From Pontibacter chinhatensis (GTDB lineage Bacteria > Bacteroidota > Bacteroidia > Cytophagales > Hymenobacteraceae), in contig NZ_FOOT01000006.1 in NCBI RefSeq assembly GCF_900113285.1, positions 62,001 to 126,000 on the forward strand: a stretch of DNA of 64,000 bases. The letters are read 5' to 3'. This document shows, in pieces, positions 1-64,000 of this stretch (position 1 is the stretch's first letter; each line of letters opens with the position of its first letter). Below the pieces are notes generated by a model that was not told the origin of the DNA, did not search any database, and saw only the letters and a program-made list of their open reading frames with translations. A program made the translations under genes and the position numbers.

Positions 1-624
1 GTGTTCGACGACGAGGCGCATCAGATTGAGGACGTGAAATGGTTGGCCCAAGGCACCATTTACCCGGACGTAATCGAGTCGGTGAGTGTGAAAGGTCCTT
101 CTGCCACCATCAAATCGCACCACAACGTGGGTGGATTGCCAGACTTCATGAAACTGAAAGTAGTGGAGCCACTGAAAACACTATTTAAAGATGAGGTGCG
201 TTTGGTAGGCAAAGCGCTGCACATCGACGACATCATCATCGGTCGCCATCCGTTCCCGGGTCCAGGATTGGCCATTCGTATTCTGGGTGATATCACGCCG
301 GAGAAAGTCCACGTACTGCAGCAGGTAGACCATATCTTCATCAGCAACCTGAAGAAATCGGGCCTTTATGACGAAGTATGGCAGGCAGGCGCAATCCTGA
401 CGCCGGTGCAGTCGGTAGGTGTGATGGGCGATGAGCGTACGTACGAAAACGTAGTGGCGCTGCGCGCTGTGACCAGCGTAGACGGTATGACCGCCGATTG
501 GAGCCGTTTGCCGTATGAGTTTCTGGCCGATGTATCGAACGAAATCATTAACAAAGTAAAAGGCGTAAACCGCGTCGTTTACGATATCAGCTCTAAACCA
601 CCGGCCACTATTGAGTGGGAATAA
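1..624 (+). CDS. guaA: GMP synthase (glutamine-hydrolysing), C-terminal part
   Basis: The frame is open from the first base, so the start of the gene lies outside the window; 207 codons remain. GMP synthase converts XMP to GMP with glutamine and ATP in cytosolic purine synthesis. What is present is the end of the ATP pyrophosphatase domain (HHNVGGLP) and the whole C-terminal dimerisation domain, with [23 protein letters not shown] and the typical terminal [11 protein letters not shown] that helps bind XMP. The glutaminase domain is not visible. The next gene is on the same strand behind a hairpin. Family assignment is secure. Confidence 0.97.
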
Positions 625-643
625 GTATAAAGGAATGAATTTT

Positions 644-700
644 GAATGAGTGATTGCGTGAATAAGAAGTATCCAACTTTGTTCACGCAGTCACTCATTC
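644..700. repeat. 19-bp inverted repeat between guaA and the next gene
   Basis: Positions 644-662 and 682-700 are reverse complements with one mismatch, separated by 19 bases. The arm is built from a GAATGAGTGA-type word that recurs at 13615-13640. No U-run follows, so it is a weak intrinsic terminator at best; it could attenuate guaA transcription or be a mobile palindrome. Its presence argues against placing the next gene's start at 646. Confidence 0.6.
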
Positions 701-723
701 GCATGTTCAAAACAAACCAAAGT

Positions 724-2424
724 ATGAATAAAAGCTTCTGTAAGAAGATGGCAGGCCTCGCGCTGCTGAGTGCCCTGAGCCTTCCGGCGCTGGCCCAGAC
801 CCAGGACCCGGCCACCACCTATGGCAACGGCAAAGTACTGCTGCAGCAACAGCGCTACGACCAGGCCATGGCCGAGCTAAAGCCCCTTGCATCTCAAAAC
901 GGCACTTACGCTGCGGAGGCTTCTTATTTATATGCGTTGGCCGCTCTTAAGTCCGGGAAGGCTGATGAGGCCTACCAGATGCTACTGCAGTTGCAGAACC
1001 AGCACGCTAACTGGGGAGGCATGGCGGATGCGGACTATCTGCTGGCCAATGTTCTGTTTGAGCAAAACGAATATGAGCGTGCCCTAAGCAAACTGCAGGA
1101 GCTACAGGGCACCCCCTTAGCAAAGGATGCAGAAGGCTTGAAACGCTATTACCTCACCCGCCTGAACGACCGTCCCAAGTATGAGCAGCTCATGCGCCGT
1201 TACGGTTCTGACAGAGTGGTGGCCCAGACCTTTGCTGATAAACTGGTAGGTGGCTGGTATAAGCCCGAAGACCGCCGGGTGCTGGAGAGCCTGGTGCAGG
1301 AGTTCAAACTCGACCCGAAGCGCTACCTGAGCAAAGATGCGATGAAAAGCCAGGGCATGGATGTGGCCGTGCTCCTCCCCTTCCAGCTGAAGCAGGATTA
1401 CGCCACCACCGCCCGCAAGAGCCAATTTATTACGGATATGTACGCCGGCATGCAAATGGCGCAGGATTCGCTCCAGCAGATGGGCATCCACATCAACCTT
1501 TATACGTATGATGCCGGCGCCGACACCGCTACGGTAAAACGCGTACTGGACACGCCTGAGATGAAAAGCATGGACCTGATCATTGGTCCGGTTTATAAAA
1601 CAACAGCCAGGGTGGCAGCGCGTTTCGGGGCACAGCATAACATCAACGTCATCAACCCGCTTACGCAGGACCTGGAGATGGCTGCCGGGAACAGCAATGT
1701 GTTCTTATTCGAGTCGTCGGTGGCCACGCAAGCCCGCCAGGCGGCTACGTATGCCTACCAGAATTTCTCTCCGAAAACAGCGGTTATACTTTACGAGAAC
1801 ACGAAAGACGACACTACCTATGCGAACAACTACCGCCGGCAGTTCCAGAAGCTGGGCGGTAAAGTAACGGTTTTCAAGCGCATCAACCCGGCTGAGGCAG
1901 CGGCCACGGCTACTACTTTCCGCTCACTGAACCTGCAAGGCGCAGGACACATGGCAGTTTTCTCCGGCAAAATGACAGCGGCCATGAACGCCACCAGCCT
2001 TCTGCAAAGTAAGGCTCCGGAGCTGCCGCTTATAACCTACGACAGCTGGTTGGATATCAACCAGATTACCCTGCAGCAGCTTGATTACCTGCAGGTATAC
2101 TTCATCAGCCCGAAGTATGTGAACAAGCAGAACTCCCTGAACAAAAGCTTCCTCGAAAAGTATAGCCGCAGGTATAACTTGCCTCCGTCGCCTTACGCCT
2201 ACGCGGGCTACGAGATGCTCTTTTACTTCGGGCAGCTCCTGCACCAGTACGGACCGCAATTTAACGGACAGCTAGCCACAAGCGGCCTGAAGCCGGGCGT
2301 GTTCTACAGCGGCGTGGGCTACACCGACCAGAGCCAGCGCGGGCAGGTACAGCCGGACAACCAGTATGTGCCTATCCTAAAGCTCGAAAACCTCGAACTA
2401 ACGGTGGTGAACCCGGTTCTTTAA
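724..2424 (+). CDS. Secreted TPR plus periplasmic-binding-fold protein (LpoA/ABC substrate-binding-like)
   Basis: I chose the ATG at 724 because it gives a clean signal peptide (MNKSFCKK, hydrophobic core, cut after ALA) and lies beyond the hairpin; the same frame is open from 646. The first 150 or so residues of the mature protein are Ala/Leu/Tyr-rich helices typical of tetratricopeptide repeats. From about residue 210 (MDVAVLLPF) the sequence has the type 1 periplasmic-binding fold, including DLIIGPVYK and INVINPL. This architecture resembles LpoA/LppC activators of penicillin-binding proteins and branched-chain amino acid receptor proteins. No transporter genes adjoin it, so a cell-envelope role is more likely than uptake; this is inference. 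It precedes hemL by 29 bp. Confidence 0.75.
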   Translation: MNKSFCKKMAGLALLSALSLPALAQTQDPATTYGNGKVLLQQQRYDQAMAELKPLASQNGTYAAEASYLYALAALKSGKADEAYQMLLQLQNQHANWGGMADADYLLANVLFEQNEYERALSKLQELQGTPLAKDAEGLKRYYLTRLNDRPKYEQLMRRYGSDRVVAQTFADKLVGGWYKPEDRRVLESLVQEFKLDPKRYLSKDAMKSQGMDVAVLLPFQLKQDYATTARKSQFITDMYAGMQMAQDSLQQMGIHINLYTYDAGADTATVKRVLDTPEMKSMDLIIGPVYKTTARVAARFGAQHNINVINPLTQDLEMAAGNSNVFLFESSVATQARQAATYAYQNFSPKTAVILYENTKDDTTYANNYRRQFQKLGGKVTVFKRINPAEAAATATTFRSLNLQGAGHMAVFSGKMTAAMNATSLLQSKAPELPLITYDSWLDINQITLQQLDYLQVYFISPKYVNKQNSLNKSFLEKYSRRYNLPPSPYAYAGYEMLFYFGQLLHQYGPQFNGQLATSGLKPGVFYSGVGYTDQSQRGQVQPDNQYVPILKLENLELTVVNPVL

Positions 2425-2453
2425 GCAAGATCAACATTTAAAACATTAGACTA

Positions 2454-3752
2454 ATGGTACAAGCACCTATAAGCAACGAGCTTTTCCTTCGTGCGCAAAA
2501 GAGTATACCGGGCGGCGTTAACTCCCCTGTCCGTGCTTTCAGGGCCGTGGGCGGCAACCCACGCTTTATGGTCTCGGCCAAGGGCCCTTACATGTACGAC
2601 GAGGACGGCAACCGCTACATCGACCTTATAAACTCCTGGGGACCAATGATTCTGGGCCATGCGGCAGAAGTGGTGAACGAGGCGGTGATGCAGGCAATCC
2701 CGAATTCGCTTTCCTTTGGCGCCCCTACCCGCAAGGAGGTGGAGATCGCTGAGCTCATCGTGAGCATGATGCCAAGTATAGAAAAGGTGCGCATGGTGAA
2801 CTCAGGTACGGAGGCAACCATGTCGGCCATTCGTGTGGCGCGCGGCTTTACGGGGCGCGACAAAATGATTAAGTTTGAGGGCTGCTACCACGGCCACGGC
2901 GACTCTTTCCTTATCTCCGCAGGCAGTGGCGCTATTACACTCGGCGTGCCCGACAGCCCCGGCGTCACCAAAGGTACCGCCAACGATACCCTGACGGCAC
3001 CTTTCAACAACCTGGAGGCCGTACAAACCCTAGTGGATGCTAACAAAGGGCAGGTAGCCGCTATCATCCTGGAGCCGGTAGCCGGTAACATGGGCTTGGT
3101 TCCTCCTGCCGAAGGCTTCCTGCAGGGCCTGCGTACGCTGTGCGACAAAGAGGGGATTGTGCTGATATTTGACGAAGTAATGACCGGTTTCCGATTGGCA
3201 GCTGGTGGCGCCCAGCAGCTGTTTGGTGTGACGCCGGACCTGAGCACGATGGGTAAAATTATCGGGGGCGGCATGCCAGTGGGCGCATACGGCGGAAAGC
3301 AGGAAATCATGGATTATGTGGCACCTGCAGGGCCGGTTTACCAGGCGGGCACGCTGTCCGGAAACCCAATTGCCATGGCAGCAGGTATGGCTATGCTTAC
3401 CTACCTGAAAGAGCACCCGGAAGTATACACGCAACTGGAGCAAGTTACCGGTAAAATGGTGGCGGGCATGCAGCAGAACATGCAAAAGCTAGGCGTAAAC
3501 TACACCATCAACCGCGTGGGCTCCATGTTCAGTATCTTCTTCACCGATGAACCGGTGTACGATTTTGAGTCTGCCAAGACTTCGGATACGGCTTTGTTTG
3601 GCCGCTACTTTAACGGCATGCTGCAGCGAGGCGTGTACCTGGCGCCGTCGCAGTATGAGGCGCTGTTCGTGTCCACGGCTATTACGGACGAACTGGCCGA
3701 GCAGTATGTGAAGGCTAACTTCGAGGCGCTGCAGGAAGCTCTGAACGGGTAA
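2454..3752 (+). CDS. hemL: Glutamate-1-semialdehyde 2,1-aminomutase
   Basis: This PLP enzyme makes 5-aminolevulinate, the first committed tetrapyrrole precursor of the C5 pathway, in the cytosol. The 432 residues match the family's usual length. Visible landmarks are the N-terminal [13 protein letters not shown], the substrate loop [13 protein letters not shown], the cofactor aspartate in [11 protein letters not shown], and the PLP lysine near residue 268 in [10 protein letters not shown]. The gene follows a secreted protein by 29 bp and may be co-transcribed with it; a strong terminator follows. Its product feeds the haem pool on which a bacteriophytochrome elsewhere in the window would depend. 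Confidence 0.97.
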
Positions 3753-3768
3753 CAAGTCCTACGTAAGA

Positions 3769-3826
3769 TGCGCTGGTTTTATACTTTTCCCGCTACCGGT
3801 AGAAGTATAAAATCAGCGCATTTTTT
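3769..3826 (+). terminator. Intrinsic terminator after hemL
   Basis: Positions 3769-3786 pair with 3803-3820 over 18 bp with one G-U pair, then six T follow at 3821-3826. The upper stem is TATACTT/AAGTATA, so the abundant AGTATA word is part of the hairpin. Confidence 0.9.
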
Positions 3827-3897
3827 GTTATCTTTAATTTACCTGTGATTTAATCAGCGGTTCTCCTTACTTTTACATTCCTAAAATACCCACCAAC

Positions 3898-4434
3898 ATG
3901 ATTTTATCAGACAAGCAGATACTCGAGGAAATGGAGAAGGGCGCCATCCTGGTAGAGCCTTTTGACCGCTCCTGCCTCGGCACCAACTCCTACGACGTGC
4001 ACCTGGGCCGCTACCTGGCCTGCTACGTAGACGAAGTACTGGACGCGCGCAAACACAACCAGATTGAGGTTTTTGAGATTCCGGAGGAAGGCTACGTACT
4101 GCAGCCCGGCAGATTATACTTAGGCGTAACGCTGGAGTACACCGAAACGCACGCGCACGTGCCATTCCTGGAGGGTAAATCAAGTGTGGGCCGCCTGGGC
4201 ATTGACATTCACGCTACGGCCGGCAAGGGCGATGTAGGCTTCTGCAATACCTGGACCCTAGAGATCTCCGTGTCTCAGAAAGTGCGCATCTACTACGGCA
4301 TGCCCATTGGCCAGCTTATCTACTTCGAGGTAAAAGGAGGTATCGAGAACTACTATAACAAGAAGCAAAACGCCAAGTATAACCACCGCACCATCACGCC
4401 TGTAGAGTCGATGATGTGGATGAACGAGTGGTAG
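3898..4434 (+). CDS. dcd: dCTP deaminase
   Basis: Deaminates dCTP to dUTP and ammonia, supplying dUMP for thymidylate synthesis. The 178 residues cover the whole trimeric dUTPase-like fold: N-terminal ILSDKQI, FDRSCLGTNSYDVHLG, the active-site stretch GKSSVGRLGIDIHATAGKGD (about residues 96-115), and the nucleotide-binding TWTLEISV. The C-terminus (KYNHRTITPVESMMWMNEW) is the form I know from Bacteroidota proteins. The gene stands alone between terminators. A bifunctional deaminase/dUTPase is possible but not shown by sequence. Confidence 0.95.
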   Translation: MILSDKQILEEMEKGAILVEPFDRSCLGTNSYDVHLGRYLACYVDEVLDARKHNQIEVFEIPEEGYVLQPGRLYLGVTLEYTETHAHVPFLEGKSSVGRLGIDIHATAGKGDVGFCNTWTLEISVSQKVRIYYGMPIGQLIYFEVKGGIENYYNKKQNAKYNHRTITPVESMMWMNEW

Positions 4435-4458
4435 TATAACTTTTTGATATACAGCAAC

Positions 4459-4492
4459 AAAAGCCCGTTTAAGTTAGCTTAAACGGGCTTTT
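4459..4492 (+). terminator. Intrinsic terminator after dcd
   Basis: A 15-bp perfect stem (4459-4473 with 4478-4492) around the loop TTAG, with A-rich and T-rich ends, immediately behind dcd. It could act in both directions. Confidence 0.92.
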
Positions 4493-4611
4493 GGCATGAT
4501 ATATGCACCTTATAAACCATAAAATAAACAGGCAATAAGCGGAATTTTTATACCCTTGGAGCCGTTTTAAAAGTATAAGAAGAGAGAAGGTACAAGTAAA
4601 AGAATAAGATT

Positions 4612-5073
4612 ATGAAAAAGGTATTGGTAATGATGTGCATGATGTTTGGCTGTGTGTTTGCTTCAAAAGCGACGGGAGAAAAAGCTTCGAAAGAGAAGGT
4701 CTCCAAAGCTGTTGTTGCCGCCAGAGCCCAGCACTTGTCTGATCAGATGATTAAAGACCTGCGTTTAAATAATTACCAGTCAAAGAAAGTAAGAGAATTA
4801 AACATGCAGGTAGCCGAGCAAATTTCTGCCATTGAGCTGCAGCATGCTGGTAACAAGCAGGAAATAGAGGCACTGTGCCAGAGCGTTTATGCCGACCGTG
4901 ATTTGGCGCTTGAGAATGTACTGAGCACAGAGCAGTATAACCATTATTTTGGCGATAGAAAGGTATATTGCGAAGAAGACCAGAAGTTTATGGCTAGCCT
5001 GAACTATCAGGAAGATGGAAGTATAGCTGTAGTTGATCCTGCTGGCACTAACGCCCAAGTCGGCGTAAACTAA
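4612..5073 (+). CDS. Small secreted helical protein, Spy/CpxP-like in layout
   Basis: The 153 residues start with a plausible export signal (MKKVLVMMCMMFGCVFASKA). The mature part is charged and helical: DQMIKDLRLNNYQSKKVRELNMQVAEQISAIE resembles the helix pattern of Spy/CpxP or DUF4890-type periplasmic proteins, with LSTEQYNHYF near the end. The C-terminal 25 residues are low in charge and likely flexible. I do not recognise a specific function; a periplasmic chaperone-like or stress role is a guess from layout only. It is a single-gene unit ahead of a strong terminator. Confidence 0.7.
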   Translation: MKKVLVMMCMMFGCVFASKATGEKASKEKVSKAVVAARAQHLSDQMIKDLRLNNYQSKKVRELNMQVAEQISAIELQHAGNKQEIEALCQSVYADRDLALENVLSTEQYNHYFGDRKVYCEEDQKFMASLNYQEDGSIAVVDPAGTNAQVGVN

Positions 5074-5114
5074 GCAACTGCCAGCGACAAAGTATAAATA
5101 GGAACATATAATAT

Positions 5115-5159
5115 AAAAGCAACGAAGCCGCCCAAATGATGGGCGGCTTCGTTGCTTTT
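5115..5159. terminator. Bidirectional terminator between convergent genes
   Basis: A perfect 19-bp stem (5115-5133 with 5141-5159) with a 7-base loop, AAAA at one foot and TTTT at the other. It serves both the plus-strand gene ending at 5073 and gldC, which arrives from the other side. Confidence 0.95.
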
Positions 5160-5177
5160 ATACTTTTAATCAGTGGC

Positions 5178-5531
5178 TTACTTGCCAGCGTTCGGGTCGT
5201 TTTTCAGGCGGTCCTGCTCCACGTGCTCCATCAGCTCCTGGCAAAGCGTGCGTATCTTCTCGGCCATTACCTGGTCACTGGTGGCAGTGGCTATACTTTG
5301 TGCCATGGCGCCCATGGTATCGATGTAGAAATACTTCATCTCATCCACTGGCATGTCTTTGGTCCAAAGGTCAATTTTCATGGTGCCCGCCTCATCTCTG
5401 TCCCAAAGGGAGATGTTGATGGCTTTGGCAAAATGTATCTTCTCCCCTGCATCCGTGGCGCGCCAGCTAATGGCCTCCGGGATGTGATTATCGTCAAGGG
5501 CAATGCTAAAGTATATTTCAGACTTCTTCAT
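5178..5531 (-). CDS. gldC: Gliding motility protein GldC
   Basis: The start MKKSEIYFSI at 5531 was preferred over an upstream in-frame extension because the GldC family begins there. The 117 residues carry the family's most recognisable stretch, DLWTKDMPVDEMKYFYID, preceded by ISLWDRDEAGTM and followed by a C-terminal helix rich in Glu and Gln. GldC is a small cytosolic protein of unknown biochemical role, required or helpful for gliding in Flavobacterium. A Bacteroidota -7 element (TAACTTTG on the minus strand, 5594-5601) lies upstream. It is not next to the other gld genes here. Confidence 0.9.
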   Translation of the reverse strand: MKKSEIYFSIALDDNHIPEAISWRATDAGEKIHFAKAINISLWDRDEAGTMKIDLWTKDMPVDEMKYFYIDTMGAMAQSIATATSDQVMAEKIRTLCQELMEHVEQDRLKNDPNAGK

Positions 5532-5605
5532 AAGCTCAAATTTAAACTTTATTGTATAGTGTTCTCGTAATATGCTAATAATTAATGATAGCACAAAGTT
5601 ACACG

Positions 5606-6652
5606 ATGCACCACGGATTTAAAACCCTATTGCTCCTTTTTACCGTCCTCACCCTGGCCGGTTGCTCCAGCATTCCTATTGCCTCTAAGCGCGGGAAGCT
5701 TCAGACGATTGCCTTTTATAACACCGAGAAACTTTTCGATACAAAAGACGACCCGGAAACCAACGATGATCCGTTTACCCCAGATGGCGAAATGGAGTGG
5801 ACCGAGGAACGCTATAAGTTAAAACTACAGAACATAGCCACTGTTATAGCCGGTATCGGCGGCAAAAATGGGCCGGATATTATCGGGCTGAGCGAGGTGG
5901 AAAACCGACAGGTAGTCGATGACTTGCTTAACACGCCTCCCCTTCGCCGCGCCGGGTACAACGTCATTCACCAGGAAATGAACGATGAGCAGGGCCTGGA
6001 CCTTACGCTTCTCTACAAACCCAGAGCTTTTAAGCCTGTTTCTGTTGAGTTCATCAAAATTAAGTTCCAGGAATCCGGCTATACTTCCAGGGACATCCTG
6101 CAGGTGAAGGGCGAGTTACAGGGAGAGTTGGTAACGATCTATGTGAATCATTGGCCAGCCCGTGGCCGTGCCCGCTCCAGCAAACGGGACGACCGTCGCC
6201 TTCAGGCCGCTGCCGCCACGCTCAGGCAGGAGATCGATAAACAGCAGAAAGCCGACCCTAACGCGAAGATCATTGTTATTGGCGATTTTGATGTAGAGCC
6301 TAATACCAGCGTACTGGAAAAAACGCTGAACGCCACCGGCCGCCCTGACCCGGCTTACCCCACAGAGCTGTTCAACACCCACTACCTCTTGTTTGTGAAC
6401 GGCAGGGGCAGCTATGCCAACCAGGGCGATTTCCAGATGCTGGACCAGATCATGGTGTCTAAATCAATGATAGGGCCTAAAGAGGGGCTGGAGTACGTCA
6501 GAGGATCTGCCAAGATCTATAACCCGGTTGCTATCAAGTATACTTTGGGCAGGTATAGAGAGTCCCCCAAAGACACCTACAGCGGCACCGTGTACAGGGG
6601 CGGCTATTCAGACCACTTCCCGGTGTTTATTCAGGTGAGGCGCAGCAGGTAG
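5606..6652 (+). CDS. Endonuclease/exonuclease/phosphatase-fold lipoprotein
   Basis: The start at 5606 gives a lipoprotein signal ending in LAGC (Cys20). The remainder has the DNase I-like fold: IAFYNTEKLFDTKDDP near the N-terminus, DIIGLSEVENR with the metal-binding Glu, VNHWPARGR, IVIGDFDVEP (GDFN is more usual) and the terminal SDHFPVFIQV containing the catalytic Asp-His pair. Substrate cannot be read off: surface nucleases, phosphatases and sphingomyelinase-like enzymes share this fold. Anchoring at the membrane suggests use on external nucleic acid or phospho-compounds. It converges with the histidine kinase, and the two stop codons abut. Confidence 0.88.
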   Translation: MHHGFKTLLLLFTVLTLAGCSSIPIASKRGKLQTIAFYNTEKLFDTKDDPETNDDPFTPDGEMEWTEERYKLKLQNIATVIAGIGGKNGPDIIGLSEVENRQVVDDLLNTPPLRRAGYNVIHQEMNDEQGLDLTLLYKPRAFKPVSVEFIKIKFQESGYTSRDILQVKGELQGELVTIYVNHWPARGRARSSKRDDRRLQAAAATLRQEIDKQQKADPNAKIIVIGDFDVEPNTSVLEKTLNATGRPDPAYPTELFNTHYLLFVNGRGSYANQGDFQMLDQIMVSKSMIGPKEGLEYVRGSAKIYNPVAIKYTLGRYRESPKDTYSGTVYRGGYSDHFPVFIQVRRSR

Positions 6653-7984
6653 TTATCCTAAGGCAGTTGGCAACGTTATCCGGAAGGTGGTGCCTCGTTC
6701 CGCCTGGCTTTCCACTTCGATGATACCTTGCTGCAGTTCCACAAGCTTGCGTGTGATACTTAGGCCAAGCCCGACCGACTGCTCTCCCCGTACCCCCTTG
6801 CGGCCCGCCTTAGAGAATGGCTCGAACAAGTAAGGTTTGATGTCCTCCGGGATGCCGATGCCATCATCCGAAACATTTAAAAGCACCTTCTTATCCTGCT
6901 TCGAGAGGTGGAGTTTTATACTTCCCTTCTCCTGGGTGAACTTCACCGCATTGGAAATCAGGTTGTTCAGAACGCGTCGGAATTTTTCTGCATCAATATC
7001 GGCCATGATATTCTCGTCGGTTCGCTGGACAAGGAAATGCCGGGTTTCTTTCAGCTTTAAGCTCCATTCCTTTTCAATGTCCAGCAAAAGGCTGTTCAGG
7101 TCTGTTGGCTCCAGCACGCATGCTTCCTCCTGCTCCAGCCTGGCCATATCCAGCAATTCGGTGATGATGTTTTTGGCGCTCTGGCAACTTTTCAGGATCA
7201 TCTCATAGAAACGCTGCTGCTGTTCGGCGGGCATGCTTTTGCTCTGCAGCATTTTGGCCATCATTTCTACGTTTGCATAGGGCCCCCTTAAGTCGTGCGC
7301 TACGATGCCGAGTATGTTGGTCTTTGCTTTACTCAGCTTCTGCAGTTCCGCGTTCTTTTGCTCAATCTGCTGCAGCTGGATGAAATGATTCAGCCTGAAA
7401 CTATAGTTTAGCCTGCTGATTAGAAAGAAGAAGAGCACGAGGAAGACAGATCCCGTCTGGTTCATGATGAATCGGTCAGTGGGCAGATCCAGAAACGTTA
7501 CCCCTAGCGCAAAGGTAGCCTCTACCAGTATGGCCAGCAGTAGCAACTCCTTCAGTTCAAAAACAAAAAGGGTCGCTACCAAGGCCAGGCCCAGCAGGTA
7601 CATGGTCATGTTATTCATGGGGTTGCCTTGCACGGCCACCGACATGAGCAGGCAGGTGATGGCGAACACAAAAGCATAGCCCAGGCAGAGGTAGCGGTAT
7701 ACCTGCTGTTGCTCCTCCCCTGCCCGCTTCTTCCGGAGCCACCAGGACGCCAGGAACACTGCCAGACCTGCCCCCGCATAGCTATAGTAAGCCACCCTGT
7801 ACAAGGCAGCGCCCTTAAAATAAGCGGAGTAGTTAAAGAGCACATCACTGACCAGCACCAGCACGGCTATCAGAAGCCATATTCTGGAGAGCAAGTGCAG
7901 AGACTTTACATTGAAGGGAGAATAGTACTGCCGGAAACCAGGCCGGTACGCTTCAGGAGCAGATTGGTAGAAGTATAGCCTCAT
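6653..7984 (-). CDS. Membrane sensor histidine kinase (orphan)
   Basis: I prefer the ATG at 7984 to a GTG two codons upstream. About 200 residues form six hydrophobic helices in pairs, then a short coiled linker (QQIEQKNAELQKLSKAKTNIL) leads to the phospho-acceptor box IVAHDLRGP near residue 230. The ATPase domain has NLISNAVKFT (N box), VSDDGIGIPE (G1) and GLGLSI (G2). No response regulator lies nearby, so partner and signal are unknown; the membrane module has no recognisable named sensor domain. A -7 element TATATTTG on the minus strand (8005-8012) sits just upstream. Confidence 0.9.
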   Translation of the reverse strand: MRLYFYQSAPEAYRPGFRQYYSPFNVKSLHLLSRIWLLIAVLVLVSDVLFNYSAYFKGAALYRVAYYSYAGAGLAVFLASWWLRKKRAGEEQQQVYRYLCLGYAFVFAITCLLMSVAVQGNPMNNMTMYLLGLALVATLFVFELKELLLLAILVEATFALGVTFLDLPTDRFIMNQTGSVFLVLFFFLISRLNYSFRLNHFIQLQQIEQKNAELQKLSKAKTNILGIVAHDLRGPYANVEMMAKMLQSKSMPAEQQQRFYEMILKSCQSAKNIITELLDMARLEQEEACVLEPTDLNSLLLDIEKEWSLKLKETRHFLVQRTDENIMADIDAEKFRRVLNNLISNAVKFTQEKGSIKLHLSKQDKKVLLNVSDDGIGIPEDIKPYLFEPFSKAGRKGVRGEQSVGLGLSITRKLVELQQGIIEVESQAERGTTFRITLPTALG

Positions 7985-8088
7985 AGGCACAAATAAAAGT
8001 ACCTCAAATATAAGGTGTTATAACAAAAGTATAACTATACAGCAGTTATTTAATTTAGCGCCTAATTGTACCAAAATATCCAAAACAA

Positions 8089-8117
8089 AACAGGCAGGCC
8101 ATTACGACCCGCCTGTT
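8089..8117 (-). terminator. Intrinsic terminator after dnaN
   Basis: Read on the minus strand, AACAGGC and GCCTGTT pair around a GC-rich loop and are followed by a T-rich run (TTTTGTTTTGG). It lies 28 bp beyond the dnaN stop. Confidence 0.75.
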
Positions 8118-8144
8118 CTGTAGCAATAAGTATACTTATACTTT

Positions 8145-9269
8145 TTATACGTAGTTGTTGAGCATTACCGGCATCACCAGCATCAGCACATCCTCCGCCT
8201 CTTCGTTCACGATTGGCATCAGCAAACCGGCGCGGTTAGGTGTAGAAAGCTCAAAGGTAATCTCGTCGGAGTCGATGTTGTTGAGCATCTCCATCAGGAA
8301 CTTGGCGTTGAAGCCAATCTCCATATCCTCGCCATCGTACTGGCAGGTCAGGCGCTCATTCGCCTCGTTCGAGAAGTCCAGATCTTCGGCAGACACCTGC
8401 AACTCGGAGCCGGAAAGCTTCAGGCGGATTTGATGTGTTGTCTTGTTAGAGTAAATGGAGATACGCTTCACAGAGCTCAGCAGGTCGGTACGGTCGATCA
8501 CCAGCTTGTTTGGGTTCTTTACCGGAATCACGTTCTCATAGTCCGGGTAGCGCTCGTCAATCAGGCGGCAAATCATGCGGATGTTGTCGAAGCTGAAGAA
8601 AGCGTTAGACTGGTTGAACTCCATGCGCACGGCAGTAGCCTCAGAAGGCAGCGTAGACTTGAGCAGCGTAAAGGCCTTGCGAGGCACGATGATAGAGGCT
8701 TCCTGGTTAGTGCCCACATCGGTGCGGCGGTAACGCAGCAGGCGGTGTCCATCGGTCGCCACGAACGTCACATTTTCCTTGCGCAGCTGCACGAAAATAC
8801 CAGTCATGGCAGGGCGCAGCTCATCGTTGCTAACCGCAAAGATGGTCTTGTTGATGGCTCTGGCCAAAGCGTTGGAAGGAATCTCGATGGCGTTTCCGCC
8901 CTGTACCACCGGCACGCGCGGGAAATCTGTCGCGTTCTCACCGGAAAGTTTGTAGCGTCCGTTAGAGGAGCTAATCTCAATCGTATACGTTTCCTCATCA
9001 ATGGTGAAAGTCACCGGCTGGTCTGGCAGGTTCTTCAGCGTTTCCAGCAGGATTCTGGCAGGGGCGGCGATACGGCCGTTTTCCTTCGCCTCCACCGGCA
9101 GCTGCGTAATCATGGAAGTTTCCAGGTCGCTGGCTGTGATGGTGAGGGTGCTGTTATTGATTTCGAACAGGAAGTTCTCCAGGATGGGTACCACCGGGTT
9201 GTTGGTTACCACTCCGTTTATGCTGGCAAGCTGCTTCAGAAGAGCAGATGAAGAGACGATGAATTTCAT
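8145..9269 (-). CDS. dnaN: DNA polymerase III beta subunit (sliding clamp)
   Basis: The 374-residue protein forms the ring that tethers the replicative polymerase to DNA. It begins MKFIVSSSALLKQL and shows the three repeated clamp domains, with FVATDGHRLLRYR in the second and a C-terminal MLVMPVMLNNYV that contributes to the ligand-binding pocket. dnaA is not adjacent, so there is no sign of oriC here. A -7 element TAACTTTG (minus strand, 9296-9303) lies about 30 bp upstream of the start codon, without a clear -33 TTG. Isolated transcription from its own promoter is likely. Confidence 0.97.
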   Translation of the reverse strand: MKFIVSSSALLKQLASINGVVTNNPVVPILENFLFEINNSTLTITASDLETSMITQLPVEAKENGRIAAPARILLETLKNLPDQPVTFTIDEETYTIEISSSNGRYKLSGENATDFPRVPVVQGGNAIEIPSNALARAINKTIFAVSNDELRPAMTGIFVQLRKENVTFVATDGHRLLRYRRTDVGTNQEASIIVPRKAFTLLKSTLPSEATAVRMEFNQSNAFFSFDNIRMICRLIDERYPDYENVIPVKNPNKLVIDRTDLLSSVKRISIYSNKTTHQIRLKLSGSELQVSAEDLDFSNEANERLTCQYDGEDMEIGFNAKFLMEMLNNIDSDEITFELSTPNRAGLLMPIVNEEAEDVLMLVMPVMLNNYV

Positions 9270-9376
9270 TACGTATACCTATAATGTTATTTAGGCAAAG
9301 TTAAAAATATTTCGTTTTTATCCTAAGCCTTTTGCGAGTGCTTTTTCGTGGCTGGCTGTGTTATAGCCAGATAATT

Positions 9377-11068
9377 TCAGAACCGCTCATACTTACGCTT
9401 GCGCAGGTAATAGCGGGTAAGTCCAAACACGCCCAATAGTACGATCGGCGCCACCAGGTTGAGCAACTGCCAGTACGTTTTCTCCTCGCGCACGCGCACT
9501 TTATCCAGTGGGCGTAGCGCAATTTCCTTACTTCTGACGTTAATCAGCCCCTCGGCATCAAGCAGGTAATGCACGGTGTTCAGAGCCAGTTCCTTGTTGG
9601 CGAAAGTAACGTTGTTGAACCTGTCAAAACCCAGCTCATAGGCCTGCCCGGTGCGTGGGTTCACGTCGTTGCGTACCAGGTCGCCATCGGAGAAAACGGC
9701 AATTTTCGTTTCCACGCCCTGCTCCTGCACCTGGGTGTTAGCCACCCCTTCCGGGGCACGGCGGTTGCGGAAGAGCGAGGTAAACTTACCCTCCAGCAGG
9801 TAGCCAACCGGCTGCTGCCCTGCCTGGTACTGCTGCGGGTTCACCTCCATCCGCGCCTCTTCCAGCGTCAGGGGCACCGGGGCCTCCATGATCCTGGAGT
9901 AGGTGGAAGTATAAACCAGCGGCGTTTTCCGGATGCCATCGGCTTTAACGGTATCTATCGTGCTGACGAACCGGGCGTAAACAGCATCAAGGTTGCGGGT
10001 GATGGGGTGCTTGGCAAAATTGTTCAGCAGCGGGTAAAAGCGCCAGTTCACCATCTCCGTCTGCGGCTTATCGCCCAGGTAGCCGGTGACCATGGGTATA
10101 AAGCCTGAGTTCAGGTCCATGATCAGGTTGGGGTTCAGGCGCACCCCGTAGCGGAACAGCAAGTCATCCAGGTTCAGGTTGTAGGGCATGGCAAAGGTCC
10201 CTCCCGCCCCAATGCTGTCCATGTTGGCGTTCATCGGGTCCACAAAGAAGACCGCCTTGCCGCCTTTCATGATGAACTGGTCTATTTTATACTTGTCGGC
10301 CTCGGAAAAGGCGGAGGTGGGTTTTGCCACAATGATCAGGTCGAGTGCGTCCAGCGACGGAATCTGCGCCAGGTCGCCGCGGGCTACGCGGTAATACTGA
10401 CCCAATGAGCCTATCAAATCTGCCACCTGCGACTGCTCCAACTCGCCGTGCCCCTCAATATACCCAATGATTTTGCCTCCCTGGAAAGCCAGCTTACGGA
10501 TAGCAGTGGCCAGTTCATACTCCACCCCTTCTACCGACTGGTTCAGGCGCTCGTCTGAGGAGGCCGCCAGGTTGCCTTTCAGCAGGTTTACAGCCGCTTC
10601 CTTGCCATTATACTTCACCACAGCCCCCGGAAACACCAGACGCTCCACCTGCTTGCCGTCTTCGGTGGCGCGGAGGTTGGTAGGCATAATGCCCTTCATG
10701 GCCAGCGACGTATAGAATTCGTTTCGCTCCTCCTCGTTGCCAATCTGAGTGGGGTCGATGAAGTTGTAGCGCAGGTTGCCACCGGCGTAGATCCGGAACT
10801 CGTCCAGCGTTTCGCGCACCGACTGCTGCAGCCGTTTAAAGCCCGCCGGGAAGTCGCCTTCCAGGTACACATCCACCACCACTTCCTGCTGCAGGTCGCC
10901 CAGCATTTGCTTGGTTACAGGGGCAATGGTGTAGCGCTTGTCCTCCGTCAGGTCGAGGCGGAAGAAGTAGCTGGAGGCAAGTATGTTCAGCAGTATGATG
11001 CCCGCCACCGAGGCCAGAAACACCAATATGTCGCGGCCGCGCTTGCTCTTGTTCTGCTCCGTTACCAT
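9377..11068 (-). CDS. gldG: Gliding ABC transporter auxiliary protein GldG
   Basis: The 563 residues start with an N-terminal membrane segment (DILVFLASVAGIILLNILASS) followed by RLDLTEDKRYTIAPVTKQML, the signature start of GldG/ABC-type uncharacterised transporter proteins. A long extracytoplasmic domain with IEGHGELE and VDPMNANMDS follows, and a second membrane segment closes the protein (LLNLVAPIVLLGVFGLTRYYL). It is the periplasmic partner of the GldA-GldF exporter. Its start overlaps the end of gldF by 7 bp, so the two are translationally coupled. Confidence 0.95.
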   Translation of the reverse strand: MVTEQNKSKRGRDILVFLASVAGIILLNILASSYFFRLDLTEDKRYTIAPVTKQMLGDLQQEVVVDVYLEGDFPAGFKRLQQSVRETLDEFRIYAGGNLRYNFIDPTQIGNEEERNEFYTSLAMKGIMPTNLRATEDGKQVERLVFPGAVVKYNGKEAAVNLLKGNLAASSDERLNQSVEGVEYELATAIRKLAFQGGKIIGYIEGHGELEQSQVADLIGSLGQYYRVARGDLAQIPSLDALDLIIVAKPTSAFSEADKYKIDQFIMKGGKAVFFVDPMNANMDSIGAGGTFAMPYNLNLDDLLFRYGVRLNPNLIMDLNSGFIPMVTGYLGDKPQTEMVNWRFYPLLNNFAKHPITRNLDAVYARFVSTIDTVKADGIRKTPLVYTSTYSRIMEAPVPLTLEEARMEVNPQQYQAGQQPVGYLLEGKFTSLFRNRRAPEGVANTQVQEQGVETKIAVFSDGDLVRNDVNPRTGQAYELGFDRFNNVTFANKELALNTVHYLLDAEGLINVRSKEIALRPLDKVRVREEKTYWQLLNLVAPIVLLGVFGLTRYYLRKRKYERF

Positions 11069-11790
11069 TTTCTGCTCCTCAACACAAGTTTAGTGGCCAG
11101 TACCATGATCGCGATCACGCTCAGAAAGTATAACACATCCCTGGAATCGACCAGGCCCTTGCTGATGGCGGCATAGTGGTAGGAAATACCTAGCTGGCTG
11201 ATAAAGTATTCGTAGCTCCCCCACACAGGGATGGAGGCAATCAAATCAAAGCCTGTGTAGATGATGTAGCACAGAAACACCGCAATCACGAAGGAGATAA
11301 TCTGGTTGTCTGACACAGCGGAGGCAAACACACCAATGGCACAGAAAACCCCGGCCAGAAAAATCAGGCCCAGGTAAGAGCCCACTACGGCGGCAGAGTC
11401 TACGTTGCCTTGCGGGTTGCCTAAAGTATAAACGGAATAATAGTAAAGCAGTGTGGGCAGCAGGGCAAACAAGGCCAGCAAGAGTGCAGCGAAGTATTTG
11501 CCAAGTATAAGCTGCAGGTCAGTAATAGGCCTGGTGAGCAACAGTTCGATGGTTCCCTCGCGCTTTTCCTCGGCAAAGGTGCGCATCGTAATGGCTGGAA
11601 TCAGGAACAGAAACACCCAGGGTGCCATGGCAAAGAGCGTCTGCATGTCGGCAAAGCCATACTCCAGTACGCTGCTCTCCGGGAACACCCACATAAACAT
11701 GCCGATGGCCACCAGAAACACCGCAATCACCATGTAGGCAATCAGGGAGTTGAGGAAGCCGTTAAATTCTTTTTTTAAGATTGCGAACAT
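11062..11790 (-). CDS. gldF: Gliding ABC transporter permease GldF
   Basis: An ABC-2 type permease of 242 residues with six hydrophobic helices. The cytosolic stretch FAEEKREGTIELLLTRPI, which couples to the ATPase, is the diagnostic motif. With GldA and GldG it forms an ABC transporter found in gliding Bacteroidota; the transported substrate is not known. It follows gldA after 91 bp and overlaps gldG by 7 bp. Confidence 0.95.
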   Translation of the reverse strand: MFAILKKEFNGFLNSLIAYMVIAVFLVAIGMFMWVFPESSVLEYGFADMQTLFAMAPWVFLFLIPAITMRTFAEEKREGTIELLLTRPITDLQLILGKYFAALLLALFALLPTLLYYYSVYTLGNPQGNVDSAAVVGSYLGLIFLAGVFCAIGVFASAVSDNQIISFVIAVFLCYIIYTGFDLIASIPVWGSYEYFISQLGISYHYAAISKGLVDSRDVLYFLSVIAIMVLATKLVLRSRKW

Positions 11791-11810
11791 CTTTTGTTAA
11801 GGCGTGATGA

Positions 11811-11880
11811 CTAATGAGTAATGATTAATGAGTGACAAGCGATTGTGTTAGTACCATTATTCATTGATTATTCATTACAA
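11811..11880. repeat. Imperfect inverted word tract between gldA and gldF
   Basis: Several TAATGA/TGAGTAATG words on one side face TCATTGATTATTCATTAC on the other, about 13 of 18 bases complementary. It lies inside the gldAFG unit, so it may modulate rather than stop transcription. Similar word tracts flank a dehydrogenase gene at 12.8-13.7 kb. Confidence 0.45.
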
Positions 11881-11881
11881 A

Positions 11882-12799
11882 CTATTCATTCTTTGTGAGT
11901 TGCTGAAAGATCTGCTCCAGCGATCGCTCCTCCTGTTTTAGGCCTACCAGAGGCCAGTTGCGCTCGGCCGCGATGCGGAAAATATTAGAGCGCACATCAG
12001 CCTCCAGGCTGGAACTGATGCGGTAAGTATGATTTTGCGCCAGCTCCACACGCTGCACGCCGGGTATACTTTGCAGGGCATCCAGCTCCACCGGGGCCTC
12101 AAACTCCACCAGGGTCACCTTCTCGTTTCTGACTCCTGACTGCAGGCTGGCCACATCGCTGTTTGCCACCAGTTTGCCCCTGTTGATGATCACCACACGG
12201 TCGCAGATAGCAGCCACTTCCTGCATGATGTGCGTGGAAAAAATAACAGTTTTGTTCTGCCCGATCTGTTTTATAAGGGCACGTATCTCCACAATCTGGT
12301 TTGGGTCGAGGCCGGTGGTGGGTTCATCCAGAATAAGCACCTGCGGGTCGTGCACCAGCGCCTGCGCCAGCCCCACCCGTTGGCGGTAGCCTTTTGACAA
12401 GGCACCTATCTTCTTGCCCTGTTCCAGCGTCAGCCCGCAAAGCTCCACCATCTCCTGCACACGAGCTTTCTTATACTTCCCTTTGAGCCCATAAACAGAA
12501 GCCACAAACTCCAGGTACTCGTGCACATACATATCCAGGTAAAGGGGGTTGTGCTCCGGCAAATAGCCAACGTTCCGGCGCACGGCAATCGGGTCCTGCA
12601 CCACATCGTGGCCAGCTACTACCACCGTGCCGGCAGAAGGCGGCAGGTAGCAGGTCGCTATCTTCATGGTAGTGGATTTACCGGCTCCGTTTGGCCCCAG
12701 GAAACCAAGAATTTGCCCCTGATCCACCGTGAACGAGATATCGTCCACGGCCCGCTGGGTACCGTAAATTTTTGTAAGGTTCTTTACTTCTACAGACAA
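11882..12799 (-). CDS. gldA: Gliding ABC transporter ATPase GldA
   Basis: A 305-residue ABC ATPase with Walker A GPNGAGKS (residues 35-42), Q-loop region NVGYLPEHNPLY, signature LSKGYRQRVGLAQAL and Walker B VLILDEPTTGLDP, then a C-terminal extension of about 90 residues typical of ABC-2 exporters. GldA energises the GldF-GldG complex in gliding bacteria. The gene order gldA-gldF-gldG on one strand supports the assignment over a generic multidrug exporter. Confidence 0.93.
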   Translation of the reverse strand: MSVEVKNLTKIYGTQRAVDDISFTVDQGQILGFLGPNGAGKSTTMKIATCYLPPSAGTVVVAGHDVVQDPIAVRRNVGYLPEHNPLYLDMYVHEYLEFVASVYGLKGKYKKARVQEMVELCGLTLEQGKKIGALSKGYRQRVGLAQALVHDPQVLILDEPTTGLDPNQIVEIRALIKQIGQNKTVIFSTHIMQEVAAICDRVVIINRGKLVANSDVASLQSGVRNEKVTLVEFEAPVELDALQSIPGVQRVELAQNHTYRISSSLEADVRSNIFRIAAERNWPLVGLKQEERSLEQIFQQLTKNE

Positions 12800-12802
12800 A
12801 AC

Positions 12803-12848
12803 CTGAAAGTTAGAAAGTTAGAAAGTTTAGGAGTTAGAAAGTTAAGAA
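12803..12848. repeat. GAAAGTTA tandem word tract, left arm
   Basis: Four near-copies of GAAAGTTA lie between gldA and the dehydrogenase gene. A complementary tract lies at 13709-13748 on the other side of that gene, so the gene sits between long inverted low-complexity arms. Confidence 0.55.
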
Positions 12849-12887
12849 CGAATAACGATTAACTATTAACGAACAACGAATAAAACC

Positions 12888-13595
12888 TTAGTTCTTCTGA
12901 ATTTTTCCCTTCGGCATCAGCGGACGCACCTCGATATCAACGTGGTGGTAGTTCGGGTGCGACTCCAGGGCATGCATGATGGTAGAGGCAATGTCCTCCG
13001 GGCGCATCATGTTTTCATTCACCGTCACGCTCTCAATCTTATCGAAGAAGTTGGTTTGCACGGAGCCCGGGTAGATGCAGGTAACTTTGATGCCATAGTT
13101 GCGCACCTCCTTGTAGAGCGAGTGCGAAATACCGCGCACGGCGTGCTTGGTGCCGCAGTAGCCGGCCATCTGCTCAATACCAGTGGTACCCGCAATGGAA
13201 GAAATGTTGATGATGTGGCCTTCCTCTAGCTCCTTCATACCCGGCAGCACCAGGCGCGTGCAGTAGAAAATGCCGTTCACGTTCGTCTCGAACATCAGGT
13301 GCCAGTCGTCCAGGCTCATGTCTTCAAAGTAGGCGGATAGACCAAGTCCGGCGTTGTTGATTAGCACCTGCACATGCGTACCTACGCGTGCTATGGTTTG
13401 GTCAAATGCATTCTGCACCGACTCGGGGTAGCGCACATCGCACTCAAAGAAATGAAATTGCTCGTGCTGCAGATCAGGGGCTGTTCGTCCCCATCCCGCC
13501 ACAATAGCTCCTTTCTCCAGCAGCGCCTTCACGGTAGCCAGGCCAATGCCTTTGCTTACCCCGGTCACTACTGCCACTTTTCCTTCCAGATTCAT
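12888..13595 (-). CDS. Short-chain dehydrogenase/reductase (SDR family)
   Basis: The start MNLEGKVAVVTG at 13595 was chosen over an upstream extension of low-complexity codons. The 235 residues show the classical SDR motifs: the cofactor turn TGVSKGIG (residues 11-18), the structural INNAG, the catalytic serine in NISSIAG and the YxxxK pair in YCGTKHA. Classical SDRs reduce or oxidise alcohol/keto groups with NAD(P)H; the substrate cannot be predicted. A second SDR on the same strand lies upstream at 13763-14470, an arrangement suggesting related but distinct substrates. Confidence 0.9.
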   Translation of the reverse strand: MNLEGKVAVVTGVSKGIGLATVKALLEKGAIVAGWGRTAPDLQHEQFHFFECDVRYPESVQNAFDQTIARVGTHVQVLINNAGLGLSAYFEDMSLDDWHLMFETNVNGIFYCTRLVLPGMKELEEGHIINISSIAGTTGIEQMAGYCGTKHAVRGISHSLYKEVRNYGIKVTCIYPGSVQTNFFDKIESVTVNENMMRPEDIASTIMHALESHPNYHHVDIEVRPLMPKGKIQKN

Positions 13596-13611
13596 AGTTT
13601 TATAGTTTAAT

Positions 13612-13640
13612 TTTGAATGAGTGATTGAGTGAATGAGAGA
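13612..13640. repeat. GAATGAGTGA word tract
   Basis: A run of GAATGAGTGATTGAGTGAAT-type words just upstream of the dehydrogenase gene. The same word forms the arms of the hairpin at 644-700. Confidence 0.5.
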
Positions 13641-13708
13641 ATGTAAAATCAGAATTTTAAGACGAAGAAGCATGTAAGTGAAAACATAGGAAAGTCAGTT
13701 ATATACTT

Positions 13709-13748
13709 TCTAACTTTCTAACCTTTTAACTTTCTAACTCCAAAACTC
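13709..13748. repeat. TAACTTTC tandem word tract, right arm
   Basis: Three to four copies of a TTTCTAAC word, the reverse complement of the tract at 12803-12848. It lies between two SDR genes on the same strand. Confidence 0.55.
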
Positions 13749-13762
13749 CCCAACTCTCTAAC

Positions 13763-14470
13763 TCAAAGGTCTCCCAACTGTGGCCTGATCAGGATTTCCT
13801 CCACCACACTGTGCTCTGATAAGGTATAAGCGCCCCATACCGACATGGCCACGTCCTCCGGTTTCATGAAGCGCTCCGCAGGCAGATCCACACCCTCCCA
13901 ACTGGCTGTTAAGGTGGCTCCCGGAAGTATAGAAGTAACACGCACGTTGTGCTCCTTCAGCTCCTCGCGGAGTACCTTGCTCATGCCGTATAAAGCAAAC
14001 TTAGAAATGCTGTAGGATCCGCCGTTGGTATAGGCCATGATACTTGCCGTGGAGCACATGTTAAAGATGTGGCCGCTGCGGCGGGCAATCATGTCATGCA
14101 CAAAGGCGCGGGTAATGTGGTAGGCGCTGTACAGGTTGGTATTGATCATGTAGGCCAGCGCCTCCTCGTCTTCCTCTGTAACCTTGCCCGGGATAAACAA
14201 GCCGCTGTTGTTAACCAGCACATCAATAGGCACGTTCAGGTTGCGCACGTAGGAGATAAATCGCTTGACCGAATCGAGGTTGCTCAGGTCTGCCTCCTGG
14301 TAAAACACTTTGGAGAAAGTATAACGCTCCTCTATCTCCAGCTTTAACTTGTGCAGGTCCCCCTCCGTTCGGGAGCAGGTGATGATATGGAAGCCCTCCT
14401 TGGCAAACTGCTCTATAATCGCCCGACCGATGCCTTTGGTGCCCCCCGTCACTAAAATATATCTGTGCAT
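13763..14470 (-). CDS. Short-chain dehydrogenase/reductase (SDR family), second copy
   Basis: A 235-residue SDR with VTGGTKGIG (residues 7-15), a slightly variant VNNSG in place of NNAG, NMCSTAS with the catalytic serine, and YSISKFALYGMSK with the catalytic Tyr and Lys. It is only distantly similar to the neighbouring SDR, so this is not a recent duplication. It is divergent from the lipid-transporter genes that follow. Substrate unknown. Confidence 0.9.
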   Translation of the reverse strand: MHRYILVTGGTKGIGRAIIEQFAKEGFHIITCSRTEGDLHKLKLEIEERYTFSKVFYQEADLSNLDSVKRFISYVRNLNVPIDVLVNNSGLFIPGKVTEEDEEALAYMINTNLYSAYHITRAFVHDMIARRSGHIFNMCSTASIMAYTNGGSYSISKFALYGMSKVLREELKEHNVRVTSILPGATLTASWEGVDLPAERFMKPEDVAMSVWGAYTLSEHSVVEEILIRPQLGDL

Positions 14471-14581
14471 GAGATGCTGTGATTTGTATGTTTTTTGATT
14501 TTATCCGTAATATAGGTATTTAACAGTATTTTTGTTTAACAGACGTCACATACCCCGTTTTCAAACCCTGAGCATCCCAAA

Positions 14582-15313
14582 ATGTTGCAAGCTTTCGGAA
14601 AGTACCTTCTTTTCTTGAAGAACCTCGTCGTACGGGGAGAGTCTCCCAAGATACTATTTAACAGAACGATGGACGAGGCCATATTGATAGGTATCAACTC
14701 GATTTTTATCGTCGCCCTTGTTTCTACCTTCATAGGTGCGGTGTCTACTGTGCAGGTGTCCTACAACATGGAGAGTGCCTTTATTCCACGCTCCACCATC
14801 GGTTTTATCGTGCGCGAGATGATCATCCTGGAACTGGCGCCTACCATCACCTCCATCGTGCTGGCTGGCAAGGTGGGTTCCAGTATCGCCGGCGGGCTGG
14901 GCACCATGCAAATTACCGAGCAGGTGGATGCCCTGGAAGTAATGGGCATCAACTCAATCTCCTACCTGGTGCTGCCCAAAATTATCGCGGCGCTGCTTGT
15001 GTTCCCGATGCTGGTGATACTTGCTATGTTTCTGGGGCTGATGGGCGGCTACCTGGCCGGCACCTTAACCGGGCAACTCACGGCACAGGAGTATATCACC
15101 GGTATCCGCATCGATTTTATACCTTACAACATCACCTTCGCGCTGATTAAGTCGGTTATTTTTGCCTTCCTGATCTCCTCCATCTCCTCTTTCAGGGGCT
15201 ATTTTACCTCCGGAGGTGCTTTGGAAGTAGGCTCTGCCAGTACGGCTGCCGTAACCAACAGCGTGATAGCCGTGCTGATAGCTGACTTTGTCTGCGCCCA
15301 ATTGCTGCTCTGA
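14582..15313 (+). CDS. MlaE/YrbE-type lipid ABC transporter permease
   Basis: The 243 residues belong to the MlaE permease family of outer-membrane lipid asymmetry transporters. Landmarks are the N-terminal amphipathic helix, GAVSTVQVSYNMES, the conserved block LELAPTITSIVLAGKVGSSI, EQVDALEVMGI (the ATPase-coupling helix) and the C-terminal GGALEVGSASTAAVTNS. It is followed after 57 bp by the ATPase gene. A -7-like TATTTTTG (14527-14534) precedes it, but no -33 TTG at the right distance. No MCE (MlaD) gene follows, unlike many other loci. Confidence 0.92.
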   Translation: MLQAFGKYLLFLKNLVVRGESPKILFNRTMDEAILIGINSIFIVALVSTFIGAVSTVQVSYNMESAFIPRSTIGFIVREMIILELAPTITSIVLAGKVGSSIAGGLGTMQITEQVDALEVMGINSISYLVLPKIIAALLVFPMLVILAMFLGLMGGYLAGTLTGQLTAQEYITGIRIDFIPYNITFALIKSVIFAFLISSISSFRGYFTSGGALEVGSASTAAVTNSVIAVLIADFVCAQLLL

Positions 15314-15370
15314 TACGTTTATACTTTACAGTAGGGGCCATGCCTTATACTTCCTCTCAACCCGCAGTGC

Positions 15371-16147
15371 ATGATAGAAATCCATAACATACATAAAAGC
15401 TTCAACGGCAAAAAGGTGCTGGACGGCGTGAGCGGCGTGTTCCAGACAGGCAAGACGAACCTGCTGCTCGGAGCAAGCGGCACCGGCAAAAGTGTGCTTC
15501 TCAAGTGCATCGTAGGCCTTGTTAAGCCGGATATTGGCAGCGTTACCTTCGACGGCACCTACTTCACAAACAACAAACTGGACATCAAGCAGGAGATCCG
15601 CCGGAAAATAGGAATGCTGTTCCAGGGTTCTGCCCTGTTCGACTCCATGACGGTGGAGGAAAATGTGGAGTTCCCCCTCAAAATGCTTAACGGGATGAGC
15701 AAAGACGAGCGCCTGGACCGCGTGAATTTCTGCCTGCAGCGGGTGGGGCTGGAAGGCACGAATAAGAAAATGCCCTCCGAATTGAGCGGCGGCATGAAAA
15801 AGCGCGTGGGCATCGCCCGTGCCATCGCCCCCAAGTGTACGTACCTTTTCTGCGATGAACCAAACTCTGGCCTGGACCCGCTCACAGCGCTGAAGATTGA
15901 CAGGCTGATAAAGGAGATTACAGAGGAGTATAACATCACCACCATCGTCGTGACACACGACATGAACTCCGTGATAGAGATCGGCGACAACATCATGTTT
16001 CTGTACGAAGGCAAAAAACTCTGGGAAGGCACCAGCGACAACATTCTGGACTCTGATGTGCCAGAACTAAATGAGTTTATCTTCGCCAACCGCCTGATGC
16101 GCGACGCCAAAAAGGTGGAGGAAGAAGAGCGAAACCAGGCCGAGTAA
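15371..16147 (+). CDS. MlaF-type lipid ABC transporter ATPase
   Basis: The 258-residue ATPase has Walker A GASGTGKS (residues 34-41), signature LSGGMKKRVGIARAI, and Walker B YLFCDEPNSGLDP, with DEPNSGLDP (Asn in place of the common Thr) as found in Mla/YrbF ATPases. It would power the adjacent MlaE-type permease, moving phospholipid between the membranes through an MCE protein encoded elsewhere. The gene ends right before a strong terminator, so the unit is just these two genes. Confidence 0.92.
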   Translation: MIEIHNIHKSFNGKKVLDGVSGVFQTGKTNLLLGASGTGKSVLLKCIVGLVKPDIGSVTFDGTYFTNNKLDIKQEIRRKIGMLFQGSALFDSMTVEENVEFPLKMLNGMSKDERLDRVNFCLQRVGLEGTNKKMPSELSGGMKKRVGIARAIAPKCTYLFCDEPNSGLDPLTALKIDRLIKEITEEYNITTIVVTHDMNSVIEIGDNIMFLYEGKKLWEGTSDNILDSDVPELNEFIFANRLMRDAKKVEEEERNQAE

Positions 16148-16163
16148 ACCCCCAGCAAAGTAT

Positions 16164-16200
16164 AAAAAAGCCTCCTGCAGATACTGCAGGAGGCTTTTTT
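16164..16200 (+). terminator. Bidirectional terminator after the lipid transporter genes
   Basis: A perfect 17-bp stem (16164-16180 with 16184-16200), a 3-base loop, A6 before and T6 after. It also serves the nucleoside transporter gene that ends at 16225 from the other side. Confidence 0.95.
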
Positions 16201-16224
16201 ATACTTTATAATTCGTTTATACTT

Positions 16225-17526
16225 TTAAAGCACGTACAGCATGCCGGCTACGGTGGCCGTCATCATACAGGCCAGGGAAGCCCCGAGCAGCGCCAGGAAA
16301 CCTAATTTGGAGAGATTCCCCTGCTGGTTGGGAGCCATACTTCCGATGCCCCCGATTTGGATGGCAATGGAGCTGAAGTTTGAGAACCCGCAAAGGGCAT
16401 AGGTAGCCATGATAAGCGCCTTGTCGCTCAAGGTGCCCGCACTCTTCATATTAGCCAGATCCAGGTAAGCCACAAACTCATTGACGGCTGTTTTCTGCCC
16501 CAGCAAACTACCTACCTGCAGGGTGTCCTGCCATGGAACGCCCATGATAAAGGCAAAAATCCGGAATATCTGGCCCAGAATATACTGGAAGGAGAAGCCG
16601 TTGAATTGCCCGTTGGTGCTGGCTACCACAAACTCGTTCAGGCCTGTAACAGACCCTACCTTAATCAGCACATAGTTCAGCAGCGCGATAACGGCAATAA
16701 AAGCGAGCAGCATACCGCCCACGTTGGCCGCCAGTCTCAAACCGTCGGCAGCGCCACGGCTCAGGGCATCCACCAGGTTTACGCCAAGCTGCTCCTCGTT
16801 CACCTCAAGGCTTGTGTTGATCTTGTCATGCTCAGTTTCCGGTACTAGAATCTTGGCCAACACGATACCTGCCGGGGCGTTCATGATAGATGCCGTAAGC
16901 AGGTGTGCCGCAAAAATGGCTTGTTGTGCCGGATCATTTCCACCCAGAAAGGCCACATAGGCTGCCAAAACACCGCCAGCCAGCGTTGCCATACCGCCTG
17001 TCATCAGGCACATCAGCTCTGAACGTGTCATGCGGCTGATGAACGGACGCACCAGCAGCGGCGCCTCCGTCTGCCCCAGAAATATGTTGCCGGCGGCCGA
17101 GAGGCTTTCTGCACCAGACAGGCGCATGCCCTTCGACATGATCCAGGCAATGCCGAAAACGATTTTCTGAAGTATGCCCAGGTAGTATAAACCAGCTGAA
17201 ACCGTGGAAAAAAAGATGATGGTGGGAAGTACGGAGAAAGCGAAGATAAAGCCCAGTCCGCCGTTATTGGCAGGATTGGCCAGGTTGCCGAACAAAAACT
17301 CAGCACCGGCCTGCGAGAAGCTGAGCAGCTTTACAAAGAGCTTGCTCACAAAAGCGAAGGCGTCTGCCACAATTGGTACCTGCGTTACCAGCACCCCGAA
17401 AAGGATTTGCAGGAAAAGGCCAAAGCCCACCAGTTTCCAGTCAATGGCTCTCCGGTTCCTGGAAAAAAGGAAAGCAATGCCTACCAGCACCAGCAGACCA
17501 CCGGCGCCTCTAAGAATATCGTACAT
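16225..17526 (-). CDS. Concentrative nucleoside transporter (CNT/NupC family)
   Basis: A 433-residue inner-membrane protein imports nucleosides with sodium or protons. It shows the N-terminal helices, the gate-domain stretch SVLPTIIFFSTVSAGLYYLG, the family motif GQTEAPLLVRPFI, and NEFVAYLDLA followed by ATYALCGFSNFSSIAIQIGG in the C-terminal transport domain. It has a well-formed Bacteroidota promoter directly behind the terminator of the upstream etf operon, so it is an independent unit. The exact nucleoside range cannot be predicted. Confidence 0.94.
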   Translation of the reverse strand: MYDILRGAGGLLVLVGIAFLFSRNRRAIDWKLVGFGLFLQILFGVLVTQVPIVADAFAFVSKLFVKLLSFSQAGAEFLFGNLANPANNGGLGFIFAFSVLPTIIFFSTVSAGLYYLGILQKIVFGIAWIMSKGMRLSGAESLSAAGNIFLGQTEAPLLVRPFISRMTRSELMCLMTGGMATLAGGVLAAYVAFLGGNDPAQQAIFAAHLLTASIMNAPAGIVLAKILVPETEHDKINTSLEVNEEQLGVNLVDALSRGAADGLRLAANVGGMLLAFIAVIALLNYVLIKVGSVTGLNEFVVASTNGQFNGFSFQYILGQIFRIFAFIMGVPWQDTLQVGSLLGQKTAVNEFVAYLDLANMKSAGTLSDKALIMATYALCGFSNFSSIAIQIGGIGSMAPNQQGNLSKLGFLALLGASLACMMTATVAGMLYVL

Positions 17527-17554
17527 TGATATTTGGTTGAAAGAGAAAAACGGC

Positions 17555-17584
17555 CAAAATTAAGCCGAATATCTTTTAAATCAA
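17555..17584 (-). promoter_or_regulatory. Bacteroidota promoter for the nucleoside transporter
   Basis: On the minus strand TTG (17584-17582) is followed after exactly 19 bases by TAATTTTG (17562-17555), fitting TTG-N19-TAnnTTTG. It lies between the upstream operon's terminator and the transporter start. Confidence 0.75.
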
Positions 17585-17585
17585 A

Positions 17586-17615
17586 AAGGTTCGGCACCAC
17601 CGGGCGCCGAACCTT
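17586..17615 (-). terminator. Intrinsic terminator of the etfB-etfA-nuclease operon
   Basis: A 10-bp perfect stem (AAGGTTCGGC with GCCGAACCTT) and, reading on the minus strand, a TTTTTGA run behind it. It falls between the nuclease gene and the transporter promoter. Confidence 0.88.
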
Positions 17616-17637
17616 CTGATTTTATTCGAACAGGAAA

Positions 17638-18243
17638 TTAGTTTCGCTTATTCAGCTCGTCTCGAATCTTGGCTGCCTTCTCGTAGTCCTCCTTTTCGAG
17701 GGCCTCGTTCAGCATTTTGTTCAGTTCATCCACCGAGGTTTGGCTCAGCGATTCTTTGGCACCAGAGCTGGAAGTAGAGGTACTAGTGTTCTTTACCGCC
17801 ATCTCATCACTTTCCTCTTCCTCCTCTTCCAGATCGCTCAGGATGATTCCTGCCTCCGATAGCACGCTCTCCACCGTGTAAATCGGCACGCCAAAACGCA
17901 AGCCAATGGCAATGGCATCGGATGGGCGGGCATCCAGCTCAAATTCGCGGGTGCCGTTGGTGCATACTATCTTGGAGTAGAATACCCCTTCTTTCAGATC
18001 CGAAATGAGGATCTCCGTTACCCTGACGTCCATCTCCTCAGCAAACGTTTTAAACAAATCGTGAGTGAGCGGACGGTTTGGGTTTATTTTCTCTATCTGA
18101 ATAGCAATGGACTGCGCCTCGAACATACCAATGATGATGGGCAGCCTTCTGTTTCCCTCTTTCTCACCGAGCACCAGTGCAAACGATCCCGTCTGCGATT
18201 GGCTGGAAGAAAGGCCGAGTATCTCTAACTGAATTTTATCCAC
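17638..18243 (-). CDS. Bifunctional nuclease family protein with C-terminal UVR motif
   Basis: The 201 residues start with the bifunctional nuclease (DUF151) domain: GSFALVLGEKEGNRRLPIIIGMFEAQSIA, RPLTHDLF and ELDARPSDAIAIGLRFGVPIY. An acidic spacer (DLEEEEEESDE) and Ser/Thr linker lead to a UvrB/UvrC motif at the end (LNKMLNEALEKEDYEKAAKIRDEL). DUF151 proteins have been reported to cleave RNA and DNA; the UVR motif may mediate protein contact. It is the last gene of the etf unit, 18 bp behind etfA. The link with electron transfer is not explained by known function. Confidence 0.9.
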   Translation of the reverse strand: MDKIQLEILGLSSSQSQTGSFALVLGEKEGNRRLPIIIGMFEAQSIAIQIEKINPNRPLTHDLFKTFAEEMDVRVTEILISDLKEGVFYSKIVCTNGTREFELDARPSDAIAIGLRFGVPIYTVESVLSEAGIILSDLEEEEEESDEMAVKNTSTSTSSSGAKESLSQTSVDELNKMLNEALEKEDYEKAAKIRDELNKRN

Positions 18244-18261
18244 AGTTTCTCCTTCTAAAGT

Positions 18262-19242
18262 CTATTTGTCTAAAGCCTTGGCGGCTTCTATTAATTTAGG
18301 AACGATCTCAAACGCATCGCCCACAATGCCATAATCAGCGGCTTTGAAGAACGGCGCTTCAGGATCCTTATTAATAACGACAATCACTTTAGAAGAGTTA
18401 ACCCCGGCCAGGTGCTGAATAGCCCCGGAAATACCGATGGCAATGTACAAATTCGGGCTAACGGTAATACCAGTCTGTCCTACGTGCTCGTGGTGCGGTC
18501 TCCAGTCCAGGTCAGAAACCGGCTTGGAGCAGGCCGTGGCAGCGCCCAGCGCTTTTGCCAGATCTTCCACCAGGTGCCAGTTCTCCGGGCCCTTCAGACC
18601 GCGGCCACCGGATACCACAATCTCCGCCTCCTGCAGCAGCACGCCGCCTTCGGTGTCCTGCATCACAGTTTCTTTAGGAGCAGCGGCAAAATCGGCATCC
18701 GAAAGCTCAGCAGAAAGCTTTTCTACCGTAGCCGTGTTACCAGCCGTCTGGGTAATCTCGAAAGCGTTTTTCTTCACGGCAATGATTTTCACATCCGCCG
18801 CCAGGTTCACATCAGCAAAAGCTTTGCCCGAGAACACACCGCGCGTTACGACAAACTGGCCACCATCCGTTTTAGGCAGCGAGGTAACGTTAGTCGCCAG
18901 CGCACCGTTCAGGCGAACTGCCAGTTTAGAACCTACCGCAGCGCCGATATTGGAGTTAGAGAACACCAGCACCTTCGCGTTTTCCTGCTGCGCGGCTTTG
19001 GCAATCACTTTTACATAGGCATCGGCCACAAACTGATTCAGGCGGCTGTCAGCGTCGTACAGTACTCTGCTTATGCCCTGCTCGCCTAATCTGGCCAGTG
19101 CGTCTTCTTGAACCTCACCAATGGCTACGGCCGTGGCTGTGGTGCCCAGCTGCTGTGCCACCTGGCTTCCGTATGATGCAGCCTCCAAAGAGGACTTTTT
19201 GATCTCTCCGTTAAGACCTTCTACAAATACTAATACTGACAT
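18262..19242 (-). CDS. etfA: Electron transfer flavoprotein alpha subunit
   Basis: A 326-residue subunit that binds FAD and carries electrons from acyl-CoA dehydrogenases to the quinone pool. The C-terminal FAD domain is clear: VSGGRGLKGPENWHLVEDLA, ACSKPVSDLDWRPHHEHVGQTGITVSP, and GISGAIQHLAGVNSSKVIVVINKD with the AIQH adenine-binding segment. etfB precedes it with a 2-bp gap. No dehydrogenase or ETF-quinone oxidoreductase gene is in this window. Confidence 0.97.
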   Translation of the reverse strand: MSVLVFVEGLNGEIKKSSLEAASYGSQVAQQLGTTATAVAIGEVQEDALARLGEQGISRVLYDADSRLNQFVADAYVKVIAKAAQQENAKVLVFSNSNIGAAVGSKLAVRLNGALATNVTSLPKTDGGQFVVTRGVFSGKAFADVNLAADVKIIAVKKNAFEITQTAGNTATVEKLSAELSDADFAAAPKETVMQDTEGGVLLQEAEIVVSGGRGLKGPENWHLVEDLAKALGAATACSKPVSDLDWRPHHEHVGQTGITVSPNLYIAIGISGAIQHLAGVNSSKVIVVINKDPEAPFFKAADYGIVGDAFEIVPKLIEAAKALDK

Positions 19243-19244
19243 GG

Positions 19245-19985
19245 TTATAGTACTTTAGCTTCGTTTCTCAATAGTGTAATTAGTTCTCCGGCGTTCTCCG
19301 GGTCAATCATCTTCACGCCGCCTTTTTTCTCCGGCTTGCTGTAGCCTACGTACTCGGCCTTGGCCTCGGCGCCCACTGGCTCCTTCACTGCCAACGGCTT
19401 GGTACGCGCCGTCATGATGCCGCGCATGTTCGGGATTCTTGGCTCCGACATGGGTTGCTGCGCGCTGGCCACGAAAGGCAGCTTCACTTCCACCACTTCT
19501 TTGCCACCCTCAATCTCGCGCTCCAGGCGGGCCGTGCTGTCATCCACCATATCAAGCTTGAAAGCAGGAACTACCGAAGGAATGCCCAGCAGTTCGCCCA
19601 CCATGCCATGCACCTGAGAGCCGTTGTAGTCAATCGACTCCTTGCCCATCAGGATCATGTCGTAGTTACCTTCTTTGGCAACGGCCGCAATCTGCTGCGC
19701 CACGAAGAAAGCATCTACCGGTTTCGCGTTTACGCGGATGGCATCGTCTGCACCAATGGCAAGCGCCTTTCGGATGTTCGGTTCGGCATCGGCCTCCCCT
19801 ACGTTTAATACAGTTACAGTGCCGCCCTTAGCCTCTTTCAGCTCAATGGCGCGGGTCAGTGCATACTCATCCCATGGGTTGATGACATACTGCACCCCGT
19901 TTTTGTCAAATTCTTTATTATCAGCCGTAAAGTTTATCTTGGATGTAGTATCCGGTACGTTACTGATACAAACTAATATTTTCAT
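19245..19985 (-). CDS. etfB: Electron transfer flavoprotein beta subunit
   Basis: A 246-residue ETF beta subunit with the start MKILVCISNVPDTTSKI and NPWDEYALTRAIELKE, the AMP-binding stretch, and DYNGSQVHGMVGELLGIPSV, followed by the recognition loop near EIEGGKEVVEVKLPFVAS. First gene of etfB-etfA-nuclease. It forms the heterodimer with EtfA in the cytosol. Confidence 0.97.
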   Translation of the reverse strand: MKILVCISNVPDTTSKINFTADNKEFDKNGVQYVINPWDEYALTRAIELKEAKGGTVTVLNVGEADAEPNIRKALAIGADDAIRVNAKPVDAFFVAQQIAAVAKEGNYDMILMGKESIDYNGSQVHGMVGELLGIPSVVPAFKLDMVDDSTARLEREIEGGKEVVEVKLPFVASAQQPMSEPRIPNMRGIMTARTKPLAVKEPVGAEAKAEYVGYSKPEKKGGVKMIDPENAGELITLLRNEAKVL

Positions 19986-20050
19986 GGTTAGAAATGTTAG
20001 CTTTTAAAATTTAGATTTGTGCGAAGTTAATAAAATATAGGCAATACGAA

Positions 20051-20383
20051 ATGAACGAAAGCAGATTAGCGCAGCTCTTCAAATTCCTGGAAGACGACCC
20101 GAACGACGCATTTACACTATACGCCATAGCCACCGAATACCGTAAGGAAGACCCGCAGAAAGCGCTGGGATATTACGAAAAGCTGCTGAGCGAACACGAG
20201 AGCTACGTAGGCACTTATTATCACGCTGCCAAGCTATACGAGGAGCTGGGCCAAAACGATGTAGCCGAGCAAACTTATAAGAAAGGGATGCTCATCAGCC
20301 GCCGTGAGGGCAACATGCACGCTTTCTCGGAACTGCAGCAGGCTTACAACAAAATGATGGGCCTGGACTACGAGGACGATTAA
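20051..20383 (+). CDS. Small tetratricopeptide-repeat protein
   Basis: The 110 residues form about three TPR helix pairs (DPNDAFTLYAIATEYRKEDPQKALGYYEKLL, then YHAAKLYEELGQNDVAEQTYKKGMLISRREG) without signal peptide or other domain, so it should be a cytosolic adaptor. It is divergent from etfB; a -7-like TAGATTTG (20012-20019) lies upstream, but with no clear -33. Partners unknown. Confidence 0.82.
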   Translation: MNESRLAQLFKFLEDDPNDAFTLYAIATEYRKEDPQKALGYYEKLLSEHESYVGTYYHAAKLYEELGQNDVAEQTYKKGMLISRREGNMHAFSELQQAYNKMMGLDYEDD

Positions 20384-20667
20384 CCGGCTGTTCATCTCCC
20401 CGAACCGCTTGCATCAAAAATAGTATGCATGCATCATATTTGCAAGTATACTTTATACTTGGTGCTGCGGTTTCGGTTTATTTTCTAACAGCTATTGGGA
20501 GGAATGGTTTAGAGGTGTGTAATGTCTGTAAAAATCAACTTAGAGGTTTGATAAAGGGCATAAGCGAATGCTGCGGTTTTATACTTTAGCTGCTGCTTTT
20601 AGCAGATAGAAACGAGCTATAATTTATACCGAGCTATACTTTTATACTTGCCGGTTTATACTTTCAT

Positions 20668-20900
20668 GACCACGGCTTCCCGTAACTGGAGACAAGCTAT
20701 ACTTCCAAACTACCTTTCCTCCTCTAGTTCCCACAAACCTAACGTTGCATCTATACTTGGCTCCCTCCCAGGCCGGGAGGCCTCGCCTTCGGGCATCGCG
20801 CTGTATTCCCTCCTTGCCTCGCTCGCGCTCAGCATGCCCTTGGCAGGCACCGGATCTCACAAGGCGCTCAACCCAAAGGCTGGGAAGAGAATCGATAGCC
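20668..20900 (+). repeat. 235-bp interspersed repeat, copy A
   Basis: It starts near CACGGCTTCCCGTAACTGGA and ends at ATCGATAGCC. Shared blocks with the other copies are TCCTCTAGTTCCCACAAACC, GGGAGGCCTCGCCTTCGGGC, ACAAGGCGCTCAACCCAAAG and the terminal CGATAGC. It contains the palindrome CCTCCCAGGCCGGGAGG. Other copies lie at 54298, 56449 and 58501, plus a short one at 63850. Confidence 0.85.
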
Positions 20901-20909
20901 AACGCAATT

Positions 20910-20982
20910 CTGTCATCTCGACCTACGGGAGAGATCTAAACTAGAATCCCAGATGGATCTCTCGCCCTGCTCGAGATGACGG
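20910..20982. repeat. GTCATCTCGA inverted-repeat element
   Basis: CTGTCATCTCGACC at the left faces TCGAGATGACGG at the right, with a second inner pair GAGAGATCT/GGATCTCTC. A related element follows the 235-bp repeat again at 58745-58847, so the two families travel side by side. Confidence 0.75.
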
Positions 20983-21121
20983 AGAAAGTACTAAGTATAG
21001 CTCCCTCCCTGTTCTCTGGGAAGGGATGGACAGGGGCAGTTACAGCTGGGTGCGTTAAAAAGTATGAAAAACAGCGTTCCTATTCCTTAATAGTATAGAA
21101 GAGGCTTCTGCTAACTTTATC

Positions 21122-21418
21122 CTACTCCCCCACCAGCTCGAAGAAGCGCACCTTCGTTTTTCCGGGCACGAGTTGCAGGCCCTTGGGTATCCCTGCGTGC
21201 GATTCCTTCATGTGGTTCTTGTACCATACTTTGTAGCTTTCCTCGTCGTCCCAGTAAGTTAAGAGCCAGATTTCGTTGGGGTTATCCTGGGGCACCATCA
21301 CATTCATTTTAATAAAACCCGGGGCACTATCCACCAGGTGCGGGCGGTTGATAAAGGCTTCTCGTACTTCGGGCGCCATGTCGTTGGCGATGGTAAAGGT
21401 GCTGGATGCAATAAACAT
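21122..21418 (-). CDS. ABM-fold monooxygenase, IsdG/MhuD-like candidate haem degrader
   Basis: I place the start at 21418 (MFIASSTFTI); a start six codons earlier is possible. The 98 residues have the antibiotic-biosynthesis-monooxygenase fold pattern, with PGFIKMNVMVP and WLLTYWDDEESYKVW. Aligned by eye with haem-degrading members of this fold, Trp65 and His74 sit almost exactly where MhuD has Trp66 and His75; the third residue, Asn7 in MhuD and IsdG, appears to be Ser6 here. It lies 49 bp downstream of a bacteriophytochrome gene on the same strand with no terminator between, so co-transcription is likely. Haem breakdown is inference; many ABM proteins do other things. Confidence 0.65.
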   Translation of the reverse strand: MFIASSTFTIANDMAPEVREAFINRPHLVDSAPGFIKMNVMVPQDNPNEIWLLTYWDDEESYKVWYKNHMKESHAGIPKGLQLVPGKTKVRFFELVGE

Positions 21419-21467
21419 AGGGTATGATTGTGGCAATTATACTTGCGCGTGTAATTCTTTAATTGAT

Positions 21468-23705
21468 TTATACTTTCAGGCATACTTTAAAGGTGGTTCC
21501 CTCTCCCGGGATGCTGTCCACACTAATGCCTCCTCCCAGGGCCTCTGCCTGTACTTTGGTTAAGTATAGCCCCAAGCCCTTGGCGTCTTTGTTCTGGTGG
21601 AAAGTGTTGTATACTTTGAAGATTTTATGGCCGTACCGCTTCAGGTTTATTCCCAACCCATTGTCCTGTACAGAGAAGCATATCCCTTCCTGCTCCTGCC
21701 AGGATTTTACAAGTATGAGCGGCTGCCTTTCCGGCGACCGGTACTTGAGGGCGTTGGAAATGAGGTTATGGGTAATACTTTCCAGGTATACTTTAGGGGC
21801 GGTGATGTGCTTTACCTGCAGGTCCAGCTGTACTTTGGCATCGGTTTGCAGGATGATGGACTGCAGATTCTGTAACTCCCGCTCCACCAGGTCAGGCAGG
21901 TATACTTCCTGGTCCTCCAGCTCGGTGCTTAATTCACTTTCCAGTATCAGGCCTAGATCGTCGAGGGTGGTGGCCATGTTCTGCACCATGTTGTCCATCA
22001 GATGCATCACCTGCACACCAGTCTCTGCGGTGGGTTCATCGTTATACAGGTCAATGAGCCCCTGCATATTGCCCAGCGGGGAGCGCAGGTTGTGGGTGAT
22101 GATGTGCGTGAAATCCTCCAGGCGTCTGTTTTTAGCCCGCAGCATCTCCGACGTCTGGTTCAGCTTCTTGTTCAGATCCAGCAAATGCTCCTTTTGGTTT
22201 CGCAGCACCACGGCTACCAGGTCCTTCACCAGTGTCTGCGCTACCTCTATCTCGTTCAGGCTCCAGGGCAGCGACGTACCCTTTATCACCTGCACCCAAC
22301 GGGCAAACGACTTGCGCGGGTGAATACGGCCCGACTGCTCCTCTACCTCCTTATCAGGTTTGCCCGCCCAGATGCGGGTCTCCGAAATCTCCGGTTTAAA
22401 GTATAAAAGGTACTCCTTGTTAAGCTTGGAAATCTCCAGTGCCAGCAAGCCGCTGGCCTGCTCCTTCATGTCGGCGGCAGCCGGGTAAACGTGGGAAAGC
22501 TGACGGGTATGGAACGTACTGTTGCCCACATGCTCCGCCAGCCACTGCGCCAGGCTTCTGAGGCTTTGCTCCGACGGGGTGTAGCCATAGGTATAACATT
22601 TACCATCCAGCAGCAGGGCCACGCCGCTTGCTTCGGTCAGGGAAAGTACAGCGGCCTGCTGTTTCTGCAGCTCCTCTTGCAAGTTGCGGCTCGCCATCAA
22701 CTGGTTCATCAGCTGCACCTCCTGCACCCGCAGCTCTTCCAGTTGGCGCATATCGCGCTGCTCCTCGTTAGCCAGCACCCCGTTGGCAAATGCCTGCGCT
22801 ATGTTCAGGCAGAGCTGTCGCCTCCAATAGTTGGTAAACAGAGCAGTTTTATGCTGGCACGCGATGATACCCCAGAGTTTTTCGTTGACGATGATGGAAA
22901 TGGAGAGCGTGGCCTGTACACCCATGTTCTGCAGGTACTGCAGGTGAATCTCAGAGGGGTTGCGAAGCTCGGAGCGGATGATGTTGGAGGGCTGGCCGGT
23001 AGTCGGGTTAAAGTATGGCGTGATGTCCACGGCCGTAGCCGACACATTGGCAATTTGCCGCACCGGCTTCTGTAGCAACAACGCGCGCGCCTGTGCCGGA
23101 ATGTCGGAGGCCGGGAAGTGGTGGTGCAGATAGGTATGTACCCCCGGCTTTGCCGTTTCGGCTATTACCTCCCCATGCCAGTCCTCATCAAAGCGGTAGA
23201 GCATTACCTGATCGTAATCGAGCACCTGCTGCACAAATTGGGTTGTCAGTTGCGCTTGTGATACCAGCGTTCCCTGCTGGTCCAGCTTTTCCAGGAAGCG
23301 TGTATAGCCACCTGTCAGGTCCAGTATCTGCTGCCCATGCTGCACCGGCATATAAGGCTCGCACTCGAGCACCAGGCTCCCCTGCGATTCATGCAGGAAA
23401 GCGAAAAACTGCTTCCCCTGCAGTTCTATCAAATCGACTTGCGTACCTGTGTCCAGTTGCAGCCGTATTCTCTCTTCCAGGGTAGTATACTCCTCTTTAA
23501 AAGCAATCGCATTCAGCTTCTTGCCGGGAAGTATGGCAGGATCGGCCTGCAGAAATTCGCCAATGTTGGCGCTAAGCTGCTCCACTTCCAGAGTCTGCTT
23601 GTTGAGGATGAGCATGAAGCCCTGCGGTTGAATCCTGCCGATGAGGTGGATAGGTTCCGTATCGCAATTCGAGAGGTCAACTTTATAGTTGTGGTAATTC
23701 TGCAT
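21468..23705 (-). CDS. Bacteriophytochrome histidine kinase
   Basis: The 745 residues follow the order PAS-GAF-PHY-histidine kinase. Cys14 in NCDTEPIHLIGRIQPQG is the bilin-attaching cysteine of bacteriophytochromes. The GAF domain has FPASDIPAQARAL (with the key Asp) and NPSEIHLQYLQNMGVQATLS (with the conserved His). The PHY tongue reads PRKSFARWVQVIKG then SLPWSLNE. The kinase part has ITHNLRSPLGN as H-box, NLISNALKYRS and VQDNGLGINLKRYG. The protein should sense red/far-red light with a linear tetrapyrrole and phosphorylate an unlinked partner: no receiver domain or response regulator gene is present. An ABM-fold protein, not a classical haem oxygenase, follows it. Confidence 0.95.
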   Translation of the reverse strand: MQNYHNYKVDLSNCDTEPIHLIGRIQPQGFMLILNKQTLEVEQLSANIGEFLQADPAILPGKKLNAIAFKEEYTTLEERIRLQLDTGTQVDLIELQGKQFFAFLHESQGSLVLECEPYMPVQHGQQILDLTGGYTRFLEKLDQQGTLVSQAQLTTQFVQQVLDYDQVMLYRFDEDWHGEVIAETAKPGVHTYLHHHFPASDIPAQARALLLQKPVRQIANVSATAVDITPYFNPTTGQPSNIIRSELRNPSEIHLQYLQNMGVQATLSISIIVNEKLWGIIACQHKTALFTNYWRRQLCLNIAQAFANGVLANEEQRDMRQLEELRVQEVQLMNQLMASRNLQEELQKQQAAVLSLTEASGVALLLDGKCYTYGYTPSEQSLRSLAQWLAEHVGNSTFHTRQLSHVYPAAADMKEQASGLLALEISKLNKEYLLYFKPEISETRIWAGKPDKEVEEQSGRIHPRKSFARWVQVIKGTSLPWSLNEIEVAQTLVKDLVAVVLRNQKEHLLDLNKKLNQTSEMLRAKNRRLEDFTHIITHNLRSPLGNMQGLIDLYNDEPTAETGVQVMHLMDNMVQNMATTLDDLGLILESELSTELEDQEVYLPDLVERELQNLQSIILQTDAKVQLDLQVKHITAPKVYLESITHNLISNALKYRSPERQPLILVKSWQEQEGICFSVQDNGLGINLKRYGHKIFKVYNTFHQNKDAKGLGLYLTKVQAEALGGGISVDSIPGEGTTFKVCLKV

Positions 23706-24151
23706 TTAAGGTCTGGGGGCTGATTTCAGAACAGTTAGGCGTGTAATTTACCTAAATTGTAAACAAATACAGCATCAGGTGCACACTTTCTAAGAACCTA
23801 TATGTTACTATACTTTATACTTGGCAGTTATAACAACAGAGCCAACCCCTATACGGAGTTGGCTTGATGAAGTATAAACCTGTGCTGCAATTTATCGCTG
23901 TTGCGTAAGTATAAACCCACTCCCTTAGAGCTGCGCCCGCTACCTTCGAACTCTTGTTCTCGGTAGTCCAAGGCGGGTAATTTCACCATCCTTTAGGCTG
24001 CTCGGGATTTGTAATCCGTCTGCTTGTCAATAGCTATAGCCTTAGCTACTACGGATTTCAAATCTGCGGTTCCTATACTTTCGGATTGCAAATCCGAGAG
24101 AGCCTTTTAGCAGTGAAGGATCGATGACTTTCCTAAGCACTTATAGTATAG
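23706..24151. other. Intergenic region with repeats
   Basis: No gene is supported. It contains a 7-bp GC-rich hairpin (23840-23846 with 23858-23864), which may end pyc transcripts; a stretch at 23931-23985 that recurs inverted at 56950-57005; and several copies of a GGATTTGTAATCCG / CGGATTTCAAATC word (23999-24100) in alternating orientation. The left 100 bp should hold the phytochrome promoter, but I see no clear -33/-7 pair. Confidence 0.7.
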
Positions 24152-27100
24152 CTAAGCCAGCGTCAGCACTAAATCGTCGGTATTTACTAGTTCGCCCTCT
24201 TTCAACGTTATACTTGCCACCGTTGCATCAGCCGAAGCGGTGATGGTTGTTTCCATTTTCATGGCCTCAATCACGAAGAGCGGCGTGTTCTTTTTCACCT
24301 GCTGGTCCTTCTCCACCAGTATCTTCGACAAGAGCCCCTGCAGCGGCGCGCCAATTTGTTTGGGGTTACTCTTGTCTACTTTCTGATGCTCCACGCGCTC
24401 CACCTTTACCGATTTGTCGCGCACGTCGATGTTGCGGCTTTGGCCGTTGAGCTTGAAGAACACGGTACGCATGCCGTCTTCGTTTACGTGGCCCGTGGAC
24501 TGGTACTTGATGACGATAGACTTGCCGCGGGCAATGTCGATGATGGCCTCCTCGCCGGGCTGCAGCCCGTAGAAAAACAGGCGCGTTGGGATTTTAGACA
24601 CATCTCCATACAGCTCCACGTGCTTGTGATAGGCCTCGTATACTTTGGGATAAAGCTGGTAACTCAGGAAATCAGTGAATTTGGTCTCCTTCCCAAATTT
24701 CTCCTGGAACGCAGCAAACTCTTTCTCAAAATCCACGGGCGCCAGGTGCTCGTTTGGCCGGTCGGTAAAGGGCTGCTCGTCTTTCAGTATAATATCCTGC
24801 AGCTTTTTCGGGAAGCCGCCCACCGGCTGCCCCAGTTCGCCTTTAAAAAACGACTGTACCGACTCCGGAAACGAAATTTCCTCGCCCCGCTCCAGCACAT
24901 CTACCGTAGTCAAATCATTAGAAACCAAGTATAAAGCCATATCGCCTACCACTTTGGAACTGGGTGTTACCTTCACCACATCCCCGAACAGTTGGTTCAC
25001 CTCGGCGTAGGTCTCCTTTATCTCCTCCCACTTATCACCCAGGCCCAACGCATTGGCTTGCGGACGCAGGTTGGAGTACTGCCCTCCCGGAATCTCGTGG
25101 CGGTATACTTCGGCCGTGCCCGCTTTTAGCCCAGACTCAAACGGATAGTAGTACTCGCGTACCGTTTCCCAGTAGTTGGCGTGCTGGTTCAGGCTTTTCT
25201 GGTCGAACTCGCGGTGGCGCTCCTGAAAACGCATCGTCTCCACCATGGCGTTAAAGTTGGGCTGAGAGGTAAGCCCCGACATCGCCCCCAGCGCCACATC
25301 CACCACATCTACCCCGGCTTCAATGGCCTTCAGGTAAGTGGCTGACTGCACGGAAGATGTATCGTGCGTGTGCAGGTGGATGGGGAGCTTCACCGTTTCG
25401 CGCAAAGCCGTGATGAGTTCGGCGGCAGCGTAGGGCTTCAGCAGGCCGGCCATGTCTTTGATAGCCAGTATATGCGCCCCGGCCTCTTCCATCTGCCGGG
25501 CCAGTTGCAGGTAGTAGTCTAAAGTATACTTTGTTTTCTGCGGGTTCAGGATATCGCCGGTGTAGCAGATGGCCACCTCCGCCAGCCCTTGCGTCCGCTT
25601 GCGCACGAAGTTGATGCAGGGCTCCATACTTTTCATCCAGTTGAGCGAGTCGAAAATGCGGAAAATGTCCACGCCCGTCTCCCAGGATTTCTCCACAAAT
25701 GCCTCAATTAGGTTATCCGGGTATGCCTTATACCCTACCCCGTTGGAGCCCCGGATGAGCATCTGCAATAGGATGTTCGGCACCGCCTTTCGGATTTGCG
25801 CGAGCCTGTCCCAGGGGTCTTCGTGCAGGAAGCGCAGGCACACATCAAAGGTGGCGCCGCCCCATACTTCCATGCTGAAGGTCTGCGGGTGGTCCTTGGC
25901 AAAGGCCTCGGCAATTTTGAGCATATCAAAGGTGCGCATGCGGGTGGCCAGCAGCGATTGGTGCGCGTCGCGGAAGGTGGTGTCGGTGTAGTGGATGAGC
26001 GGATCGTTGCGCAGCCATTCGGAAAAGGCCTCTGGTCCCAGCTCGGTCAGCAGGTCCTTGGTGCCTTTCTCGTAAGGTTTGTTGGTGTTGAACGGGTGGA
26101 GATTTGGCTTGCGCAGCACTTTGCTATGGTCTACCTTTTTCACGTCCGGGTTTCCGTTCACGATCACGTCAGCCAGGTAGGAGAGCATTTTAGTGGCCCT
26201 GTCCTTGCGCTGCTTAAACACGAACAGCTCCGGGTGGTTCTTCACGAAATCAACCGTAGAGTCGCCGGAGATAAATTCGGGGTGATTGATGATGTTTTGC
26301 AGGAACTGCAGGTTGTGCTTCACGCCCCGGATGCGGAATTCGTCGAGCGTGCGCGCCATTTTATTCGCTGCCAAAGCCAATGTAGGCGCATGCGTGGATA
26401 CCTTGACCAGCAATGAGTCGAAGAAGGGGCTGATCTTGGCGCCCGGGTACACGCTGCCCTGGTCCAGCCGGATGCCAAAGCCGCCGGCGCTGCGGTAGGC
26501 GATGATGGTGCCATAGTCCGGCTTGAAATCGTTCTCCGGGTCCTCGGTGGTGATGCGGCACTGGATGGCCACCCCATTGGCGCGCACCACGTGCTGCGGC
26601 CCCAGCAGCACTTCCTCGTCATCCAGGCGGTACCCGTCGGCAATGTAAATCTGCGTCTTTATCAGGTCAATGCCCGTGATCATCTCCGTCACCGTGTGCT
26701 CCACCTGGATGCGCGGGTTTACCTCAATAAAGTAAATGTTATCCGTGTGCGGCTCCACCAGAAACTCCACCGTGCCCACGTTATTATAGTTTACCGCCTT
26801 GCAGATGCGGATGGCGTAGTCGTAGAGCTTCTGGCGCGTTTCCTCTTTCAGGCTGATGGCCGGAGCCACCTCCACCACCTTCTGAAAACGACGCTGCACC
26901 GAGCAATCGCGCTCGAACAGGTGCGTGATGTTCCCATAGGTGTCGGCCACTATCTGTACCTCGATGTGCTTGGGGTTCTCCACGTACTTCTCCAGGAAAA
27001 CCGTGTCGTCGCCGAAGGCCTTCAGCGCCTCGTTACGGGCCTCAAAAAAGCCCTTCTCCAGCTGCTCATCATCCCGGATAACGCGCATGCCGCGGCCTCC

Positions 27101-27595
27101 GCCACCGGCAGCGGCTTTCAGCATCAGCGGGTAGCCAATGCGGTGCGCCTCCTCCAGTGCCGTTTCGAAGGTGTTCAGGTCCAGGTCGTTGCTTTGGATG
27201 ATGGGCACATCACAACTGACTGCCACCTTCTTGGCCGCTATCTTGTCCCCCAGCGAGGCCATTACCTGCGGCCTCGGCCCAATGAAGACAATTCCGTTAT
27301 CGGCACACTTCTGGGAAAAGTGCTGGTTCTCGGACAGGAAGCCATAGCCCGGATGAATGGCGTCTACGTTGTTCTCTTTGGCAATCCGGATGATGCCGTC
27401 TATATCGAGGTAAGGCTGCAGGGGCTGGTTGTCCTTGCCAATCTGGTAGGCCTCATCTGCCTTGTAGCGGTGCAGGGAGTAGCGGTCCTCGTAGGTATAA
27501 ATGGCCACTGTTTGGATGTTCATCTCCGTGCAGGCACGCAGCACCCGAATCGCGATCTCGCCGCGGTTGGCAACAAGTACTTTTTTAATTTTCAT
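24152..27595 (-). CDS. pyc: Pyruvate carboxylase
   Basis: A single 1147-residue chain carboxylates pyruvate to oxaloacetate for anaplerosis. The biotin carboxylase domain is N-terminal (VLVANRGEIAIRVLRAC, AAAGGGGRGMRV, EVNPRIQVEHTVTEMITG). The carboxyltransferase domain begins with YTDTTFRDAHQSLLATRMRT and includes KDMAGLLKPYAA with the metal-binding region LHTHDTSS. The C-terminal carrier domain has EAMKMET with the biotinylated lysine about 35 residues from the end. Length and order are complete. It stands alone between repeat-bearing spacers. Confidence 0.97.
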   Translation of the reverse strand: MKIKKVLVANRGEIAIRVLRACTEMNIQTVAIYTYEDRYSLHRYKADEAYQIGKDNQPLQPYLDIDGIIRIAKENNVDAIHPGYGFLSENQHFSQKCADNGIVFIGPRPQVMASLGDKIAAKKVAVSCDVPIIQSNDLDLNTFETALEEAHRIGYPLMLKAAAGGGGRGMRVIRDDEQLEKGFFEARNEALKAFGDDTVFLEKYVENPKHIEVQIVADTYGNITHLFERDCSVQRRFQKVVEVAPAISLKEETRQKLYDYAIRICKAVNYNNVGTVEFLVEPHTDNIYFIEVNPRIQVEHTVTEMITGIDLIKTQIYIADGYRLDDEEVLLGPQHVVRANGVAIQCRITTEDPENDFKPDYGTIIAYRSAGGFGIRLDQGSVYPGAKISPFFDSLLVKVSTHAPTLALAANKMARTLDEFRIRGVKHNLQFLQNIINHPEFISGDSTVDFVKNHPELFVFKQRKDRATKMLSYLADVIVNGNPDVKKVDHSKVLRKPNLHPFNTNKPYEKGTKDLLTELGPEAFSEWLRNDPLIHYTDTTFRDAHQSLLATRMRTFDMLKIAEAFAKDHPQTFSMEVWGGATFDVCLRFLHEDPWDRLAQIRKAVPNILLQMLIRGSNGVGYKAYPDNLIEAFVEKSWETGVDIFRIFDSLNWMKSMEPCINFVRKRTQGLAEVAICYTGDILNPQKTKYTLDYYLQLARQMEEAGAHILAIKDMAGLLKPYAAAELITALRETVKLPIHLHTHDTSSVQSATYLKAIEAGVDVVDVALGAMSGLTSQPNFNAMVETMRFQERHREFDQKSLNQHANYWETVREYYYPFESGLKAGTAEVYRHEIPGGQYSNLRPQANALGLGDKWEEIKETYAEVNQLFGDVVKVTPSSKVVGDMALYLVSNDLTTVDVLERGEEISFPESVQSFFKGELGQPVGGFPKKLQDIILKDEQPFTDRPNEHLAPVDFEKEFAAFQEKFGKETKFTDFLSYQLYPKVYEAYHKHVELYGDVSKIPTRLFFYGLQPGEEAIIDIARGKSIVIKYQSTGHVNEDGMRTVFFKLNGQSRNIDVRDKSVKVERVEHQKVDKSNPKQIGAPLQGLLSKILVEKDQQVKKNTPLFVIEAMKMETTITASADATVASITLKEGELVNTDDLVLTLA

Positions 27596-28123
27596 GAAAG
27601 GTGAGGGGTTGTAAAAGTTTAGTTTTTATAATTCCAGTGATTAGGGACATCTGCACAACCAGCGTTAAAATCAGTGTTTAACTTTTGATTGTACAAATAA
27701 AGGTTAGCGTGATACTAATTTCAGATGTTTCTAATACAGGCTTTTTCTGCAGAAGGTTATTAGACTGAAAACAAGATTTTTATACTTTAACAGCCTGATG
27801 AGCGGCTGCTGGAAGTCAACTTATTCTTTGAACAGCTCTGAAAAACTTAGAACCAACAAGTTAATCTGCATCCGAATTGTAGCAGGACTGATATGAAAGG
27901 ATTTATACTTTCTGCTAACTACCGCCTCTCCAGGCCGCATTAGTTTATACTTCAGGTTTTCCACTCCCTCTCCTACTGCCAAAGTATAATCCTGCCAAGT
28001 CAGTGCTCCTTAGAGAACTACTACCTTGGCTTCAGCGACATTTACGGCTTTTTCATCCATCCCCTCCTAAACCCAAAGCTAATTTTGTTAGTATTTCTAA
28101 TATATTTAGCAAATATTTGTAGT
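27596..28123. other. Intergenic region upstream of two divergent genes
   Basis: No gene or known RNA is seen in 528 bp. It contains four TTTATACTT/AAGTATAA words and, next to the radical SAM gene, a possible -7 element TAATTTTG (28080-28087) without a matching -33 TTG. Confidence 0.6.
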
Positions 28124-29188
28124 ATGATAAAGCCAGACGAATTCTTGAAAGGGCGCGGTGCGCAGTATAACCCACAGAACCCCTACCTGAAGCAGGGGTA
28201 TGTGGCCGAGCACGTAGAGGGGCTCGATGAGCCACTGCTCTCCAACTCCAAGACGGAGTTCATCCCCGAGTTTCCTAAAAAGGTGGTGAATAAGGTAGAT
28301 AGTCCGGACGTGGGCTTGGGCTACTCGCTGAACCCGTACCAGGGGTGTGAGCACGGCTGTGTGTACTGCTATGCCCGCAACTCCCACCAATACTGGGGCT
28401 ATGGCGCCGGCCTCGACTTCGAGCGCAAGATCATCGTCAAGGAAAATGCCCCGGAGATGCTGGCCAAACAGCTCGAGAGCCCAAACTGGCAGATTATGCC
28501 AATCATGCTGGCCGGCAACACCGACTGCTACCAACCCATCGAGGCCAAAAAGCGACTTACCCGCCGCATTTTGGAGGTGATGCTGCAATACCGCCACCCG
28601 GTGAGCCTCATTTCTAAAAACGCGCTCATACTTCGGGACATGGACCTGCTACAGGAACTGAACAAGTATGACTTGGTGCACGTGAGCGTCAGCATTACGA
28701 CCCTGGACGAAAAGCTGCGACAGAAACTGGAGCCGCGCACGGCCTCGGCTACCCGGCGGCTGGAGGTGGTGCGGCGGCTAAGCGCGGCTGGCATTCCGGT
28801 AAACGTGATGACAGCTCCCATCATCCCCGGCCTTAATGATTCTGAAATACCGGCTCTGGTAAAAGCAGCGGCTGAGGCAGGCGCCAGCAACGCAGCTTAT
28901 ACAATGGTCAGGCTCAACGGCAGCATCGGTCCCATTTTCGAGGATTGGATACAGCAGGCTTTCCCTGACCGCGCGCAGAAGGTGCTGAGCCAGATTGCCG
29001 ACTGCCACGGCGGCCAGCTCAACGACAGTCGCTTTGGGGTGCGCATGCGCGGGGAAGGCAAGTTTGCAGAGTTGGTGAGCCGCCTTTTCCGGGTAAGCAT
29101 GCAGAAGTACATGGCCGGCCGCAGCATGAAGCCTTACAACTACAGCCATTTTATTCAGCGCAAAGGCAGGCAACTGGATTTGTTTTAA
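28124..29188 (+). CDS. Radical SAM protein, PA0069/SplB-like
   Basis: Translation from the ATG at 28124 gives 354 residues; a TTG further upstream is less likely. The [4Fe-4S]-binding motif is CEHGCVYC (Cys75, Cys79, Cys82), followed by YARNSHQYWG. This pattern and GYSLNPYQGCEHGC belong to the radical SAM group related to spore photoproduct lyase and annotated PA0069-like. The barrel continues with LAGNTDCYQPIE, VSLISKNALI and VHVSVSITTLD, and ends in a family-specific tail. The substrate is unknown to me. Confidence 0.9.
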   Translation: MIKPDEFLKGRGAQYNPQNPYLKQGYVAEHVEGLDEPLLSNSKTEFIPEFPKKVVNKVDSPDVGLGYSLNPYQGCEHGCVYCYARNSHQYWGYGAGLDFERKIIVKENAPEMLAKQLESPNWQIMPIMLAGNTDCYQPIEAKKRLTRRILEVMLQYRHPVSLISKNALILRDMDLLQELNKYDLVHVSVSITTLDEKLRQKLEPRTASATRRLEVVRRLSAAGIPVNVMTAPIIPGLNDSEIPALVKAAAEAGASNAAYTMVRLNGSIGPIFEDWIQQAFPDRAQKVLSQIADCHGGQLNDSRFGVRMRGEGKFAELVSRLFRVSMQKYMAGRSMKPYNYSHFIQRKGRQLDLF

Positions 29189-29607
29189 AGTTTAGAAACC
29201 ACGCGCTCTATGTATGATGCTATGCTATACCGATATAAGCAGGCGGATGATGAGCATCATTTTTTTTAAGAGGAGAAGCGGGGAACCATATAAGAATCAA
29301 GCTTTACGACTATACTTTCAGTCAATGAGCATCTAACATAAATATTACAGTACTATATAATAAAACTTCTAACTTACGTTACATTACAACAGCATTGTAT
29401 GTATCTAATAGCCAGGTGTTTTGAAAGCTCGCTATCTAACTTCACCAATAGCGAGCTTCTTGTTGGCTTACTCTTTACCACTATAGCCGCCACTGCAAGC
29501 GCGGAAAGCCCAGCCGCTGCACACGCTATAGCCCTTATGTAGAAGACTTAGTCAAATACATTGCTAAAAGTCATTACTCAAACAGCTTACTAACCTTACA
29601 TCTGGAT
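29189..29607. other. Intergenic region with one hairpin
   Basis: AAGCTCGCTAT (29425-29435) pairs perfectly with ATAGCGAGCTT (29448-29458) around a 12-base loop, a candidate terminator for the radical SAM gene although 236 bp behind it. Otherwise nothing is recognised. Confidence 0.6.
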
Positions 29608-30081
29608 ATGAAAACACCGCTACCATTTACCCGTCTCCTGCTTCTATGTCTGGTTGCTGCACTGCCACCTGTATTTTATGCCTGCGACAAAGATGAAGAG
29701 GACACCTCTCCCACAGCTGCTGAATTGATTAAAGGCTCCTGGAAGCTTAATGCTGTAGATATCAGCTACTACGACGCAGCTGGCACCCTTGAGCATCAGG
29801 AACGGCACGAAATAACGGGAGTGACCTATTTTTTCAAGGATGATTCTGTTATCGTGTATTCCGTGCCGGATAATGGCAGGACCAGTGCCACGTACCGCCT
29901 AAGCCACATGGAAGGAAAAGATTATGTTTCGGTTACAAACGGCACATGGGAGTACTTAATCATAAAACTAACCGAAAACGAACTGATCTGGCATGGAAAG
30001 CACCCCAGTAAAAGCTATTTAAAGGATAGTGATTGGCGATCTGCCAGCAGTGCCACGTATACGCAGGAGTTCAGCAGATAG
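29608..30081 (+). CDS. Small lipoprotein, lipocalin-like in layout
   Basis: The 157 residues carry a lipoprotein signal ending FYAC (Cys26), followed by an acidic DKDEED stretch. The sequence LIKGSWKLNAVDISYYDAAG with alternating strands after it (VTYFFKDDSVIVYS, ATYRLSHMEG, WEYLIIKLTENELIWH) resembles Bacteroidota lipocalin-like lipoproteins. Ligand and role are unknown. Confidence 0.75.
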   Translation: MKTPLPFTRLLLLCLVAALPPVFYACDKDEEDTSPTAAELIKGSWKLNAVDISYYDAAGTLEHQERHEITGVTYFFKDDSVIVYSVPDNGRTSATYRLSHMEGKDYVSVTNGTWEYLIIKLTENELIWHGKHPSKSYLKDSDWRSASSATYTQEFSR

Positions 30082-30211
30082 CGGCCACTAGCGCGTTACC
30101 AGCACTTTGATTAGCAAGTACAGGAAACATGCTGCTACCCCGTTACAGTTTTGTAGCCTACATTGTGAACAAATGCCTATACTTGCAACAGCACCACCCC
30201 CATTACTCGCC

Positions 30212-31054
30212 ATGTTATACTTTAAGAATATAGGCTTTGCCCTGGCCATACTTTGCCTGGCTTCCTGCAGCCAACTTACTGACAAAAACCCGGATGCAGC
30301 CCTGGCCGCGGCACAAGAGGCTCCACTCCAGTTCAAGACCCAGAGTATAATGCGCTCCTCCCCTGGCTGTGCCACCGATAGCAGCACATGTGCCAAAGTA
30401 AGTATAAACTATCCCGAGGCGGTTGATGGCGAAACCGCACTGCGCGATAGTGTAAATCTTTTTGTGCAGGAGAAGCTACGCAATCTGGCACTGGACTTCA
30501 ACCCGGATGCAGCCCTGTCCGGTGGCACTAACGCAGCTGAGTTTCTGGCTAGCTTCTTTCTAAGCCAACACGAGCAGCTGACAGATGATTTTGCAGACAG
30601 CGCCCAAATGCCGGCATCCGTGGCTCGGTGGGAGTTGGAGGTAAAGGGAGAGCCACTGCTGAACTCGGGTAAAGCAACGTCGCTGCAGCTGCAGGTATAC
30701 TATTACACAGGTGGCGCGCACCCCAACCATTACCGTGTTTTGCAGAGCTTCGGCCCAAACGGTGCAAAACTGGCTGTCTCTGATATGGTGACGGATACGT
30801 TGGCCCTGATGCAGCTGGCTGAGCAGGAGTTCAGGAAAGTAAAAGAAGTGGTGGGCGACAAGCCGCTGGCAGATGCCGGGCTGTTTATAGAAGGCGACTT
30901 GCTCCCGCTGCCTCAGAACGTCGCTTTAACCCCGGATGGGCTGATGCTATACTATAACCCGTATGAAATTGGGCCCTGGGCGTTCGGCGACACCGAGGTG
31001 CTGCTGCGCTACGAGCAGTTGGCCTCCTTGCTCCATCCAAAGTATAAACCTTAG
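30212..31054 (+). CDS. Lipoprotein with DUF3298-like domain
   Basis: I place the start at 30212, where a compact lipoprotein signal begins (MLYFKNIGFALAILCLASC, Cys19). The rest of the 280 residues resembles the DUF4163/DUF3298 pair found in RsiV-type proteins: SINYPEAVDGETALRDSVNLFV, then the hallmark YYTGGAHPNHY and LTPDGLMLYYNPYEIGPWAFG with E and Y at the end. RsiV-type domains can bind lysozyme in Firmicutes; whether this protein does so is unknown. A terminator follows directly. Confidence 0.85.
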   Translation: MLYFKNIGFALAILCLASCSQLTDKNPDAALAAAQEAPLQFKTQSIMRSSPGCATDSSTCAKVSINYPEAVDGETALRDSVNLFVQEKLRNLALDFNPDAALSGGTNAAEFLASFFLSQHEQLTDDFADSAQMPASVARWELEVKGEPLLNSGKATSLQLQVYYYTGGAHPNHYRVLQSFGPNGAKLAVSDMVTDTLALMQLAEQEFRKVKEVVGDKPLADAGLFIEGDLLPLPQNVALTPDGLMLYYNPYEIGPWAFGDTEVLLRYEQLASLLHPKYKP

Positions 31055-31068
31055 TTTAAGGTATAAAT

Positions 31069-31116
31069 AAAAGCCTGATGGCTGCAGCAAAAATATGCTA
31101 TGGCCATCAGGCTTTT
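31069..31116. terminator. Bidirectional terminator
   Basis: A 14-bp perfect stem (31069-31082 with 31103-31116) with AAAA and TTTT feet, between a plus-strand lipoprotein gene and the convergent catalase gene. Confidence 0.9.
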
Positions 31117-31154
31117 ATACTTGGGCAAGTATTCCCCAGCAATAAGTCAGGTTA

Positions 31155-32009
31155 CTACATGCCGCTTCCTTCCATCTGCTCCTGCTGGGCGTGCCCTCTG
31201 GGATCTGGGGGAGCCAGCTTTGGCAACCCGCCTACCGGCGTTGCCGGGATTACCCTGAACTCGCCTTTTCCGTCCATGGATGGGCCGTTTCCCCAGCGGG
31301 CGCTCTTCATCCTCTCAGCAGCTCCGTCCTCATCATTTATTTTCGTGGATACGAACGCGTAATTAAACTCTTGATTTTCCTTTGCCTGTGGGAAGGAGTT
31401 CGGAATCGGGTGCACGCCATTCAAACCTCCTAATTCTTCGAGCACGGCCAGCCACTGGTTTTGGTGCATGGTATCGCGGCCAATCAGGAAGGACAGCATA
31501 TCCTTCATCCCTGGGTCATCGGTGGCCTCCCACAAACGCGTAGCCAGCAAGCGGCCCGTAGACTCTGCCATGACGTTAGCATACATATCCGCCGCCAGGT
31601 TGCCACTGCTCACAATCCACGAGCCATTGAACGGGTTCCCGTTGCTGTCCACGGCCATGGCGCCAAGCCCTGCGGAGAGTATGTGCTGCGGGTTCATCCC
31701 GCCCATGACGGCTCCAACCACTCTGTCCTGCGCCATCTCCTCCTGAAGGGAAAGGGGCGCCCCCTCTAAATTTAGGGCAACAGCAGTCGCCAGCATTTCT
31801 ATGTGGGCTATTTCTTCCGTACCGGTCTCGAGCAGCATGTCGCGGTATTTCTGAGGACCTCTGGAGTTCCACGCCTGGAACAGGTACTGCATGCATACCC
31901 GCATTTCGCCTTCAATACCGCCTATAGCCTGCTGCAACATCCTGGCAAATTCGGGGTTGGGTTTCTCGACCCGTACGTTGTACTGTAATTTACTGTCGTG
32001 ATAAAACAT
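31155..32009 (-). CDS. Manganese catalase
   Basis: The 284-residue protein dismutates hydrogen peroxide with a di-manganese centre. Ligands expected by family comparison are visible: Glu35 in GIEGEMRVCMQYLFQ, Glu66 and His69 in GTEEIAHIEML, a Glu in MAESTGRL, and His in GRDTMHQNQW. The C-terminal tail (DPRGHAQQEQMEGSGM) is typical. It stands alone; I see no regulator for peroxide response nearby. Cytosolic by lack of signal. Confidence 0.95.
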   Translation of the reverse strand: MFYHDSKLQYNVRVEKPNPEFARMLQQAIGGIEGEMRVCMQYLFQAWNSRGPQKYRDMLLETGTEEIAHIEMLATAVALNLEGAPLSLQEEMAQDRVVGAVMGGMNPQHILSAGLGAMAVDSNGNPFNGSWIVSSGNLAADMYANVMAESTGRLLATRLWEATDDPGMKDMLSFLIGRDTMHQNQWLAVLEELGGLNGVHPIPNSFPQAKENQEFNYAFVSTKINDEDGAAERMKSARWGNGPSMDGKGEFRVIPATPVGGLPKLAPPDPRGHAQQEQMEGSGM

Positions 32010-32286
32010 AAGCTTGTTTCATAGTTTGGATTAATACTCCACGTTTTTACGCCCTCCCCTCTCTGTAGTTATACTTAAACCTCACGCCATATTCAGTATT
32101 TATACCAGCATGCGCCATTCAGGCACGTCACAGCTATGAAAAAATCCTCCTGAAAATATTATATTAGTATTTAGCTATTTAAGAACGATTAAGTGGGCGT
32201 GTGAGGATTTCGTATTAACATCATCCCACTTCCTGTTACTTACTGCAAACGTGGTGGCACCTGCAACCAACTGCAGCGGCTACAGT

Positions 32287-33108
32287 ATGAAAACTCAGAC
32301 ACAACCACCCTTACCTATGCATCACGGACAGGACATTGTAGTAGAAACCTGGGCAGAGCTTCAGGAAGCCCTCTTCAACCATAGCTGGGATACCTCGATT
32401 AACCGCTTTAGGTCCGCTTATGTGTACCGGGGCACCTCCAGCAAGCTCTTCGACCTGGGCACCAGCATCATGCGTATCGGGCCAAAGTATGAGGAGTTGG
32501 AGCCGCACCTGCTCCGCAACTTCCGCAAATATGCCTACAGCAACTATAGCCCCGGCGACTCTATCTGGAACTGGCTCGCCCTGGCCCAACACCACGGCCT
32601 CCCCACCCGCCTCCTCGACTGGACCTACTCGCCTTACGTGGCGCTGCACTTTGCCACAGCCAACCTGAACCAGTATGAGCAGGACGGATGTGTATGGTGC
32701 GTAAATTATGTTAAGTCGAGCGAGCACCTGCCTCCCACACTTCGCAACACCTTGAAAGAAGAAGGCTCCAACGTGTTCACACCGGAGATGCTGGAGCCGG
32801 TGGCCCCCTCCTTCAAGTCGCTGAAGAGCTTTCAGAATGAAGATTACGTGGTGTTTCTGGAGCCGCCTTCGCTTGATACTCGCATTGTGCATCAGTATGC
32901 GCTTTTCTCAATGATGTCGGATGTGAAGGCGGAACTCGGAAAGTGGCTGCAGCAGCACGAAGAATTATACTTTCGCGTGATCATCCCGAAGGAGCTGAAG
33001 TGGGAGGTGCGCGACAAACTGGACCAGGCCAATATTACCGAGCGGGTGCTGATGCCAGGTTTGTCGGGCCTGAGCCAGTGGCTGAAACGGCACTACACGC
33101 ATTCCTAA
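32287..33108 (+). CDS. Stand-alone FRG-domain protein
   Basis: The ATG at 32287 gives 273 residues. The FRG domain takes up most of it: AYVYRGTSSKLFDLGTSIMR with the [FY]RG signature and LALAQHHGLPTRLLDWTYSPYVALHFA, the strongest family motif. A C-terminal region of about 100 residues (VFLEPPSLDTRIVHQYALFS onward) is also typical. FRG domains occur in phage-defence and toxin-like genes, but the activity is not established. No defence partner is adjacent: a peroxide catalase is on one side and a lipoprotein on the other. Confidence 0.88.
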   Translation: MKTQTQPPLPMHHGQDIVVETWAELQEALFNHSWDTSINRFRSAYVYRGTSSKLFDLGTSIMRIGPKYEELEPHLLRNFRKYAYSNYSPGDSIWNWLALAQHHGLPTRLLDWTYSPYVALHFATANLNQYEQDGCVWCVNYVKSSEHLPPTLRNTLKEEGSNVFTPEMLEPVAPSFKSLKSFQNEDYVVFLEPPSLDTRIVHQYALFSMMSDVKAELGKWLQQHEELYFRVIIPKELKWEVRDKLDQANITERVLMPGLSGLSQWLKRHYTHS

Positions 33109-33196
33109 ACCTTAACTAAATATTAACCTCCGAAGCGGGCATTACTCCTGAAAATTATCTAATTTAAGGCACAATTACACTTTAATACCCGAGTTG

Positions 33197-34315
33197 ATGA
33201 TTCTGTGCCGAATGATGCGTGAGCTGCCCTTCTCGCGCCCAGCCCTTCCGTGCTGCCATTTTTTTAAAACCTCCTCTTCCTCTTTTTTTCGTTATACTTC
33301 CGGAGCGGCCATACTTGCCGCGATGCTGCTGAGCACCTCCTGCATACAGGAGCAGGATGCCAGCGCCTCCACACTGCAGCCTGAACAGGTTACGCCAGCC
33401 GCTGTAGTTTCCGCAACTGAAAGTATAAGCGCCGCCGATTCTTCTGCCCTGACCGCCTCCACAGCTGCCGTCAGTGCGCCCGCACCAGCAGTTACCGCCG
33501 AGTGGAACTACCCAGGTCCCCGACCTCTCCCAGGAGCCATCCTTCCGGAGAAGCGCATTGTGGCCTTTTACGGCAACCTGCTCTCGCGCCGCATGGGAAT
33601 ACTGGGCGAGCTGGACCCGGACGAAATGCTGGAGAAATTAGATGCCGAAGTTGAGAACTGGAGCAAAGCTGATTCGCTTACCCCTGTTCAGCCAGCCCTG
33701 CACCTGATTGCCGTTACGGCCCAGGGGCACCCCAGCGCCGGAGGCAAGTACAGGCTGCGCATGAAGCACGACATGATAGACCAGGTACTCGAGCTGGCCA
33801 GCCGCCGCAACGCCATTGTGTTTCTGGATGTGCAGGTAGGCCACAGCACCCTGCAGGAAGAGCTGCCCCACCTGGAGAAATACCTGAAGATGCCACACGT
33901 GCACCTGGGCATTGATGCCGAGTTTGCCATGAAGGAAGGTAAAATTCCCGGCCGCAGCATTGGCACCTTCGATGCCGAGGACATCAACTATGCCACCGGC
34001 TATCTAGCCGACCTTGTGAAGGCCAACCAGATACCGCCAAAGCTCCTCATTGTGCACCGCTTCACACAGCGCATGATCACCAATTACCAGGACATCAAAC
34101 TAAGACCGGAGACTCAGGTGGTTATGCACATGGATGGGTGGGGTTCGCCGGCGCTTAAGAAGGATACCTACCGTCGCTTTATTGTGAAGGAGCCGGTACA
34201 GTTCACAGGCTTCAAGGTTTTCTACAAGAACGACCTACGCAACAGCCCCCGCCTGATGACACCGGAGGAAATCATTGCGCTTTCGCCAAGTCCTTTGTAT
34301 ATCCAATACCAGTAA
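33197..34315 (+). CDS. Lipoprotein with a barrel-like domain, unknown function
   Basis: The start is uncertain among ATGs at 33197, 33212 and 33215; all give a signal ending LLSTSC. A Ser/Thr/Ala/Pro linker of about 55 residues follows. The remaining 270 residues alternate hydrophobic strands and helices in the way of a (beta/alpha)8 barrel: IVAFYGN, LHLIAVTA, AIVFLDVQVG, VHLGIDAEFAM, KLLIVHRFT, VVMHMDGWG, GFKVFYKND. Acidic residues at several strand ends (FLD, GIDAE, HMD) would suit a hydrolase. I do not recognise the family; a glycoside-hydrolase-like enzyme is an inference. Confidence 0.75.
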   Translation: MILCRMMRELPFSRPALPCCHFFKTSSSSFFRYTSGAAILAAMLLSTSCIQEQDASASTLQPEQVTPAAVVSATESISAADSSALTASTAAVSAPAPAVTAEWNYPGPRPLPGAILPEKRIVAFYGNLLSRRMGILGELDPDEMLEKLDAEVENWSKADSLTPVQPALHLIAVTAQGHPSAGGKYRLRMKHDMIDQVLELASRRNAIVFLDVQVGHSTLQEELPHLEKYLKMPHVHLGIDAEFAMKEGKIPGRSIGTFDAEDINYATGYLADLVKANQIPPKLLIVHRFTQRMITNYQDIKLRPETQVVMHMDGWGSPALKKDTYRRFIVKEPVQFTGFKVFYKNDLRNSPRLMTPEEIIALSPSPLYIQYQ

Positions 34316-34726
34316 CCCACGAATAACTCCAAATCCATGACATGGATCATGATTTAAGGAAAGACGGCTGGTTATATTTGCCTAAAGTATAAACTCAGGC
34401 GCCATTACACATATATAAGTAGCTGATTTACATTTGCTATAAATTTTAACACGGAATAATTCCTTCGAGGGACGAATGGACTTAGTTTAACTGAAAAGCA
34501 TATCCCGGAAAGGGTGCAGATGATGAATTCAACCTAATTTCTGAGGAGTATAAGACGCAAAAATTGACTTTAACTGTACGCTGAGGAGCTACCGAAAAAA
34601 AAGACAAAAAATTAAGCTACGGAGGGAGTAAAAAGGCCTGGATTTTGCGTTAGCCCAATAGAGAATACAAGTCTGCCTATAGCAAACCTCTCTCCTGAAG
34701 CCCTCGAACCTTTAAATAGGATAATT
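34316..34726. other. Long leader region before the transglutaminase-like gene
   Basis: A -7-like TATATTTG (34373-34380) lies some 345 bp before the next start codon, with no TTG at 19 bases upstream. If used, it would produce a long untranslated leader containing only very short open frames. No known riboswitch pattern is recognised. Confidence 0.4.
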
Positions 34727-35617
34727 ATGACGCACTACTTACACCGGAACCTTGTGAACTTTGCAGTGCGGTTCATCCAGATCATCATTGTCTTCCCGAT
34801 GGCCGTTTTGCTGAGCTTCTACATCGAGCCCTTTGGTTCCATGAATTACGAGTTGCACTTTATGCTGTGCCTGATGGTAGCAGCGGCCGTTTCCGTGCTC
34901 GTGACAAAGTATAGCCGCAAGCTGACCGTACTGATGTTTGCCGGCATCCTCGGGATGTTCGCCTTCAACAGCACTTTCAAGGATCAGACGTTTGAGGGTA
35001 TCTACGATGATTATAACGCCATGCTGGTGAACATGACAAGCAACCCGCACAAGGTGTCTTACTTTAAGCCGGTGCGCGGCACGTACTTCCAAAACCAGCG
35101 CGTAAAGACTGCCATGCAACCTACCCACCCTAGGGTTCGGGCCTTTGCCGTGGAGAGTTCCACCCGCTACTTCCACGACGAATACTACCGCAAGTTTGGC
35201 AAGCTTACCCGTTATTTCTCGCTGTTTAAGCACGTGCGCCAGAACTGGAGGTACGTAAACGATCCCTTGGGGATGGATTACTACTCCCCTCCTACTGAAA
35301 GTATGCAGCTGCTGGCCGGTGACTGCGATGATTACTCTATCCTGATGGCTTCTTCGGTGATGGCCATTGGTGGCGAGGCACGCATTGTCATCACACAGAG
35401 CCATATGTATACGGAGGTGAAGGTAGGCCACGTGGACGATCTGGATAAGGTCAGTTTTGCCGTGCGCACCCTCTTTCCGGATGAGGTAGCCGACGGCAAG
35501 ATATACTTCCACGAGACAGGAGAAGACCTGTGGATTAACTTCGATTACACTGCTGAGCACCCAGGAGGCCCGTTCCTGGAGCCTGAGCTGTACAGCGTGA
35601 TTACATTCGACAGATAA
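34727..35617 (+). CDS. Membrane-anchored transglutaminase-like protein
   Basis: The 296 residues begin with three hydrophobic helices (residues 13-80) and continue with a transglutaminase-like core: SMQLLAGDCDDYSILMASSVMAIGGEARIV holds the catalytic Cys near residue 198, MYTEVKVGH the expected His region, and WINFDYTAEHPGGPF the Asp. Such proteins usually act as proteases or peptide ligases outside the cytosol; the substrate is not known. The layout suggests the core faces the periplasm. Confidence 0.85.
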   Translation: MTHYLHRNLVNFAVRFIQIIIVFPMAVLLSFYIEPFGSMNYELHFMLCLMVAAAVSVLVTKYSRKLTVLMFAGILGMFAFNSTFKDQTFEGIYDDYNAMLVNMTSNPHKVSYFKPVRGTYFQNQRVKTAMQPTHPRVRAFAVESSTRYFHDEYYRKFGKLTRYFSLFKHVRQNWRYVNDPLGMDYYSPPTESMQLLAGDCDDYSILMASSVMAIGGEARIVITQSHMYTEVKVGHVDDLDKVSFAVRTLFPDEVADGKIYFHETGEDLWINFDYTAEHPGGPFLEPELYSVITFDR

Positions 35618-35677
35618 TTTTTCACCCTGATCTTCAGCAGGTTTCTACAGAACTTTCAAAAAAATCAACCAGAGCTA

Positions 35678-35707
35678 TTGCGTTAAAGAAAACTAGCGCT
35701 ATATTTG
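35678..35707 (+). promoter_or_regulatory. Bacteroidota promoter of tRNA-Glu
   Basis: TTG (35678-35680), 19 bases, then TATATTTG (35700-35707): an exact match to TTG-N19-TAnnTTTG, ending 19 bases before the mature tRNA. Confidence 0.85.
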
Positions 35708-35726
35708 CACCACAATCAGACAGAAC

Positions 35727-35801
35727 GGCCCGTTCGTCTAGGGGTTAGGACGCCAGATTTTCATTCTGGTAACAGGGGTTCGATTCCCCTACGGGCTACC
35801 A
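35727..35801 (+). tRNA. tRNA-Glu (anticodon TTC), CCA encoded
   Basis: A complete 75-base cloverleaf. The acceptor GGCCCGT pairs with ACGGGCT (first pair G-U), the anticodon stem is CCAGA/TCTGG around loop TTTTCAT with anticodon TTC, and the T arm is AGGGG-TTCGATT-CCCCT. Discriminator A and the CCA end are encoded. A single-gene unit with its own promoter and terminator. No integrase or attachment duplication was seen next to it. Confidence 0.97.
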
Positions 35802-35804
35802 AAG

Positions 35805-35834
35805 CCGCTTCAGCTAAAACTGGAGCGGATTTTT
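35805..35834 (+). terminator. Intrinsic terminator after tRNA-Glu
   Basis: CCGCTTCAG (35805-35813) pairs with CTGGAGCGG (35820-35828) with one G-U pair, followed by ATTTTT. Confidence 0.88.
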
Positions 35835-36011
35835 CTATGTACCTCTGCCGCTATTTGGATATCACGGCAGTTATTATATCCCGAGAGGCCCTCTTTTAAA
35901 TAACCTGCTTCACGAACAGATTAAACCCTGAATTAGCGATCGTCTAGGTGTCGCGGACAAGCACAACATGTCTCACCATCATCATAACCTGCCTCTGGAT
36001 GCTATACCTTT

Positions 36012-38342
36012 TTACTCTGCCTTTAAAACTCTTACAGGCTCAATTTGCGCCGCTCGAATGGTTTGGGAGAGCACAGTCAACAGCCCGACCAGGGCAACCA
36101 AGGCAAAGCCGATGCTTGTATTCAGAAAACTCACATCAACATGAGGGCCCATTTCCTTGCGTAACAAATCACCGCAGAACAAGCCCGCCGGAACGCCGAC
36201 AAGCCCGGCCATCAGGATAAGCATGACGAAATCCCTGGTCACTGTCCACACCAACCTTGCGCTGCTCGCGCCCATCACTTTCCGTATCCCCAACTCTTTC
36301 GTGCGCACCTCTACCGAGTAACTGGCGATGCCTAAAATGCCCAAAGCAGCGATTAGCATGACGACAAGGGCAAAGAACCCAAAAAAGCCTATCCTCTCCC
36401 TACTGCCTTCTCCCGAATAGAGGTCTTTCAGGTTTTGAATACTTGCCGTTTTTTCAGGAAAATGGTTCTCCCACAGGGACTGGATGACCTGGGTCACTGC
36501 CCTTTCGGAACCTGGCTTTATCTTTATGACCAGGGAGGTTACTTCATTTGGCAAATACCGGTAGATTAAGGGGATGGGCTCGTCAAAAACCTGGTCGGGC
36601 ATGATGCCGATGACTTGTACAGAGGCAGAGTCGAGCAACAGGTTTTGCCCCACCAGCGTCTCCGGCTCAGAGGCCAGTAATGTTGCTGCAGCTTCATTCA
36701 CCAGCACATACTGCTCCACATGCCGGGGCATATCTTTCGGGAAATTTTGCCCGGATTTCAAGCGGATGCCTTCTGTTTCAATCGTTTTCGGGTCAATGCT
36801 CACATACTTTATCTTCAGCGTTTTATCATGCAGCCGTGCAGTACTACTACCCGTCTTAAAGGCATCGTAGTACCAGTTGGTTGCCAAAGTCGTTTCCACC
36901 TGACTTATCTGTCTTATCTCGTTTTGCAGGTTTCCGTACCTTTCGCCTTTCAAATCAAGTGTCAGGACATCAGGCGTCATGATGGAGCTAATGGTGGCAT
37001 TGTTCCTTCTTTCATAATCGGCCAGTATGACAAAGAATACCATCAGCATGATGGTCACCGAAAACTGAAAGACCACCAGGGCTTTGTACACAGCCACACC
37101 CCGGAACAGCTTCACGTTCTTCATTTTGCGCAAAACCTGGATGGGCTCAAACGCGGACAACAGCCAGGACGGGAAAGCCCCTGCGACCAGGCCTGTGATG
37201 ACGGCGTAGGTCAGCAAGCCTAGAGCCAAGGTGGTGTCCCAGGTGAACGCCACATCCATATCGGGTATATGGTGCATTAAAATCTCAACACACGGCACCG
37301 TAAACATCATGGCCAGCAGGGAGACAAGGGTCGACTCCATTAGAAACTGACCAATAATCTGTTCCCGTGTTGCGCCTACGGTCTTGCGAATGCCTACTTC
37401 CCGCGCCCGGGAGAAGGCCCGCGCCAAGGCCAGGCTGATGTAGTTGAAGGCAGACAAAAGGGTTAAGGAGAGAATCAAGAACAGCTGCGTTTTTATGCCC
37501 GCCCAATCGACGCCCGCATGGTGGTCATTCTTGATGTCCTTGTTTCGGGGGGTGATGTCCTCTAGGGGCTGTGCCAGAAACTGAAGCTTGCCCTTATCCG
37601 ATTTCCGGGCATAGTTCTGGAGCGTTGCATGGAGCTGCCCCATGTTGTCTGCTGATGTTAAACGGGCGTAAAGGGCCGCACTCTTGAAGTCTGCCCAGTT
37701 CTGTGACGCCTCAGGGATTGCCCCTCTCTTTTCAAGCATTTCAGCAGCATTCATGGAAAGCATGGCCTCCATGGGGAGATGGGTCTCCAAGGGCGGGTCC
37801 TGGATAATGCCCTCCACGGTATAAGCGCCCAGCTTTTCAAACCGAACGGTTTTTCCCAGGGCATTGGCGTTGCCGAATATCTTTTCAGCCGCTTTCTCAG
37901 TTAAAAATAGGGTATTGGCACTATGGGCGAGCCTTTGGGCATTGCCTGTCAGCAGTTTGAAGCCAAAAACATCGAAAAAAGAAGGCTCAGAGAATTTTAT
38001 GTCAACAGGCACATCGCCCCCCTCGGTTTGCAGGTTATGCTTTCCTGCCAGCCGTACTCTCACCGTTTTCTCAACAAAGGAGATGCTGTCCATCTGAGGC
38101 GCCAAGGGCAATGGAGCTGTTGCCCATTTGGTTTGTTCCGCCGCATTTGTCTCCTGCGTGAGTATCCGGACTATCTGATTTAGTCTTGGATGGAAATGGT
38201 CTGTATCGTGATTGGCTTTTACGAATGTGAAAAGGATAACACCAACCGCCATGCTCAGTGACAGGCTCAGGATGTTGACCGATGAGAAAAGCTTGTTCCT
38301 CCAGAGTACCCGTACAGCGATTTTCAGATAATTCTGTAGCAT
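36012..38342 (-). CDS. FtsX/MacB-type ABC transporter permease
   Basis: The 776-residue protein starts MLQNYLKIAVRVLWRNKLFSSVNILSLSLSMAVG, the standard opening of Bacteroidota FtsX-like permeases with a MacB periplasmic core domain. It has two four-helix FtsX blocks, around residues 285-470 and at the C-terminus, each with the arginine-rich coupling stretch (FSRAREVGIRKTVGATREQI and VRTKELGIRKVMGASSARL). No ATPase or membrane-fusion gene adjoins, so the ATPase must be elsewhere. Likely an efflux or envelope-stress transporter; the substrate is unknown. Confidence 0.93.
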   Translation of the reverse strand: MLQNYLKIAVRVLWRNKLFSSVNILSLSLSMAVGVILFTFVKANHDTDHFHPRLNQIVRILTQETNAAEQTKWATAPLPLAPQMDSISFVEKTVRVRLAGKHNLQTEGGDVPVDIKFSEPSFFDVFGFKLLTGNAQRLAHSANTLFLTEKAAEKIFGNANALGKTVRFEKLGAYTVEGIIQDPPLETHLPMEAMLSMNAAEMLEKRGAIPEASQNWADFKSAALYARLTSADNMGQLHATLQNYARKSDKGKLQFLAQPLEDITPRNKDIKNDHHAGVDWAGIKTQLFLILSLTLLSAFNYISLALARAFSRAREVGIRKTVGATREQIIGQFLMESTLVSLLAMMFTVPCVEILMHHIPDMDVAFTWDTTLALGLLTYAVITGLVAGAFPSWLLSAFEPIQVLRKMKNVKLFRGVAVYKALVVFQFSVTIMLMVFFVILADYERRNNATISSIMTPDVLTLDLKGERYGNLQNEIRQISQVETTLATNWYYDAFKTGSSTARLHDKTLKIKYVSIDPKTIETEGIRLKSGQNFPKDMPRHVEQYVLVNEAAATLLASEPETLVGQNLLLDSASVQVIGIMPDQVFDEPIPLIYRYLPNEVTSLVIKIKPGSERAVTQVIQSLWENHFPEKTASIQNLKDLYSGEGSRERIGFFGFFALVVMLIAALGILGIASYSVEVRTKELGIRKVMGASSARLVWTVTRDFVMLILMAGLVGVPAGLFCGDLLRKEMGPHVDVSFLNTSIGFALVALVGLLTVLSQTIRAAQIEPVRVLKAE

Positions 38343-38483
38343 GACTTAAACTGCTATGTTTGGTTTTTAGAGGATGGTGAAAGGTATGTTTCAATTAATC
38401 ACGCTTTCTACCTACTGAGAAGAATCACATCGGAAATCTGTAGTTTCCTGCCTGCTATGAGGCGAGGACTTCACGGGTGCCGC

Positions 38484-40280
38484 TTATTCTCCACCTCGGA
38501 CCATTTCCAACTTTGCTTTTTCTAGAAGGGCACGGTTCGTAGAATCCAGTTCCGATTTAAAGAAGTTCTTTGGCCCCAGCACTTCGTACGCTCTGCCCCC
38601 GTTGTACTGAATATAGCCTACCGCCTGCGTATAAGCGCCCCAATCCCCAAGCAGCTCATTGAGTTTGTCGGGGTTTTGCTTCGCCAGATCACGTTGTTCT
38701 CTTGGATCATCCTTCAGGTTGAACAGCTGCCAGGTATTTCCGTCCCCAAACGGAGGCATAACAAGCCGGATTTTCCAGTCGCCTTTGATGTAGGCTTTGT
38801 TTTCCAGGCTTTCAACTCCAAAGCCGTTCTCCTCATCCCGCACGGTACTTCCTTTCTTGCCTAGCATTTCATTGAAAGATGTTCCTGTCATGGCTGCCAA
38901 CTTGTTGTTTTTATAAGTGTCCGGTCGTTCGATGCCGGTGATGTCGAGCAGCGTAGGCATAATGTCGGTGCCTAGAATTTTGTTGGTAGCATCCACGCCT
39001 TTCAAAGTAACGCCCGGCCCGGATATAATGAATGGCACCCGGATGCCGCCCTCTCCCGTGGTGGTTTTGAAGTATGCATAAGGCGTTGCGGTCACCTCTG
39101 CCCAGGCCCCTTCCAGCGAAACAAAAGAGTTGGGTTTGCCCATGTTTTCCAGGCTGTTGTCAAACGGCTTCATGTTCGTTTTGTAAAACGATGGGTCTTT
39201 AGGGTTGGCGCCGTTATCGCCGATCAGCATGACAATCGTATTCTCCAGTTTGCCTGCCTTTTGCAAGGCATCGAGCACACGGCCAATGTCCAGATCCATG
39301 ATCTCCAGCATGGCAGCATACAGTTCCATCCGGCGGGCCTGTAGCTTTTTCTCCTGCGCCGATAGCTCGTTCCACTTTTTGAATTCTCCGGAACCCGGAT
39401 TCATGGGCAGATCCTCTGGTATCAGCCCTAGTTTTTTCATGTTGTCCATCCGTACCTGGCGAATGGCATCGTACCCCTTGTCGTATGCGCCTTTATACTT
39501 ATCCATCCATTCGTCGGGCACGTGCAGCGGGTCGTGGGGTGCCGTAAAAGCCAGGTAGCCGAAGAAAGGTGCATCGTCTTTTTGCTCGGTGATGTACTGG
39601 ATCATTTTGTCGGCGTAGTAATTGGAAGAGTAAAAATCATCCGGAAGCTTTTTCACCTGCACGCTGTCATCGTAGTACACGGTGTGAATCACCTCCTCAG
39701 GCCCTAATGGGAAAATATTGCTAAAATGGCTGGCTCCCCCACCCAGAAAGGAGAAGCTGCGCTCAAAGCCTTCCTCAAACGGTCTCCTGCCTTTCTCATG
39801 CCCCAGGTGCCATTTACCGCTCATAAAGGTATGGTAGCCGTTTTCCCGCAACACTTCAGGCAAGGTCATGACGCGGTCGTTCAGGTACCCCTCGTAACCG
39901 GGCTGCATGTACTGGCTGGCCGCCTGAAAAGGAGGCATGGCACCCACGCCGCTGATGTGATTGTCCATGCCGGACATGAACATGGCACGGGAGGGAGCGC
40001 AAAGCGGCGAGGTATAACAATTCTGCACAATCAACCCATTATCCGCCAGGCGCTGTATGTTCGGGGTGCGGATCTCCCCGCCGAACGGTGACAGGTCTGA
40101 GTAGCCCAGGTCGTCTACCACGATTAAGAGAATGTTTGGCCTGCTGCGGTTGGCAGTTGCATTGGTATTGCTATCTGTTTTGGCTTCACTTTTGTCTTCG
40201 GTTTTACGGTCGCCACAGGCAACCACCGCGAATAATAACCCGATACTAATCAGGTAAAGGAAAAAGGATACTTTCTTCAT
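38484..40280 (-). CDS. Sulfatase lipoprotein (arylsulfatase-like)
   Basis: The 598 residues begin with a lipoprotein signal (LLFAVVAC, Cys22). The sulfatase core shows PNILLIVVDDLGYSDLSPFGG with metal-binding Asp residues, LCAPSRAMFMSG with Cys94 in the CxPSR motif that is converted to formylglycine, GYHTFMSGKWHLGH with the active-site Lys/His, and VMLIGDNGANP. Substrate may be sulfated polysaccharide or aryl sulfate. No anaerobic maturase (CxxxCxxC) gene is next to it. It is alone on its strand apart from the permease gene that follows after 141 bp. Confidence 0.95.
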   Translation of the reverse strand: MKKVSFFLYLISIGLLFAVVACGDRKTEDKSEAKTDSNTNATANRSRPNILLIVVDDLGYSDLSPFGGEIRTPNIQRLADNGLIVQNCYTSPLCAPSRAMFMSGMDNHISGVGAMPPFQAASQYMQPGYEGYLNDRVMTLPEVLRENGYHTFMSGKWHLGHEKGRRPFEEGFERSFSFLGGGASHFSNIFPLGPEEVIHTVYYDDSVQVKKLPDDFYSSNYYADKMIQYITEQKDDAPFFGYLAFTAPHDPLHVPDEWMDKYKGAYDKGYDAIRQVRMDNMKKLGLIPEDLPMNPGSGEFKKWNELSAQEKKLQARRMELYAAMLEIMDLDIGRVLDALQKAGKLENTIVMLIGDNGANPKDPSFYKTNMKPFDNSLENMGKPNSFVSLEGAWAEVTATPYAYFKTTTGEGGIRVPFIISGPGVTLKGVDATNKILGTDIMPTLLDITGIERPDTYKNNKLAAMTGTSFNEMLGKKGSTVRDEENGFGVESLENKAYIKGDWKIRLVMPPFGDGNTWQLFNLKDDPREQRDLAKQNPDKLNELLGDWGAYTQAVGYIQYNGGRAYEVLGPKNFFKSELDSTNRALLEKAKLEMVRGGE

Positions 40281-40899
40281 ACCCCTCGTTCATTTTATAC
40301 TTCCAACTACATGGTCTGGCATCAAGGCAAAAAACAAAATGACCATCATGTGCAGTTGATGAGCACCTTGTTAGCAGGGGCGAAAAGGGTGAGCTTTCTA
40401 TTTCAGCTGCATCAACGCAAGGAGGAGCAGATGAATACAGGGTGTTTTGAACTGCCTAAGGCAGCTATGGGAAAAGGTAGTTCAGTACCTAAGCGCAACT
40501 CCACGTGTGTAACAGGTATTTTTACGTCGATAAAGTCGCATCGTCTATCAAGATCACCAAGTATAAGGCAATTTGTTGCTGGGAACTTACAATTCTTTGC
40601 ATTCAAGTAGACCGAATAATTTGGCTGTGAACCCTCTTTCGCTCCTTACAGAAAGTATGGAACGATTTTTTAAACTACCGTGAATAAAGTTCTATAAGAC
40701 CGTTCTTTGATCTACAACAGCAAAAAAGCCGCTCCATTTTATGTGAAGCGGCTTTTATCATAAGCATAATTTTTACTGGCTCGTACAGGTGCCTGCACAT
40801 GCGCAACACCACTGCACGCACAGTTTCTGGTTCAGCAACCAAGGCTTGTAAAGTCTTTTTCTGAACAATACTCCCCTGCTCACACAACTAAACCATACC
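40281..40899. other. Intergenic region, no convincing gene
   Basis: About 620 bp with overlapping open frames on both strands of 60-100 codons, none with recognisable sequence. A terminator lies at 40724-40756. One of the frames could be a gene remnant, but I see no support. Confidence 0.6.
40724..40756. terminator. Intrinsic terminator after the haloperoxidase-like gene
   Basis: AAAAGCCGCT (40724-40733) pairs with AGCGGCTTTT (40747-40756), with two further pairs above one mismatch. Works in both directions; the gene ending at 40900 on the minus strand runs into it. Confidence 0.88.
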
Positions 40900-42303
40900 C
40901 TACATTTCAGGCGAAGCGCTCATATTCTCCTCCATGTTACATTGGTTCATTTCCCTTAAGTTGTTCTCGTAAACGTATTTTCCTAATTTCTTACCCTGCC
41001 GTTGCCCCACTTCAACATCTTGCCTGAAATGATAACCTATATATATTCTGGAGACAGAACTTTCATAAGCCATTTGTGAAAAGCTTCTGATATTACGCTC
41101 AACACCAGGCAAGTGGTAGGGGCTGGTAACATTCAGGTTGATTTGGTCTGACTTGAAATAGGATTTAAAAACTGCTGCAGCTGCAGCTGCACCGTAAGCG
41201 TGTGTGGAAGGAAAGTTCGGAGTAGGAGGCGTGTTAAAGACTGGTTCCCAGCCAGCATCTCCAACGGTAGCATCCACTCCGTCTGAATCCCCGTTTCTTA
41301 TAGCTGTGATCGGTCTCCAGGTCTTATGGTGGTACTTTCCCTCAAAAGAAGCGATGTAGGCATCTATCAGCGACATCTGGATAAGCCCTATCAGCCTTGC
41401 GGCTTCCCAGCCATTCAGTTTCCTCTGTTCGACTAAGGCCCTGGCCATCCTGTTCATGTAACTGGAGGACGTTTCAACCCAAAAGGCGCCAATTTCTGTT
41501 TGTTCACTGGTTCTGCCGGGACAGTCTTTGCAACCAAGCGATTTGACTTCATTGTAATCTGCTACATACTCTTTTGAATTTAATGGGTACGGGGCTTCAT
41601 CGTCTCTGAACTGGTCTCCGGATTTAATGCCGAACGGTGTGAGGCTTCCCAAGTTGGGGGCGAATACAGCATTGGCTGGCCAAACAGGGGTGGCATTCAC
41701 GAATGGAGGATAATCAACGCGGTATTCTCCGGGTGCAGTGCCTCCGGGGTAGCTTACAAAGGCTAACGGGAAATCACTTTTTCTTTTATCCAGCACGGCT
41801 GCTGCGGCTTTCCTGCCAACATCAATACCTCTGGTTCTTAAATCCGACTCTGCGATACCCATCAACACCTGACTTAATAAGGAATCGGCAGACGCGGTGG
41901 CAAGTGGGTAAAGCTGTACCATCATGTCGTGGGCTGCCTGCGAAACCGCAGCATCGGCAATGGCATGAATGTTCTTTTTCGTGATCCTGCTGGCATCTGC
42001 ATTTGCATTATCCAAGGCATAGGTCTCGTATTTCGGAACCACGTTGTTCAGGGCATCGTGCATTGCCAGCGTAACCATGGCATAAAGTTTCACTTCAGTT
42101 GGCTGCGGCAGCTGCTGATCGACAGACTGACTCAACAATTCATTCCATTGAAGCACGACTTCATTGCTGTAAGAGTTGATCATGCCATTGTTATAGTTAT
42201 GAACACTCTTACACGGATCTAAGGGTTCAAAATCATCCTTCGAACAAGAACCTATACTGATGAGAAGTATAAATCCTCCAAAAATTTTTAAAATTGTTTT
42301 CAT
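40900..42303 (-). CDS. Vanadium-dependent haloperoxidase / PAP2-type lipoprotein
   Basis: A lipoprotein signal ends at SIGSC (Cys20). The 467 residues carry the phosphate/vanadate-binding triad of the PAP2 superfamily: KTWRPITAIRNGD, PNFPSTHAYGAAAAAAVF and SRIYIGYHFRQDVEVGQRQG with the catalytic His. Together with the long helical N-terminal half, this matches bacterial vanadium-haloperoxidase-like proteins more than short phosphatases. Whether it oxidises halide or removes phosphate cannot be told from these motifs. Membrane-anchored and probably periplasmic. Confidence 0.9.
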   Translation of the reverse strand: MKTILKIFGGFILLISIGSCSKDDFEPLDPCKSVHNYNNGMINSYSNEVVLQWNELLSQSVDQQLPQPTEVKLYAMVTLAMHDALNNVVPKYETYALDNANADASRITKKNIHAIADAAVSQAAHDMMVQLYPLATASADSLLSQVLMGIAESDLRTRGIDVGRKAAAAVLDKRKSDFPLAFVSYPGGTAPGEYRVDYPPFVNATPVWPANAVFAPNLGSLTPFGIKSGDQFRDDEAPYPLNSKEYVADYNEVKSLGCKDCPGRTSEQTEIGAFWVETSSSYMNRMARALVEQRKLNGWEAARLIGLIQMSLIDAYIASFEGKYHHKTWRPITAIRNGDSDGVDATVGDAGWEPVFNTPPTPNFPSTHAYGAAAAAAVFKSYFKSDQINLNVTSPYHLPGVERNIRSFSQMAYESSVSRIYIGYHFRQDVEVGQRQGKKLGKYVYENNLREMNQCNMEENMSASPEM

Positions 42304-42986
42304 GATATGCTTCTTTTAATTCAACCTCATTTAACATCGTTAGCAGGGTGATTTTAGTAGGTAGAAGGTGATGTACGCAGAATAGATTTGACACAGACCA
42401 GCCAGCATGATTCCGCTGCCGGCGCATCAAGGATGCCAGAAAAGCAAATAAAGGAAACTGCCCTGAAGACGATGCTCCAAGTTTAAAGTAGCAGTTTAAC
42501 TGTGGTGTTCTCAGTTACTGCACAGGAGATGCAGCAGGTTGGGCAACGCAAAAACATCCATCAGGAAATGTTGATTGCCGGCATACAATTTAGAATTGAT
42601 GCAATTGGAGTGGATAAGACAAGCGAGCACTAGAAACGTTTGCTTCTTGAAGGGTCTGCTACGGGAAATAGAACAATAATGGCAGAGTGAAAGGCCTACT
42701 CAAGCTAGCGTGAGACATATCTTGTCTATACTTACCATACGCTACTAAAGGATATAAGTGAGGTAACGTTTCACTGGATAAAAGGGAATAGTAGTTAAGG
42801 CAATGAAAGTTCGGGTAAATCTACGGCAATGCTCAGTTAATAAAAAATATTATTATAATACCATAAACCCCATTAATACGAGCAGAGTCTTCAGGTGATT
42901 AACCGAATACCAGATAATAAGAGAAATATACTTTTCACAACTGCGTAGCTTGAAAGGGATTTCACCCGATAATCTACTCAGTAGTT
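42304..42986. other. Intergenic region, nothing recognised
   Basis: About 680 bp of AT-richer sequence than its neighbours with no long open frame, terminator or repeat that I can name, and fewer AGTATA words than elsewhere. It may be decayed coding sequence, but no family is recognisable. Confidence 0.5.
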
Positions 42987-43610
42987 TTAGTCGTTTTGCT
43001 TCAGCCAGGTAGTTACTTCCTCTCTTAAATAAGTATTGAAGTAGGGCAGCAGCAAGGCTACCGTTACAGCTACGTAATGCCGGATCTGGCTCTCTTGGGT
43101 AAGGTGCTGGTTCTGCGGGAGGCGCGCGTACCGCAACCAACTATCCGACACGATAAACACCTGCTCAAACAGCAGTGGGAACAAATGGGCTTCCACGCTA
43201 TCCTCAAATACGCCGCTCCGTTTGTACTCCTCAAAAATGGCTAAGAACAATTCTCTTCTGCTCTGGAATAGCTTTTCATAGGCTGTGTATACTTTGGGGA
43301 ATGTCTCTAGTATAGCCGCCGACTCTACAAAAAAGAAAACATACCGGTACATGACCCTGTAAATACTCGTCAGGGGAGCTGCCAGTGCCTGGGCACCTGT
43401 AACATTGCTGTCAGTTTCGGTCGCATAGGCGGTTATCTCCCGCTCCATTTCAGAAAAGATAGCGTGCACCAGATCCTCCTTGGTCTTGAAGTAATACCGC
43501 AGGTGCCCATCGCTGATCGCTAATTCCCGGGCAACATCGCGGAGCGTGGTTTTGCTAATGCCTTTTCTGTTAAAGACCTCCACAGCCTGACCGATAATCC
43601 TTTCTTTCAT
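42987..43610 (-). CDS. TetR-family transcriptional regulator
   Basis: The 207 residues have an N-terminal TetR helix-turn-helix (IIGQAVEVFNRKGISKTTLRDVARELAISDGHLRYYF, residues 4-45) and a helical ligand-binding part with an aromatic-rich region (YRVMYRYVFFFVESAAILETFPKVY). A perfect 18-bp palindrome begins one base upstream of the start codon and a weaker one lies 44 bp further, pointing to autoregulation and control of the divergent genes. Ligand unknown. Confidence 0.92.
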   Translation of the reverse strand: MKERIIGQAVEVFNRKGISKTTLRDVARELAISDGHLRYYFKTKEDLVHAIFSEMEREITAYATETDSNVTGAQALAAPLTSIYRVMYRYVFFFVESAAILETFPKVYTAYEKLFQSRRELFLAIFEEYKRSGVFEDSVEAHLFPLLFEQVFIVSDSWLRYARLPQNQHLTQESQIRHYVAVTVALLLPYFNTYLREEVTTWLKQND

Positions 43611-43611
43611 C

Positions 43612-43629
43612 TTAGCTCTTTGGAGCTAA
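43612..43629. promoter_or_regulatory. Operator-like palindrome 1
   Basis: TTAGCTC-TTTG-GAGCTAA, a perfect 7-bp inverted repeat with 4-base spacer, directly upstream of the tetR start codon. Size and form suit a TetR dimer. Confidence 0.65.
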
Positions 43630-43653
43630 ATTACGAAAAAATCATTACCTTTG
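43620..43653 (+). promoter_or_regulatory. Divergent promoter between two operators
   Basis: TTG (43620-43622) and TACCTTTG (43646-43653) with a 23-base gap, slightly longer than the best spacing. The -33 overlaps palindrome 1, and the -7 ends 2 bases before palindrome 2, so a bound repressor would cover the promoter. Confidence 0.55.
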
Positions 43654-43655
43654 TA

Positions 43656-43673
43656 TTAGCTCAACTGAGCGAG
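43656..43673. promoter_or_regulatory. Operator-like palindrome 2
   Basis: TTAGCTC-AACT-GAGCGAG: the left arm is identical to palindrome 1, the right arm matches 5 of 7, with the same spacer length. Centre-to-centre distance to palindrome 1 is 44 bp, about four helical turns. Confidence 0.55.
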
Positions 43674-43685
43674 GATTTTTTCCTT

Positions 43686-43745
43686 ATGAAACGCATGCAA
43701 ATCCGTAGTACCCTTACCCGTTTCAGCAAGCTGCTGTACAGGTGA
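43686..43745 (+). CDS. Possible 19-codon leader or small protein
   Basis: An ATG at 43686 opens a 19-codon frame encoding MKRMQIRSTLTRFSKLLYR, strongly basic (six Arg/Lys among 19) and potentially amphipathic. It sits 12 bases behind palindrome 2 and 18 bases before the Zn-ribbon gene, with GAGG about 11 bases before the start. Such a frame could occur by chance. If translated, it could be a leader peptide or a membrane-binding small protein. Confidence 0.3.
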   Translation: MKRMQIRSTLTRFSKLLYR

Positions 43746-43763
43746 GCTATACTTGAAATACCT

Positions 43764-44060
43764 ATGAACGCCAGTAAGAAATGTCCTCATTGCGGCCAAT
43801 GGTCCCGCTGGAGCCAAAACCCGACCGACCGATGCGAGCATTGCCAAGGTATACTTGATCCGGTTGCTGTTGCCCGCCAGCAGGCGCGGGAGGAACGCAG
43901 GCAGGAGGAGGAAGAGCGTTACTCCCTGAAGTTTATAGAAATTAACCCCGACGACCACTGGTTTATCAGGTTCTTCAAAAGGATAGGACTTGGTTTTCAG
44001 ATTGCCTTTGTGTCCATCATCTCATTTTTCCTGTGGCTGATCGCCTTGCTGGCCGGCTGA
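43764..44060 (+). CDS. Small zinc-ribbon membrane protein
   Basis: The 98 residues begin with a four-cysteine zinc ribbon (Cys7, Cys10, Cys24, Cys27: CPHC and CEHC), continue with a charged helix (ARQQAREERRQEEEERY), and end in one transmembrane segment (IGLGFQIAFVSIISFFLWLIALLAG). The last 28 bp overlap the next gene in another frame. No function known; divergent from and perhaps controlled by the TetR gene. Confidence 0.75.
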   Translation: MNASKKCPHCGQWSRWSQNPTDRCEHCQGILDPVAVARQQAREERRQEEEERYSLKFIEINPDDHWFIRFFKRIGLGFQIAFVSIISFFLWLIALLAG

Positions 44061-44404
44061 GCTGGACTACTCTCCGCCCGCTTTTCTGGGTACTGGCGGC
44101 AGTGTACGCGGGGCATTTGGGGTGGCGCTGGCTAGACTTTCCCCGGCCCTGGTGGGTGCGGCATTACCTGGATGATCTGCTGTGCCTGCCGCTGGTGCTC
44201 ACCGCTACCTTATTTGTACTGCGCTTCTTTTACGGTGCCCAGGTTCGCCTTTCCGGGTACCAGGTGGCGTTTACGGTGCTGTATTTTTCGCTCGCTTTTG
44301 AGATTTTCTTCCCCCAGTTTATGCCCCGCTATACCGGCGATTGGGTAGACGCAATGCTCTACGCAGCAGGTGGCATAATCTTCTACAGGTTTCTAAATAA
44401 GTAA
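44033..44404 (+). CDS. Small multi-helix membrane protein
   Basis: The frame opens at GTG 44033 inside the end of the zinc-ribbon gene and runs 123 codons; other starts are less likely because the first helix begins soon after. Four hydrophobic helices are visible (LFWVLAAVYAGHLGW, LLCLPLVLTATLFVLRFFY, VAFTVLYFSLAFEIFF, AMLYAAGGIIFYRFL). I recall similar proteins in related bacteria labelled magnesium citrate secondary transporter, but at this size transport is unproven. Confidence 0.7.
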   Translation: MADRLAGRLSWTTLRPLFWVLAAVYAGHLGWRWLDFPRPWWVRHYLDDLLCLPLVLTATLFVLRFFYGAQVRLSGYQVAFTVLYFSLAFEIFFPQFMPRYTGDWVDAMLYAAGGIIFYRFLNK

Positions 44405-44473
44405 TTGCTTGGGCAGGTCCGTATACTTATACTTTGCCGTGGCGTAGCGACCCTGATAGTGTGGTTTTTGAAG

Positions 44474-44959
44474 TTACTTTAATATCAGCTCCCTTATCAG
44501 TAGGGTAAGTTTGTCCCCTGCCTTTTCCTGCAACGCTAACAGGAAGTTATCAAGCTCCCCGCTCTTCCTTAGCTCCGTTAAGGGGTAAGACATCTTGAAG
44601 CCCTCAGCCCTGATTACAAGAACAAAATCTCTTTGCACCGACTTGTAAAGTAGTATCCCTCCGAAACACAAAAGCCCGAAAACCACAAAAATGAGGTATC
44701 CTAAAGCCTTACCTCCCCTGAAGCCCAACTCAGCCTCTGTGATATTCAGTGGACTGAACATATTGGCTATGTAGATCCCTGCAGCAATCAGACCAACTCC
44801 CATAATGCCAACAGCCCCCGGGTTGTTCACCAGGCTGCCTCTACGAATATGCAGCGCAGCAATCTCGTCATAGGAGAACTTTCTGTAAGCATACCTGCTT
44901 CTGAGGAGAGCTATACCAGCATCATCTACCCTTAGCTCGGCTGTCTCGTATTTCTTCAT
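44474..44959 (-). CDS. Small membrane protein of unknown function
   Basis: The 161 residues contain two central transmembrane helices (VGIMGVGLIAAGIYIANMF and ALGYLIFVVFGLLCFGGILLY) between two soluble parts of mixed strands (DDAGIALLRSRYAYRKFSYDEIAALHI; VLVIRAEGFKMSYPLTEL), a layout like small PH-domain-type membrane proteins. It follows the DUF5690 gene by 8 bp on the same strand, so the two are probably one unit. Family not recognised. Confidence 0.7.
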   Translation of the reverse strand: MKKYETAELRVDDAGIALLRSRYAYRKFSYDEIAALHIRRGSLVNNPGAVGIMGVGLIAAGIYIANMFSPLNITEAELGFRGGKALGYLIFVVFGLLCFGGILLYKSVQRDFVLVIRAEGFKMSYPLTELRKSGELDNFLLALQEKAGDKLTLLIRELILK

Positions 44960-44967
44960 GCCTATAC

Positions 44968-46269
44968 TTATACTTGCACCGCTCTGGCAGTACTTACTGG
45001 ACTGGTTTTGTGCCTTTCATACTTCCGTCCGAAATAAACCATAGAGAAAACGGTCAGCAGGATGCCTACCGCCGATAGGCCCACCACACTGTTGGAGAAG
45101 AAGGTAACCCAATTTAACTGCACGCGGAAAATCTCTTTGCTGAACAGCACCCCCACGCTGCCCACATACCCGAAGGAATCCGCCAGGTAAATCAGGAAGC
45201 CAACGTTTCCGGTATACTTAAATGTAGAGATGAGCCGGTCGAAAAACACGGCATTGAAAGGGATGTAAACCATGTATAAGCCGAGCCCCACCAGCATCAT
45301 CCACCAGATGGGGGTGATGGATGCAGCGGTAAAGAGTAAAGTGGACACGCCGGCAATTGTAAATCCTATCAGGATAAAAACATGCGCCGTTTGCAGTGCC
45401 TTGTAATTGTTCTTGATGAGCACCATGCTGCCGATCAAGACCAGGATGATGAGCGTAATGGGCGTTTCTGTTTTCGAAAAAATGGCCGGCTGATCGAAGT
45501 ATCCCAGTTCTTTCCACATTTCGGCGCTAAAGTTATCGCGGATGTCCCGGAAGATGGTTGCAAAGCAATAGATGAGCACACAGGCTACGATGCCGGCGAA
45601 AAATTCCTTCACAAAGCCTTTTCTGTCTGCTTCGGACATGGCGGTTCGAACAGCCCTGTGTTGGATGTCTTCTTGGCTGGGCGGCGGGATTTGCTCCATC
45701 AGAAATACAAAAAGCAGGAGCGGCAGCGCGAAGACCAGACCAGTATAAAACGGTACCCAGAACTCCGTTACCCCAAACTGCACCATCAGCCAGGCGCCCA
45801 CCGACTTCACAAAACCGGAGGCGAAGATGAAACTGACCGCTAACGTGGCCCCAATGAAATCGGTACTTCTGCGGCCTTCCACATAAGAGAAAACGACTCC
45901 CCAAAGCATGCCCAGCGGGAAACCGTTGATAAACAGAAAAGCAATGTTGTAAGGTGGCGGCACCAGGGCAAAAAACAGCCAGCTTAACCAGGAGATACCT
46001 GTCAGAAGAAGGATCACACCTCCCCTACCGGTTCGTTTCAGTTCTGAAATATACTTGATTCCATAGAACTTGGCCAGCAGGTAACCCAGCACCTGGCTAA
46101 TGACCAACAACGTTTTATAGCTATAGCCGGCTATTTCAAGTCCGTCGAACGTAGCTACCGTAAACGACTTCCGGAAGCCGAAGATCATGGTGTAGGTCAG
46201 GAAAACCACTACGGCTGCGTATAGCCCAACTTTTACGTGGCTGGTATTTTTCTCTAAGGCTTCTGACAT
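44968..46269 (-). CDS. DUF5690 / major-facilitator-like membrane protein
   Basis: A 433-residue protein with twelve hydrophobic helices and a central charged loop (EQIPPPSQEDIQHRAVRTAMSEADRKGFVKEF). It matches the DUF5690 group of MFS-like proteins as I know it: TYTMIFGFRKSFTVATF at the N-terminus and IPFNAVFFDRLISTFKYTGNVGFLIYLADSFGYVGSV toward the end. The group is common in Bacteroidota. The substrate is unknown. Followed after 8 bp by another membrane protein. Confidence 0.85.
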   Translation of the reverse strand: MSEALEKNTSHVKVGLYAAVVVFLTYTMIFGFRKSFTVATFDGLEIAGYSYKTLLVISQVLGYLLAKFYGIKYISELKRTGRGGVILLLTGISWLSWLFFALVPPPYNIAFLFINGFPLGMLWGVVFSYVEGRRSTDFIGATLAVSFIFASGFVKSVGAWLMVQFGVTEFWVPFYTGLVFALPLLLFVFLMEQIPPPSQEDIQHRAVRTAMSEADRKGFVKEFFAGIVACVLIYCFATIFRDIRDNFSAEMWKELGYFDQPAIFSKTETPITLIILVLIGSMVLIKNNYKALQTAHVFILIGFTIAGVSTLLFTAASITPIWWMMLVGLGLYMVYIPFNAVFFDRLISTFKYTGNVGFLIYLADSFGYVGSVGVLFSKEIFRVQLNWVTFFSNSVVGLSAVGILLTVFSMVYFGRKYERHKTSPVSTARAVQV

Positions 46270-46594
46270 GCTTTTGCTACCGGGTATCAGGGTTAAAAAT
46301 TCACCAATCCTTTAGAAATGTAATCATTAGCCATGAAACTTACCTAGTACGGGAGGATAATTGTTCAGCTATATAGAATAATTCATGCTATTCAAAGTAT
46401 AACCCTTCCTACGCTCCTGCCGGGGAGCTGCCATACCCGAAGGTTCGGTCGTAAGTATGGAATCTGATTTGCGCTGCCTCCGTACATAGGGCAGGCTGCA
46501 CCTGCTGCGGGTGCAATCGCAAGTATAAAAACATCAGAAAGCCGCCAGTAGTATCACCATAAGCTGCGGCACTACCCAAGCAGCTAACCGGAAC
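46270..46594. other. Intergenic region between divergent genes
   Basis: 325 bp without a gene. Right half has GC-rich words (GGGCAGGCTGCACCTGCTGC) and ends with AAGTATAAAAAC, similar in style to the repeats at 54-57 kb. No confident promoter is seen. Confidence 0.5.
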
Positions 46595-47098
46595 ATGGAA
46601 ATACTGAATATCAACCTGAATGAGCTTTTAAAAATTGAAGTACCGGTTGCAGAGCTGGTGCTAAGGGGAACGGTTTTATACTTAGGCATCCTGCTCCTGC
46701 TACGCTTCATGCCACGCCGAACAGGGGGCGAAATGGCCACGATAGACCTGCTTTTTATTGTCCTGATCGCGGAGGCTGCGACCCACTCGCTCGGCGGTTA
46801 TTCATCCGTTACGGAGGGCTTTATCATGATTCTGACGCTGATAGCATGGAACTTTACCCTCAACTCCCTGAGCTACCATATACCGTTTGTAGAGAAGCTC
46901 GTATCGGCTCCTCCCCTGCAGGTAGTCAGGGATGGCAGGTTGCTCCGCCGCAACATGCGCCGCGAGTTTTTGACCGAAGAGGAGTTGATGGAGCACCTCC
47001 GCAGAGAGGGCATCGAGGATATCAAAGAAATCAAGTTTGCCTATGTGGAGGGGGACGGGCATATCAGCTTTATCAGCAAAAATGCAGCACATAGCTAG
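46595..47098 (+). CDS. DUF421 (YetF-like) membrane protein
   Basis: The 167 residues have three N-terminal helices (ELVLRGTVLYLGILLLLRFM, IDLLFIVLIAEAATHSLGG, GFIMILTLIAWNFTLNSLSY) with the family's RRTGGEMATIDLL link, then a soluble DUF421 domain: PLQVVRDGRLLRRNMRREFLTEEELMEHLRREGIEDIKEIKFAYVEGDGHISFI. DUF421 proteins are widespread and of unknown biochemical role. Length is usual for the compact forms. Confidence 0.9.
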   Translation: MEILNINLNELLKIEVPVAELVLRGTVLYLGILLLLRFMPRRTGGEMATIDLLFIVLIAEAATHSLGGYSSVTEGFIMILTLIAWNFTLNSLSYHIPFVEKLVSAPPLQVVRDGRLLRRNMRREFLTEEELMEHLRREGIEDIKEIKFAYVEGDGHISFISKNAAHS

Positions 47099-47174
47099 AG
47101 GTCGCTTTTTATAAAGTATAGCGCTCCTAGGAAGTAGTTTAGAAATATATCTTTCATCCATAACCCAGACGAAA

Positions 47175-47504
47175 ATGACACTTACAGAGAAAAAATGCGT
47201 GCCGTGTGAAGGCGGCGTACCTGCCATTGAAGGAGCTGAAATAGAGAATTATACCTGCCAGCTGAAGAGCAAATGGGATGTGGTGGATGAGAAAATGCTG
47301 CGACGAACCTTCACCTTTCAGGACTTTAAATCGGCCATGACTTTTGCCAACCAGGTAGCCGCCATCGCCGAGGAAGAAGGCCACCACCCTGACCTGCACA
47401 TTTCCTGGGGCAAAGTAGTAATCGAACTGTACACCCACGCTATCGGAGGCTTATCGGAGAACGACTTTATTGTAGCGGCAAAGGTTGATGCGATAAAGCA
47501 GTAG
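47175..47504 (+). CDS. Pterin-4a-carbinolamine dehydratase
   Basis: The 109 residues match the family (PCD/PhhB), which dehydrates 4a-hydroxytetrahydrobiopterin: the active-site block AEEEGHHPDLHISWGKVVIELYTHAIGGLSENDF contains the His-His-Pro and distal His typical of the fold. The N-terminal KKCVPCEGGVPAI with two cysteines is also a family feature. No aromatic amino acid hydroxylase lies nearby, so its pterin partner is unlinked. Confidence 0.93.
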   Translation: MTLTEKKCVPCEGGVPAIEGAEIENYTCQLKSKWDVVDEKMLRRTFTFQDFKSAMTFANQVAAIAEEEGHHPDLHISWGKVVIELYTHAIGGLSENDFIVAAKVDAIKQ

Positions 47505-47837
47505 GCAGGTATATACTTTACAACTCAAGTTGCGACGAACCCACCCCTTCTAAGAGCAGGGCAAATTCTACAGAGAACTGTCCCCTTGAGGGGACTATAG
47601 GGGTGTAAAGCCAGTGGCAAAAGCCTGCGCTAAGGGTAAACACCCCTCCAACTTCCCTCAAGGGGAGAATTTGGCTCTTACTATTTTCAACTTCATTGTT
47701 ATGAATAGTTAGTGTCTTTAATTAGAACTTAACGCTCCTGCCTCCCATGAAGGGTATGGGGTGGGTTGATCCCAACCTGAAATTTATACTTGACTCACCT
47801 TGGCAAATCACACTATAAATCAACAAACACAACCATC
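47505..47837. other. Intergenic region with a palindromic repeat
   Basis: No gene in 333 bp. It contains the TGTCCCCTTGAGGGGAC repeat (47568-47672) and a second GC-rich word (CACCCCTTCTAAGAGCAGGG) that also accompanies that repeat at 56840-56870. Confidence 0.75.
47568..47672 (-). repeat. TGTCCCCTTGAGGGGAC palindromic element, copy 1
   Basis: About 105 bp; outer arms are ACTGTCCCCTTGAGGGGAC and CTTCCCTCAAGGGGA, inner parts GGGGTGTAAAGCC and GGTAAACACCCC. Compared with the copy at 56732 it is in inverted orientation, including the flank TTCTACAGAGAA. Confidence 0.8.
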
Positions 47838-48410
47838 ATGTTAAAAGTAGCAGTAATTATCGGCAGTACGCGGCCGGGCCGAAACGGGGAGGCCGTTGGC
47901 AAATGGGTGCACGAAATCGCCAAGCAGCGCACCGACGCTAGCTATGAATTGATAGACCTGCTGGAAGTAAACCTGCCGCTGCTGGATGAGCCCAACTCGC
48001 CGGCTATGCAAAAGTATACCAAGCAGCACACCAAGGACTGGTCGGCCCGGATTGAGCCCTTCGATGCCTTCGTGTTTGTTACCGCAGAGTATAACCACGG
48101 CGTGCCGGCCGCTCTTAAAAACGCGCTGGATTTTCTGTACAAAGAGTGGAACAACAAGGCCTGCGGATTTGTGGCCTATGGCAATGCCGGCGGAGCCAGG
48201 GCTGTGGAGCACCTGCGGGCTACGGTGGCCGAGCTGCAGATGGCCGATGTGCGGGAACAAGTGGCCCTGTCGCTTTTCACAGATTTTGAGAACTACAGCG
48301 TGTTTAAGCCCGCCGCCTTCCAGGAGAAAAAACTGAACAGCCTACTAGACCAGCTGGTAAGCTGGGGAACGGCCCTGAAGCAGGTGCGCGAGCAGAAAAA
48401 GGCTACGTAA
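47838..48410 (+). CDS. NAD(P)H-dependent FMN reductase
   Basis: The start at 47838 (MLKVAVIIGSTRPGRNG) supplies the phosphate-binding loop GSTRPGRNGEAV of the flavodoxin-like fold. The 190 residues continue with FVFVTAEYNHGVPAALKNALDFLYKEWNNK and FVAYGNAGGARAVEHLR, the typical flavin-binding segments of this family, which includes chromate and quinone reductases. Cytosolic. Its last 8 bp overlap the end of the convergent cyclase gene. Neighbouring genes suggest it may reduce quinones. Confidence 0.92.
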   Translation: MLKVAVIIGSTRPGRNGEAVGKWVHEIAKQRTDASYELIDLLEVNLPLLDEPNSPAMQKYTKQHTKDWSARIEPFDAFVFVTAEYNHGVPAALKNALDFLYKEWNNKACGFVAYGNAGGARAVEHLRATVAELQMADVREQVALSLFTDFENYSVFKPAAFQEKKLNSLLDQLVSWGTALKQVREQKKAT

Positions 48411-49359
48411 TTTTGGGCCGGGTATACTTGGGGATGGTTTCGTAGGGCTTACCGATCAGCTGTACCTCGTAGGAGTTACTCACCCCCTTCAGCTGCAGAT
48501 GGGCACAGCCGTGCGAGTAGGGTGGGTTTTTGAGCAGTTTATAGGCTCTCTCCGAAATCACGAAACTGTTGTTCAATTCTTTGGTGGAGGCCTGCAGGCG
48601 GGCAGCGATGTTTACCGGGTAGCCCATCACAGTCAGGTTGTTGCTTAGCCCGATGCCCACGTTACCTACCACCACCTGCCCCACATGCACGCCAATGCCC
48701 ACTTCAAACGTGTGCTTAAAGTATGGCCGCATGTAGGTGTTGTTAAAAATCTTGATGTCCTCCAGAATTTTTAAGCCGGCCAGCACCGCCCCTTCGGTTG
48801 CCTTTTTGATGGTGGTATTCAGACCGAAAACCGCATATAGCCCATCCCCTGCCGTATCAATGATTTCTCCCTGGTACTGCGCAATGGCATTGCGGAAAAG
48901 CGCGAAAACACGGCGCATGATATGGATCACATCAAAAGGCAGGTGAGATTCTATAAACGGCGTAAAGCTGCGGATATCGATGAAGAAAAGGGCCAGCTTG
49001 CGCTGCTCCCCAATAACGCGTATGTTGCTTTCCTCTTTGTTGTTGATGAAGATATAGCGGTCGGTTTCGTCGCGGATCAGGCGTTGCACCTGCAGGCCCT
49101 CCCCCTTGACGTATGCCTGGCAGGCCAGCCGCACATTATCCGGAAAATCCCTTACTTTTTTGATGGTGCGCTCGTAGCTGGTGAGCGGGCTGAGCTGCTC
49201 CTCCCCTTTCAGCACCATGATGCGGCAGGTGGTGCACAGGCCCTTTCCACCGCAGGCATGGTAGTGCGGTATACCGGCAGCCAGCGACGCCTCCAGTATC
49301 GTTTGTCCCTCTTTTATGGGAACCGCTTTCTCACCTTTAAACTCAACCTGAAAGGACAT
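48403..49359 (-). CDS. 2Fe-2S ferredoxin fused to class III nucleotide cyclase
   Basis: Residues 1-95 are a plant-type ferredoxin domain with Cys36, Cys42, Cys45 and Cys80 (CGGKGLCTTC, then RLACQ). Residues 115-310 are a class III adenylate/guanylate cyclase domain: metal-binding Asp128 (FFIDIRSF) and Asp172 (TAGDGLYAVFG), and the transition-state pair Asn250 and Arg254 (VNIAARL). The purine-selecting Lys is replaced by Asp168, and the second selector position is Thr243, so nucleotide choice cannot be predicted. A redox-controlled second-messenger enzyme is the natural reading. It is followed by no other gene on its strand and is preceded by a GNAT gene 34 bp away. Confidence 0.92.
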   Translation of the reverse strand: MSFQVEFKGEKAVPIKEGQTILEASLAAGIPHYHACGGKGLCTTCRIMVLKGEEQLSPLTSYERTIKKVRDFPDNVRLACQAYVKGEGLQVQRLIRDETDRYIFINNKEESNIRVIGEQRKLALFFIDIRSFTPFIESHLPFDVIHIMRRVFALFRNAIAQYQGEIIDTAGDGLYAVFGLNTTIKKATEGAVLAGLKILEDIKIFNNTYMRPYFKHTFEVGIGVHVGQVVVGNVGIGLSNNLTVMGYPVNIAARLQASTKELNNSFVISERAYKLLKNPPYSHGCAHLQLKGVSNSYEVQLIGKPYETIPKYTRPKIT

Positions 49360-49393
49360 AAGCGCAATGGGTTCCTTTTCTATACTTTATACT

Positions 49394-49675
49394 TTAGTTC
49401 TGTTTTACCAGCCGCTGGTACTCCGGGTTTTTCTTCAGGAAGGACCGCATGTAGGGGCACAGCGGCACGAGTTGCAGGTTCTGCTCCTCGATGTGCTTTA
49501 AGGCGAACTGGGTCATGGTGCGGGCCAGGCCGCGTCCTTCCAGCTCTTTCGGCACCTCTGTGTGCAGCACCTTCATCACGCCCGGTTCCAGCTTGTAGTC
49601 GATAAAGGCGGTTTTGCCCTCCACGGTTGCCTCAAAGCGGTGGCGGGCGGGGTTGTCTTTCACTTCCACATCCAT
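49394..49675 (-). CDS. Small GNAT N-acetyltransferase (YjdJ-like)
   Basis: The 93 residues form the short GNAT family: NPARHRFEATVEGKTAFIDY, VLHTEVPKELEGRGLARTMTQFAL with the acetyl-CoA loop, and the ending LVPLCPYMRSFLKKNPEY, where the conserved Cys and Tyr occur. The substrate is unknown. It lies 16 bp behind the hydrolase gene and 34 bp before the cyclase gene, on one strand, probably one unit. Confidence 0.9.
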   Translation of the reverse strand: MDVEVKDNPARHRFEATVEGKTAFIDYKLEPGVMKVLHTEVPKELEGRGLARTMTQFALKHIEEQNLQLVPLCPYMRSFLKKNPEYQRLVKQN

Positions 49676-49691
49676 AATAATCCCTTTCGTT

Positions 49692-50315
49692 TTAGGCGTT
49701 AAGTATACCGGCTGCCAGGTCCAGTTCTTCCTGCAGGATGGTGTGCGGACGCCCCGGGTATACTTTCTTCGTTACCTTAGCGCCAAGCTTCTCCAGCACG
49801 GCCACGGTTTCCTCCACCCTGCTTACCGGTACGTGCGGGTCCGGGTCGCCAGTGGTGATGAGTACGGGCGTGCCGGCAAAGTCGCCTTTATACCTGCTCT
49901 CGTCCAGGCGCTGCCCTATCAGGCCCCCGGTGAAAACAAGCAAGCCGCCATACTTTTGGGCATGACGCGCGGCATACTCCGAGGTAAGACATGCCCCTTG
50001 CGAGAAACCGGCAAAGTATAGATTCTCGCTTTTTATACCTGCTGCTTCTATACTTTTCACCAGCTCATCCAGCTGCTCCAGGGCCGAGTCCAGGGCGGGT
50101 TGGTTTTGCTCCTCGGGGGCCATAAAACTGTAGGGGTACCAGCTGTGGTTGGTGGCCTGCGGGGCCAGCAGGCTAAACTCCTGCACGGGCAGGTGCGCTG
50201 CCAGGCCAAGTATACTTTCGGCAGTAGCGCCCCGGCCGTGCACCAGTATGAGTGCTTTTTTGGCTTCTGCCAGCGGCTTGCCCTGCGTTTTAATATCTTT
50301 CTGATGTGTGTACAT
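49692..50315 (-). CDS. Alpha/beta hydrolase, MhqD/carboxylesterase-like
   Basis: A 207-residue esterase/phospholipase-type hydrolase: oxyanion region LVHGRGATAESIL, nucleophile Ser105 in FAGFSQGACL, Asp in TTGDPDPHVPV and His in GRPHTI. In Bacillus subtilis the related MhqD is induced with the dioxygenase MhqO under quinone stress; an MhqO-like gene lies 0.7 kb upstream here. The cupin gene is 26 bp upstream on the same strand. Substrate unproven. Confidence 0.9.
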   Translation of the reverse strand: MYTHQKDIKTQGKPLAEAKKALILVHGRGATAESILGLAAHLPVQEFSLLAPQATNHSWYPYSFMAPEEQNQPALDSALEQLDELVKSIEAAGIKSENLYFAGFSQGACLTSEYAARHAQKYGGLLVFTGGLIGQRLDESRYKGDFAGTPVLITTGDPDPHVPVSRVEETVAVLEKLGAKVTKKVYPGRPHTILQEELDLAAGILNA

Positions 50316-50341
50316 GTTCGCTATACTTTGGATTGAAAGCC

Positions 50342-50707
50342 TTACCTGAGTGTTACGAAGACAGAGCTACGAACGGCGGTCTGCAGGTTGCGGGTCCTGT
50401 GCCCTTTGCCTGTGGTATCCTCCAGCAGCAGGACCTGCCCGGTCTTAAAGCTGCGCTTCTCGCCCAGCGATGTCTCGATTTCAATACCTCCTTCCAGAAG
50501 AAAAAGGTATTGCCGGGCCGGTGCTGTATGAAAATCGTAATCATAGGTCGGCACCACCTTCCGGAAGATGATGCTTTCCACCTCCTCCGGATCTGACAAA
50601 AAGCCGATCTCCCCTTCCGGGTTCAGGGACCTGGTCAGGTCTTCGAAACGACTGTCGCCGTTCTCGTCGGCGTAGACACGCGTAATGGCAAATGCTTCCA
50701 TGTTCAT
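50342..50707 (-). CDS. Cupin-domain protein
   Basis: The 121 residues have a single cupin barrel: FHTAPARQYLFLLEGGIEIET with a His at the metal site, and FKTGQVLLLEDTTGKGHRTRN as the second motif with its His. Such proteins can be dioxygenases or sugar binders; this form is found in Bacteroidota next to oxidative/electrophile genes. First gene of the cupin-hydrolase-GNAT-cyclase series. A start two codons later is possible. Confidence 0.85.
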   Translation of the reverse strand: MNMEAFAITRVYADENGDSRFEDLTRSLNPEGEIGFLSDPEEVESIIFRKVVPTYDYDFHTAPARQYLFLLEGGIEIETSLGEKRSFKTGQVLLLEDTTGKGHRTRNLQTAVRSSVFVTLR

Positions 50708-50744
50708 ACTTTTATACTTTATACTTTGTAATCCAAGTTCGATT

Positions 50745-50904
50745 AACCCACCCCTTGCCCCTCCCGAGAGGGGAATTAAACCTCCCCTAGCCCCTCCTAG
50801 AAACAGGAGGGGGATACTCTTGCACGAAAGTCCCCCTATGAAGGGGGCAGGGGGGTGACAATCGTTCTCTCATTCCCCTCCCTAGAGGGGCGGGGGTGGG
50901 TTTA
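50745..50904. repeat. GC-rich CCCCTCC/GGAGGGG repeat cluster
   Basis: Three or four short palindromic words of the CCCCTCCC-n-GAGGGG type (around 50760, 50790, 50840 and 50880) fill the spacer between the dioxygenase and cupin genes. Each could form a small hairpin. The same words recur at 54843-54938, 58866-58916 and 63421-63597. Confidence 0.75.
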
Positions 50905-51057
50905 CACTTACACCCCGGCAATAGCTGGGCCTCCGCCTCAGTTGAGTTGAAAACTCAACCGCTTGATAAGCCACAAGTTGAAAACTTGCGGCAGAGACAG
51001 AGCATGAATCGCCCGTTTCTGCAACTGCTTTCTTCCTCCTGCAGATCTCAGAAACCC

Positions 51058-51993
51058 TCAATCCAGCTTCGGAAGCACTGCCTCCAGCTCCGCGCGGCGT
51101 GATTCGTACTGCGGAGGCAAGAGCAGCCCCTCCCCTAGTTTATCCCACGGCTCGTCAATACTGAAGCCCGGGTTGTCGGTGGCAATCTCGAACAGCACCC
51201 CGCCCGGCTCACGGAAGTATAGCGAGTAAAAGTAATTGCGGTCTATTTTGTTGGTGATGTTATAGCCCAGACCAGCAATCTTGTCGTGGAAATGCATGAG
51301 CACCTCCTCGTTCTTCACCCGGAACGCGATGTGGTGGTTGGTGCCCGCCCCGCCGATGCCGCGCGCCTCATTGGGCAGTTCCACCAGGTCGATGATGTTG
51401 GCTGTGTCCACGGCGTCGGTAGCGTAGCGATAGCGGTTGCCGCTCTGCTCCTGAAAAGTATAGCCGAAGATGTCCGTCAGCACCTGGGCTGTTTTCTCCT
51501 TGTTTTGCAGCGTCAGTGTCACCCCATGAAAGCCCTTGGTGGCTACGTTGGCTTTCACCTCGTCTGTTTCCCAGGGCGTGCGGTTGTCCGAGTTTTTGGG
51601 GATCACCAGCTCCAGCTTCAGCCCATCCGGGTCCAGAAAAGTCAGGTACTTCTCCCCGAACTTCTCCGAAGGCTTGTTGTAGATGACGTTATACTTCTCG
51701 AAGCGCTCGATCCAGAAATCAAAGCTGCCCTCGGACACGGCGTACGCAATATTGGTGGCCATACCGGTACCGGCACTGCCACGACGCGCACCTTCGTGAG
51801 GGAAGAAAGTGAGGATGGTGCCAGCGCTGCCCCTCTCATCCCCGAAGTAGAAATGGTAAGTGCCCGGGTCGTCGAAGTTCACCGTTTTCTTGAGCAGGCG
51901 CAGGCCCAGCACTTTGGTATAAAATTCGAGGTTTTTCTTGGCCATGCCGGCAATCGCCGTGATATGATGCAGGCCTAATATGCGGTTTTCCAT
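51058..51993 (-). CDS. Ring-cleaving dioxygenase, MhqO-like (VOC family)
   Basis: The 311 residues contain two vicinal-oxygen-chelate modules: ILGLHHITAIAGMAKKNLEFYTKVLGLRLLKKTVNFDD and GFHGVTLTLQNKEKTAQVLTDIFGYTF. Metal ligands would be the His in GLHHIT, a His in NHHIAFRV and a Glu in VLFEIATD. The family includes MhqO, reported to open hydroquinone rings. Together with a MhqD-like hydrolase, FMN reductase and YceI around it, an electrophile detoxification role is likely. Confidence 0.92.
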   Translation of the reverse strand: MENRILGLHHITAIAGMAKKNLEFYTKVLGLRLLKKTVNFDDPGTYHFYFGDERGSAGTILTFFPHEGARRGSAGTGMATNIAYAVSEGSFDFWIERFEKYNVIYNKPSEKFGEKYLTFLDPDGLKLELVIPKNSDNRTPWETDEVKANVATKGFHGVTLTLQNKEKTAQVLTDIFGYTFQEQSGNRYRYATDAVDTANIIDLVELPNEARGIGGAGTNHHIAFRVKNEEVLMHFHDKIAGLGYNITNKIDRNYFYSLYFREPGGVLFEIATDNPGFSIDEPWDKLGEGLLLPPQYESRRAELEAVLPKLD

Positions 51994-52086
51994 AAGGTTA
52001 GATTTTAAGGGGCTGATGAAGTATACTTCAAGAACAGGGTGGGTGTTAAAAGCATAAACTGCTCTAGGACAACTGTTTGCGCAACT

Positions 52087-52168
52087 TATACTGTCATCCT
52101 GAAAGGATCTTGTTGGCCAGTGGCATCAGCTTAACCACCCATCTACCAAGTTTCTTCAGAATGACAGC
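52087..52168. repeat. GTCATCCTGA inverted-repeat element
   Basis: ACTGTCATCCTGAAAGGATC at the left faces TTTCTTCAGAATGACAG at the right. About 80 bp long in the spacer upstream of the dioxygenase gene; of the same build as the elements at 20910 and 58745 but with different arms. Confidence 0.75.
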
Positions 52169-52212
52169 TAGCTTATATACTGCTATCTGCTCTTGTACTC
52201 ATATTTAAAACA

Positions 52213-52250
52213 AAAGGCCGCAACCCGGTTCGTTCGGATATACGGCCTTT
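52213..52250 (-). terminator. Intrinsic terminator after the YceI gene
   Basis: AAAGGCCG (52213-52220) pairs with CGGCCTTT (52243-52250); the minus-strand continuation is TTTTGTTTTAAA. The YceI gene ends 29 bp before it. Confidence 0.8.
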
Positions 52251-52278
52251 GGTATTTCTTATACAGGTTTGGGCTAAC

Positions 52279-52818
52279 TTAAGATGCCTGCTTTACCAGC
52301 TGTATTTCGGCGTGCAGTTTAATCTCGTCGCTCACCACCACGCTACCGGCTTCGGTCACCGCGTTCCAGGTAAGGCCAAACTCCTTGCGGCTGATCTTGC
52401 CATCCACTGTAAAGCCGGCTTTTGTCTGTCCGTAAGGGTCTACCACAATGCCACCGAACTCCACATTTAGCGTTACGGGCTTGGATACACCGCGGATGCT
52501 CAGGTTGCCGTGCAGCTTATACTCCTCGTCCGACACCTGCTCATAGTTTGTGGCCTCGAAACGAACCTGCTGGTGCTGCTCGGCATCAAAGAAGTCACCC
52601 GACTTCAGGTGTGTGTCGCGCTGCTCGTTGTTGGTGCTGATGGAGTCTACTTCGGCAGTGAACACAATGCTCTCGGCACTTTTAAAGGTATCGTCAGGCG
52701 TTACCGCCTCTACCTCAAAGCTCTTGAAATAGCCTGTCACGGTAGTGATCATCAGGTGCTTTACTTTAAACTGTACTTCGCTGTGCATCGGGTCTGCTAC
52801 CCATCTTACGTTTGCCAT
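52279..52818 (-). CDS. YceI-family lipid-binding-like protein
   Basis: The start at 52818 (MANVRWVADPMHSEVQFKVKHL) is chosen because the family motif WxxDxxHSxVxFxVxH begins there. The 179 residues have the YceI beta-barrel pattern with GDFFDAEQHQQVRFEATN and LTIRG-type NLSIRGVSKPVTLNVEFGG. No signal peptide, so it is the cytosolic form common in Bacteroidota stress clusters. The family binds isoprenoid-like ligands; its job here is unknown. Situated next to the MhqO-like gene on the same strand. Confidence 0.92.
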   Translation of the reverse strand: MANVRWVADPMHSEVQFKVKHLMITTVTGYFKSFEVEAVTPDDTFKSAESIVFTAEVDSISTNNEQRDTHLKSGDFFDAEQHQQVRFEATNYEQVSDEEYKLHGNLSIRGVSKPVTLNVEFGGIVVDPYGQTKAGFTVDGKISRKEFGLTWNAVTEAGSVVVSDEIKLHAEIQLVKQAS

Positions 52819-53004
52819 AATATTTTCTTGTTTTTTAGTTGAACTGTTTAATGAATCATTTAAGATTGAACACAAATGTATGTACATTTAATGTATATAC
52901 ATATAAATAGTTTTAAAAGTTTCACAAGTTTTGATTAAAACCCTCATTATCAGTCACATTTTATTTTTAAAGAGCCTGAAGTACTAAAGGATATGAAAGC
53001 ACAA

Positions 53005-53034
53005 AGGGCCGCGCTACACAGGTAGCGCGGCCCT
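53005..53034. terminator. Terminator between YceI and transglycosylase genes
   Basis: A perfect 13-bp GC-rich stem (53005-53017 with 53022-53034) around loop ACAG. It stands downstream of the transglycosylase gene on the minus strand; no long T-run follows. Confidence 0.8.
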
Positions 53035-53082
53035 CTGCTGATGGGTATTATACGGCAATGGCGGTACCGGCCCAAGCTATCC

Positions 53083-54012
53083 TTACATGGCTTCGGCTGG
53101 CAAATGCAGTTCAAACTCCCTTCCTTGCGACACGGTCAGTTTGTAACCCTTTATCCAGGGGTTGTAGAGGCGCAGGGTTTTGTAGTTAGTGCCTTGCTCC
53201 AGCGCGTATGCGGGCAGGTCGGACAGCGTAGAGGTTACTTTAACTGTGCGGGAGGGCAGCGGCTGGTAACCACGTTCTTCCGGCAAATCGAAGTTATACT
53301 TGCCCGGGTTGCCCAACACCTCTTTCAGAGCCAGGATGCGGAACACGTAGCGGGAGGTTTCGTCGTTGAGGTAGAGGTCGTAATAAGAATTTACCCCCTG
53401 TCGCTCCAGCGCACGGTCCAAGCCAGCCATGCCTCGATTATACGAGGCGGCGGCGTTGGTCCAGGAGCCGAAGCGCTCTTTGGCCCTCTTCAGGTATTTC
53501 ACGGCTGCTAACGTAGCCTTCTGGGCATGAAAACGCTCATCTACCTCGTCGTTCACAATCAGGCCGTAGCCGCGGGCCGTGTCCGGCATCAGTTGCCAGA
53601 AGCCTGCCGCCCCTGCCGGTGAGGTAACGTGCCCGAACAAACTCTCGGCCAGGGCCAGGTAAATGAAGTCTTCAGGAATGCCATTCTCCTTTAGCAAGGC
53701 TGTGATTTCAGGCACATAGCGCTGCATACGCTTCAGGCCCAGCAGCGTAGTGGCGTGCAGGTGTGAGTTCACCAGCAGTTCGCGGTCCAGCCGCTCGGCC
53801 ACATCGGGCACATGCAGTGGCACCGGTTCCCCGGCAAAAGACATTGCAGCCGGCACTGGCGGCGATGTAAAAACTGGCTTCAGTGCATTAGCTTTCGTGT
53901 CGGATGCACCCGAAATGCCTCCTGCGGTCATGATTTGCTGCTGGCTGCACATTTGCACGGCCAGTACGATGATCAGCGTAACCCATACGTATTTCCAGAT
54001 TTGCTGTGTCAT
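53083..54012 (-). CDS. Lytic transglycosylase, MltD/Slt-like
   Basis: An N-terminal signal/anchor (WVTLIIVLAVQMCSQQ) sends the 309-residue protein out of the cytosol. The transglycosylase domain has the catalytic Glu123 in YLALAESLFGHVTSPAGAAGFWQLMPDTARGYGL, followed by ATLAAVKYLKRAKERFGSWTNAAASYNRGMAG. The C-terminal 80 residues look like a carbohydrate-binding module of LysM type reduced in length (LPAYALEQGTNYKTLRLYNPWIKGYKL). It cleaves peptidoglycan with formation of an anhydro sugar. Confidence 0.92.
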   Translation of the reverse strand: MTQQIWKYVWVTLIIVLAVQMCSQQQIMTAGGISGASDTKANALKPVFTSPPVPAAMSFAGEPVPLHVPDVAERLDRELLVNSHLHATTLLGLKRMQRYVPEITALLKENGIPEDFIYLALAESLFGHVTSPAGAAGFWQLMPDTARGYGLIVNDEVDERFHAQKATLAAVKYLKRAKERFGSWTNAAASYNRGMAGLDRALERQGVNSYYDLYLNDETSRYVFRILALKEVLGNPGKYNFDLPEERGYQPLPSRTVKVTSTLSDLPAYALEQGTNYKTLRLYNPWIKGYKLTVSQGREFELHLPAEAM

Positions 54013-54297
54013 GGCTCCCCCCTTCTCTCTTTAAAAGTATAAAATGTAAACGTCCCCTTTAAATTAGAGAAAAAATGCAAAAACGGCAAAAGGTGATTTT
54101 AGAGGAGCCGGTAAAGTATAGATTATTTCTAGGGAGTCGAGGGAAAATCTACTCTGAATATAGTATAAATTTTCGTGACATCGCTGTTCCGGACATCCTT
54201 GTCCGCTCGAACCGTACTTTATACTTCGGCTATACTTTTTACTTCACTTTATACTTTTATAGAGCCTGCTGGCGCAAGCGTCCGCTTGTGCCTACTA

Positions 54298-54537
54298 ATA
54301 GCCGCTGCTTCCCGCAACTGGACACAAGCTATCCTCACTAGCTGCCGTTCTTCCTCTAGTTCCCACAAACCTACTGTTTCACCTCCGGCTTTCTGCCCTC
54401 CTAGGCCGGAAGGCCTCGTTTTCCCGCTCGGCGCTGTGTTCCCTCCTGCCTCCGCTGCGCTCCGGCTGCCCTTGACGGGCACCGGATCTCACAAGGCGCC
54501 TCCTAGAAAAACTGGGATAAACTCGATAGCCGCTGCT
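54298..54537 (+). repeat. 235-bp interspersed repeat, copy B
   Basis: Begins at ATAGCCGCTGCTTCCC and ends at CGATAGCCGCTGCT, so ATAGCCGCTGCT is present as a direct repeat at both ends. Shared blocks are as in copy A; the internal palindrome reads CCTCCTAGGCCGGAAGG. It retains ACCGGATCTCACAAGGCGC but has lost the CAACCCAAAGGC block. Confidence 0.85.
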
Positions 54538-54778
54538 AACGGAGCTTCAGCCAAGTCCCCCTTCGAAGGGGGCAGGGGGATGATAATCGCCTGCAGATAA
54601 TTCTCCTCTCTGGACAAGGCTGTTCCTGCTGGTAAACTTTCTTGTCATGCCGCGAGCGTCCACGCTCGTGACCGACTATTGTTGGGCCTCCGGCCCAGTC
54701 GGATTACAAATCAGACCTCATACAAGGCACGGGTTACAAACCCGCGCCAGCAAACGGGAGGTGCAGGTTTATACTTTG

Positions 54779-54834
54779 TAGGGACAGGTCGCGACCTGTC
54801 CACACGAGAGCTGCAGCTATGAAACTTATACTTT
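54779..54834 (+). repeat. GGACAGGTCGCGACCTGTCC element, copy 1
   Basis: A perfect 20-bp palindrome followed by about 35 bp (ACACGAGAGCTGCAGCTATG) that ends in AAACTTATACTTTAG. The same arrangement recurs at 56880-56933 and, inverted, at 63610-63666, with the terminal TTATACTT always retained. Confidence 0.85.
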
Positions 54835-54842
54835 AGAAGTAG

Positions 54843-54938
54843 CTTAACTCCCTCCCCTGTTTTTAGGGGAGGGTTGGGGAGGGGTAAAAATTCCCCTCCT
54901 TGGCTAAGGAGGGGCCAGGGGTGGTTGGACCCGGTTAT
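54843..54938 (+). repeat. CTCCCTCCCCTGT / GGGGAGGG element, copy 1
   Basis: The left half is a hairpin CTCCCCTGTTTTTAGGGGAG, the right half a hairpin CCCCTCCTTGGCTAAGGAGG followed by a GGTTGGACCCGG tail. Parts of it recur at 57010-57033, 58866-58916, 63421-63470 and 63549-63597. Confidence 0.8.
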
Positions 54939-54957
54939 GCTTACTTTATACTTTCCG

Positions 54958-55830
54958 CTACTGAGCCCGGTGCAGGTAAGTGTAGTACCTATCAAGGTAC
55001 TCATCGGCGCTTAGCAAACCATTCCGGTTATGGTCCCATCGTTCGAAAAATCCTGCTCCCATTTCCTCAGCACTGACTACCTGGTCCTGGTCCGTATCCC
55101 AGTCTTCGAAAAATTTCAGGCTGCCTACCCCTTTATGAAATTCAGCTTCATTTAGGGCCCCGTTATTATCTTCATCCCAGGTGGCCCAGTTCTGTTCTTT
55201 TGCATTAAAGTCTGTCGTAAAACGGGTCCATTCCGCCTTAGATACACCATACTCCCCGTCCGTGTCGACTATCAGGGACAGGAGTACGCTAAGCCAATCA
55301 GCATCAAGCATTGAGCCGTAGTCCCAAGAGTTGTAACCGAACCAATCCATATACTCCCAGTAATTATACAGTCCGAGATTGAAGGGCTCCTCAAATGCAG
55401 CTTTGTTTATATCCGGTGCATGCAAAACGAACGTCACGGAGTCTTTCGCCACATTTTTGCCATAGTCTCTTGCTTCAACTGTGAGGGTGTATGCACCAAG
55501 AGCGGCCTGTCGGGGTATGGGTAGCTGGTGGCCTAGCTCGAATTCCCGTTGTTGTACATAAAGCGTGGGTGAAGCGTCCCATATCATCTCTCTGGCACCA
55601 CCCGGATCTGTTAAGAAAAACCGCACTTTTTCAAGCCTCCACTCCTCGGTTATTATACCAGACAGCCTAATCCCACCAATTATCAAAAGCGAGTCATTGG
55701 CTGCCGGGGCAGTGATAGTAACTACAGGCGCAACCTTATCTGTAGACGAGCTGGGAGTTGGCGCATCGTCGTCGTCATCGTTGCATGCCAACAGGGCGAT
55801 GCAGAGGAAAACGAAATAAACTTTTTTCAT
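54958..55830 (-). CDS. EF-hand lipoprotein with DUF4625-like domain
   Basis: The start at 55830 gives a lipoprotein signal ending LLAC (Cys16) and an Asp-rich stretch. Residues 35-140 resemble the DUF4625/Ig-like domain of Bacteroidota lipoproteins (VAPVVTITAPAANDSLLIIGGIRLSG). The C-terminal 110 residues hold three clear EF-hand loops: DEDNNGALNEAEF, DTDQDQVVSAEEM and DHNRNGLLSADEY, plus a possible degenerate fourth (DTDGEYGVSKAEW). A calcium-binding surface protein is likely. Partner unknown. Confidence 0.87.
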   Translation of the reverse strand: MKKVYFVFLCIALLACNDDDDDAPTPSSSTDKVAPVVTITAPAANDSLLIIGGIRLSGIITEEWRLEKVRFFLTDPGGAREMIWDASPTLYVQQREFELGHQLPIPRQAALGAYTLTVEARDYGKNVAKDSVTFVLHAPDINKAAFEEPFNLGLYNYWEYMDWFGYNSWDYGSMLDADWLSVLLSLIVDTDGEYGVSKAEWTRFTTDFNAKEQNWATWDEDNNGALNEAEFHKGVGSLKFFEDWDTDQDQVVSAEEMGAGFFERWDHNRNGLLSADEYLDRYYTYLHRAQ

Positions 55831-56448
55831 GATTATTGAATAAATAAGAGCCCAGGATCGCATCCTGCACAGGCGAGGTTAGCAGCACTTCCGGCTAAGC
55901 GGTGGAAAGTATGCTGATGTGGAATGCAGATCTTGGAGGTAAAAAAGTGATAGCCTCACATCAGGTATCCAGAAGGGATAGGAATTTTGAAGAGGTTCAA
56001 AATTGATTTAATGTGTGAATTTTCGGCTCATGACTTTGGTGAGGCAAGACACAAGCAGATTTGAAAGGAAGAGGTCAACCCCATAACTTACTATTTTATA
56101 CGGTAATCCTATCAATTTAAACGATTGACTATCAATATATTAGTTGACATTTTAGGGGATAGTTAGTTTAATAGGGTTATTCCTGCTGATTTTTTGGCGA
56201 GGTATGGGGTAAGGTGTTTAACAAGGAACTGCCGCAAGCTTTCGATTATGGCTCCTCTTACTGACACGAGCTTCCTTGAAATGCTTCGGGACAAGGCAGC
56301 TCGTGTCCTTTTATACTTTGAAAGCAGCCGTTCTGGACCTCCTGCTCCACGTAGGCAATACTTTTATACTTCCTCCCTGGCCTATGTGTCCTATTGAGCG
56401 ATTTCATACTTACTGTTATAATTTTATACTTGCCAGTATATGCTTCTA

Positions 56449-56701
56449 TAGCCGCCGCTTTCCACAATTGGACATAAGCTATTCTTGCTAGCTCCCGTTT
56501 ATCCTCTAGTTCCCATAAACCTACTGTTTCACCTCTAGCTTTCTGCCCTCCCAGGCTGGGAGGCCTCGCCTTCGGGCATCGCGCGGTGTGCCTGAAGCTG
56601 CCTCCGCTCTGCTCCGGCTGCCTCACTTCGTTCGGCACCGCAACATGCACAAGGCGCTTAACCCAAAGGCTGGAAACAGATTCGATAGCTACTGCCTTTG
56701 C
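56449..56701 (+). repeat. 235-bp interspersed repeat, copy C
   Basis: Begins TATAGCCGCCGCTTTCC and ends TCGATAGCTACTGCCTTTG. Retains TCCTCTAGTTCCCATAAACC, GGGAGGCCTCGCCTTCGGGC, ACAAGGCGCTTAACCCAAAG. Carries a different middle (CTGCCTCCGCTCTGCTCCGG) shared in part with copy B. Confidence 0.85.
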
Positions 56702-56731
56702 AACTGAAAAGTAAAGTATAAATTAGTAATA

Positions 56732-56840
56732 CAGATCTGTCCCCTTGAGGGGACCGTAGGGGTGTTTACTTTTAGCGAAGACTTTTACCTCTGGCATTAC
56801 CCCCCTGTAGTCCCCTCAAGGGGACAGTTCTCTGTAGAAC
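56732..56840 (+). repeat. TGTCCCCTTGAGGGGAC palindromic element, copy 2
   Basis: Left arm CTGTCCCCTTGAGGGGACCG, right arm AGTCCCCTCAAGGGGACAGT, inner GGGGTGTTTACTTTTAGCGA and GGCATTACCCCCC. Nearly identical in order to the copy at 63745, inverse to that at 47568. Confidence 0.85.
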
Positions 56841-56879
56841 TCAACATCCTCTTAGGGCAAGTGGTGGGTTTATACTCTG

Positions 56880-56933
56880 TAGGGACAGGTCGCGACCTGT
56901 CCGTGCGAGAACAAAAGCTATGAAACTTATACT
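56880..56933 (+). repeat. GGACAGGTCGCGACCTGTCC element, copy 2
   Basis: The same 20-bp palindrome, then CGTGCGAGAACAAAAGCTATG and AAACTTATACTT. Confidence 0.85.
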
Positions 56934-56949
56934 TCAGCCAAGGCAGTCA

Positions 56950-57005
56950 TACGCTCCCCGCCTTGGACTACCGAGAACGCGAGTTCGAAGGTAGCGAGCG
57001 TAGCT
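56950..57005 (-). repeat. Inverted copy of the 23931-23985 sequence
   Basis: CCGCCTTGGACTACCGAGAA and GAGTTCGAAGGTAGCGAGCG match the reverse complement of 23931-23985 over about 55 bp with few differences. Confidence 0.8.
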
Positions 57006-57145
57006 CTGAGGGGCCAGGGGTGGTTGGACCCGGTATTGCAAAAGCAGGTTATTACATACCGCCCGTGCACCTTCGTTATTTCATACAGGCTTTACCGGAA
57101 ACAGGCCGTTAATAAAGGCCAATTCAAGTATAATACTAGCGTTAT

Positions 57146-57190
57146 AAATAAAGAGGCTGCTCTACACAGCGTAGAGCAGCCTCTTTATTT
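57146..57190 (-). terminator. Intrinsic terminator after the metallopeptidase gene
   Basis: A perfect 20-bp stem (57146-57165 with 57171-57190) around loop ACAGC, 20 bp behind the stop codon of the metallopeptidase gene. Confidence 0.93.
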
Positions 57191-57209
57191 ATCAGAATTT
57201 CCGCAGCGT

Positions 57210-58307
57210 TTACAGCAGATTGTTTACGCTTGCTACAAAGATCTCGTGCAACTTCTGCGGCGACAGGATGTGGCCCTGCTTCTGGGCCTCGTTAGCGGTC
57301 TCGTATCCTAAACGGGCAGCAGCCAAGCGCTGTAGCGGAGTGCCGTGGTGGCCTGAGCTCGTAAAGCTGCAGTCGCCGATTTGGAAGAACAGATCAAAGA
57401 ACTGCTCCACGCGCTTCCAGTTGTAAGTGGCGCCGCGCTTGTGGGTCATGTAGTAGGCAGCCATAAAGTCAGCTTCCATTTCGGTGTATCGGGTGGCCTC
57501 CGGTGCGTTATCGGCTGCTCCTTCCGGATACCAGTCTGCGTAGTTGTCGAACTGGATCTGGTGTGCCCACTCATGCGCCAGAATACCTGTCCATACAATA
57601 TCCTGCTCTATTCCGGCTTCCGAAACCATCTGCACAAGGCCATCGCCAATAACAATCAGGTTATTACTGGACGCGAATCCATCTATAGAGAAAAGCGGAG
57701 ACTCCGGCAGGATAGGCGACAGTTCATTCAGGGCCAGCAATTCATCGGCGATAGCATAAGCTTCGTCGCGGTTTGTAACGCCCACGCCAAACGACTCGAA
57801 GATATCAGCCAGGGCTTCGCGGTCGTTCAGGGTGGCATTATGCTGCCCGTTTACCTGTATCTGGCCTGGCATGTTCCAGAATTTCTCCATTTCGCGCTGC
57901 CTTTTCACCATCAGCTGGGTATACTCCCCCTTCGCCCCAAAATACTGCGGGCCGCTCTCCAGGTAATAGGAGTAAATGAAGTTCATATCCCAGTACAGGT
58001 TCACATTAGCCAATGCAATTGGGTCCGACAAGAGGGGAATGATGTACTGATTCTGTACAGTCACGAACTCTGTCGGGGCACACTCGCTTGGGGTTACAGC
58101 CTCACTGATAACAGCATTTCTCAGGTTCTCGCTTAGTGGAGGCATGTCCACCGGAAGCTGGAGTTCATACTTGCTTGGGGCGGAAACGGCGTTTGCGCTT
58201 TGGGAAACAGGGCTCATTTCCTCGTTCATGCTGTCCATTTCGCTTTCGCAGGATGCAGTGGCAAATGCCAAACCAAGGCATAGGAGGGTGATCTTCGATC
58301 TTTTCAT
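57210..58307 (-). CDS. Zinc-metallopeptidase-like lipoprotein
   Basis: A lipoprotein signal ends ATASC (Cys20). HEWAH at residues 245-249 is a zinc-binding HExxH, and TEMEADFMAAYYMTHKRG (residues 275-292) offers Glu276 or Glu278 as third ligand, as in gluzincin-type enzymes. The middle region (residues 85-240) is helical, without a family I can name. The C-terminal HHGTPLQRLAAARLGYE resembles the end of neutral zinc metallopeptidases. Probably surface-exposed or periplasmic; substrate unknown. A single-gene unit. Confidence 0.87.
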   Translation of the reverse strand: MKRSKITLLCLGLAFATASCESEMDSMNEEMSPVSQSANAVSAPSKYELQLPVDMPPLSENLRNAVISEAVTPSECAPTEFVTVQNQYIIPLLSDPIALANVNLYWDMNFIYSYYLESGPQYFGAKGEYTQLMVKRQREMEKFWNMPGQIQVNGQHNATLNDREALADIFESFGVGVTNRDEAYAIADELLALNELSPILPESPLFSIDGFASSNNLIVIGDGLVQMVSEAGIEQDIVWTGILAHEWAHQIQFDNYADWYPEGAADNAPEATRYTEMEADFMAAYYMTHKRGATYNWKRVEQFFDLFFQIGDCSFTSSGHHGTPLQRLAAARLGYETANEAQKQGHILSPQKLHEIFVASVNNLL

Positions 58308-58500
58308 GGGTAAAGGTTTGATTGAACAATAATATAGGATACTTAAAAATTATTATATACTTATTGCAAAACAGACCCTTAGGTACGCACTCCCTTGTGT
58401 TGAGTTGTCAAAAAATTGAATCTATTTGGCTTTTTTTGCTACAGAAAGTTATCAATTTATACTTTGTCCATACTTTTATACTTGAGTTTATACTTTGCTT

Positions 58501-58740
58501 AGCCGCTGCTTCCTTCAACTTGAGTCAAGCTATCCTTGCTAGCTACCGTTCATCCTCTAGCCTTACAAACCTATTGTTTCATCTCTAGCTTTGGCGCCCT
58601 CAAGGCCGGGAGGCCTCGCCTTCGGGCATCGCGCTGTCTACATTTCCTTTGCTGCCCTTCGGTCGCAATTTCGCTGAAGCGAAACCGGAAATCTAGAAGG
58701 CGCTCAACCCAAAGGCTGGGAATCATTTGATAGCCTTTGC
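58501..58740 (+). repeat. 235-bp interspersed repeat, copy D
   Basis: Begins AGCCGCTGCTTCCTTCAACT and ends TTGATAGCCTTTGC. Contains GGGAGGCCTCGCCTTCGGGC and GGCGCTCAACCCAAAGGCTG with a different middle (GGTCGCAATTTCGCTGAAGC, itself palindromic). Open reading across copies A-D is not conserved. Confidence 0.85.
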
Positions 58741-58744
58741 TTTT

Positions 58745-58847
58745 TGTCATCTCGACCTTTGGGAGAGATCTGAAGAATTCTACCCAGATCTCTCACAGCT
58801 ACACTGGCTCTCTTCGGCTCTCACCTCAATAGTGTTCGAGATGACAG
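58745..58847. repeat. GTCATCTCGA inverted-repeat element, second copy
   Basis: TGTCATCTCGACC faces TTCGAGATGACA; inner parts GGGAGAGATCTG and CAGATCTCTCAC also pair. It follows the 235-bp repeat directly, as at 20910. Confidence 0.75.
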
Positions 58848-58865
58848 GTGGAGCGACAAGTATAA

Positions 58866-58916
58866 ACTCCCTCCCCTGTTTTTAGGGGAGGGCTGGGGTG
58901 GGGTAATAATTCCCCC
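58866..58916 (+). repeat. CTCCCTCCCCTGT element, left half only
   Basis: CTCCCCTGTTTTTAGGGGAG followed by GGGTGGGGTAATAATTCCCC, ending where the right-hand hairpin would begin. Confidence 0.75.
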
Positions 58917-58927
58917 TAAAACAAAAA

Positions 58928-58950
58928 AGCACCGGCTAAAAACCGGTGCT
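58928..58950 (-). terminator. Intrinsic terminator of the YD-like lipoprotein gene
   Basis: AGCACCGG (58928-58935) pairs with CCGGTGCT (58943-58950); the minus-strand continuation is TTTTTTGTTTT. Confidence 0.88.
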
Positions 58951-58971
58951 CCTCTATCCTACTTGTAACGA

Positions 58972-59784
58972 CTACTTCGAAGTATAAACGTACGTAATCT
59001 TCTCTACGGAGCCGTGATTAAACGTCATAATGCATGTCTCTGGGTATCCAGCTTGGTTGTAGGTGCGTGTTGCCTGATAACTTATATCAAGCACATTGCT
59101 TGGAGTCTTATTTACAACATCCATGCTAGCGATATTATGATTTGTGATGTAGGGTTCGGCAAAAATCTCTGCTGCAGCAAACTCGGCTGTTATCTGGTGC
59201 GGTAGTGGAGGTAGCTCTCTCTTCTGATTATCAGTAACGATGGTGTACTCTCTTATCTCTCCACTAGCAACTGAAGTTCTTTCTATTTTAATCCGATTAT
59301 CACCTTCGTAAGAAATGAGCGTGTTGCCACGGTAAGCTTCTTGGTTTACCTCCTTCATATAAGTCTTAATTTCTACCAGCTGGTTCTTGTCGTTGTAGGA
59401 GTGTAAGTAGATGTATGGTTCGGAGGTTTTATACTTTCTTGTGGATAGCACCAACTGGCCTTTATCGTTGTACTCATTCGTCCATACTGTTCCCAGGCGG
59501 TTTTCTACACGCCTTACCCTTCCTTCGCTGTCATAGCTGAGGTCAGTGTGAACTGGCACCAACTCATCTTCTCTGATGATCACACCATTTATCCTGATCA
59601 ATTGATTCTTAGGATTATAGCTGTAAGTCAGGTCAATTGTGACTCCACCGCCACTCGAAAAAGTTACCTCCGACAACTTCCGCTGCAGCAGGTAGGTTTT
59701 CTCCGGGGCCGCATCGTCATCATCTTTGGAACAGCCGGAAAAGAGGAATAGCGCTAAAAGCAGGTAAAGTAAATTTGTTTTCAT
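58972..59784 (-). CDS. Lipoprotein with YD/RHS-like strand repeats
   Basis: A lipoprotein signal ends LFSGC (Cys18), followed by SKDDDD. The next 150 residues are built of repeated short strands of the type YNPKNQLIRI, YDSEGRVRRVENR, YNDKGQLVLS and YNDKNQLVEI, resembling YD repeats of RHS-type proteins in a short, non-toxin form common in Bacteroidota. The C-terminus (YNQAGYPETCIMTFNHGSVEKITYVY) closes with one more repeat. No effector domain. A -7 element TATATTTG (minus strand 59829-59822) lies 38 bp upstream. Function unknown. Confidence 0.82.
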   Translation of the reverse strand: MKTNLLYLLLALFLFSGCSKDDDDAAPEKTYLLQRKLSEVTFSSGGGVTIDLTYSYNPKNQLIRINGVIIREDELVPVHTDLSYDSEGRVRRVENRLGTVWTNEYNDKGQLVLSTRKYKTSEPYIYLHSYNDKNQLVEIKTYMKEVNQEAYRGNTLISYEGDNRIKIERTSVASGEIREYTIVTDNQKRELPPLPHQITAEFAAAEIFAEPYITNHNIASMDVVNKTPSNVLDISYQATRTYNQAGYPETCIMTFNHGSVEKITYVYTSK

Positions 59785-59893
59785 TTGTAGGTTTTAGGAT
59801 GAATAAGAATTAGAATCAGAGCAAATATAGCCGGAAATTTATATATTGCATAGGCAAATTGTCCTATATCCCGAAAACAAACCCAGCCTACGC

Positions 59894-62800
59894 ATGCCGC
59901 ATACTTCTACCCCTGCCATTACCCACTTCATCACCCGCTGGAAAGCCTCCGGCGCTTCGGAACGCGCTAACTACCAGCTGTTTTTAACGGAGCTGTGCGA
60001 GCTGCTGGGCGTGGAGAAGCCGCAGCCGGCTACCGACAAGGTGCATGAAGCCACCTATACTTTCGAGCGGCCCGTGGTGTTTGACGATGGCGAAGGAAAG
60101 ACGAGCACCAACTTCATCGACCTCTACAAGAAAGAATGCTTTGTGCTGGAGGCCAAGCAGGGTGCCGACAAAGCAAGTATAAGCGAGGCCGAACTACTGG
60201 GCGCGGAAAAGACAAAAACCAAGACCGGCACCGCCACCCGCGACACCCGCACCTGGGAGCGCGAAATGAAGAAGGCCAAGGAACAGGCCCTGCGCTACGC
60301 CCGCTGCTTACCAGACAGTTGGCCGCCCTTCCTGGCCGTGGTGGATGTGGGCTACTGCATCGATTTGTATGCCGACTTTGCGCGGCAGGGCAAAACCTAC
60401 GTACCCTTTCCGGACCCGCAACATTATAGAATAACCTTAGACGAGCTGCACCGCGAGGAGGTGCGCGAGCGCCTGCGCCTGCTCTTTACCGACCCGCTGG
60501 AGCTGGACCCGAGCCGCCGCGCTGCCCGCGTAACGCGGCAGCTGGCCGAGCGGCTGGCCAAACTGGCGGCCTCGCTGGAGCAGGCCGGACACGCGCCCGA
60601 AAAGGTGGCGGGCTTCCTGATGCGCTGCCTCTTTACCATGTTTGCCGAAGACGTGCAGCTGCTGCCCGGCAACTCCTTTACCAAGCTGCTGCAGGACTAC
60701 CGCCAAAGTATACACTACTTCCCCGATGCCCTTAAGGCGCTCTGGCAAAGTATGGACCGCGGCGGTTTTGAGCCGGCCCTGCGCACCAACATCCCGCAGT
60801 TTAACGGCTACCTGTTTAAAGAGCCCGAGGCGCTGCCCATCACCGAAGCCCAACTCGACCTGCTGATACTGGCCGCCGAAGCCGACTGGGCCGACGTGGA
60901 GCCTGCCATTTTCGGTACCTTGCTGGAGCGGGCGCTGCAGCCGCGCGAGCGCCACAAACTGGGGGCCCACTACACGCCCCGCGCCTACGTGGAGCGCCTC
61001 GTAATGCCCACCGTTATCGAGCCGCTGCGCGAAGAGTGGGAAGCGGCCCGCACGGCCTCGGCCATACTCGAAGATGCCGGCGACGAAGCCGGTGCCCGCC
61101 AGGAAATCGAAGCATTCCACCGCCGTTTGTGCTCGGTGCGCGTGCTGGACCCGGCCTGCGGCAGCGGCAACTTTTTGTACGTTACCCTGGAGCACCTCAA
61201 AAGGCTGGAGGGCGAAGTAACCGAGTACCTGGACCACTTCCCGGGCCAGCTGGGCCTCGACATGACAGGCGGCTATACCGTAACGCCAGCGCAGCTGCTG
61301 GGCCTGGAGGTAAACCCACGCGCAGCGGCCATCGCCGACGTGGTGCTCTGGATTGGCTACCTGCAGTGGCACTTTAGGGCGCACGGCTCGGCCACCCGCC
61401 TGAGCAACCCCATTTTGCGCGAGTACGGCAACATAAAGCAGCAGGACGCGGTGCTGAGCTACTCCGACCGCCAGCCGCGCCTCGACGCCAACGGCCAACC
61501 CGTTACCCGCTGGGACGGCCACAGCACCAAACCGCACCCGGTTACCGGACAGGAAGTACCCGACGAAACCGCCCGCACCATCGTTTACGATTACCTCGAC
61601 CCCAAACCCGCCACCTGGCCCGAAGCCGATTTTATAGTAGGCAACCCGCCGTTTATTGGGGCAAAGTATATGCGCGATGCTTTGGGAGATGGCTATACCG
61701 AAGCACTCCGCAAAGTATACAAAGGCACTGTACCGGAGAGCGCCGACTTTGTAATGTTCTGGTGGCACAAAGCCGCTGAAATTGTTCGTGCAGGTAAAGC
61801 AGAACGATTTGGCTTCATCACGACCAATAGTATAAGTCAGACTTTCAATCGCCGCGTGATAGAAGCTCACATGGAAGCTAAACCACAGCTTTCTATTACG
61901 CTTGCTATACCTAATCATCCTTGGGTGGATAGTGCAGACGGAGCAAATGTAGAAATTGCCATGACAGCAGCGGAGAAGGGTGAGGCTGTAGGAAGACTTT
62001 TAACTGTAGTTTCAGAAAGTAAGACTGACGGATTAGAAGTACAGGTTTCTTTTGCTGAGAAGGATGGGAAAGTACATTCCGATTTAACTGTAGGTGCTGC
62101 TCTTTCTGATGCCAAGCCTTTGAAGGCGAATGAGAAAATAAGTAGCCCTGGTGTGAAACTTCATGGCTCTGGATTTATAGTTACACCCGAACAAGCAAGG
62201 AAACTTGGCCTTGAAAGTATAAATGGTCTTGAAAATTATATCAAAGAGTATAGAAATGGTAGAGATTTAACTGATAAACCACGCGGAGTAAAAATTATCG
62301 ATTTATTCGGCCTTTCAAGTGATGAAGTAAGAGTGAGATTTCCTGAAGTATACCAATGGGTTTTCGAGAGAGTAAAGCCAGAACGAGATGCAAAAGGAAA
62401 TACTAAAGATGGAGCCGGTTATGCAAAACTCTGGTGGCTTTTTGGTAAGCCAAGAACAGAATTAAGAAAGTCAATGGAAGGATTGGATAAGTATATAGCT
62501 ACTGTTGTTACAGCTAAACACAGAGTTTTCCAATTCTTAGAAGCTGATATACTCCCAGATGATGCTTTAATAAATATTGCCAGTCAAGACGCATTTATAC
62601 TTGGTGTATTATCAAGCCAAATACATATTAAATGGGCGTTAGCAACTGGCAGTAACTTAGGTGGAAATACACCTCGATACATAAAAAGTTCTTGCTTCGA
62701 AACCTTCCCCTTCCCTGCCGCCACCGAAGCACAGAAGGAGCAGATCCGAGGTATAACCGAGCAGCTGGACGCGCACCGCAAGCAGCGTCAGGCGCAGCAC

Positions 62801-63376
62801 CCCACGCTCACCATCACCGACATGTATAACGTGCTGGAGAAACTGCGGTCGGGCGAGGCGCTTACCCCCAAAGAGCAGAAAACCCACGAGCAGGGGTTGG
62901 TAAGTATACTGCTGCAGCTGCACCAGGAACTCGATGCCGCCGTGGCCGCCGCCTATGGCTGGCCCGCCAACCTTCCGGAAGAGGCCATACTCGAGCGCCT
63001 CGTGGCCCTGAACAAAGCACGCACCGCCGAAGAAGCACGCGGCCTCATCCGCTGGCTCCGCCCCGCCTACCAGAACCCGCAAGGCACCCAGCAAGGCGAG
63101 CTGGGAATTGAAAGCAAAAAGGCCGGCAAGGCCGTCACTGCCACCACCAAAGAGCAACTGGCCTGGCCGAAAACGCTCTCGGAGCAGGCGCAGGCCGTGC
63201 AACGTGCCCTGCAACTGCACGAGCGCCCGGCCACCGCGCAGGAGCTTATCGGTCAGTTCAAGCCCGTGGCCAAAACGCAGCAAACCCAGCGCCTCCAGCA
63301 AATCGACAGCCTGCTGCAAACGCTTCATGGCCTGGGCTTAGTCCGCAAAACCGAGCAGGAGCAGTACGTGAAGTAA
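59894..63376 (+). CDS. MmeI-like single-chain restriction-modification enzyme (Type IIL/IIG)
   Basis: From the ATG at 59894 the protein has 1160 residues. An N-terminal PD-(D/E)xK nuclease site reads D76-x9-E86-A-K88 ([18 protein letters not shown]), the same spacing as in MmeI. A helical connector follows. The adenine methyltransferase domain has DPACGSGNF (motif I, near residue 419) and NPPF (motif IV, near 584). The region up to about residue 935, ending [15 protein letters not shown], is expected to recognise the target, and a helical tail closes the protein. One chain would both methylate and cut DNA. GC falls from 62-70% to 27-43% in 60-base samples between about 61760 and 62695. No separate R, M or S gene adjoins. 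Confidence 0.92.
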
Positions 63377-63420
63377 AATCAGGATTTTGGGATTTAGGGA
63401 TGGGAAGGATGAAGGCCTGG

Positions 63421-63470
63421 TTTTCACCCCACCCCAGCCCTCCCCTAACAACAGGGGAGGGAGTTTTATA
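63421..63470 (-). repeat. CTCCCTCCCC element, inverted left half
   Basis: TTTCACCCCACCCCAGCCCT and AACAGGGGAGGGAGTTTTAT are the reverse complement of the left half seen at 58866-58916. Confidence 0.8.
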
Positions 63471-63477
63471 CTTTGTT

Positions 63478-63534
63478 CTGCTGTTCCGGACATCCGTGTC
63501 CGGAACGTCTTCCGCTGCGGACATCCTTGTCCGC
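63478..63534. repeat. CGGACATCC palindromic words
   Basis: TCCGGACATCCGTGTCCGGA is a near-perfect palindrome, and GCGGACATCCTTGTCCGC repeats the design 30 bases on. A single word of the kind occurs at 54183-54205. Confidence 0.75.
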
Positions 63535-63548
63535 GTTTCTGCCATTCG

Positions 63549-63597
63549 GGGTCCAACCACCCCTTGCCCCTCCTTATCCAAGGAGGGGAGCTTGTAA
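63549..63597 (-). repeat. CTCCTT/AAGGAG element, inverted right half
   Basis: GGTCCAACCACCCCTTGCCC and CTCCTTATCCAAGGAG are the reverse complement of the right half of the element at 54843-54938. Confidence 0.8.
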
Positions 63598-63609
63598 TTG
63601 CCACTTCTA

Positions 63610-63666
63610 AAGTATAAGTTTTATAGTTGCAGTTCTCGCGCGGAAAGGTCGCTACCTGTCCCTTCA
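63610..63666 (-). repeat. GGACAGGTCGCGACCTGTCC element, inverted copy 3
   Basis: AAAGTATAAGTTTTATAGTT then TCTCGCGCGG and AAGGTCGCTACCTGTCCC: reverse complement of the other two copies with two changes in the palindrome. Confidence 0.8.
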
Positions 63667-63744
63667 AAGTATAAACCCAGCAGGCGATTATCATCCCCCT
63701 ACCCCCTTCCAAGGGGGACTTGGTTGTTAAGTTATACAGAAAAT

Positions 63745-63836
63745 TGTCCCCTTGAGGGGACCATAGGGGTGTTTACTTTTAGCGAAGGCTCTTACCACTG
63801 GCTTTACACCCCTGTAGTCCCCTCAAGGGGACAGTT
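63745..63836 (+). repeat. TGTCCCCTTGAGGGGAC palindromic element, copy 3
   Basis: TGTCCCCTTGAGGGGACCAT and AGTCCCCTCAAGGGGACAGT as arms, GTTTACTTTTAGCGAAGGCT inside; about 90% identical by eye to copy 2. Confidence 0.85.
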
Positions 63837-63849
63837 TATACTTGTTGCA

Positions 63850-63904
63850 TAGCAAAGGCAGTAGCTATCGAGCTTGCTTCAAGTCGAAGGAAGCAGCGGC
63901 TATG
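63850..63904 (-). repeat. Internally deleted copy of the 235-bp repeat
   Basis: Its reverse complement joins the start of the element (ATAGCCGCTGCTTCCTTCGA, as in copy D) directly to the end (TCGATAGCTACTGCCTTTGC, as in copy C). Only about 55 bp remain, so both ends are kept while the interior is gone. Confidence 0.8.
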
Positions 63905-64000
63905 AAAGTATAGCTGAAGTATAGGCCAAAGTATAAAAAGGCACGAGCTACAAGCTCGCGCCAGCGGAAGTATAAAGTATAGCCAAACTATAAAAGTATA

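Follow-up and report, generated by a model that had tools for sequence, protein, structure and literature searches.

Which enzyme supplies the bilin of the bacteriophytochrome encoded in this stretch of Pontibacter chinhatensis DNA (64,000 nucleotides, hereafter the window), given that the genome appears to lack a classical haem oxygenase? The first-pass annotation had proposed a locus without HO-1/BphO, and the genome bears this out: PF01126 gives no match even at E 10, and the family-specific profile none at E 0.01. We suggest that the small ABM-fold protein encoded next to the phytochrome is probably, with good confidence, its bilin-forming haem oxygenase, a member of a distinct IsdG/MhuD-like subfamily that replaces BphO. 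The locus is composed as follows.

24152..27595, minus strand: left flank conserved in many relatives, labelled pyruvate carboxylase, which we take it to be
21468..23705, minus strand: complete bacteriophytochrome histidine kinase of 745 amino acids with PAS_2, GAF, PHY and HATPase_c domains
21419..21467, minus strand: spacer of 49 bases between the phytochrome and ABM genes
21122..21418, minus strand: ABM-fold IsdG/MhuD-like protein of 98 amino acids (PF03992, 45.3 bits, E 9.9e-12), the proposed bilin-forming haem oxygenase; ATG at 21418, stop at 21122
20051..20383, plus strand: 110-amino-acid gene of the conserved right flank, presumably TPR-like, as labelled
18262..19985, minus strand: conserved right flank genes, presumably of an electron-transfer flavoprotein, as labelled

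The ABM gene lies 49 bp 3' of the phytochrome gene on the same strand, as initially described, and a scan of the spacer for terminator-like sites, by consensus match only, agrees with the claim that no terminator separates the two. We suggest that both proteins are made from one operon and that the ABM protein may also serve the second phytochrome of the genome (contig C13). The histidine kinase is predicted to be a bacteriophytochrome from its PAS-GAF-PHY core and N-terminal Cys. Two of its codons concern the chromophore pocket.

23664..23666, minus strand: Cys14, position of the biliverdin-attachment cysteine (SNCDTEPIH motif aligned with solved bacteriophytochromes)
22854..22856, minus strand: Gln284, where other phytochromes carry a His in the pocket, taken to be His290

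The ABM-fold IsdG family breaks down haem in some pathogens. The sole Pfam match of the protein studied here is ABM (PF03992), and it falls outside PF01126. Among the NCBIfam equivalogs the best match is the HmuQ model, which scores 29.9 bits, far below its cut-off of 130. Its profile matches in the PDB are proteins of the IsdG, MhuD and HmoB types together with unassigned close relatives, e.g. TT1380. The predicted structure (model pLDDT 90.4) has the ferredoxin-like ABM fold, with TT1380 (Z 12.8) and MhuD-haem (Z 12.5) as the best structural matches; polyketide oxygenases and LsrG are also listed. Three codons mark the putative haem site.

21401..21403, minus strand: Ser6, at the place of the catalytic Asn7 of IsdG/MhuD; Ser in 102 of 102 sequences
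21224..21226, minus strand: Trp65, equivalent to MhuD Trp66; Trp in 102 of 102
21197..21199, minus strand: His74, equivalent to MhuD His75, the axial haem ligand; His in 102 of 102

The haem-ruffling Trp and the axial His are thus in place, since Trp65 and His74 align with their counterparts in MhuD, as was noted at first pass, and also in HmoB. The catalytic Asn of the IsdG/MhuD triad is replaced: Ser6 aligns with Asn7, a residue critical in IsdG according to the available text of PMC6018153. The first-pass annotation had pointed out this exchange, and the difference at the catalytic place is real; we do not read it as a decayed site, because Ser6 is invariant in the 71 family copies and in the 31 distant copies of the alignment, although one of the three patterns by which the distant loci were retrieved itself contained this Ser. 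We regard Ser6 as a subfamily marker and, with Asn lacking, we file the protein as a related subfamily that possibly works like IsdG/MhuD and not as a member. Two ABM paralogues of the same genome (L001 and L003) were considered as substitutes; by eye, neither shows Ser, Trp and His at matching distances, and they are therefore not obvious replacements. We suggest that the Ser6-Trp65-His74 subfamily binds haem and opens it to a linear tetrapyrrole.

The ABM protein would take over the place of BphO, and the distribution of the two genes across the family is consistent with this. Among 204 genomes surveyed, 163 have a phytochrome; 95 of these carry a haem oxygenase and 68 carry ABM, with none having both and none having neither, and the two never occur together in any of the 204. 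The count of 95 is identical with PF01126 over its cut-off and with the family-specific profile. Haem oxygenase frames were sought at 36 loci, of which 20 were in register and 14 of these entered alignment A2. In all 87 genomes with both coordinates (8 of the 95 fall outside this set) the haem oxygenase lies at most 2.2 kb from the PHY domain. Two of the 95, G060 and G211, have a haem oxygenase broken across two frames and carry no ABM, and these phytochrome genomes are possibly without a working haem oxygenase. Outside the family, one genome with a phytochrome (G097) and one with a weak partial phytochrome match (G077) have neither gene.

The exclusion bears on a different role, in which the ABM protein would process the bilin or take part in assembling the chromophore, as an isomerase, reductase helper or lyase, while a haem oxygenase of another type opens haem. 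An accessory enzyme of this kind should coexist with haem oxygenase, which is seen in 0 of 204 family genomes, though in 4 of 30 distant ones, and the PDB entries matched by sequence profile are either haem-degrading proteins or unassigned relatives of these. The chemistry of the ABM fold is nevertheless varied, the structural matches including polyketide oxygenases and LsrG; the exchange of Asn for Ser alters the catalytic centre; and our search covered haem oxygenases of the PF01126 type (BphO/HO-1), whereas the oxygenase in this reading could be of the HugZ, HemS or ChuW type. On balance we find such a role improbable.

The pattern could also reflect phylogenetic inheritance alone, with two old clades that differ in several genes. 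Two genus groups, g1 and g6, supply 65 of the 68 ABM cases, and the phytochrome tree needs just two changes of the ABM/haem oxygenase label, so the 163 genomes are not 163 independent tests. However, genus group g3 is split, with four haem oxygenase and three ABM cases among its seven phytochrome genomes and exact exclusion; the ABM tree, which has few columns, shows repeated re-linkage (nine changes, at least three of them forced); and linkage to photoglobins recurs in Proteobacteria and Acidobacteria. Inheritance as the whole explanation is in our view extremely improbable. Within g3 the cassette order is haem oxygenase, phytochrome, kinase in G051, G056, G060 and G101, and phytochrome, kinase, ABM in their congeners G099 and G102. 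An in-place swap there was considered and rejected, since the tree puts the phytochromes of G099 and G102 among those of g1 and g6; judging by this placement, transfer of the entire cassette appears likelier than in-place replacement as the origin of the g3 ABM cassette.

We return to the ABM protein as the haem oxygenase of the photoreceptor, for which the gene neighbourhoods argue as well. The family has 71 copies, and for 42 of them a phytochrome gene is found no more than 5 kb away, so that the suspected pairing is more than chance; 8 are directly beside a photoglobin gene and 21 are unlinked. Five arrangements occur in all. Next to phytochromes, ABM directly follows the phytochrome gene (12 copies), follows a phytochrome-kinase pair (16), precedes such a pair (3) or is divergent from the phytochrome gene (11, one of them divergent from a phytochrome-kinase pair); in the 8 remaining linked copies it precedes the photoglobin gene. 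Both kinds of neighbour occur in G229, where one ABM gene adjoins a phytochrome and a second one a photoglobin. The synteny anticipated at first pass is thus repeated in relatives and extends to photoglobins.

The same neighbourhoods weigh on the possibility that the enzyme breaks haem down in the service of iron or haem homeostasis, its position near photoreceptors being due to hitch-hiking or light regulation. Iron acquisition is the usual role of IsdG-family enzymes, as stated in the accessible part of PMC6018153, and the 21 unlinked copies fit it. Linkage to phytochromes within the family and, across several phyla, to photoglobins, and the exclusion with haem oxygenase, stand against it, and so does G019, where ABM and the phytochrome are jointly absent while the other 49 genomes of its genus group have both. 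We therefore hold a homeostatic role to be very improbable.

Photoglobin-B12 proteins are a bilin-photoreceptor family unrelated to phytochromes. Among 31 distant ABM loci, from Proteobacteria, Acidobacteria and others, 30 adjoin a photoglobin-B12 gene of the same orientation, and the remaining one is cut by the contig end. The partners in the distant loci have the phycobilisome-like globin and B12-binding domains and the CXQD-type motif of photoglobin-B12 proteins (photocobilins); both domains score over the cut-off in the three photoglobins scanned, two from Adhaeribacter and one distant, and Cys and Asp of the motif are present in 28 of 30 distant ABM-adjacent photoglobins. PF01126 is absent from 31 of the 35 genomes with an ABM-photoglobin pair (5 family, 30 distant), the exceptions being the four distant genomes with a haem oxygenase alongside ABM. 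In the family, Cys44 and Asp47 are kept in all 8 photoglobins beside ABM; another 12 photoglobins lack a neighbouring ABM, and both residues are retained in 0 of the 10 that align at this site, the other 2 not being alignable there. The motif is changed in G019, which has a photoglobin with neither haem oxygenase nor ABM, and it is decayed in G025 and G045 despite ABM elsewhere in the genome. We suggest that bacteriophytochromes of the Pontibacter and Rufibacter genus groups, and in part of the Adhaeribacter group, carry the ABM-made bilin, and that elsewhere it is taken up by the globin domain of photoglobin-B12 photoreceptors.

The bilin delivered would most likely be biliverdin, IX-alpha or something that the phytochrome accepts as such, and we consider this likelier than an unusual bilin. 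At the site of Gln284, all 12 phytochromes encoded immediately before ABM have Gln, and the other 57 compared have His. This Gln could be a co-adaptation to a bilin other than biliverdin IX-alpha, one that retains the meso carbon or is cleaved differently and to which the receptors are tuned; we regard that as rather unlikely.

The use of bilins from IsdG-like enzymes is an open question, and the available text of the LFO1 paper (PMC5557675) suggests that they might feed undiscovered light-signalling pathways. The ABM subfamily is widespread and its genetics point directly to light sensing. In the open-licence papers that mention phytochromes together with IsdG, antibiotic biosynthesis monooxygenase or heme-degrading monooxygenase, the opening lines of the abstracts propose no such link. 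If our suggestion is true, it explains the chromophore source of bacteria that have a phytochrome or photoglobin and no haem oxygenase, corrects the generic label 'antibiotic biosynthesis monooxygenase' for this subfamily and offers near-infrared tools a chromophore-supply gene encoding 98 residues. Should the product differ from biliverdin IX-alpha, it would be a new chromophore class for bacterial photoreceptors.

Last, we compare the system with known ones. Photocobilins bind B12 and biliverdin (PMC10979010, available text), and as far as the accessible text of the two papers goes, photocobilins (PMC10979010) and BBAGs (PMC10151467) have the same domains and CXQD-type motif as the ABM partner in the distant loci, with the globins tied to canonical haem oxygenase or the oxygenase unnamed. 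In that text, no word begins with monooxygenase or IsdG in PMC10151467, and none with heme oxygenase, monooxygenase or oxygenase in PMC10979010. The ABM protein resembles IsdG, MhuD and HmoB in fold, in the places of Trp and axial His and in Arg25 at the place of MhuD Arg26; it differs by the distal Ser for Asn, by its linkage to photoreceptors and by missing the NCBIfam equivalog cut-offs. The ABM-fold enzymes known so far yield mostly staphylobilin or mycobilin, as the available part of PMC6018153 has it. HmuQ/HmuD of Bradyrhizobium, the closest NCBIfam match and yet below its cut-off, is IsdG-like by sequence with biliverdin as its reported product, and its structure and function are described as closer to HO-1 in the accessible portion of a review (PMC6449446). 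BphO/HO-1 (PF01126) of bphO-bphP operons occupies the same place by the phytochrome-kinase cassette in relatives, yet it belongs to a family unrelated to ABM and its gene is absent from the window's genome.

The first-pass annotation described a bacteriophytochrome gene followed, after a gap of 49 bases, by a gene for an ABM-fold protein, and both are confirmed in the window:

23705-21468, minus strand: bacteriophytochrome, 745 residues, with PAS_2, GAF, PHY and HATPase_c over the Pfam cut-offs
21418-21122, minus strand: ABM-fold protein (ABM), 98 residues, 49 bases downstream of the bacteriophytochrome gene

In the alignment of the bacteriophytochrome, SNCDTEPIH contains the N-terminal Cys and SEIH the pocket His, and the PASDIP motif is present as well. 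A classical haem oxygenase of the HO-1/BphO type (HO), which the annotation had proposed to look for elsewhere, is not found in this genome (5.07 Mb, 99.99% complete), where PF01126 gives no match even at E 10. The genome also carries a second, short phytochrome (516 aa, C13:388569-389105, locus L134), followed by a 1380-aa hybrid-type kinase, presumably of the CheB/CheR-hybrid type; neither ABM nor HO adjoins them.

ABM and HO exclude each other among the phytochrome genomes of the family Hymenobacteraceae. The first comparison set of 99 relatives included 50 genomes of the Pontibacter group (g1) and 38 from outside the family. In g1, phytochrome and ABM each occur in 49/50 genomes and HO in 0/50; the only g1 genome lacking a phytochrome, G019, lacks ABM too. 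Over the 204 genomes of the family, phytochromes are present in 163, ABM in 70 and HO in 95, the last count being the same for a family-specific profile and for the PF01126 cut-off, below which 6 more genomes have hits with E no higher than 0.1. The set comparison divides the 163 phytochrome genomes into 95 with HO and 68 with ABM, with none having both and none neither. The two family genomes with ABM and no phytochrome (G050 and G055) each have a photoglobin adjoining ABM. One Adhaeribacter group, g3, is mixed, its 7 phytochrome genomes being 4 with HO and 3 with ABM. The HO next to the phytochrome lies in two frames in G060 (L137) and G211 (C1:3284315-3284859), because of either an error in the sequence or a gene that is broken there. 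Outside the family ABM was found in 0/38 genomes; phytochromes match in 9 of these, 7 of them with HO, and the other two, G097 (clear match) and G077 (weak and partial), have neither enzyme. HO without phytochrome occurs in three (G065, G078, G091).

As to conservation of the pair in relatives, a check that the annotation had suggested, ABM directly follows a phytochrome, as in the window, in 12 of the 71 family copies, and other phytochrome arrangements account for 30/71: ABM after a short phytochrome and hybrid kinase (16), ahead of them (3), or divergent from a phytochrome (11, one of them from a phytochrome-kinase pair). ABM lies upstream of a photoglobin in 8 copies and is unlinked within 5 kb in 21, one of which is 12.2 kb from a phytochrome. 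HO is within 2.2 kb of the phytochrome in all 87 HO genomes with both coordinates at hand. In g3 the order is HO, phytochrome, kinase in G051, G056, G060 and G101, and phytochrome, kinase, ABM in G099 and G102. The phytochromes of the latter two nest among those of g1 and the Rufibacter group (g6), which suggests cassette transfer. On this tree, built from 70 rows of the available loci with one genome entered twice and with its long branches flagged, the ABM/HO label needs two changes, and thus ABM would serve two separate phytochrome lineages.

Over its whole 64 kb, the window contains the heptamer AAGTATA 167 times on both strands, in genes and spacers, against 5.0 expected from dinucleotide shuffles. 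Its density in the loci at hand varies strongly between relatives, from 0 to 3.2 per kb; it is a lineage-specific word, which we presume to be comparable to HIP1.

At E 0.001 a profile of 51 ABM members hits 17 different sequences of the PDB, which their names identify as IsdG, IsdI, MhuD (Rv3592), HmoB and unassigned relatives, TT1380 among them. The AlphaFold2 model (pLDDT 90.4) comes out closest to TT1380, at Z 12.8, then to haem-bound MhuD (12.5) and biliverdin-bound MhuD R26S (12.2); other ABM proteins are close behind, hence the modelled fold by itself is little informative. Ser6, Arg25, Trp56, Trp65 and His74 are invariant in 102 members (71 family, 31 distant), and His69 is present in 100/102. 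The family copies were obtained by whole-protein or profile search, and the distant loci with patterns that included Ser6 and Trp56, so the invariance of these two is there partly by choice. Trp65 and His74, and a Ser where Asn is expected, were rightly noted at first pass: Ser6 aligns with the catalytic Asn7 of IsdG/MhuD. According to a review, Asn7 is critical in IsdG and N7A lowers the activity of MhuD (PMC6018153). Judged from sequence, the ABM group is a related subfamily of IsdG/MhuD-like proteins and, by the Asn, not a member.

The second partner of ABM is a photoglobin-B12 protein. The 31 distant ABM loci (53-66% identity; Burkholderiales, Gammaproteobacteria, Acidobacteria, Nitrospirae, Chthoniobacteraceae, Ferruginibacter and others) have a photoglobin-B12 gene adjoining ABM on the same strand in 30 cases, and at L202 the contig breaks off shortly beyond ABM. 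Phycobilisome, B12-binding_2 and B12-binding are over cut-off in all three proteins scanned (two from Adhaeribacter, one distant). In G229, a g6 genome, one ABM gene adjoins a phytochrome and a second one a photoglobin. PF01126 matches in 4/35 genomes with ABM-photoglobin loci (family 0/5, distant 4/30), many of them MAGs of uncertain completeness. Phytochromes and photoglobins have the linear tetrapyrrole in common, which is the strongest pointer to ABM function. In L183-L220 the gene after the pair often encodes a GGDEF-domain or histidine kinase protein; the domain scans covered L183 and L213. We take the start of this protein to be PAS-like, and the arrangement suggests that light controls a c-di-GMP or two-component output.

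Photoglobin-type genes occur in 20 family genomes, 8 adjoining ABM and 12 not. The profile derives from members next to ABM, and 9 of the 12 are weak matches (19-43 bits). Cys44, Asp47, Tyr70, Trp73 and Arg81 are kept in 8/8 photoglobins adjoining ABM; Cys44 and Asp47 are both kept in 0/10 of the others, two more not being alignable there. In the B12 part, all 20 proteins keep W-x9-EH and 14/20 have [DNE]-x-H-x-x-G; the six misses all fall in genus group g5, so that the B12 part of these six has changed too. Among the genomes whose photoglobin lacks an ABM neighbour, G025 and G045 have ABM elsewhere and G202 and G241 have HO; the clean cases are G019, G025 and G045. Near the TPR/etf flank of the window pair (presumably a 110-aa TPR-like gene and electron-transfer flavoprotein genes) lie 17 of the 20 photoglobin genes, 12/12 without ABM and 5/8 with it. 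We infer that an ABM-photoglobin pair formerly occupied this site and that a phytochrome replaced the photoglobin in the clade to which the window belongs. At L309-L316 and L320 (g5 genomes and one of g4) the site has a diverged photoglobin-like B12 protein and no ABM, with the bilin motif lost in 7/9 and not alignable in 2/9.

We consider it quite probable that ABM works as the photoreceptor haem oxygenase. The split HO frames, the bias of the search patterns and the loss of the second B12 motif count against this role; we retain our confidence despite them, because the exclusion of HO and the linkage to photoglobins carry it.

The identity of the product is held with less confidence. Gln takes the place of pocket His290 in 12/12 phytochromes directly upstream of ABM (window codon 22854-22856) against 0/57 others, and the twelve form one clade of the phytochrome tree, thus one event. 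This Gln counts against plain biliverdin, and an altered chromophore is possible. The short phytochromes keep Cys and pocket His in 4/4 HO genomes and 36/36 ABM genomes, with small differences only over more motifs (n=13; 4 HO, 9 ABM). An IsdG-like enzyme of Bradyrhizobium is reported to produce biliverdin (PMC6449446), MhuD makes it as a minor product (PMC8801480), and experiments show binding of both B12 and biliverdin by photocobilins, which share the photoglobin-B12 architecture (PMC10979010). Since the short phytochromes keep these residues, photocobilins take biliverdin and both enzymes make it, the likeliest product of ABM would be biliverdin or something that phytochromes accept as such. 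The photoglobin-B12 proteins beside ABM carry C-x-[Q/E]-D in the alignment, which resembles the CXQD motif described for photoglobins in an earlier report (PMC10151467).
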